This document shows positions 1-24,325 of a stretch of DNA of 24,325 nt, one piece after another. How positions within the stretch are numbered: position 1 is the first letter of the stretch; each line of letters opens with the position of its first letter. The notes under the pieces are model-generated. The model saw nothing but the letters and a program-made list of their open reading frames with translations. It was not told the origin of the DNA and made no database searches. This stretch comes from a virus, in the IMG/VR virus record IMGVR_UViG_3300017917_001749, positions 1 through 24,325 of that record. One strand, given 5' to 3'. The position numbers and the translations under genes were made by a program.

Positions 1-1
1 G

Positions 2-166
2 GAAAAGTTCTTGGACTTCTGTGTAGAGTATGGCTATCGTTTTAACGAAGGCGATCTTTACAACTTCAAGAGCTATGCCTGGCAACAGTACAACAAATTC
101 ATTCAAGGCAAAAATGCCAAGAATATGTGGTTTGAAGACGGTCGCCGATTCGCAGGATACAGATAA
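2..166 (+). CDS. C-terminal end of an unrecognised protein (partial)
   Basis: An open frame enters from the left edge and stops with TAA at 164-166, leaving 54 residues. The visible tail is rich in aromatic and charged residues (for example FNEGDLYNFKSYAWQQ and a GRRFAGYR end). I do not recognise a family. The next gene starts two bases after the stop, so the two are probably co-transcribed. No start codon is visible; the reading frame is supported by its length without stops and by the tight junction with the following glycosyltransferase gene. Confidence 0.6.
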   Translation, partial: EKFLDFCVEYGYRFNEGDLYNFKSYAWQQYNKFIQGKNAKNMWFEDGRRFAGYR

Positions 167-168
167 TC

Positions 169-1359
169 ATGCGTCGATTATTTTACATGGGCCTCGAACC
201 ATACGAAGGCCGTTATACCCTTCAGCTACAACAATGGAATGAGGCTGTGTTTAAGCGACGCGGCATTGATTATGTTGTGGTTCCTGGCAGTACAATTGAC
301 AATACCAAATCTATTTCTGTTGGTCAAGTGTTAGACGCACATGGCCGCAGTTATTTTGGTATGAGTCAAATGATGAACCTAGTACAAATGATGCGTAGTG
401 GAGAGTGTACTGGTGAAGACGTTGTCTACTTTGAAGACATGTTCCAACCGGGCATTGAATCACTTCCGTATATTATGGATCAAATTCCAGCAGAGCAAAG
501 ACCGCGTGTGTATGTACGCTGTTTAGCACAAGCAATCGACCCAGATGACTTTGTACACGTTTGGGGTATGAGCAAATGGATGAGCTTATACGAACAAATG
601 GTCAATGAGTTTGCTACTGTGTTAGCTACCAATGAAGAGATGGTTGCTCACATGCGTATTGCCAACTACACTGCTCCTATCTATAACATTTCAGGATTGG
701 CGTTTGGTAAAGAAGAAGTGCTTGGTCGTATAAACAATCAAGTTAAGCCATTTGATCAAAGATCAATGCGTGTAGTATTTGCGGCTCGCTTTGACCAAGA
801 AAAGCAACCAGACTTCTTTATGGACTTGATTGAACAATGGCATGCCTTAAGTGCTATTGATCCACGTAACTATCCTAAGACAGAGTTTGCTGTACTATCA
901 GGTGGACCATTGCGTAGTAACAATCCTAAGTACCTAGAACGTGCTTACAAGATGGAAGCAGAAGGCAAGTTAAAAATCTATAAAGACTTGCAAAAGAATG
1001 ATTACTACAACTTAGTAAACGATAGTCGTGTACTGTTTAACTGTGCTTTACAAGATTGGGTATCTAATACTGTAAGCGAAGCAGATACATTAGGTTGTAA
1101 TGTTTTGTATCCGGCATATCGCAGTTTCCCAGAAACATTTGCCAACGATCATACTCGCATGTATGTCCCTTGGAGTCAAGAAGATGCTATCAACAAATTG
1201 ATGTATCTGTTAGATCAACCAAGTCCTAATCAGGGCAAGATCTCAGATTGGAACAACGGTACAATTGATCGTATCTGTGACATTATTGAGGGCAAAGGCG
1301 AACAGTGGAATCGTGCAGGAAATCGTTATCGTGATTATGTAGCCGAGGACAAATACTAA
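169..1359 (+). CDS. Glycosyltransferase, GT-B fold (GT4-like)
   Basis: This 396-residue protein looks like a GT-B glycosyltransferase, which moves a sugar from a nucleotide-sugar donor to an acceptor in the cytoplasm. The C-terminal half has the usual landmarks: a strand opening the second Rossmann domain (MRVVFAARFDQEKQPDFF, about residues 200-217), then an acidic donor-binding helix region (VSNTVSEADTLGCNVLYPAY, about 303-322), where E-x(3-4)-LGC-x-V resembles the E-x7-E/G-P motif of GT4 enzymes. The N-terminal half has no motif I can name. The stop overlaps the galE start by one base (TAATG), so the two are translationally coupled. Donor and acceptor are unknown; GalE and Glf nearby suggest galactose or galactofuranose. 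Family confidence is fair, substrate confidence low. Confidence 0.7.
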   Translation: MRRLFYMGLEPYEGRYTLQLQQWNEAVFKRRGIDYVVVPGSTIDNTKSISVGQVLDAHGRSYFGMSQMMNLVQMMRSGECTGEDVVYFEDMFQPGIESLPYIMDQIPAEQRPRVYVRCLAQAIDPDDFVHVWGMSKWMSLYEQMVNEFATVLATNEEMVAHMRIANYTAPIYNISGLAFGKEEVLGRINNQVKPFDQRSMRVVFAARFDQEKQPDFFMDLIEQWHALSAIDPRNYPKTEFAVLSGGPLRSNNPKYLERAYKMEAEGKLKIYKDLQKNDYYNLVNDSRVLFNCALQDWVSNTVSEADTLGCNVLYPAYRSFPETFANDHTRMYVPWSQEDAINKLMYLLDQPSPNQGKISDWNNGTIDRICDIIEGKGEQWNRAGNRYRDYVAEDKY

Positions 1360-2315
1360 TGCGGGTATTAGTTACAGGTGCCAGCGGTTACATTGGCGGA
1401 CAAACCGCTATTCAATTAAAGGATCAAGGTCATGAAGTATTTGGCCTTGATAGAGATAGATTACCTGCGCATTTACATACATTAGATATCTTTACAGAAT
1501 TCTGTCAATTTGATTTCGCTAGCGATGAAGCATTAAATTGGATTGCTAAACAACAGGTTGATGCTATTATTCATTGTGCTGGTACCAGTTTAGTTGGTCC
1601 TAGCATGATGAATCCAGATGAATATTACAACAACAATTTTGTTAAGACCAAAACACTTTGTGACTTTTTACTAACTTTTAAACATCGTCCTAGATTAATT
1701 TTTAGTTCAAGTGCTGCAACATATGGAAATCCAGTGATTACTCCATGTAGTGAGGTGGATCCTGTAGAGCCTATTAGCCCTTACGGTGAAAGCAAGCTCA
1801 TGATCGAATGGTTGCTAAAATCATATCAACGAGCTTATGGATTGGACTTTGTGGCATTTAGATACTTTAATGCCTGTGGTGCAGATCCTCAAGCACGTCA
1901 TGGTCAAGCACCGGGTGCTACACATATCATTGCTAGAATTTTAGAAAATTATCTAGCAGGCAAAGATTTTGTTTGTAATGGTAATGATTATGACACACCA
2001 GACGGTACCTGTATTCGCGATTATGTTCATGTGTCTGATATCGCTGATGCACATATCTTAGCATTAAACAAGCTACTTGTAGTGTCTGATGTTTATAATC
2101 TTGGTACCAAAGCCGGAGCAAGTAATCTTGAAGTAATGAAAACCGCAGCCAGTGTTATTGGCAATGATTTTGTGTGTCAATACGGACCAAGACGCGAAGG
2201 CGATCCTGCTTTGCTTACAGCAGATGCCGGCAAGTTTACTAACCATGCTAACTGGCAACCAAAATACAATTTGAAAGATGTAATCAAACACGCATGGGCA
2301 TGGTATAATCAATGA
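1359..2315 (+). CDS. galE: UDP-glucose 4-epimerase (GalE-like SDR)
   Basis: A 318-residue extended short-chain dehydrogenase/reductase that probably interconverts UDP-glucose and UDP-galactose with bound NAD. The N-terminus has the NAD-binding loop GASGYIGG (G7, G10, G13). A conserved serine/threonine stretch FSSSAATYG (about 115-123) and the catalytic pair Y142-x3-K146 (PYGESK) follow, and FRYFNACGADP is the usual GalE substrate-side motif. Length is close to the family norm of about 330. It overlaps the upstream glycosyltransferase by one base and the downstream aminotransferase gene by four (ATGA). With Glf at 8695-9801 it would supply UDP-galactopyranose for conversion to UDP-galactofuranose. 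A related UDP-sugar epimerase is possible. Confidence 0.88.
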   Translation: MRVLVTGASGYIGGQTAIQLKDQGHEVFGLDRDRLPAHLHTLDIFTEFCQFDFASDEALNWIAKQQVDAIIHCAGTSLVGPSMMNPDEYYNNNFVKTKTLCDFLLTFKHRPRLIFSSSAATYGNPVITPCSEVDPVEPISPYGESKLMIEWLLKSYQRAYGLDFVAFRYFNACGADPQARHGQAPGATHIIARILENYLAGKDFVCNGNDYDTPDGTCIRDYVHVSDIADAHILALNKLLVVSDVYNLGTKAGASNLEVMKTAASVIGNDFVCQYGPRREGDPALLTADAGKFTNHANWQPKYNLKDVIKHAWAWYNQ

Positions 2316-2893
2316 GTTTTAAAACTTTGTTTGATTTTGAGGAAGCTCTAGCTAGATACACAGGTGCTCCGTATGCTGTGGTCACCGATTGTTGTACTCA
2401 TGCTATAGAACTTTGCATGAGATACGATAGTGTTCAACAATGTCAATTTACAGCATACACCTATATTAGTGTGCCGATGATCATGCATCAGTTGGGTATC
2501 GAGTACAATCTACTAAACAATGCATGGTCAGGGGAATATCCTTTTATTGGCACACGCATTTGGGACAGTGCTAGAAGATTAGAACCCAACATGTATAAAG
2601 AAGGACAAATGCAGTGTCTAAGTTTTGGTCGCACCAAGCCTTTGGAACTCGGTCGTATGGGTGCCATACTGTTGGATGATATCGAAGCCTATGATCAAAT
2701 CTCAATGATGCGCAGTGACGGCAGAAACCTACGCTATGCACCTTGGCAGGACCAGATCTCGTTTGGACAAGGCTATCACTATTGTCCAACTTTGGAAATC
2801 TGCGAGCAAGGTATCAAACAATTAGCAACACATCAACCACAATGTCAGACAGTAGTTTATCCAGACTGCAGAGAAATTTTAATTAAAAGTTGA
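2312..2893 (+). CDS. Half-length DegT/DnrJ/EryC1-type aminotransferase-like protein
   Basis: The 193 residues match the N-terminal, PLP-binding half of DegT/DnrJ/EryC1/StrS sugar aminotransferases: FEEALARYTGAPYAVVTDCC (8-27) is the opening helix and cofactor strand, IWDSARRL (83-90) holds the aspartate expected to touch the pyridine nitrogen (D85), and SFGRTKPLELGRMGAILLDD (104-123) carries the expected PLP lysine K109. Family members are normally 370-400 residues, and the C-terminal substrate domain is absent. The frame ends in a normal stop, and a promoter begins just before that stop, so this is either a minimal form or an old truncation. It follows galE with an ATGA overlap. Activity is uncertain; fold assignment is reasonable. 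Confidence 0.65.
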   Translation: MSFKTLFDFEEALARYTGAPYAVVTDCCTHAIELCMRYDSVQQCQFTAYTYISVPMIMHQLGIEYNLLNNAWSGEYPFIGTRIWDSARRLEPNMYKEGQMQCLSFGRTKPLELGRMGAILLDDIEAYDQISMMRSDGRNLRYAPWQDQISFGQGYHYCPTLEICEQGIKQLATHQPQCQTVVYPDCREILIKS

Positions 2894-2918
2894 CATTGAT
2901 CTAAATAACCTTTACAAT
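2890..2918 (+). promoter_or_regulatory. Sigma-70 type promoter for folE
   Basis: TTGACA at 2890-2895, a 17-base spacer and TACAAT at 2913-2918 make a near-consensus host promoter. It gives a leader of about 36 bases containing a small GGAC/GTCC hairpin (2931-2944), then CGGAG (2951-2955) before the folE ATG. The spacer also contains CTAAATA (2901-2907), resembling a T4 late motif. Confidence 0.8.
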
Positions 2919-2960
2919 AACATTAACTTTGGACATCCACGTCCTTAACTCGGAGATAAA

Positions 2961-3719
2961 ATGACAGACAAAAAACTTGAAGAACAATCGGCAAAATTAA
3001 AAGAGTTGCTAGAAGATGTACGTCCAACAGAAAAGAACTTGGCACAAGTATTAAGAGAACAAATGCGTTCTAATGGTAAAAGATTCTGGGCAGGAGACAA
3101 TATCAGTGATTATGTATCAGAAAAGCAAAAACAGCAACTGATCGACGAAGCAACTGTGGCATTTGAGAATGTGTTAGACACATTGTTAATTGACCGAGAA
3201 AATGATCCAAACTCAAAGGGCACAGCTCGACGTTTGGCCAAAATGTATTACAACGAAATCATGGCAGGTCGTTATGAACCAGCACCTGATGCAACTGCTT
3301 TTCCAAATGACAGTGAGGACAGATATGAAGGCATGCTTGTGGTTAGAAGTGAACTTCGCAGTATGTGTAGCCATCATCACCAACCAGTATCTGGTGTTGC
3401 TTACATTGGTATTATTGCCGCTGGCAAACTTATTGGTCTTAGCAAGTACACTCGTATTGCTCAGTGGTGTGCTCGTCGCGGTACACTACAAGAAGAACTT
3501 TGTAACGATATCGCTAGAGAGATCATGAAAGCCACGGATTCAACCAACGTGGGTGTTTATATTCAAGCCACGCATGGTTGCTGTGAGAACCGAGGTATTA
3601 TGGCGCATTCAAGTCTGACACAAACAACTGTACTCAAAGGCGTGTTTGCTACAGACCCAAGTGTTAAAAAAGAATTTATGGATAATATCAAGCTACAACA
3701 AGAGTTTGCTCCAAGATAA
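2961..3719 (+). CDS. folE: GTP cyclohydrolase I
   Basis: A 252-residue FolE, which converts GTP to 7,8-dihydroneopterin triphosphate, the first step of both folate and 7-deazaguanine (queuosine/preQ0) synthesis. The catalytic core is clear: MCSHHHQPVSG (135-145) holds zinc ligands C136 and H139, GLSKYTRIAQWCARR (159-173) is the signature helix, and HGCCENRG (205-212) supplies the third zinc ligand C207. The family's C-E-H-H is C-S-H-H here, so the glutamate is replaced. An N-terminal extension of about 60 residues precedes the core. It has its own promoter and Shine-Dalgarno. Together with the QueD-like and QueE genes in this window it points to a phage 7-deazaguanine pathway, probably for DNA modification. 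Confidence 0.93.
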   Translation: MTDKKLEEQSAKLKELLEDVRPTEKNLAQVLREQMRSNGKRFWAGDNISDYVSEKQKQQLIDEATVAFENVLDTLLIDRENDPNSKGTARRLAKMYYNEIMAGRYEPAPDATAFPNDSEDRYEGMLVVRSELRSMCSHHHQPVSGVAYIGIIAAGKLIGLSKYTRIAQWCARRGTLQEELCNDIAREIMKATDSTNVGVYIQATHGCCENRGIMAHSSLTQTTVLKGVFATDPSVKKEFMDNIKLQQEFAPR

Positions 3720-3748
3720 AATCCTTATAAATCAATGACTTAGTGTTA

Positions 3749-3777
3749 TTGACCAGAAATCCACAATAAGTTATAAT
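3749..3777 (+). promoter_or_regulatory. Sigma-70 type promoter for the FG-GAP lipoprotein
   Basis: TTGACC at 3749-3754, a 17-base spacer and a perfect TATAAT at 3772-3777. The start point would fall near 3784, giving a short leader before the ATG at 3808. The promoter lies in the 88-base gap after folE, so the lipoprotein is transcribed independently. Confidence 0.75.
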
Positions 3778-3803
3778 ATCTGTATTGTAATCATTGTGGA
3801 TTT
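3757..3803 (+). repeat. 11-bp inverted repeat around the -10 element (operator candidate)
   Basis: AAATCCACAAT (3757-3767) and ATTGTGGATTT (3793-3803) are perfect inverted copies separated by 25 bases. The left arm sits in the promoter spacer and the right arm just past the expected start point, so the -10 lies between them. The left arm is not transcribed from this promoter, so a protein-binding operator fits better than an RNA hairpin. Confidence 0.55.
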
Positions 3804-3807
3804 TCTT

Positions 3808-6171
3808 ATGAAATTTCGTAGAACCGTTTTATCTGTTTCTATAACAGCGGCAATTGCCACTCTATCAGCCTGTGGCGGAGGTGGAGGTGGAGGTGGGGGT
3901 GGCTATCAAGCTTCAATAAATCGCCAAGTTCCTTTTTCAGTGCCTACTCGAGTTGGGTCCGTTACTCCAATTAATAGTTCCAATTACGAATACGATCACA
4001 GTGCATTGTACGCAGAAAATATTTCTGGGGGCACCACTCAAGAGTTAATTGTAACTGGGCGCATGACCCCAGATTCTGGTTCGTATTCTACTTATAATCT
4101 TTCGGTATTTGGCTGGTCAAATGGAGAATTGGTAAATCAAACCTCACAGTGGTTTACAGGCACAGACAATCAAATTATAGGTACAGAAGCACAAGTTAAA
4201 TTTGGAGACTTTGACGGCGACGGTCTTAAAGACATGTATGCTCCTCCATACACAGATACCAACGTATATGGACCAGGCGCTGTATTTTTCAATAACGGCT
4301 CAAACTTTACAAGAACTAACATTAACGTTGGTAATATATTAAGTCATGACAGTGCAGTATATGATTTAAACAACGACGGTCGTAGCGATATTGTAACTAT
4401 GAGTTTTGGAAACGACGTAAGATTTAGTTTTGGAAACGCCGACCGTACGTTTACAACTTATACAAACATTACTAATCAAGGTGGTGGATCTGGGTTGGCT
4501 GTTGCTGATTTTTTAGGTGATGGATCAAGCACAATGATCATGACTGATACTGGCGCAGGCGGCAATCGTCTTTATAGCTGGTCAATTACCAATCAGCTTG
4601 GGTCACCAAACTTATATATTACTGAAATTGCAACTTTACCCACTCCAAGATTTTTATTACCGAAATGGTCAAGCTACGGATTTAGTGGATCTCACGATAT
4701 TCGAGCATTAGCATTTGACTTTGACAACAGCGGTAGAACCAGTGCTGTTATTATTAGTCGACCATGGGCTTCAGGAGGACAATGGCCAAATTACAGTGAA
4801 GTACAATTCTTAAAAAATCAGGGCGGCGGCGTGTTTATTGACGTTACTGATACAACGTTAATTGGTTACAACCACAATACATCAGCCAGCTACAATCCAA
4901 AACTTGCAGACGTCAACAGTGACGGGTTGATCGACATTGTGTTAAGTAGTCCAGACTGGGACACCACTGGCTCTAGCCAAGTATTGATTCATACAGTTGA
5001 TCACAAGTATGTAGCCAGTTATGCCACTGTACTCAAAGCATTCCAAGATCAAGCAATCAATATTGAAAACGCAATCAGTTCCGGGGTCAATAATGGCGCC
5101 AATGGTATTGTATTTGTACAAGGACCAGACGGCTCAACGTATCTAGCTACCGCAGTTAGTTATAGATCTGGAGGTCAACAGCAAAAAGCAATTTACCTTA
5201 GTAAACTAGGGGCTAATATACCTAGTGCGCAGGCTACAGCTGATACAATTCGTCAACAGTGGCCATGGATGAATGATGCTCAAGTGAACACTGTGTTGGC
5301 TCAAAGTTCTACTACATGGTTTGGTCTTAATGTGTTAGATCCCAACAAGGCATTAAATCCAATTGGATCTTTGAGTTTACCGGTAAATGGTCGGTTAATG
5401 AATCTTGGTGGATTTATTGGAGGTATTAATCTAAACGGTGTTGCCAATCAAATCAGTGTAGTTGACTCTATAGGTCGTAACTTTACAATGAATTATTCAT
5501 CAACAAACACTCCTGGAATTATGAATTCATGGAGTAGATTGATTGATAACATAGACGACGATACAAGAAGCTCACAAGTATCGGGTGTCCAAACTTTCAA
5601 ATATAATGGCGTCAAATTTGGTGGTACCGAAGACAATCGTAATATGATTGTAGGTATTACTGGCATTGATATAGGAAAAAATACTACTCTTAACATGCAG
5701 TATACTCGAATGCCATTTAGTCCGTTTGTACAACTCAACGGCAATTGGGGATTGGTAAAAAGTTCAAGTACTATGGAATCAACTATTGCAAACAGACAAG
5801 GTGCTTTTGTAAGCAAACTGGGCTTGATGTATTCTAACACGGAGATTGAGCAAGGGTTAGTAAACAGAATCAATCCAATTAGCAGTGTCTGGGCCGAGGC
5901 TGGTTATGAATGGACCAACTTTAAAATGTATAGCGGTATTCTACCCAAAGTAGTTTCTGGTTCCGCAGACATAACTTTGCCAACCGGCGTTGACAGTTTA
6001 GGAAAAATTAGTTATACTAATACAAAGGCCAATGTTTATAGCCCAACCGTAACCTATGCTAGATTTAGTTACAGTGACCGTATCAACAAAAAAATCACGT
6101 ACCAAATTAACGGCATTGTGACCAGTCAGCAACAACACAGTATTGTTGGCAATATGCAAATTAATTTTTAA
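3808..6171 (+). CDS. FG-GAP/VCBS-repeat lipoprotein with a barrel-like C-terminus
   Basis: A 787-residue secreted protein starting at the ATG at 3808; an in-frame GTG at 3796 would only add four residues before the signal peptide. Residues 1-22 form a lipoprotein signal peptide (KFRR, a hydrophobic run, LSAC lipobox with C22), followed by ten glycines. Several calcium-loop-like FG-GAP/VCBS motifs follow (DFDGDGLKD near 134, DLNNDGRSD near 186, then FDFDNSGRTSA and DVNSDGLID), predicting a beta-propeller. The last 250 residues alternate polar and hydrophobic positions and end in phenylalanine (GNMQINF), as in outer-membrane barrels. It is probably displayed on the host outer membrane. Possible roles are blocking superinfection, adhesion, or a virion-associated function. 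It has its own promoter and palindrome. Confidence 0.75.
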   Translation: MKFRRTVLSVSITAAIATLSACGGGGGGGGGGYQASINRQVPFSVPTRVGSVTPINSSNYEYDHSALYAENISGGTTQELIVTGRMTPDSGSYSTYNLSVFGWSNGELVNQTSQWFTGTDNQIIGTEAQVKFGDFDGDGLKDMYAPPYTDTNVYGPGAVFFNNGSNFTRTNINVGNILSHDSAVYDLNNDGRSDIVTMSFGNDVRFSFGNADRTFTTYTNITNQGGGSGLAVADFLGDGSSTMIMTDTGAGGNRLYSWSITNQLGSPNLYITEIATLPTPRFLLPKWSSYGFSGSHDIRALAFDFDNSGRTSAVIISRPWASGGQWPNYSEVQFLKNQGGGVFIDVTDTTLIGYNHNTSASYNPKLADVNSDGLIDIVLSSPDWDTTGSSQVLIHTVDHKYVASYATVLKAFQDQAINIENAISSGVNNGANGIVFVQGPDGSTYLATAVSYRSGGQQQKAIYLSKLGANIPSAQATADTIRQQWPWMNDAQVNTVLAQSSTTWFGLNVLDPNKALNPIGSLSLPVNGRLMNLGGFIGGINLNGVANQISVVDSIGRNFTMNYSSTNTPGIMNSWSRLIDNIDDDTRSSQVSGVQTFKYNGVKFGGTEDNRNMIVGITGIDIGKNTTLNMQYTRMPFSPFVQLNGNWGLVKSSSTMESTIANRQGAFVSKLGLMYSNTEIEQGLVNRINPISSVWAEAGYEWTNFKMYSGILPKVVSGSADITLPTGVDSLGKISYTNTKANVYSPTVTYARFSYSDRINKKITYQINGIVTSQQQHSIVGNMQINF

Positions 6172-6180
6172 AGGAATCGT

Positions 6181-6573
6181 ATGTCACGTAGAGATAGTGT
6201 TTTCAACGACCTAGCAGATCTTATCGAAGATTCAACTGCTCCCTGGACTGAAGTTTTAAGTGAAGATTATCATGTAAAAGTTTTCTATGACAAATATCCA
6301 GTGACTGATGGGCATTTGTTATTTGTTCCCAAATACAACACCATTGGTGTACTAACAGATGCTTTTGAAGATGCTGTGCGTTATGGTAAAAAAATGGTTG
6401 AACTAGGACAATGGCCTGGATTTAACATTGGAATGAATTATAATAGTGTTGCTGGTCAGACCGTGGAGTGGCCTCACATACATTTGATTCCTCGTAGGCA
6501 TGGTGATGTAGAAGACCCAATTGGTGGAGTTCGTAATATTATTCCTGGCAAGGGTAATTACAAGAATAAATAA
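6181..6573 (+). CDS. HIT-family nucleotide hydrolase-like protein
   Basis: A 130-residue histidine-triad family protein; relatives cleave dinucleoside polyphosphates or AMP derivatives. The fold landmarks are FYDKYPVTDGHLLFVPK (about 35-51) and the triad region GQTVEWPHIHLIPRR (about 92-106), followed by GGVRNIIPGKGNY, which is typical of bacterial members. The first histidine of the H-x-H-x-H triad is tryptophan, leaving W-P-H-I-H. The last two histidines, including the expected nucleophile, remain, so activity is plausible but not certain. AAAGGA at 6170-6175, overlapping the lipoprotein stop, gives a Shine-Dalgarno, and the gene is probably transcribed with the lipoprotein. Confidence 0.8.
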   Translation: MSRRDSVFNDLADLIEDSTAPWTEVLSEDYHVKVFYDKYPVTDGHLLFVPKYNTIGVLTDAFEDAVRYGKKMVELGQWPGFNIGMNYNSVAGQTVEWPHIHLIPRRHGDVEDPIGGVRNIIPGKGNYKNK

Positions 6574-6611
6574 TGCTTTCAACAAACAGCGGCCTTTTGG
6601 TGTCATCCCGC

Positions 6612-6640
6612 TTGATAAATTCTGCCACCTATGCTATAAT
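6612..6640 (+). promoter_or_regulatory. Sigma-70 promoter with extended -10 for the queD-like gene
   Basis: TTGATA at 6612-6617, a 17-base spacer and TATAAT at 6635-6640, preceded by TGC (extended -10). A 6-bp inverted repeat, CCTATG (6628-6633) and CATAGG (6645-6650), brackets the -10, and its right arm runs into the AGGAG Shine-Dalgarno. Start point expected near 6647. Confidence 0.8.
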
Positions 6641-6659
6641 CTAACATAGGAGAAATACA

Positions 6660-7157
6660 ATGCAACCTGTTCAATACAAATATACCAGCACAAAAGAATA
6701 CCACGATGCTTTTCCTTGTGCTTATCGTCAATGGCGTGCCGACAGCCATTGTAACTTAATTCATGGCTATTCATTTAGCATGAAGTTTTACTTTGGTACC
6801 AATGACTTAGACGTTCGTAACTGGGCTGCTGATTACGGCGGGTTAAAAGAACTTAAGAATGTTCTTGAATCACAATTTGATCATACTTTACTTGTATCCG
6901 AAGATGATCCAGAACTTGAATTATACAAAGAAATGGAACGTCGCAATATTGCTAAACTTACTATCTTACCTAAGCTGGGTTGCGAAGGACTAGCCGATCA
7001 ACTTTACAAGTATGTAAATGGTGTATACATTCCAGACATGTGGGGACAGGCAGAAGCAGAACGGTTGTGGTGCTATCGTGTTGAAGTACGTGAAACACAA
7101 TCAAACATGGCATTCCGTGAAGGACATCGAGAGTGGAACGAGGATTTGTTTGAGTAA
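6660..7157 (+). CDS. queD: 6-carboxytetrahydropterin synthase-like protein (QueD/PTPS family)
   Basis: A 165-residue member of the PTPS/QueD family, which turns dihydroneopterin triphosphate into 6-carboxy-tetrahydropterin, the second step toward preQ0. C31 and H35 in SHCNLIHGYSFSM (29-41) align with the catalytic cysteine and a zinc histidine of the canonical C-x3-H-G-H. FDHTLLV matches the D-H pair, GCEGLADQLYKYV the helix, and VEVRETQ the substrate-binding glutamate. Two usual zinc histidines look replaced by tyrosine: Y22 (AYR for AHR) and Y37 (HGY for HGH). The variant may be a known phage type. It has its own promoter with AGGAG. It is grouped with folE and queE by function. Confidence 0.82.
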   Translation: MQPVQYKYTSTKEYHDAFPCAYRQWRADSHCNLIHGYSFSMKFYFGTNDLDVRNWAADYGGLKELKNVLESQFDHTLLVSEDDPELELYKEMERRNIAKLTILPKLGCEGLADQLYKYVNGVYIPDMWGQAEAERLWCYRVEVRETQSNMAFREGHREWNEDLFE

Positions 7158-7160
7158 TTT

Positions 7161-7997
7161 ATGACAGAAAAAAATCAATATAGCATAGCAGTATTATTAC
7201 CTACTCGTGGTCGAACAGATGCATTGAGTCGTAGCGTTATTGGGTTGGTAAATCGAGCAGTCATGCTTGATAAGATTCAATTGATGTTTGCGTTTGACAA
7301 CGACGACGAAGTTGGCAAAACGCACTTTGTGGAACATTTACAACCTTGGTTGGATAAAAAAGGTGTGGATTATACTGCCATGGAATTTGAACCGTTGGGC
7401 TATAGTCGTCTCAATGAATATATCAATGCCCTGGCTAAAGAATCCAGTGCAGATTGGTTGTTCTTCTGGAACGATGATGCTCTTATGGATACGTCTGGAT
7501 GGGACAAAATTATTGCCAGTTACACTGATCAATTTAAACTGTTAGCGGTGCATACACATCGAGATCATCCTTACAGTATATTTCCCATAGTTCCGCGAGC
7601 CTGGTTAGATACATTGGGTTACCTTAGTCCACATCCATTGACAGATGCATGGTTAAGTCAAATTGCATATCAGTTGGATATTTGGGAACGTATTCCGGTA
7701 CATGTTACACACGATCGTCACGATCTAACAGGCAACAACAAAGACGAAACATTTGATGCTAGAAACATGAATGAACTCGAAGGCAATCCTGCGAATCCCA
7801 AAGACTTTCATAACCCAAGTTGGATTACGTTACGCATGGACGAAACTGAAAAATTATGCCAATGGATGAAGGCGCAGAAACTAGATACATCGTGGTGGGA
7901 AAATGTCAAAACAGGCAAACAAAATCCTTGGGAAAAACTAGCAGCCAATGATGTTAATGGCCACATGAAACACTTTAAAATAAACTTTAAAAAATAA
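7161..7997 (+). CDS. Glycosyltransferase, GT-A fold (GT2-like)
   Basis: A 278-residue protein with a GT2-type nucleotide-diphospho-sugar fold. IAVLLPTRGRTDALSRSV (9-26) is the opening strand and donor loop; FAFDNDDE (43-50) is the second strand; DWLFFWNDDALM (98-109) supplies a D-x-D-like metal motif (N104-D105-D106). The C-terminal third has no recognised domain. It lies 3 bases after queD and its stop overlaps the next start by one base (TAATG). The neighbours (methyltransferase, Glf, a second transferase-like gene) suggest it builds a glycan or decorates phage DNA or virions. Donor and acceptor cannot be read from the sequence. Confidence 0.68.
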   Translation: MTEKNQYSIAVLLPTRGRTDALSRSVIGLVNRAVMLDKIQLMFAFDNDDEVGKTHFVEHLQPWLDKKGVDYTAMEFEPLGYSRLNEYINALAKESSADWLFFWNDDALMDTSGWDKIIASYTDQFKLLAVHTHRDHPYSIFPIVPRAWLDTLGYLSPHPLTDAWLSQIAYQLDIWERIPVHVTHDRHDLTGNNKDETFDARNMNELEGNPANPKDFHNPSWITLRMDETEKLCQWMKAQKLDTSWWENVKTGKQNPWEKLAANDVNGHMKHFKINFKK

Positions 7998-8698
7998 TGA
8001 CTCAAAAACTATACAACGTAATCGATCGTATTCGTAACGAGCCATTGGAAAAGTTATCGGATCCTGCGTATTTGGAATTTAAATTATTGCCAGAGCTAGG
8101 TCTTAACGACCGTCATATGCATCAGTATCCTAGTCAATTGCATCCTTATTGTGGTGGCGGCATTGATAGCTGGCAATATCCCAATCAGTTCAGCAAATAC
8201 CTACATTATCTAAGTCAATGCGACATTGAAAGTTATGTTGAAATTGGTTGCCACAAAGGTGGAACATTTATTATCACAGTAGAGTATCTTAATCGATTCA
8301 AACCTCTCTCACGTTGTTTGGCCGTGGATAACTGGCCTAGAGATATTATCAAAGAATACAAGTTGATTCGACCTGAAATCGAATACCTAACTACAAGTAG
8401 TCAAAGTTCAGAATTTTATAATGCTTATCTAGCATATAATTGGGATTTAGTTTTAATTGATGGCGATCACAGTTACAAGGGTGCTCAAGAAGATTATAAC
8501 ATTGTTAAAGACCGTGCTAGATACATTGCATTTCACGACATTGCAAATAGTTTATGTCCAGGCACTCAACAAATATGGGCAGACATGAAAAAAATCTATT
8601 CAACTGACAAAATGCATCAATGGATTGATCAATATGATGAAGTATTGCTACGTATGCGTGGTTCAATCATGGGTATTGGATTAGTTCAACATCAATGA
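7997..8698 (+). CDS. Class I SAM-dependent methyltransferase (Methyltransf_24-like)
   Basis: A 233-residue protein with a Rossmann-type SAM site: YVEIGCHKGGTF (80-91) is motif I, CLAVDNWP (107-114) the acidic end of strand 2, and LVLIDGDHSYKGAQEDY (151-167) the strand-4 motif with the D-G-D-H-S-Y pattern common in Methyltransf_24 and sugar/cephalosporin-type methyltransferases. AFHDIAN follows on strand 5. It overlaps both neighbours (one base upstream; ATGA with glf downstream), so it belongs to the sugar-modifying group. A sugar O-methyltransferase acting in glycan synthesis is the likeliest role; the substrate is not shown. Confidence 0.72.
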   Translation: MTQKLYNVIDRIRNEPLEKLSDPAYLEFKLLPELGLNDRHMHQYPSQLHPYCGGGIDSWQYPNQFSKYLHYLSQCDIESYVEIGCHKGGTFIITVEYLNRFKPLSRCLAVDNWPRDIIKEYKLIRPEIEYLTTSSQSSEFYNAYLAYNWDLVLIDGDHSYKGAQEDYNIVKDRARYIAFHDIANSLCPGTQQIWADMKKIYSTDKMHQWIDQYDEVLLRMRGSIMGIGLVQHQ

Positions 8699-9801
8699 AG
8701 CCATATGATTATGTAATTGTTGGCGCTGGATTTTTTGGTGCTACCTTTGCTAGACTTGCCACCGATGCGGGGCAACGATGCATAATACTTGAATCAAGAA
8801 ATCACATTGCTGGAAACGCTTATACTGAGCGAGTTGATGACATCGATGTCCATGTATACGGGCCTCATATCTTTCATACCGATAATAAAAATATCTGGGA
8901 CTTTGTTAACAGATTCTCTGAATTTAACAATTATGTAAACAGTCCTAAAGTATTTGCACAAGGTAAAATGTGGTCGTTGCCATTCAATATGAATACATTT
9001 TATCAACTATGGAATGTTACTACGCCCAGCGAAGCCAAAGAGATTATCGAAAGTCAACAATTAAAACTTGATCGAGAACCGGCCAACTTAGAAGAACAAG
9101 CATTATGCTTGGTAGGAAAAGACATATATGAATTGTTTATTCGAGACTACACACAAAAGCAATGGCAAACTCATCCACGAGATTTACCAGCGGATATTAT
9201 CAAACGTATTCCACTGAGATTTGTCTACAATGACAACTATTTTAACGATCGTTATCAAGGCATTCCTGTAGAAGGTTATACTAAACTTTTTGAAAATATG
9301 TTAGAAGGTATTGAAATTCGTCTAAATACCAACTACTTAATGAATATCGAGCACTGGAATAATCAAGCAAACAAAATAGTATATACCGGGCGTATCGACG
9401 AATTTTTTGGCTACCAGTTAGGTGAGCTAGATTATAGGACTCAGGTGTTTAAACACACAGTCAAAGAAGATACAGACAACTATCAAGGTACTGCTGTAGT
9501 AAACTATCCCGAACTTGATTTTGAATACACTAGAGTTATTGAACACAAACATTTTAAAAAATCTACTAGTCCGCGAACTGTGGTCACAGAAGAAATTCCT
9601 GATACGTGGAGTCGAGATAGAATTCCTTACTATCCTATCAATAACGAAAAAAATAACGCTATCTACAAAAAATATCGTCAAGAAGCAGATTTGTTACCCA
9701 ATATTATATTTGGTGGCAGACTGGCAGAATATCGATACTATGACATGCATCAAGTTATAGGATCGGCTATGAAATCATTTAAACAAGAGACTCAACAATG
9801 A
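8695..9801 (+). CDS. glf: UDP-galactopyranose mutase
   Basis: A 368-residue flavoprotein that interconverts UDP-galactopyranose and UDP-galactofuranose using reduced FAD. The FAD-binding motif VIVGAGFFGATFARLA (7-22) is followed by LESRNHIAGNAYTE (30-43). YGPHIFHTDNKNIWDFVNRF (55-74) is the characteristic Glf segment, and PVEGYTKLFENML (about 190-202) and the C-terminal GRLAEYRYYDMHQVIGSA (about 340-357) are family signatures. Length matches bacterial enzymes (about 370-390). It is coupled to both neighbours by ATGA overlaps. With GalE it completes a short route from UDP-glucose to UDP-galactofuranose, to be used by the nearby transferases. Confidence 0.93.
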   Translation: MKPYDYVIVGAGFFGATFARLATDAGQRCIILESRNHIAGNAYTERVDDIDVHVYGPHIFHTDNKNIWDFVNRFSEFNNYVNSPKVFAQGKMWSLPFNMNTFYQLWNVTTPSEAKEIIESQQLKLDREPANLEEQALCLVGKDIYELFIRDYTQKQWQTHPRDLPADIIKRIPLRFVYNDNYFNDRYQGIPVEGYTKLFENMLEGIEIRLNTNYLMNIEHWNNQANKIVYTGRIDEFFGYQLGELDYRTQVFKHTVKEDTDNYQGTAVVNYPELDFEYTRVIEHKHFKKSTSPRTVVTEEIPDTWSRDRIPYYPINNEKNNAIYKKYRQEADLLPNIIFGGRLAEYRYYDMHQVIGSAMKSFKQETQQ

Positions 9802-10523
9802 AAAACTATCTAACCGGCGCAGTAAGGCCAGTAAGCACCACATGGGGTTATTGGAAAACTCAAGAAGAAGAAAACAAGGCAAAACTAGAAAGCAAAAAAT
9901 ACAACGATATGTATCAAATTAGTCGTGCTAGTGCTAGAAAGTTTTTGCAAGGTGAATGGGAAGAAATCAAATTTACAGCACCTGTGCTAGATGCTAGGCT
10001 ATATCAAATTGCTCAATGGTATGTAATCAAAGAGCTATGGCATCGTGAGCCGTGTAATGTGCTATGCATGGGCGCTGATACCTTGTTTATCAAACCTACA
10101 GAAATCTTTGGACGTTATAAAGAAATGCGTATGTTTAACTACACCGATCCACGCACACACGAAGAGTTTCCTCATTACTTTAACGACGATATTCGTTACT
10201 ACCCGGCTGACATGGATCCCGCTGTATGGGCAATTGGAGAACGTAAAATGGGCGAATGGTTCACTCACAAAGAAGGCAACTGGGGTTGGGGACAACTAAT
10301 TCACAATTATCAACTTTGGAGTCAAGGATTAACAGTTGAACAACTACTAGATCCTACTATGGCCTATCAAGCATTCGTACTTAACCAACAATACTGTGAT
10401 CAATGGAATGGTATTACAATCGGTCAAGCCAACATTTTACACTTTCATGGTAGTAGGGATTCAGACACTAGAGTTGAAGTAATGACTCAATTGGCTGAGC
10501 AATTAAGCATAACTGTTGACTAA
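9798..10523 (+). CDS. Putative GT-A-like glycosyltransferase, family uncertain
   Basis: A 241-residue protein I cannot place firmly. CNVLCMGADTLFIKPTEIFG (86-105) resembles the D-x-D strand of GT8-like and related transferases (hydrophobic strand, acidic residue D94, then L-F-I-K-P). ILHFHGSRDSD near the C-terminus resembles the closing I-x-H-F-x-G motif of such enzymes. The middle holds many tryptophans and tyrosines. It starts inside the glf stop (ATGA) and ends the sugar block; a promoter for the next gene overlaps its stop codon. A transferase using UDP-galactofuranose made by Glf would fit but is inference. Confidence 0.5.
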   Translation: MKNYLTGAVRPVSTTWGYWKTQEEENKAKLESKKYNDMYQISRASARKFLQGEWEEIKFTAPVLDARLYQIAQWYVIKELWHREPCNVLCMGADTLFIKPTEIFGRYKEMRMFNYTDPRTHEEFPHYFNDDIRYYPADMDPAVWAIGERKMGEWFTHKEGNWGWGQLIHNYQLWSQGLTVEQLLDPTMAYQAFVLNQQYCDQWNGITIGQANILHFHGSRDSDTRVEVMTQLAEQLSITVD

Positions 10524-10545
10524 CGACCTAAATAAGTGTTATAAT
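10516..10545 (+). promoter_or_regulatory. Sigma-70 promoter giving a leaderless transcript
   Basis: TTGACT at 10516-10521, an 18-base spacer and a perfect TATAAT at 10540-10545. The ATG of the next gene is at 10551, where transcription should begin, and no Shine-Dalgarno exists between. The spacer includes CTAAATA (10528-10534), a possible late motif. Confidence 0.7.
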
Positions 10546-10550
10546 ATTGT

Positions 10551-11069
10551 ATGAAAAAACTATTTTTAACTTGGCAAGATGTTGAACATCAAGTTCAAGA
10601 AATTTTACGGCAATTACAACAGGATAGTTGGCGCCCTGATTACATAGTAGGACTTACCCGTGGAGGACTAGTACCAGCTAACTTGATTAGTCAATACTTA
10701 GAATGCCCAATGGAAACTTTAAAAGTAAGTTTACGCGATACTAATCAAGCACCAGAATCAAATCTTTGGATGGCCGAAGATGCGTTTGGTAGCAACGAGA
10801 ACAGCGGCAAAAATATTCTCATTGTAGATGATATCAATGACACCGGTGCTACATTAAATTATATCAAACAAGATTGGCAATCGAGTTGTTTACCCAACGA
10901 CGAAAGATGGATTAATGACGTTTGGAACAATAATGTTCGGGTAGCAGTGTTATATGATAATGAATCAAGCAAATCAGAATTGACAGTTGATTATTCAGCT
11001 GTTACAATAAACAAAGCAGAAGAAGATTGTTGGGTAGTATTTCCTTGGGAAGATTGGTGGACTAGATAA
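10551..11069 (+). CDS. Type I phosphoribosyltransferase
   Basis: A 172-residue PRTase-fold protein; such enzymes join a base to PRPP. The PRPP loop is clear: NILIVDDINDTGATL (88-102), with the paired aspartates and D-T-G-A-T. YIVGLTRGGLVPANLISQYL (31-50) is the usual first strand and hood-side helix of hypoxanthine/xanthine-guanine PRTases. The base-binding hood is not diagnostic, so the base (hypoxanthine, guanine, xanthine or a 7-deaza analogue) is unknown. A promoter places the transcript start at or next to the ATG, so translation is probably leaderless. The stop overlaps the queE ATG by one base, tying it to deazaguanine and NAD genes downstream. Confidence 0.8.
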   Translation: MKKLFLTWQDVEHQVQEILRQLQQDSWRPDYIVGLTRGGLVPANLISQYLECPMETLKVSLRDTNQAPESNLWMAEDAFGSNENSGKNILIVDDINDTGATLNYIKQDWQSSCLPNDERWINDVWNNNVRVAVLYDNESSKSELTVDYSAVTINKAEEDCWVVFPWEDWWTR

Positions 11070-11938
11070 TGGCAAAAATTAAAGTATCAGAAGTATTTTA
11101 CAGTTTACAAGGCGAAGGTCGCTTTGTGGGCGTTCCTAGTGTATTCTTGCGCACCTACGGTTGTAACTTTACCTGCGCAGGGTTTGGTTGCAAGCCTGGT
11201 GAAAAATCTACAGGTGCAGATGAAGTTGCCAAGACTGTGGAGTTGTACAAAACATTCAACGACTTGCCTTTGGTAGAAACAGGATGTGACAGTTATGCAT
11301 CATGGCACCCGGCCTACAAGCATCTAAGTCCTACACAGACCACAGAAGAACTGGTAGAGCGTATGTTGGCACTCACACCCAACAACATGTGGATGCAAAA
11401 CAATGGCAATGATGTACACTTGGTTATCACTGGTGGCGAGCCACTGTTGGGCTGGCAACGTGCTTATGCAGAGTTGTTGAGTCATCCAAGAATGGCAGAC
11501 TTGCGTAACATTACATTTGAGACCAATGGTACTCAAGAATTGCACGCAGACTTCAAGAAATATCTAAATGAATGGTTCATGCAAGATCCAGAGCATCGTC
11601 AGATTACATTTTCTGTCAGTGCCAAACTAAGTGCATCAGGTGAGCTATGGGAAGATGCTATCAAGCCAGCGGTGGTCATGGACTATCAGCATAATGGACA
11701 TACTACATATCTCAAATTTGTGGTAGAAACTGACGAACATATTCAGGATGCTATCCGCGCCACAGATGAATATCGCCGTGCTGGATTCACAGGTGTAATT
11801 TATCTTATGCCACAAGGTGGTGTAGTTACTCCATATGAAGCTAACAAAGTTCGTATCGCTGACATATGTGCTGAACGTGGGTGGTATTACAGTCCACGTT
11901 TGCATGTAGACTTGTGGGGCAACGGTTGGGGCAAATAA
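11069..11938 (+). CDS. queE: 7-carboxy-7-deazaguanine synthase (radical SAM)
   Basis: A 289-residue QueE-type radical SAM enzyme, which turns 6-carboxy-tetrahydropterin into 7-carboxy-7-deazaguanine. The N-terminus VSEVFYSLQGEGRFVGVPSV (6-25) is typical, as is HLVITGGEPLLGW (117-129). The cluster motif is odd: C32-x3-C36 is followed by an extra segment of about 36 residues before G-C73-D-S-Y-A-S-W, which matches the usual W-C-D-T-x-Y that directly follows in other QueE. C41 (GFGCKPG) is an alternative third ligand. Length is above the usual 210-250. It overlaps the PRTase and nadE genes by one base each. The product is the precursor of preQ0. Confidence 0.88.
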   Translation: MAKIKVSEVFYSLQGEGRFVGVPSVFLRTYGCNFTCAGFGCKPGEKSTGADEVAKTVELYKTFNDLPLVETGCDSYASWHPAYKHLSPTQTTEELVERMLALTPNNMWMQNNGNDVHLVITGGEPLLGWQRAYAELLSHPRMADLRNITFETNGTQELHADFKKYLNEWFMQDPEHRQITFSVSAKLSASGELWEDAIKPAVVMDYQHNGHTTYLKFVVETDEHIQDAIRATDEYRRAGFTGVIYLMPQGGVVTPYEANKVRIADICAERGWYYSPRLHVDLWGNGWGK

Positions 11939-12720
11939 TGACAACATTTACAACAGAGGATAGAGAATCAGCATCGTTATCAAATCGCATTACTGCCTGG
12001 ATCAAACACTATGCAGAATCAGCCGGCATTAAAAGTCTAGTAGTTGGTGTGTCAGGAGGTATTGACTCAGCTGTGGTAAGTACATTATGTGCTAGAACAG
12101 GCATACACACAATTGCAGTAGCATTACCTATTCGTCAACGCGAAGAACTACATAATCTAAGTTTAGATCATTGCTTTTGGTTAGGCGATCGATTCTCTAA
12201 TGTACGCACAGAAATTGTAAACTTAACATCAACCTTTGATCGCTTTGAAGAAATCATGGGCAACTACTCCAGTGAACTTGCGTTTGCTAACAGTCGCTCA
12301 AGATTGCGTATGATGGCTCTATACCAAATTGCTCAAAGTTGCAACGGTATTGTTGTAGGCACAGGCAATCGTGTTGAAGACTTTGGTGTAGGATTTTTCA
12401 CCAAATACGGCGACGGTGGGGTAGATATCAGTCCTATTGCTGATTTAATGAAAACGGAAGTATGGCAACTGGGTCGTGAGCTAGGTGTTAGTCAAGCAAT
12501 TATTGATGCGGCACCTACAGACGGATTATGGGAAGATGGTCGTGTTGACCAAGATCAGTTAGGTGGATTGACTTATGCCGAGCTGGAAACAGCAATGTCG
12601 CACGATGAGAATGATACTGTACCCAAGAATGATGCCGAAGCTATGGCATTGTATCAATATCGCAAGATTCGTGCCAGAAACTTACACAAGATGCAACCTA
12701 TTCCTGTGTTTAAAAAATAA
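11938..12720 (+). CDS. nadE: NH3-dependent NAD+ synthetase
   Basis: A 260-residue NadE that amidates nicotinate adenine dinucleotide to NAD+ using ATP and ammonia. The ATP pyrophosphatase loop VGVSGGIDSAVV (36-47) is perfect, and GTGNRVEDFGVGFFTKYGDG followed by GVDISPIADLMKTEVWQLGR is the NadE signature. No glutaminase domain is attached. I chose the ATG at 11938, which overlaps the queE stop (TAATG); an in-frame GTG at 11881 lies deep in queE. Phage NadE could sustain NAD during infection or counter NAD-depleting defences (inference). It could also simply support high metabolic demand. The next gene again starts at a TAATG overlap. Confidence 0.93.
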   Translation: MTTFTTEDRESASLSNRITAWIKHYAESAGIKSLVVGVSGGIDSAVVSTLCARTGIHTIAVALPIRQREELHNLSLDHCFWLGDRFSNVRTEIVNLTSTFDRFEEIMGNYSSELAFANSRSRLRMMALYQIAQSCNGIVVGTGNRVEDFGVGFFTKYGDGGVDISPIADLMKTEVWQLGRELGVSQAIIDAAPTDGLWEDGRVDQDQLGGLTYAELETAMSHDENDTVPKNDAEAMALYQYRKIRARNLHKMQPIPVFKK

Positions 12721-12953
12721 TGCCAATACCGTTTATGTCCGTAAATTACGATGCATTTAATGATCGAGCAAAGTTTGAATACCGCTATTGTTTGTTGCCA
12801 CGACGTTGTTATGTATCAAGACAGTGGCTATGGTTAGAAACTGCTATGCGCGGTCGTGCTGTATGGACTGGCCCAGGAGAACCCGTAGTTGAAGATCGCT
12901 GGTACAATCAACACGAAGCCGTGATCATGATGATTAAGAAAGTGAGTGAATAA
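12720..12953 (+). CDS. Small conserved-looking protein, function unknown
   Basis: A 77-residue protein rich in arginine and tryptophan (RAKFEYRYCLLPRRCYVSRQ, then WLWLETAMRGRAVWTGPGEP). No signal peptide, membrane segment or known motif is visible. It is held between nadE and the next gene by one-base overlaps on both sides (TAATG), which strongly supports it as a real translated gene. It is probably a small cytoplasmic protein. Confidence 0.7.
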   Translation: MPIPFMSVNYDAFNDRAKFEYRYCLLPRRCYVSRQWLWLETAMRGRAVWTGPGEPVVEDRWYNQHEAVIMMIKKVSE

Positions 12954-13342
12954 TGGGATTATTTGACGTATTTAAAAAGAAAAAACCTGTCAAGGTTGAA
13001 GCACCAAAGGAGCCTCGTGCTCCTAAGAAAACTGAAAAAGAGATTGCCACGGAAAAAGGTGAGCCCTGGGTTGGTATTCTCAGCATGGACATTGATCCAG
13101 AAAACATGCATCAGGGTGCGTTTGAATTAGATTGGAATGACAAATTTGTTGCTAACCTTGTGCGTGCTGGATATCAAGGCAAGCCCGACGACACCGATGC
13201 TGAAATTGTAGATCGTTGGTTTCAAAACATTTGCCGTCACGTGGTTATGGAAACTTGGGAACAAGAGCAGGCCATGAATCCTGATGCTAATCGAGTGGTG
13301 CAGACTCGTAACATTGGCGGTGGACGCACAGAGGTATCGTGA
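12953..13342 (+). CDS. Small acidic protein with a basic N-terminus, function unknown
   Basis: A 129-residue protein. It opens with MGLFDVFKKKKP, then a lysine/proline-rich linker to about residue 35, and a folded-looking acidic part (GILSMDIDPENMHQGAFELD, then WNDKFVANLVRAGY). No family is recognised. The first 12 residues resemble an amphipathic, membrane- or partner-binding segment. It starts inside the previous stop (TAATG) and its stop is embedded in the GTG start of the next gene, so it sits in a coupled operon. Confidence 0.7.
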   Translation: MGLFDVFKKKKPVKVEAPKEPRAPKKTEKEIATEKGEPWVGILSMDIDPENMHQGAFELDWNDKFVANLVRAGYQGKPDDTDAEIVDRWFQNICRHVVMETWEQEQAMNPDANRVVQTRNIGGGRTEVS

Positions 13343-14040
13343 TATTATACGTAAACGGCGATAGTCACACTGCCGCTGCTGAAGCGGTAAACAACCATGC
13401 ATTTGCTATGGATGATGGCGAACTATTTTACATGGGCCGTGCTCCTCATCCGGCTAATCTTGCTGTGAGCTGGGGTCGACTGTTAGCTGACACATTGCGA
13501 GCCGGATTTCATTGCGGTGCCGAAAGTGCTAGCTCTAACACCAGAATTATAAGAACCACTCGTGACTGGTTAAAGACTCAAGGCTATGATCATGATTTGC
13601 TGATTATTATACAGTGGTCAACTTGGGAACGTGAAGAGTGGTTACACGATGGCGTATATTATCAAGTTAACGGATCTGGTATTGATCAAGTGCCAACAGA
13701 ATTACAGACTCGTTATCGAGAATTTGTGGCCAACATTGATTGGAAAACAAAAACTACACAAGCTCACGAAGAAATTTGGAGATTTCATCAAGAACTAGAA
13801 GATCAGGGTATTCAACATATATTCTTCAATGGTAACAACGATTTTGGACCATTAAAAGAAAAATACAACTGGGGCACCAGTTATATTGGACCATACGATC
13901 CAAAAATGACATACAACTATCTAATTCAAAATCAAGGTATTCAAACGGTTGCACCCAATTCATGGCATTTTGGTAAGGACGGCCATAGCTATTTTCACCG
14001 TTTTATGCTACAATATATTATCAACAACAAACTAATTTAA
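13339..14040 (+). CDS. SGNH/GDSL hydrolase-like protein
   Basis: A 233-residue protein beginning with GTG, which overlaps the previous stop by four bases (GTGA). MILYVNGDSHTAA puts G7-D8-S9-H10 where SGNH hydrolases have G-D-S, and the C-terminal SWHFGKDGHSYFHRFML (208-224) supplies D214 and H216 or H220 as the D-x-x-H block. Block II could be the glycine in GFHCGAESASSNTRI and block III the N-G-N of FFNGNNDFG (162-170). The strand order therefore fits an esterase or deacetylase fold. The substrate is unknown; glycan deacylation is one possibility given the sugar genes nearby. Confidence 0.6.
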   Translation: MILYVNGDSHTAAAEAVNNHAFAMDDGELFYMGRAPHPANLAVSWGRLLADTLRAGFHCGAESASSNTRIIRTTRDWLKTQGYDHDLLIIIQWSTWEREEWLHDGVYYQVNGSGIDQVPTELQTRYREFVANIDWKTKTTQAHEEIWRFHQELEDQGIQHIFFNGNNDFGPLKEKYNWGTSYIGPYDPKMTYNYLIQNQGIQTVAPNSWHFGKDGHSYFHRFMLQYIINNKLI

Positions 14041-14048
14041 GGCTTTAT

Positions 14049-15059
14049 ATGCGTTATGTGCTGATTGATACAGCAAACATGTTTTTCCGTGCTCGTCATG
14101 GTGCTTTCCGCGCCAGCGACACTTGGGAAAAGATTGGGTTTGCCCTACATGTTACACTAATGAGTGCTAACAAAGTAGCCACACGTTTTAAAGCAGATCA
14201 TGTGGTATTTGCGCTGGAAGGACGTAGTTGGCGCAAAGATTTTTATGAACCCTACAAAAAGAACCGTGCTGTAGCTCGTGCTGCATTAACCGAAGCAGAA
14301 CAAGAAGAAGATAAAATGTTCTGGGAAACCTATGATGCATTGACTAAATACTTGGCTGAGAGAACCAATTGCTCAGTAATTCGATGCGAAACAGCAGAAG
14401 GCGACGATATTATCGCTCGTTGGATTGCACTACATCCCCAAGACGAACATATTATTATTTCAAGCGACACTGATTTTGTACAGTTAATTGCTCCTAATGT
14501 TACTCAATACAATGGTATTAGCGACGAACATATTACACTAGAAGGTTATTTTGACGCCAAAGGAAAGCAAGTAATTGACAAAAAGAAACAAGAGCCAAAA
14601 ACTATTCCAGATCCTAAATGGTTATTGTTTGAAAAATGTATGCGTGGCGATACTAGCGACAATGTGTTTAGTGCTTTTCCAGGTGTAAGAACCAAAGGTA
14701 CCAAAAACAAAGTTGGTTTACAAGAAGCATTTGAAGACAAAGACAAGCAAGGATACAATTGGAACAATATGATGTTGCAACGTTGGACAGATCACAACGG
14801 GGTTGAACATCGTGTGTTAGATGATTACAATCGAAACGTGTCGCTGATTGATTTAACAGCACAGCCACAAGAAGTTAAGGATCGTGTCGATGCTTGCATT
14901 CGTGAACAAATGTCACACAAAGACGTAGGACAAGTAGGTGTAAGATTTATGCAGTTTTGCGGCAAATATGATTTAATCAAGTGTAGCGAAAGTGCAGACT
15001 CGTTTGGTCGATGGTTAAACGAGACATACAAGGGAGTACTAAATGACAATCATAGCTAA
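14049..15059 (+). CDS. 5'-3' exonuclease / flap endonuclease (T4 RNase H-like)
   Basis: A 336-residue FEN-family nuclease. In T4 the homologue (RNase H) removes RNA primers from lagging-strand fragments. Acidic metal-binding blocks are visible in order: D7 in YVLIDTANMFF, the arginine/lysine arch region (GRSWRKDFYEPYKKNRA, about 57-73), E-G-D-D in CETAEGDDIIARW, and S-S-D-T-D-F in HIIISSDTDFVQLI. Then MRGDTSDNVFSAFPGVRTKG begins the helix-three-turn-helix DNA-binding part. It begins 8 bases after the preceding stop and overlaps the next gene by 17 bases. This is the clearest replication gene in the window and supports T4-like ancestry. Confidence 0.88.
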   Translation: MRYVLIDTANMFFRARHGAFRASDTWEKIGFALHVTLMSANKVATRFKADHVVFALEGRSWRKDFYEPYKKNRAVARAALTEAEQEEDKMFWETYDALTKYLAERTNCSVIRCETAEGDDIIARWIALHPQDEHIIISSDTDFVQLIAPNVTQYNGISDEHITLEGYFDAKGKQVIDKKKQEPKTIPDPKWLLFEKCMRGDTSDNVFSAFPGVRTKGTKNKVGLQEAFEDKDKQGYNWNNMMLQRWTDHNGVEHRVLDDYNRNVSLIDLTAQPQEVKDRVDACIREQMSHKDVGQVGVRFMQFCGKYDLIKCSESADSFGRWLNETYKGVLNDNHS

Positions 15060-15495
15060 ACCTGTAATTGACAAACAATTTTGGATCTTGAAACAAGACG
15101 ACAAAAAAGTTGGCAACGTTGAAGCATGCCCGGGCGGTTATCAAGTTACGATAAACAACAGTGTAGAACAATATAAAACTATTCGAATGGTTCAACAAAG
15201 AACCAACATACATTTCGAAACAGGAATCAAGCCTACTAAGCCAGACGCACACATGGTCCATGGTTACCCGGCTAGTGGACGAGTATGCAATCCTGTATGG
15301 GATGTACCACATCAACTACCATTGTACACAAAAACTAAAAAATCTAAATCTTGGTTTGCCGCCGGCTGGTATACAATCAAGCGAGGTCGTAAATGGCGAG
15401 TGATTCAGGATCCAAAACTAATTGCTCTAGAACGTTATGCGTTCCGTGGCCCATTTTATTCTAAAGAATCAGCGGAGAATCATTTAAATGCCTAA
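15043..15495 (+). CDS. Unrecognised basic protein
   Basis: A 150-residue lysine-rich protein starting inside the end of the exonuclease gene; GGGAG at 15030-15034 is a good Shine-Dalgarno. Two beta-rich stretches show a repeated W-x-x-K/R pattern (FWILKQDDKKVGNVEACPGG and GWYTIKRGRKWRVIQDPK), as if it had two related small domains. No catalytic motif is apparent. It overlaps the MazG-like gene by eight bases, so it is in the same operon. Confidence 0.65.
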   Translation: MTIIAKPVIDKQFWILKQDDKKVGNVEACPGGYQVTINNSVEQYKTIRMVQQRTNIHFETGIKPTKPDAHMVHGYPASGRVCNPVWDVPHQLPLYTKTKKSKSWFAAGWYTIKRGRKWRVIQDPKLIALERYAFRGPFYSKESAENHLNA

Positions 15496-15877
15496 CCTAA
15501 CACCAACAGGAAATCCTTTCCTGGATCAATACAATTTTATGAACGCTTGTGATCAAACCACAGGTGTATTAAACAAAGACCAATATCAACTGTATTGTAA
15601 TTTAATTAAAGAGGAATTTGATGAGCTATGTGAAAGCGATAATATTGTCGATGATCTTGACGCACTCATTGATATTCTTGTTGTCACTATTGGTGCTATA
15701 CATAGTCTAGGAGCCAATGGCGAAGGTGCTTGGAACGAAGTTATGCGAACTAACTTTGCCAAAATTGACCCAGCAACAGGTAAGGTACGTAAGCGTGAAG
15801 ATGGCAAAGTTCTTAAACCAGAAGGTTGGACTCCGCCTAATCTAGAACCATTCACTCGTGGACCAAACGACCAATGA
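15488..15877 (+). CDS. MazG-like nucleoside triphosphate pyrophosphohydrolase
   Basis: A 129-residue all-alpha NTP pyrophosphohydrolase, which would hydrolyse (d)NTPs to monophosphates. The metal-binding pattern E-E-x-x-E is E42-E43-x2-E46 (LIKEEFDELCES), and the second acidic helix is VDDLDALIDILVVTIGA (54-70) with D55/D56/D58 and D62. The tail (REDGKVLKPEGWTPPNLEPF) is shared with many phage members. The family is used in phages to tune nucleotide pools or ppGpp, although the target here is not shown. It overlaps the next gene by four bases (ATGA). Confidence 0.82.
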   Translation: MPNLTPTGNPFLDQYNFMNACDQTTGVLNKDQYQLYCNLIKEEFDELCESDNIVDDLDALIDILVVTIGAIHSLGANGEGAWNEVMRTNFAKIDPATGKVRKREDGKVLKPEGWTPPNLEPFTRGPNDQ

Positions 15878-16083
15878 GCATACACTTACAAAAATTTGTA
15901 GATCGTGTTCAAGGTAACGAAAGTCGCGGGCTTAAAGACTTTACTATGAGCATGACAGATGCTAAAGCTCTACATGCCGATCTAACTAGACTACTAATCG
16001 AACTTCAAGCATTACGTGAACAAGTAGCCACTCAACCTAAAGAAGAAGTTATTACTGTAGAAGTGGGCGGTGGATCATTCTAA
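15874..16083 (+). CDS. Small coiled-coil-like protein, function unknown
   Basis: A 69-residue protein whose start overlaps the MazG-like stop (ATGA). The middle has a leucine-rich heptad-like helix (LHADLTRLLIELQALREQVA), predicting a short coiled coil, and the tail ends in EVGGGSF. No known family is recognised. The ATGA coupling is the main support that it is translated. It is the last gene before a 43-base intergenic gap holding an inverted repeat and a late-type promoter. Confidence 0.6.
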   Translation: MSIHLQKFVDRVQGNESRGLKDFTMSMTDAKALHADLTRLLIELQALREQVATQPKEEVITVEVGGGSF

Positions 16084-16088
16084 AAGTA

Positions 16089-16117
16089 CCTATATTTTGG
16101 CATAAATAAAATATAGG
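16089..16117 (+). promoter_or_regulatory. Late-type promoter octamer inside a 10-bp perfect inverted repeat
   Basis: CCTATATTTT (16089-16098) and AAAATATAGG (16108-16117) are perfect inverted copies with a 9-base centre that carries CATAAATA (16101-16108), the T4-type late promoter sequence. The right arm merges with the AGGAG Shine-Dalgarno (16115-16119) of the gene at 16127. Transcription from the octamer would start near 16115, so the left arm would act on DNA, not RNA. Confidence 0.55.
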
Positions 16118-16126
16118 AGTATTACG

Positions 16127-16414
16127 ATGAGTAGACCAAAACCCAATGTGCTAGTCGAACAAACTAACAAAAGCACTTACAAAACCGAACAAGTACTAGC
16201 CAGTGAAGGTATTTGGGCGGTATTCTATGACTCAAAACCTATTAATCTCAAAACATCTAATCTGTTGGTGCAATACCCAGGTCCTAAGTATAAAAAAGTA
16301 AGTTTTAGTAATCCTGGACATGCTATTAACTTGGCCAAAAAACTTAACGCACAATTTAAAACTGATAAATTTAGCGTAGTTTTATTAAAAGCTGGCGATC
16401 AGATTTATCCTTGA
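16127..16414 (+). CDS. Small basic protein, function unknown
   Basis: A 95-residue lysine-rich protein with a good Shine-Dalgarno (AGGAG, 8 bases before the ATG) and its own late-type promoter with palindrome. Visible segments are WAVFYDSKPINLKTSNLLVQ (likely beta strands) and HAINLAKKLNAQFKTDKFSV (a helix, then a strand). This layout suggests a compact alpha/beta fold, but I do not recognise the family. The next gene begins two bases after its stop. Confidence 0.65.
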   Translation: MSRPKPNVLVEQTNKSTYKTEQVLASEGIWAVFYDSKPINLKTSNLLVQYPGPKYKKVSFSNPGHAINLAKKLNAQFKTDKFSVVLLKAGDQIYP

Positions 16415-16415
16415 T

Positions 16416-16781
16416 GTGCGAGACAAACTCAAACTTACTCAAGCTGTTATAAATGAATTGCCTGATGGGCATGAAATGGATGTTCATGTTGCTATGAAGA
16501 CCTGGTGGTACAATATTCGTGCCAACGGTGGTCTTCGATTAACTGAACTTGGTTATTTTACCTTTAAGAAAGTTATGGATCTTGAAAGTTACGCTATGGA
16601 AATAGATTGGGACTCTTTTGATCGTGCAACTATACTAAAGTTAGACCGCAGACTACAAATGCCGTATTACATTGAAGTTAATAAGAAGATTCCAAAAAAT
16701 ATTATCTTCTTTGGTGCTCGCGAAGCTATGTTAGCCAAACTGTACGGCAATCTAAATAACTTTCTTGACAACTATACCTAA
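16416..16781 (+). CDS. Unrecognised protein, GTG start
   Basis: A 121-residue protein. I chose GTG at 16416, almost abutting the previous stop; the next in-frame ATG would remove 20 residues including a helix-like start (KLTQAVINELPDGHEMDV). The sequence contains LRLTELGYFTFKKVMDLESY (about 41-60) and a lysine-rich strand (EVNKKIPKNIIFFG) near residue 95. No motif allows a function call; a small DNA- or RNA-interacting protein is possible. The promoter for the tRNA gene lies in its last codons. Confidence 0.6.
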   Translation: MRDKLKLTQAVINELPDGHEMDVHVAMKTWWYNIRANGGLRLTELGYFTFKKVMDLESYAMEIDWDSFDRATILKLDRRLQMPYYIEVNKKIPKNIIFFGAREAMLAKLYGNLNNFLDNYT

Positions 16782-16793
16782 CTTTGCTATAAT
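16765..16793 (+). promoter_or_regulatory. Consensus sigma-70 promoter for a tRNA gene
   Basis: TTGACA (16765-16770), a 17-base spacer and TATAAT (16788-16793), with TGC just before the -10, are a full consensus. The -35 lies inside the preceding coding region. The start point would be near 16800, six bases before the tRNA 5' end, so little 5' trimming is needed. Confidence 0.88.
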
Positions 16794-16805
16794 AATAACT
16801 TATCA

Positions 16806-16882
<77 letters not shown>

Positions 16883-16889
16883 AATATCT

Positions 16890-17270
16890 ATGACACATTA
16901 TAGTATGCAATCTGACATGATGGAGACAGAATGGTTTCGCAACAAAGTGAAACAGTCTAAATCCTATGCTCAAAATTTGTATGCGGCCATGTGTAATAAT
17001 GAGTTTCAAAAACAAGATACCTGGGAAGTTTTAACAGACAGTCGGTGGAGTTGTAGTTGGCGTGCCGCAGGAGGTGTAGTAGCTACACTACGCGACTGCA
17101 ATGAAGACTACATGGATTACTATTGCTCTGGAATGGGCGGATTTGCTATTCAGGAAGAAGATCCTGCTAGCTACTATGAAGAAAATCAATATGTTAAAGA
17201 AAGTGAAGTTACAGACGAAATACGATCTGACTTGTTAAAACTAGGTTGGGTAGTAATTGTTGATAATTAA
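16890..17270 (+). CDS. Acidic protein downstream of the tRNA, function unknown
   Basis: A 126-residue acidic protein starting 7 bases after the tRNA CCA end. There is no Shine-Dalgarno, so the mRNA probably begins at the processed tRNA 3' end, with almost no leader. Features are WEVLTDSRWSCSWRAAGGVV (45-64), then DYMDYYCSGMGGFAIQEEDP, and a C-terminal acidic helix. The GGVVATLRD strand and the C-terminal helix suggest a small alpha/beta fold; no family is recognised. An alternative start at the ATG at 16905 would drop five residues. Confidence 0.6.
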   Translation: MTHYSMQSDMMETEWFRNKVKQSKSYAQNLYAAMCNNEFQKQDTWEVLTDSRWSCSWRAAGGVVATLRDCNEDYMDYYCSGMGGFAIQEEDPASYYEENQYVKESEVTDEIRSDLLKLGWVVIVDN

Positions 17271-17276
17271 AAAACT

Positions 17277-18461
17277 ATGAAACTATTAGAACAAAATGAC
17301 CAACTTGGATTTTATCAAGTTGGTCAAGAAAAAATACACATTAAACCCAAAGCACTTGTACGGGCAACTGAAACTAATCAATTTCCCGAGTGGAACTTTA
17401 ATCGAGAAGTGTTTGATAAATTTCCTTGGCACATCGAGCCAGAAACTGCTCTTAAAGAATTATATCGGTTACGAGCTCAACAACTTAGAGAAAAATATGA
17501 CTATATCAGACTAGAAGTCAGTGGAGGCGGAGACAGTTCCACCGTTGCCTATAGTTTTATTCTTAATGGTATACACCTCGATGAGGTAGTTTTTCGATAT
17601 CCTAAAACTGGTGAAAAAAATGTCTCCGACGACCCATTTAACACCAAGCCAGAAAATACATTAAGTGAATTTAAATACGCGGCTCAACCTTTACTACAAT
17701 GGATTTCAACAAATAGCCCTAATACAAAAATAACCATACACGATTATTCTAAAGACATGTTGGAATCAAGTCACGACGAGGGCTGGGTACTTCGATCCAA
17801 AGATTACTTTCAACCCGGGCATGTGTTTAAACACACAGTAGATTCTGTCGACAGCCACAAGGAAACACTGGATCGTGGGCAACGTGTCTGTATGTTATGG
17901 GGCATTGACAAACCCAAAGTCTGCATCAAAGATAAAAAATGGTATTTGTATTTTATGGATGTTCAAGCCAGTGCAGCAAATCCTGATTTAGGATCTTACA
18001 CCAACATAACCAATGAATATTTTTACTGGACTCCTGAGTTACCAGAGTTATTGTGTAAACAAGCACACATAATTAGAAAATGGTTTGACTTGCCCGACAA
18101 TAGGTATCTACAACATTTGGCTAGATGGCCCAACTATAGTTTTTCGCAGAGAACAACATTTGAGCATATAATCAAACCTTTGATCTATCCTGATTATGAC
18201 CCATCAACATTTCAAACATCTAAACCAACCAACAGTTTTTACAATGAGATGGATCAATGGTTTTATCAAAACTTTCAAGACACACGAGCTTATAAAGTAT
18301 GGAAAGCTGGTTTGCAATATCTAATAGACAATATTGACCCAAAGTATTTCAACAACGAAATGGGACGACCTGTTGGATTTGTAGGATTCATTAGTCCATT
18401 TTATTATCTCGGAGAAGCTAGTTTCATAGATTCAGGAATCAATACACACTTCAAATTCTGA
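17277..18461 (+). CDS. PP-loop ATPase (N-type ATP pyrophosphatase) of unknown substrate
   Basis: A 394-residue protein with the PP-loop YIRLEVSGGGDSSTVAYSFI (77-96), S82-G-G-G-D-S-S, the ATP pyrophosphatase signature shared by NadE, QueC, asparagine synthetase and thiouridine enzymes. The next strand (DEVVFRYP, about 102-109) fits the fold. The remaining 280 residues have no recognised domain, and I see no C-terminal zinc-cysteine cluster of the kind typical of QueC. It could adenylate a carboxyl or amide group; replacing QueC in the deazaguanine route is a hypothesis. No Shine-Dalgarno is visible. The late-type promoter of the next gene overlaps its stop codon. Confidence 0.7.
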   Translation: MKLLEQNDQLGFYQVGQEKIHIKPKALVRATETNQFPEWNFNREVFDKFPWHIEPETALKELYRLRAQQLREKYDYIRLEVSGGGDSSTVAYSFILNGIHLDEVVFRYPKTGEKNVSDDPFNTKPENTLSEFKYAAQPLLQWISTNSPNTKITIHDYSKDMLESSHDEGWVLRSKDYFQPGHVFKHTVDSVDSHKETLDRGQRVCMLWGIDKPKVCIKDKKWYLYFMDVQASAANPDLGSYTNITNEYFYWTPELPELLCKQAHIIRKWFDLPDNRYLQHLARWPNYSFSQRTTFEHIIKPLIYPDYDPSTFQTSKPTNSFYNEMDQWFYQNFQDTRAYKVWKAGLQYLIDNIDPKYFNNEMGRPVGFVGFISPFYYLGEASFIDSGINTHFKF

Positions 18462-18469
18462 TATAAATA
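18462..18469 (+). promoter_or_regulatory. T4-like late promoter TATAAATA
   Basis: A perfect TATAAATA octamer follows directly on the stop of the PP-loop gene and sits 12 bases before the structured leader of the TctC-like gene. In T4-like phages this sequence alone directs late transcription through a phage sigma factor. Confidence 0.65.
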
Positions 18470-18480
18470 AACTTAGCAAC

Positions 18481-18585
18481 GCCGGGTTCTTCCGACGTCG
18501 GATTTCAACTTGACGCTTGACATAATGATGTCTTTATTGTATTGTTAATACACAACGCCAACCGTAAGTAGACGACTCTACCAGC
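18481..18585 (+). ncRNA. Structured leader RNA, copy A (upstream of the tctC-like gene)
   Basis: In order: GCCGGGT (18481), GACG (18494), GACGCTTG (18512-18519), hairpin GACAT-AATG-ATGTC (18519-18532), TTTA, hairpin GTATT-GTT-AATAC (18539-18551), AACGCC-N3-CGTA (18554-18566), a short GTAG/CTAC stem, and CCAGC (18581). The same order recurs before the dctP-like gene with different hairpin bases but the same pairing, so selection on RNA structure is likely. A 10-bp palindrome CCGACGTCGG (18492-18501) lies in it. It could be a riboswitch or protein-binding leader. A TTGACA-17-TATTGT pair at 18517-18545 overlaps the hairpins and may be coincidental. Confidence 0.6.
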
Positions 18586-18618
18586 AACACATTTTATAAA
18601 TTTCTAAAAGGAATACCA

Positions 18619-19533
18619 ATGAAAAAAATACTAGCAATATTGTTACTGTCTACCTTTGCAATTTCAGCACAGGCAAAAGAAGTAGTACCAGTTGTATACT
18701 CATGGTCTGCTGGAGATCCAGCTGCAAATTTTGATAGAGCTATTATTTCTGTAGCCAATGCCAGTCAGGACAAGTATACATTTATATTTGAAGCAAAACC
18801 CGGTGGTGGTGGAGTTGTTCCGGCTCAATACACTTTGTCAACACCCAATGCAATACTTGCCACTAGTTCTGCATTTTTTATTCGTCCGGTGATCTATCCA
18901 AATGAAAGTTACGATTTATCACAATTTCGTGGACTTGCCCCAAAATGCACAGTTACCTCGATTATTACATCAGCAAAATACAAAACATGGAAAGATGTTC
19001 CAAAAGATCAACCATTGACCATTGGTGTCAGCGGGCTGGGAACAACCACTCATGTGATTGCTTTGCAAATTGCAGCACGCTACCCAAATATGACAGTTGT
19101 GCCTTTCAAGGGTACCAGCGAAGCACTAATAAATGTTTTAAATGGTAGCATTGATTTTGCTGTAAACTTCTTTGGTGATATTGAATCTTGGAAAAAAGAC
19201 AACTTTACAGGTAAGACAATTTATACACTAGGAGTAACAGGAGATAAATCATTTGAAGGAATTCCTACACTAGCATCTCAAGGATTTAACCAAGATTTAG
19301 CAAAAATGAGTCCTCCACATCAATATGTCACTAGCACAAAAATGCCAGATGAAAAATTTCGAGAGATTCGAGACATTATTCAAAAAGCCGAACAATCTGT
19401 CAGAGTCAAAGATGCATTTTTCATTGATCGCTGTGAGCCTGCTAAACCACTGAGTGAGCAAGAAGTACAACAGTGGTATGTGGAACAAACAGCGATTTGG
19501 CGTAAATTAAGCTCGGGTATTAAAATTAAATAA
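18619..19533 (+). CDS. TctC/Bug-type periplasmic solute-binding protein
   Basis: A 304-residue extracytoplasmic receptor of the tripartite tricarboxylate transporter (TctC/Bug) family. It has a classic signal peptide (MKKILAILLLSTFAISAQA, cleavage after residue 19). The mature part shows the expected FEAKPGGGGVVPAQYTLSTP loop, IGVSGLGTTTHVIALQI and VVPFKGTSEALINVLNGSID, matching the family's P-G-x-G-G, G-x-G-S/T-x-x-H and P-Y/F-K-G-x-x-x-A-L pattern. Length is near the usual 320. No membrane subunits (TctA/TctB) are present, so it would have to use host ones or do something else. It is preceded by a late-type promoter, the structured leader and AAAGGA (18606-18611). Confidence 0.85.
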   Translation: MKKILAILLLSTFAISAQAKEVVPVVYSWSAGDPAANFDRAIISVANASQDKYTFIFEAKPGGGGVVPAQYTLSTPNAILATSSAFFIRPVIYPNESYDLSQFRGLAPKCTVTSIITSAKYKTWKDVPKDQPLTIGVSGLGTTTHVIALQIAARYPNMTVVPFKGTSEALINVLNGSIDFAVNFFGDIESWKKDNFTGKTIYTLGVTGDKSFEGIPTLASQGFNQDLAKMSPPHQYVTSTKMPDEKFREIRDIIQKAEQSVRVKDAFFIDRCEPAKPLSEQEVQQWYVEQTAIWRKLSSGIKIK

Positions 19534-19569
19534 AAATTGGATTTATTTGCTTAACGGTTAATCAACAAG

Positions 19570-19577
19570 CATAAATA
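19570..19577 (+). promoter_or_regulatory. T4-like late promoter CATAAATA
   Basis: A CATAAATA octamer in the gap after the TctC-like gene, 17 bases before copy B of the structured leader. It is placed as in copy A. No good -35 element is seen. Confidence 0.55.
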
Positions 19578-19594
19578 ATAATACAGTAGGCAGC

Positions 19595-19690
19595 GCCAGG
19601 TCAACTGACGCCGAAAACATTAGACGCTTGGAGAAACTCCTTTACTAACAATGGTTGTTAGAACGCCGTTCGTAGCAAGTATTTGCCAGC
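19595..19690 (+). ncRNA. Structured leader RNA, copy B (upstream of the dctP-like gene)
   Basis: Same element order as copy A: GCCAGGT (19595), GACG (19607), GACGCTTG (19623-19630), hairpin GGAG-AAA-CTCC (19630-19640), TTTA, hairpin TAACAA-TGG-TTGTTA (19646-19660), AACGCC-N3-CGTA (19662-19674) and CCAGC (19686-19690). The hairpin bases differ from copy A while pairing and flanks are kept. It ends about 30 bases before the ATG, leaving AAAGGA (19707-19712) free as Shine-Dalgarno. Confidence 0.6.
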
Positions 19691-19719
19691 CGATACTAAA
19701 TATTTTAAAGGAAAAAAAT

Positions 19720-20673
19720 ATGTCAAAAGTTACTAAAATTCGTTGGGTAATTGCCCATGAACCAATTGCTCTTTTTTATAGAGCAGCCAAAGATTTCGAA
19801 GCTAGTATTAATGAGCAACAATCAGCTGAAAAGATTGAAATTGAAATCATGACTCCAGCTGAATACAGTCAGCGTTACAACAATGGTGTTGTTGTAACTA
19901 AACACGATTTGCTAGATCTAATGGATCAAGGCAAGATTGAAATGAGTCAAATGTACACAACATGGTTAGCAGAAACTTATGCTCCTGATTTGTTGGCATT
20001 TGAAATGCCATTTATTTTCCGCGATCATGATCATGCTACTCGTGTATTAGAAGGTCAAGTTGGCGAATCTTTGTTGGATACTATCAAACAAAACAGTAAA
20101 CTACGCGGTCTAAGCTACACTTATTCAGGTGGTTTCCGCATGGCATCAGTGAACAAAAAAGTTAGTACACTAAAAGAACTTACTGGATTAACTATGCGTA
20201 GTAACCGTAATCCAGTGGCTCAAGCAATTTGGAAAAACATGGACACAGTTCCATTTGTTTGCGAAATTGAAGACGCTAAGTCAAAGTTTGAAGAACAAGC
20301 CATTGATGCTGCTGACCTAGTGTACAGTCGTGTCTACCCATTGGGTCTTGATGCTCATACACAGACTGTGGTTGATAGCAAGCACACATTATTTTTAACT
20401 ACGATGTTAATCAGTGACACTTTCTGGAATCAACTCAGTGACGAGGTTCGTGCTATTATCAAGACAGCTGCAATTGAAGCAGGACGTAAAGAACGTGCTG
20501 AGACAATTCGTGATGGTGAAGAAGCCAAACAAAAACTTATCTCAGAGGGCGTTAACATTGTTGAACCCACTGCTGAAGAAATGGCCGACTTCCGTGCTCG
20601 TATGGAAGTAGTGTATAATCAGTTTACTGATACGTTTGCTCCAGGATTAATTGAACAGATCAAAAAATCCTAA
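19720..20673 (+). CDS. TRAP-transporter DctP-like solute-binding protein without signal peptide
   Basis: A 317-residue DctP-family protein. From the first residues (VTKIRWVIAHEP) it reads like the mature domain of TRAP receptors. The family pattern then follows: MSQMYTTWLAETYAPDLLAF with FEMPFIFRDHDHA, GLSYTYSGGFRMASVNKKVS, LKELTGLTMRSNRNPVAQAI, and TTMLISDTFWNQLSDEVRAI. No signal peptide precedes it. The ATG at 19720 has AAAGGA at a good distance; an in-frame ATG at 19651 would add 23 residues, not a convincing signal and lying within the leader RNA. A cytoplasmic or unconventional role is therefore possible. No DctQ/DctM genes follow; a strong terminator ends the unit. Confidence 0.85.
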   Translation: MSKVTKIRWVIAHEPIALFYRAAKDFEASINEQQSAEKIEIEIMTPAEYSQRYNNGVVVTKHDLLDLMDQGKIEMSQMYTTWLAETYAPDLLAFEMPFIFRDHDHATRVLEGQVGESLLDTIKQNSKLRGLSYTYSGGFRMASVNKKVSTLKELTGLTMRSNRNPVAQAIWKNMDTVPFVCEIEDAKSKFEEQAIDAADLVYSRVYPLGLDAHTQTVVDSKHTLFLTTMLISDTFWNQLSDEVRAIIKTAAIEAGRKERAETIRDGEEAKQKLISEGVNIVEPTAEEMADFRARMEVVYNQFTDTFAPGLIEQIKKS

Positions 20674-20693
20674 CAAGTCAGTAACAACAAAAG

Positions 20694-20719
20694 GGCACTG
20701 TTACAGTGCCTTTTTTTTT
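20694..20719 (+). terminator. Strong rho-independent terminator
   Basis: GGCACTG (20694-20700), loop TTA, CAGTGCC (20704-20710), then nine T residues. A perfect 7-bp stem placed 20 bases after the dctP-like stop, closing the two-receptor unit. Confidence 0.95.
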
Positions 20720-20732
20720 GGTAATAGTCAGG

Positions 20733-20761
20733 TTGACAATAGATTGATTGTATCATACAAT
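20733..20761 (+). promoter_or_regulatory. Sigma-70 promoter with a palindrome over the -10
   Basis: TTGACA (20733-20738), a 17-base spacer and TACAAT (20756-20761). A 15-bp palindrome ATTGTAT-C-ATACAAT (20747-20761) covers the -10, suggesting control by a dimeric repressor. The expected start point, near 20768, coincides with the ATG of a short ORF. Confidence 0.8.
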
Positions 20762-20767
20762 TAAACA

Positions 20768-20860
20768 ATGTTATACTTAAATAAAGAAGAATATCAATTT
20801 GCTTTGTGGTTTAGCCTATTACAGATTGCTATTTACTGGTTAATAGTATTTTTAGGATAA
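20768..20860 (+). CDS. 30-residue predicted single-pass membrane peptide (leaderless)
   Basis: MLYLNKEEYQFALWF opens a 30-residue ORF whose second half (ALWFSLLQIAIYWLIVFLG) is one continuous hydrophobic stretch, long enough for a transmembrane helix. Its ATG lies at the start point of a near-consensus promoter, so the mRNA would be leaderless; no Shine-Dalgarno is present. Small membrane peptides in phages include holin-like, antiholin and superinfection-exclusion proteins, but nothing here identifies which. The ORF is short and could be chance, yet promoter placement and composition argue for it. Confidence 0.45.
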   Translation: MLYLNKEEYQFALWFSLLQIAIYWLIVFLG

Positions 20861-20912
20861 TCAGTATCAAGATTTTTATATTTTGTATCAAAATAAGCCA
20901 GTGAGCACACAT

Positions 20913-21677
20913 ATGTCAAGAAAAATTTTATCAGGAAGTTATTATTTAGAAGTCCTCGACAATGAAGTACCAGAAGAACTTCAAACGAAAGTTTATAATT
21001 TTTTACTCGATAGAGAATATTGTGTAAATTTTTATGATCAACCATATTCTAACTATTATCCCCGAACAAACACTTTAGTAACCCCTAGAAATAAACCAGC
21101 TGGCATACGTTGCCCGCTAGCATGGGATGAGGAAAGTTTAGAACATCGTGCAAACACTGTTTATCATCTATGGAAACATATCAATAATTTATTGAATAAC
21201 CAATACAGCATCGAAGGTGTTCCTGAATCAATGAACTACATGGTAGGTATTAGTCCCTTGCAAGGGATAACCAAAAGCAACGGTGAGCCAGGAGCACCAA
21301 ACAGTGGGTGGCGTGTGTATGGTGATGGATTAGACAAAGAATATCTTGCTAGAAGTAAAGCAGTTCATAGAGATAATCCTTTTATGGACGACGACAGTGC
21401 GTATACCATGGTCTATTTTGCGAATGCTGAGTGGCACCCACAATTGTATGGTGAAACACTGTTTCACAGTGATGATGCGTATAGTGGTGATTTTACTGGA
21501 AAGTTTGAACAGGATCAACCCAGAAACTTTCCGATTGGCGATGTAGAAAATACTGTAGCTCCTCGCCCGGGCAGAATTATGATTTGGGAATCTAGATACT
21601 TGCATCAAATTAAACCAGTTGCTTGTTATGCAACAGAACCTTTGTTGGCCATTAGTTTTAGACTAAAAAAGATTTAA
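20913..21677 (+). CDS. 2-oxoglutarate/Fe(II)-dependent oxygenase
   Basis: A 254-residue double-stranded beta-helix oxygenase. Iron ligands are H152 and D154 (AVHRDNPF) and H231 (RYLHQIKPV), with R250 (ISFRLKK) to bind 2-oxoglutarate. The strand VAPRPGRIMIWESRYLHQ is typical. It hydroxylates an unidentified target. I start at the ATG at 20913; in-frame TTG (20883) and GTG (20901) are upstream, and no start has a strong Shine-Dalgarno. The N-terminal 100 residues (LEVLDNEVPEELQTKVYNFL onward) resemble phage members. The 52-base gap after the small membrane ORF suggests shared transcription from the promoter at 20733. Confidence 0.8.
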   Translation: MSRKILSGSYYLEVLDNEVPEELQTKVYNFLLDREYCVNFYDQPYSNYYPRTNTLVTPRNKPAGIRCPLAWDEESLEHRANTVYHLWKHINNLLNNQYSIEGVPESMNYMVGISPLQGITKSNGEPGAPNSGWRVYGDGLDKEYLARSKAVHRDNPFMDDDSAYTMVYFANAEWHPQLYGETLFHSDDAYSGDFTGKFEQDQPRNFPIGDVENTVAPRPGRIMIWESRYLHQIKPVACYATEPLLAISFRLKKI

Positions 21678-21738
21678 AATTAGTGTATTGTAACAGTCTA
21701 GACAAAAACATGTTAAATATACGACAGGAGATTTTTCC

Positions 21739-21894
21739 ATGTCACAAGAACAACAAAAGCAACTGCAATCCAACACACGGTTAACAGAGTTAAATCAAGA
21801 AAAACATCGTGATCTAACTCCAGAACAAAAACAAGAAATTATTGCAAAAGGTAATCCCAAGATCGACAACAATGTTGTAAAAGGTTATAATTAG
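21739..21894 (+). CDS. Small glutamine-rich protein, function unknown
   Basis: A 51-residue ORF with AGGAG (21726-21730) at a proper distance from the ATG. The sequence is hydrophilic and Q/E/K-rich (MSQEQQKQLQSNTRLTELNQ, then DLTPEQKQEIIAKGNPK), probably largely helical with no membrane segment. No family is recognised. Good translation signals and a clean 61-base gap support it as a gene. The 104 bases after it contain a 7-bp hairpin and two palindromes. Confidence 0.7.
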   Translation: MSQEQQKQLQSNTRLTELNQEKHRDLTPEQKQEIIAKGNPKIDNNVVKGYN

Positions 21895-21902
21895 TACAGT
21901 TT

Positions 21903-21921
21903 CCAATTTCGTTAAAATTGG
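21903..21921 (+). repeat. Hairpin CCAATTT-CGTTA-AAATTGG
   Basis: A perfect 7-bp stem with a 5-base loop, 9 bases after the small gene. No T-run follows, so it is not a typical intrinsic terminator. It may stabilise the mRNA end. Confidence 0.5.
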
Positions 21922-21961
21922 TGGTGGGTTGGGCTAGATTTAATACTGTGTTAATCTTTGT

Positions 21962-21988
21962 CGTATAAAATACGATACATACTATGTA
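21962..21988 (+). repeat. Two adjacent palindromes upstream of a small gene
   Basis: CGTAT-AAA-ATACG (21962-21974) and TACATA-C-TATGTA (21976-21988) lie next to each other. The second overlaps a weak -10 candidate TACTAT (21980-21985; -35 TTGTCG at 21958, 16-base spacer) and abuts the GGAG Shine-Dalgarno of the gene at 21999. They are probable operator sites for that gene, but the promoter itself is weak. Confidence 0.4.
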
Positions 21989-21998
21989 GGAGATTAAC

Positions 21999-22208
21999 AT
22001 GTGTAATTGTTTGATTTTTGCTTTGTGGATGCGATTTAGATGGGGCGGTAGTATTCGTTGGCATCGTAGTCGTACCTGGTTAGGTTTTCATAACACCTGG
22101 GTAAGTCCAAATGGCAAAGTGTTAGAATATACTTTGGTTCGTCCAAAGCGTCAACCGTGGTGGTATGTTCCAATATGCTATCGTGGTGTGATAAAAGAAT
22201 TGTTGTAA
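21999..22208 (+). CDS. Small tryptophan/arginine-rich protein, function unknown
   Basis: A 69-residue protein with AGGAG just upstream. Tryptophan and arginine alternate strongly (WMRFRWGGSIRWHRSRTWLG and PKRQPWWYVPICYR), so it is basic and aromatic, with no clear transmembrane segment. The pattern would suit a nucleic-acid- or lipid-contacting peptide, but the family is not recognised. The stop is 2 bases before the tmRNA acceptor-piece hairpin, so read-through transcription into the tmRNA is likely. Confidence 0.65.
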   Translation: MCNCLIFALWMRFRWGGSIRWHRSRTWLGFHNTWVSPNGKVLEYTLVRPKRQPWWYVPICYRGVIKELL

Positions 22209-22209
22209 T

Positions 22210-22568
22210 CCCTTCAAAACGAAGGCATGTTGGACGTGGGTTCGATTCCCACCTCCTCCACCAAAGCATATTATAAAACTCGGTAGTGCGACGCTTGGCC
22301 ATTCCGGAAACTGGCTTGAAAAGTGAAATAACATAGTATGCTTTATTGGGGGAGACCTGGTTTCGACAGCGTGAGATAGTAGAGACGGCAACACGAGAGT
22401 CGACTGACGTAATCAGCGAAAATAAATGTAAATGCAAAAGCAAATACAGGTGAAGTAACTGTTTCAGGCAAGGGCGTTAAGTTCTCTGCTCGTACAGCGA
22501 AAGCCGCATTGGCAGTTTAAACACTGACTAGGGTTTGGCCAGCTTTCCTCGTAACAGAATAAGCTGGC
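22210..22568 (+). ncRNA. ssrA: Circularly permuted (two-piece) tmRNA
   Basis: The tmRNA acceptor half precedes the coding half. Acceptor piece (about 22210-22263): hairpin CCTTC/GAAGG, P2 strand CATGTTG (22226-22232), T arm GTGGG-TTCGATT-CCCAC (22236-22252), CTCCTCC, A, CCA. Intervening segment 22264-22347 is closed by AAGCATA/TATGCTT. Coding piece from 22348: GGGGGAG pairs with CTCCTCC with a G-U at position 3 (alanine identity), then the conserved GGTTTCGAC and CAGCGTG (22367-22373), completing P2. The tag frame runs from about GCA 22440 to TAA 22518-22520 (26 residues, ANTGEV to AKAALAV). A final stem GCCAGCTT/AAGCTGGC (22538-22568) ends the structure. The exact resume codon and 3' end are inferred. 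Confidence 0.9.
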
Positions 22569-22601
22569 ATAAATAATTTTGATATTTTGGACAACCTGGG
22601 G

Positions 22602-22630
22602 TTGACAAGATATAAATAAACACATACAAT
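22602..22630 (+). promoter_or_regulatory. Sigma-70 promoter with an embedded late octamer
   Basis: TTGACA (22602-22607), a 17-base spacer and TACAAT (22625-22630). The spacer contains a full TATAAATA (22611-22618). Start expected near 22637. It drives the structured RNA below and perhaps the tRNA array. Confidence 0.85.
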
Positions 22631-22636
22631 AGCAAC

Positions 22637-22844
22637 TATGATGAATACATTCAAACATTCGCAAGCAATAACAAAGCCAACACTAGGCGGGTTAGCCTAT
22701 TGGTCAGTGAATTGCCTACCGATGTTTAACAGTAATGATCGTGGTAGCGAGATTAGAAGTAGGGTCCTAGGAGACAGTGTATAACGCAATAGCATACACA
22801 ACACCCAAAAGGACCCTAGGAGATAAAAGACCCTAGGGTTTTTT
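22637..22844 (+). ncRNA. Structured RNA of about 208 bases with promoter and terminator
   Basis: A promoter-bounded segment with several stems: TAGGC/GCCTA (22684-22699), CTACC/GGTAG (22716-22747), GGGTCCT/AGGACCC (22762-22768 with 22810-22816), an inner GTGTAT/ATACAC (22777-22799), and a terminator at the end. The GGGTCCT/AGGACCC stem cannot form together with the terminator stem, so an attenuation switch is possible. A 48-residue ORF (22638-22784) starts at the transcription start, but its codons lie across the stems; I favour RNA. No known family is recognised. Confidence 0.55.
22813..22844 (+). terminator. Rho-independent terminator, mutually exclusive with an upstream stem
   Basis: ACCCTAGG (22813-22820), an 11-base loop, CCTAGGGT (22832-22839), then six T residues (22839-22844). 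The left arm overlaps AGGACCC (22810-22816), which can instead pair with GGGTCCT (22762-22768). Confidence 0.85.
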
Positions 22845-22879
22845 GTTTATAGTAGTAATAACTTTATAAGGAAGAACAA

Positions 22880-23056
22880 ATGCACACAGTAGACCATACT
22901 AAACTGCATAATGCAATCGTTCAAAAGGCGTTTGATGTCTCTTCGGCTTTTCTGACACCCTCCCAAACGGAGAAACTGTTTCAGAACAAGATCGACCGAG
23001 CCCGAGCTATGTTACAAGACAAAACTCGTGTTCCGACACCAAAAATAGAACGTTAA
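22880..23056 (+). CDS. Small basic helical protein, function unknown
   Basis: A 58-residue ORF with a good Shine-Dalgarno (AAGGAAG, 22868-22874) between two structured RNAs. The sequence (MHTVDHTKLHNAIVQKAFDV, then TPSQTEKLFQNKIDRARAML) looks mainly helical and basic, with no cysteines or membrane segment. No family is recognised. It lies in the RNA island between a terminator and the RNA before the tRNA cluster, so it may have its own unseen promoter or depend on read-through. Confidence 0.6.
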   Translation: MHTVDHTKLHNAIVQKAFDVSSAFLTPSQTEKLFQNKIDRARAMLQDKTRVPTPKIER

Positions 23057-23110
23057 TTGAACAAAGTGGATCAAGGCAACGAGAGCCGTAACAACACTTA
23101 AAACAAGTTA

Positions 23111-23226
23111 GAATGGGCGGACTGTAGGATGGAGTGCCTCTTGTGGCACAAAAAATTACAGCATACTAAAGCACATTCGCAACCACAGTGGGAGTGAAAA
23201 GTCCGAGGGGAGTGTGCTTCAGTATG
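23111..23226 (+). ncRNA. Candidate structured RNA upstream of the tRNA array
   Basis: No convincing ORF lies here. Long-range pairing is strong: CATACT-AA-AGCACA (23162-23175) with TGTGCT-TC-AGTATG (23213-23226), two 6-bp helices with a 2x2 internal loop; hairpin GTGCC/GGCAC (23134-23149); and CGGACT (23118-23123) pairing with AGTCCG (23200-23205), which crosses into the first domain and would form a pseudoknot. The first tRNA begins 6 bases after. It may be a processing substrate or an unassigned ncRNA; I do not see hammerhead, RNase P or group I cores. Confidence 0.5.
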
Positions 23227-23231
23227 AATAT

Positions 23232-23309
23232 GCAACGGTGGCAGAGTGGCCCAATGCAAGGGACTGCAAATCCCTAAAACCGCTGGTTCAAATCCAGCCC
23301 GTTGCTCCA
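23232..23309 (+). tRNA. tRNA-Cys (GCA)
   Basis: GCAACGG pairs with CCGTTGC; discriminator T, CCA encoded. Anticodon loop CTGCAAA on an AGGGA/TCCCT stem. First of the tRNA array. Confidence 0.93.
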
Positions 23310-23313
23310 TCTT

Positions 23314-23397
23314 GGGTTGGAAGAATCAATGGTGATTCAGTGGACTGTAAATCCGCCGCCTCTGGCACGACTGGTTCGATCCCAGTACAACCCACCA
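23314..23397 (+). tRNA. tRNA-Tyr (GTA)
   Basis: Class II tRNA of 84 bases: loop CTGTAAA on GTGGA/TCCGC, long variable region, T arm ACTGG/CCAGT, CCA encoded. The acceptor GGGTTGG/ACAACCC has a G-A mismatch at the seventh pair. Confidence 0.88.
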
Positions 23398-23403
23398 AAC
23401 AAT

Positions 23404-23493
23404 GGAAGTGTGGCAGAGTCCGGTTTATTGCAACAGTCTTGAAAACTGTCGAGTAGAAATGCTCCGTGAGTTCGAATCTCACCGCTTCCGCCA
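23404..23493 (+). tRNA. tRNA-Ser (TGA)
   Basis: Acceptor GGAAGTG/CGCTTCC, discriminator G, CCA encoded; loop CTTGAAA on ACAGT/ACTGT; long variable arm with GAG/CTC, typical of serine. Confidence 0.93.
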
Positions 23494-23498
23494 AACAT

Positions 23499-23586
23499 GG
23501 AAAGTTGGCCGAGTGGTTAAGGCAATGGATTGCTAATCCATCACTTATTAATAGGTGCATAGGTTCGAATCCTATACTTTCCGCCA
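23499..23586 (+). tRNA. tRNA-Ser (GCT)
   Basis: Acceptor GGAAAGT/ACTTTCC, discriminator G, CCA encoded; loop TTGCTAA on ATGGA/TCCAT; long variable arm. Confidence 0.93.
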
Positions 23587-23588
23587 AT

Positions 23589-23663
23589 GCAGGATTAATT
23601 CAGTGGTAGAATGTCTCGTTGCCAACGAGAATGTCATCGGTTCGAACCCGATATCCTGCTCCA
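23589..23663 (+). tRNA. tRNA-Gly (GCC)
   Basis: Acceptor GCAGGAT/ATCCTGC, discriminator T, CCA encoded; loop TTGCCAA on TCTCG/CGAGA. Confidence 0.93.
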
Positions 23664-23669
23664 AATATT

Positions 23670-23752
23670 GCCCCGATGGCGAAACTGGTAGACGCGGTGG
23701 TCTTAGAAGCCACTACTTCGGTGTGAGAGTTCGAGTCTCTCTTGGGGCACCA
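23670..23752 (+). tRNA. tRNA-Leu (TAG)
   Basis: Acceptor GCCCCGA/TTGGGGC, discriminator A, CCA encoded; loop CTTAGAA on GTGGT/GCCAC; extended variable arm. Confidence 0.92.
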
Positions 23753-23757
23753 GAATT

Positions 23758-23842
23758 GCGACTGTGGTGAAATAGGTAGACACAAGAGACTTAAAATCTC
23801 TCGCTGAGAGGCGTGCCAGTTCGATTCTGGCCGGTCGCACCA
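23758..23842 (+). tRNA. tRNA-Leu (TAA)
   Basis: Acceptor GCGACTG/CGGTCGC, discriminator A, CCA encoded; loop CTTAAAA on AGAGA/TCTCT; extended variable arm. Confidence 0.93.
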
Positions 23843-23852
23843 AACAATTTCA

Positions 23853-23926
23853 GGGCTGTTAGTTAAATGGGATAACATTGGCTTTGCAAGCCAGGGTTGA
23901 GAGTTCGATTCTCTCACGGTCCACCA
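23853..23926 (+). tRNA. tRNA-Ala (TGC)
   Basis: Acceptor GGGCTGT/ACGGTCC, with the G3-U70 identity pair; loop TTTGCAA; CCA encoded. Confidence 0.93.
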
Positions 23927-23934
23927 TAATAATT

Positions 23935-24012
23935 CGGAGTGTAGGCTAGCCCGGTTAAGTCGCCTGGTTTGGGACCAGGAAACCGCAAGTTCGAATCTTG
24001 CCACTCCGACCA
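23935..24012 (+). tRNA. tRNA-Pro (TGG)
   Basis: Acceptor CGGAGTG/CACTCCG, discriminator A, CCA encoded; loop TTTGGGA on CCTGG/CCAGG. Confidence 0.94.
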
Positions 24013-24017
24013 CACAT

Positions 24018-24091
24018 GCTCTTTTAGTTAAATGGTATAACAACGGTTTTGTAGTCCGTGATTAGAGGTTCGATTCCTTTAGAGAGCACCA
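24018..24091 (+). tRNA. tRNA-Thr (TGT)
   Basis: Acceptor GCTCTTT/AGAGAGC, discriminator A, CCA encoded; loop TTTGTAG. The last anticodon-stem pair is a T-T mismatch. Confidence 0.88.
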
Positions 24092-24099
24092 TAAACAAT

Positions 24100-24175
24100 T
24101 CCAACTTCGTATTCTTGGTGAGTACCCCCGGCTGTTAACCGGATGAGCTAGGTTCGAATCCTAGAGTTGGAGCCA
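24100..24175 (+). tRNA. tRNA-Asn (GTT)
   Basis: Acceptor TCCAACT/AGTTGGA, discriminator G, CCA encoded; loop CTGTTAA. The outermost anticodon-stem pair is C-A. Confidence 0.9.
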
Positions 24176-24176
24176 T

Positions 24177-24250
24177 GCTCTCGTAGTATAAAGGCATTAC
24201 ACTACATTGGTAATGTAGAAACACAGGATCGTTACCTGTCGAGAGCACCA
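24177..24250 (+). tRNA. tRNA-Thr (GGT)
   Basis: Acceptor GCTCTCG/CGAGAGC, discriminator A, CCA encoded; loop TTGGTAA on CTACA/TGTAG. The T loop reads ATCGTTA instead of the usual TTCGANT. Confidence 0.88.
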
Positions 24251-24255
24251 TCAAT

Positions 24256-24325
24256 GCCCTGCTGGACAAATTGGTAAAGTCATCTCTCTCAAAAGGAGAA
24301 GCTCTCCCTGTTCGAATCAGGGGCA
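24256..24325 (+). tRNA. Partial tRNA, anticodon read as CAA (Leu?), cut by the window end
   Basis: Acceptor GCCCTGC begins at 24256; the T arm CCCTG-TTCGAAT-CAGGG is followed by GCA, the first three of the seven 3' acceptor bases. Loop CTCAAAA on TCTCT/GGAGA gives CAA, but the variable region is only about 6 bases, short for leucine. Identity is uncertain. Confidence 0.7.

Follow-up and report, generated by a model that had tools for sequence, protein, structure and literature searches.

Few classes of leader RNA are known on the borrowed metabolic genes of phages (manA, wcaG and glnA), mostly from marine phages. The manA RNA (RF01745) is a structured leader in T4-like phages that lies ahead of varied metabolic genes (PMC2864571). 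None of the five cyanophage genomes searched here has more than one match to it, and in P-SSM2 it starts a few nucleotides after a promoter. The wcaG RNA (RF01761), a phage leader with likewise at most one match per genome in these five cyanophages, precedes a nucleotide-sugar epimerase gene in S-SM2. The two RNAs are mutually exclusive and single-copy in P-SSM2, S-SSM7, S-SSM4, S-SM2 and Syn9 (loci L316-L320). The glutamine riboswitch (glnA) of Melnitz and related marine phages is a further regulatory leader in T4-like phages of streamlined aquatic bacteria (PMC9004378), and glnA RNAs can be tandem (PMC2864571). In T4 itself, the genes e, soc, I-TevI and segB have a promoter within a structured RNA element, so that their early transcripts are structured differently from their late ones (PMC2988022); in these genes the late promoter lies inside, and the early transcript has an inhibitory hairpin at the ribosome-binding site. 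T4 late promoters are 8-bp TATA boxes that lie roughly one turn upstream of the start (PMC2988020).

Here we describe a leader RNA that occurs twice in a 24,325-base virus fragment from IMG/VR (the window, meaning the whole stretch of DNA that was analysed). Like the cyanophage manA and wcaG RNAs, it is a phage leader with a single copy per genome and varied metabolic genes downstream, and these two RNAs are its closest analogues but not its homologs. The manA RNA differs from it in sequence and fold, is found in cyanophages and not in what we infer to be betaproteobacterial phages, and in P-SSM2 follows a sigma70-type promoter and not a TAAATA box. The wcaG RNA shares neither its fold nor its sequence, and no late promoter was found within 80 nt upstream of the two wcaG copies read. 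The RF01745 and RF01761 covariance models have no match in the leaders and, conversely, our own model (R1, see below) gave only chance scores on the true manA and wcaG loci. The leaders also lack an Rfam glnA match and have other conserved sequence. The sequence-only reading of the window had matched this layout to no named riboswitch and proposed a comparison with Rfam; in line with this, no Rfam 15 family matches the leaders of the window at E values up to 10, nor those of the other scanned loci. We found no paper on this leader RNA in the literature searched, and the family is set apart here from Rfam families only.

The leader family and its fold

The features of the window on which the analysis is based are the following, with paired strands separated by a slash.

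18462-18469 (+): T4-type late promoter of copy 1 (TATAAATA), read from the sequence
18476-18585 (+): leader RNA copy 1 (R1 score 104.4 bits; covariation; pairs placed from the alignment)
18476-77/18584-85 (+): P1 of copy 1
18479-85/18492-98 (+): P2 of copy 1, containing the mismatch C18482.A18495
18499-501/18562-64 (+): P3 of copy 1 (CGG/CCG)
18512-15/18556-59 (+): module stem of copy 1, containing the mismatch A18513.C18558
18519-23/18528-32, 18538-42/18548-52 and 18568-72/18577-81 (+): P4, P5 and P6 of copy 1
18517-18522 (+): TTGACA, -35 element of the putative sigma70-type promoter embedded in P4 of copy 1, read from the sequence
18540-18545 (+): TATTGT, -10 element of the embedded promoter, in P5 of copy 1 (17-nt spacer)
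near 18552 (+): predicted start of the embedded promoter of copy 1
18608-18612 (+): Shine-Dalgarno site AAGGA of the TctC-like gene, read from the sequence
18619-19533 (+): TctC-like solute receptor with an apparent signal peptide by eye (Pfam TctC, E 6.1e-9)
19572-19577 (+): TAAATA late-promoter box of copy 2, 12 nt before P1
19590-19690 (+): leader RNA copy 2 (R1 score 74.2 bits)
19590-91/19689-90 and 19593-99/19605-11 (+): P1 and P2 of copy 2, the latter with C19596.A19608
19612-15/19669-72 (+): P3 of copy 2 (CGAA/UUCG)
19623-26/19664-67 (+): module stem of copy 2, containing A19624.C19666
19630-33/19637-40, 19645-50/19656-61 and 19675-78/19683-86 (+): P4, P5 and P6 of copy 2
19720-20673 (+): DctP-like protein with no apparent signal peptide by eye (Pfam DctP, E 2.8e-44)

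The sequence-only reading had described two leaders with one shared order of elements, and these elements are found in that order in both. It had located them correctly, and P1 makes them slightly longer, at 18476-18585 and 19590-19690. Its two hairpins differ between the copies and pair in each, as it had said (GACAT/ATGTC versus GGAG/CTCC; GTATT/AATAC versus TAACAA/TTGTTA); four more helices had been missed (P1, P2 with RCGCC/GACGY, P3 and P6), as had the sigma70-type promoter sequence inside P4/P5 of copy 1.

The pattern GACGCTTG-N-TTTA-N-ACGCC-N3-CGTA has exactly two matches in the window and none in 100 shuffles of it. A single exact pattern derived from the window copies matched 56 viral contigs, and all but one of these (L034) share the extended architecture on alignment. 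Alignment of 43 distinct copies yielded the covariance model R1, which recovered copies that the exact pattern had missed. A relaxed pattern gave 58 further viral loci with an R1 match, and a third scan, which used the promoter and P2 only and left the module unconstrained, added several dozen more. After merging and de-duplication the family comprises at least 158 distinct complete copies, all in viral contigs, so that the search for relatives proposed from the two copies did find the leader again after late promoters elsewhere. All copies are from uncultivated viruses. Among GTDB bacterial genomes, the relaxed pattern picked up 118 loci, none of which was confirmed by R1; no match was obtained in 300 genomes from the order to which a Pseudoduganella genome belongs, with the stricter filters that apply to large genome sets; and a collection of cultured phages contained no real blastn match to the leader.

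Folding of single copies is unremarkable for either window leader (z about -0.3 to -0.4), and the evidence for the fold is therefore comparative. In an alignment of 100 copies, which was fitted to the model, standard pairs fill 95.8% of the pair cells, and an earlier, unfitted MAFFT alignment has 91.7% standard pairs with 18 of the 30 pairs changed on both sides. In the 100-copy alignment 21 of the 30 pairs are changed on both sides, which amounts to 518 cells; shuffles give 147, and sliding the partners gives no more than 62. Relatedness among the copies inflates such cell counts, and counts at the level of pairs and helices are safer. The proposal that the RNA structure is under selection is thus borne out. 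RNAalifold recovers P2 to P5 unaided, and the nested long-range helices P1 and P3 covary, P1 being only 2-4 bp long. G.U cells outnumber A.C cells in pairs by 72 to 23 (15 to 0 at pair 6-34), which indicates an RNA on this strand and not DNA palindromes. Single-sequence thermodynamics disfavour the consensus fold, whose enforcement costs about 10 kcal/mol in a calculation that ignores tertiary contacts and A.C pairs. That the leader is a real structured RNA is, in our view, practically certain.

The consensus reads GCA-RCGCC-P2-GACGYCGG-linker-GACGC(U/C)UG-P4-YUUUAC-P5-AACGCC-NN-CCGUR-P6-nAGC. Its core consists of four helices (P1, P2, P3 and P6), with a module mounted on P3; a tRNA-like four-way junction was considered and dropped, as the linker lengths do not fit. 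The A-C mismatch of P2 is invariant (C.A in 43 of 43 copies). The module stem is closed by G-C, A.C, C-G and N-N', where the A.C mismatch is again kept; by inspection, type I has G-C at N-N', types II and III have C-G, and L487 has A-U. The mismatch duplex hence occurs twice per RNA, in P2 and in the module stem, and three times where modules are tandem. Type I modules are present in 141 of the 158 classified copies (tandem in two), type II modules in 13 and type III modules in 4. Doubled modules are found in L005, L015, L090 and L047. The type II modules (GACC..CUUAAAUGCGUG..GGCC) and the type III modules, which bear a GNRA tetraloop by inspection, sit on the same core (L482, L500, L505, L529 and L544; L484, L489, L538 and L551) and are possibly different sensor domains. 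Eroded leaders that have lost P3 and/or P6 precede DctP-like genes in L327, L328 and L330.

Predicted promoters before and inside the leader

A TAAATA-type box precedes both window copies and ends 4-12 nt before P1 in all 96 copies in which the distance was measured, at 5 or 6 nt in 86 of these, copy 2 of the window, at 12 nt, being the one outlier; the late promoter recognized in the sequence-only reading is thus general and nearly fixed in its distance. With the geometry of T4 late promoters, P1 would start at about +1 or +2. The leader-bearing viruses are T4-like phages, with the T4-type capsid protein Gp23 in seven of seven tested records of at least 197 kb, and such a phage with a TATAAATA-type box roughly one turn upstream of the start has the arrangement of a T4-type late transcription unit. 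From the end of P1 to the start codon there are mostly 22-33 nt, which contain the Shine-Dalgarno site; this linker is A/T-rich (77%) and leaves the site free.

A conserved aptamer-like fold in a 5' leader is what a riboswitch has, but no expression platform was found in the form of a terminator or of a sequestered ribosome-binding site. Neither window copy has a terminator. Shine-Dalgarno accessibility is the same as in shuffled leaders (0.40 versus 0.41), and enforcing the consensus fold raises it from 0.39 to 0.54. Sequestration of the ribosome-binding site was rejected, given this likeness to shuffled leaders and a consensus-enforced shift too weak for a switch. Shine-Dalgarno pairing as in shuffled leaders also sets the leader apart from the promoter-in-hairpin control of the T4 genes: in contrast to these, it is the late transcript that has the structure, with the sigma70 promoter inside and the ribosome-binding site not sequestered.

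The promoter scan found TTGACA-17-TATTGT within leader 1 of the window and no sigma70 promoter in leader 2. Near-consensus sigma70 sequences in this fixed register recur in the family: (T/C)TGACA lies in P4 of 55 of the 99 module-bearing copies, and in most of these P5 has a hexamer resembling a -10 element at a distance of 17 or 18 nt. Fifty of the 55 match 10-12 of 12 promoter positions, compared with 4-9 in the other copies. All 55 embedded-type copies have a P4 loop of exactly 4 nt, which measures 0-6 nt in the others, and the loops of P2, P5 and P6 and the linker do vary in length among the embedded-type copies. P5 and P6 still covary in this subtype (52 and 68 double-change cells). P4 has no double-change cell here as against 44 elsewhere, a comparison that is partly circular, as ACA in P4 defines the subtype; our case is built instead on the invariant length of the P4 loop, on the correctly spaced -10 element and on sites that outnumber those in shuffles. 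The remaining 44 copies keep the fold without an embedded promoter.

Between -120 and the start codon, a sigma70 site matching at least 10 of 12 positions is present in 95 of the 158 copies, compared with 9.8 in shuffles. The predicted sigma70 start lies inside or after the leader in 80 of 158 copies: in 47 it is inside, with the promoter in the module hairpins P4/P5; in 21 the -35 element is in P6/P1 and the -10 element follows; and in 12 the promoter is found past P1 but before the gene. A further 15 copies have the site upstream, and 63 have none. Among 45 other late promoters of the same contigs, whose leaders are shorter, one has a sigma70 site. The trait follows the gene, as most TctC genes have such a site and 27 of 28 DctP-like genes have none; the latter are predicted to be expressed late only. 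Judged by their TTGACA and TATAAT elements with a 16-18 nt spacer, the sigma70 promoters are probably real and active as a bypass: with a start inside or after the leader, early messages would usually skip it and late ones carry it.

Copy number, downstream genes and phage host

Exactly one copy is present in 46 of the 48 virus records with a leader, including records of 340, 332, 329 and 320 kb; a core-only pattern agrees on this copy number, and a reversed control pattern has no match. R1 under-detects copies of types II and III. In the window and in L008, two neighboring genes are each preceded by a separate copy. The receptor genes seen downstream in the window, TctC-like and DctP-like, are as the sequence-only reading described them, but the leader is not specific to receptors. 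It precedes genes for TctC receptors (43), DctP-like proteins (28), TauD-type proteins (16) and other 2OG-like oxygenases (11), PP-loop proteins (9), other receptor-like proteins (about 12), porins or outer-membrane proteins (8), radical-SAM proteins (6), DUF2061 proteins (6), desaturases (5), transferases (4) and permeases (TctA, MFS and SSS-like; about 6), and a few singletons. About 70 of the 158 copies lie before receptors, porins or transporters, not counting the 28 DctP-like proteins, whose periplasmic role is doubtful. These start with MSK..KIRWV and have no signal peptide by eye, unlike true TRAP receptors, and may not be periplasmic receptors.

The leader is present at 28 of 80 viral DctP-like and 16 of 79 TauD-like relatives. 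Strict coupling of gene and leader is ruled out, since most of these relatives lack it. The 52 of 80 DctP-like relatives without a leader mostly have a plain late promoter, as far as they were read, and expression of relatives from plain late promoters makes the leader an added control that is not required for expression. By eye, a DUF2061-like gene and a plain TAAATA promoter often precede leaderless phage DctP-like genes (L352-L364 and others).

Several neighbors in the window belong to the same gene types. At 17277-18461, directly 5' of leader 1, lies the gene of a PP-loop protein (SGGxDS) that neither Pfam nor PHROG matches; homologs of this protein sit behind the leader in nine other copies. 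Just past the DctP-like gene, 20883-21677 has a weak 2OG-Fe(II) oxygenase match, and such oxygenases are also frequent behind the leader. FolE-, QueD- and QueE-like genes of the deazaguanine pathway at 2961-3719, 6660-7157 and 11069-11938 suggest DNA or tRNA base modification. A permuted (two-piece) beta-type tmRNA gene at 22151-22611 is followed by an array of 11 tRNAs (23232-24250), and L005 and L021 also have permuted tmRNAs of this kind close to their leaders. Together with Porin_4-type porins, the permuted beta-type tmRNA points to a betaproteobacterial host.

Possible modes of action

We hypothesize that a T4-type late promoter starts transcription at P1 or 1 nt before it, so that every late message would open with the fold. 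This is a junction of four helices, with an exchangeable and in some copies doubled module on P3, and it ends just 5' of a free Shine-Dalgarno site. In many genes, early transcripts would bypass the leader by means of the sigma70 promoter, making early expression unconditional and late expression dependent on passage through the leader. The junction and the module would bind a small molecule that reports the nutritional state of the host, and binding would alter ribosome access to, or decay of, the late message. The leader very probably acts in cis on late messages. A small-molecule ligand is rather less assured than an even chance would make it; tandem modules and exchangeable module types are aptamer-like traits, but no one ligand obviously suits so wide a range of downstream genes. 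The explanation as a whole, a riboswitch-like, cis-acting 5'-terminal leader of late cargo messages with a sigma70 bypass, is held tentatively, at just short of even probability. It takes both promoters to be active, the RNA to regulate its own message and a ligand to exist, all of which we infer.

The same 5'-terminal position would also suit an element of stability or translation without a ligand, in which P1 shields the 5' end against RppH/RNase E or a standby site stays open because the fold is compact. The start of P1 at +1 or +2, the A/T-rich linker (77%) with its free Shine-Dalgarno site and no platform, and the very different genes downstream are all as such an element would have them, but a P1 of just 2-4 bp is not; a generic stabilizer would moreover be expected on many late genes and not once per genome, and a cap would need neither invariant junction bases nor conserved A.C mismatches nor exchangeable modules. 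That the leader is confined to cargo genes and occurs once per genome, with a conserved junction and modules that are exchanged or doubled, thus favors a sensing leader over a generic stabilizer, though only modestly, and we rate the stabilizer as rather unlikely. A protein of phage or host might instead recognize the GACG/CGCC stem with its A.C mismatch and repress or activate the late message, which would account for the recurrence of one mismatch duplex two or three times per RNA and has precedent in several autogenous leaders of T4 (PMC3014915). As no candidate protein has been identified, and autogenous control by the product is excluded because the downstream genes share no fold, we consider this improbable.

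Two further explanations detach the leader from the message that it precedes. A phage noncoding RNA that acts in trans, is transcribed from a late promoter of its own and has the cargo gene only as a neighbor would agree with the single copy per genome and with the 80 copies in which the downstream gene has a putative sigma70 promoter of its own past or inside the leader. Such an RNA is very improbable given the mostly 22-33 nt between P1 and the start codon with no terminator between them in the window, the sigma70 site absent from 63 copies, and the adjacent genes in the window and in L008 that each own a copy. Promoter hexamers inside P4/P5 in 55 copies could also be read as part of a regulatory region acting at the DNA level, made up of promoters and palindromic operators and not of RNA. 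To this reading we assign almost no weight, as G.U far exceeds A.C, the nested long-range helices P1 and P3 covary, P5 and P6 covary in the promoter-bearing subtype too, and the fold is kept without the promoter in 44 copies.

Returning to the sensing leader, its strongest form would be a new class of phage riboswitch with a four-helix core, interchangeable ligand modules and hairpins co-opted as DNA promoters, which at present is speculative and on balance doubtful. If it were true, the same nucleotides would encode an early bypass promoter and a late sensor, and nutrient-acquisition genes would be 'always on early, conditional late'. The leader is at least as complex as the manA, wcaG and glnA RNAs and would mark cargo genes that a phage regulates separately, which makes the control of host nutrition by a phage directly testable. 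Where a covarying RNA fold and a sigma70 promoter overlap, the same sequence is under constraint as DNA and as RNA, a situation that is rare and can be checked.
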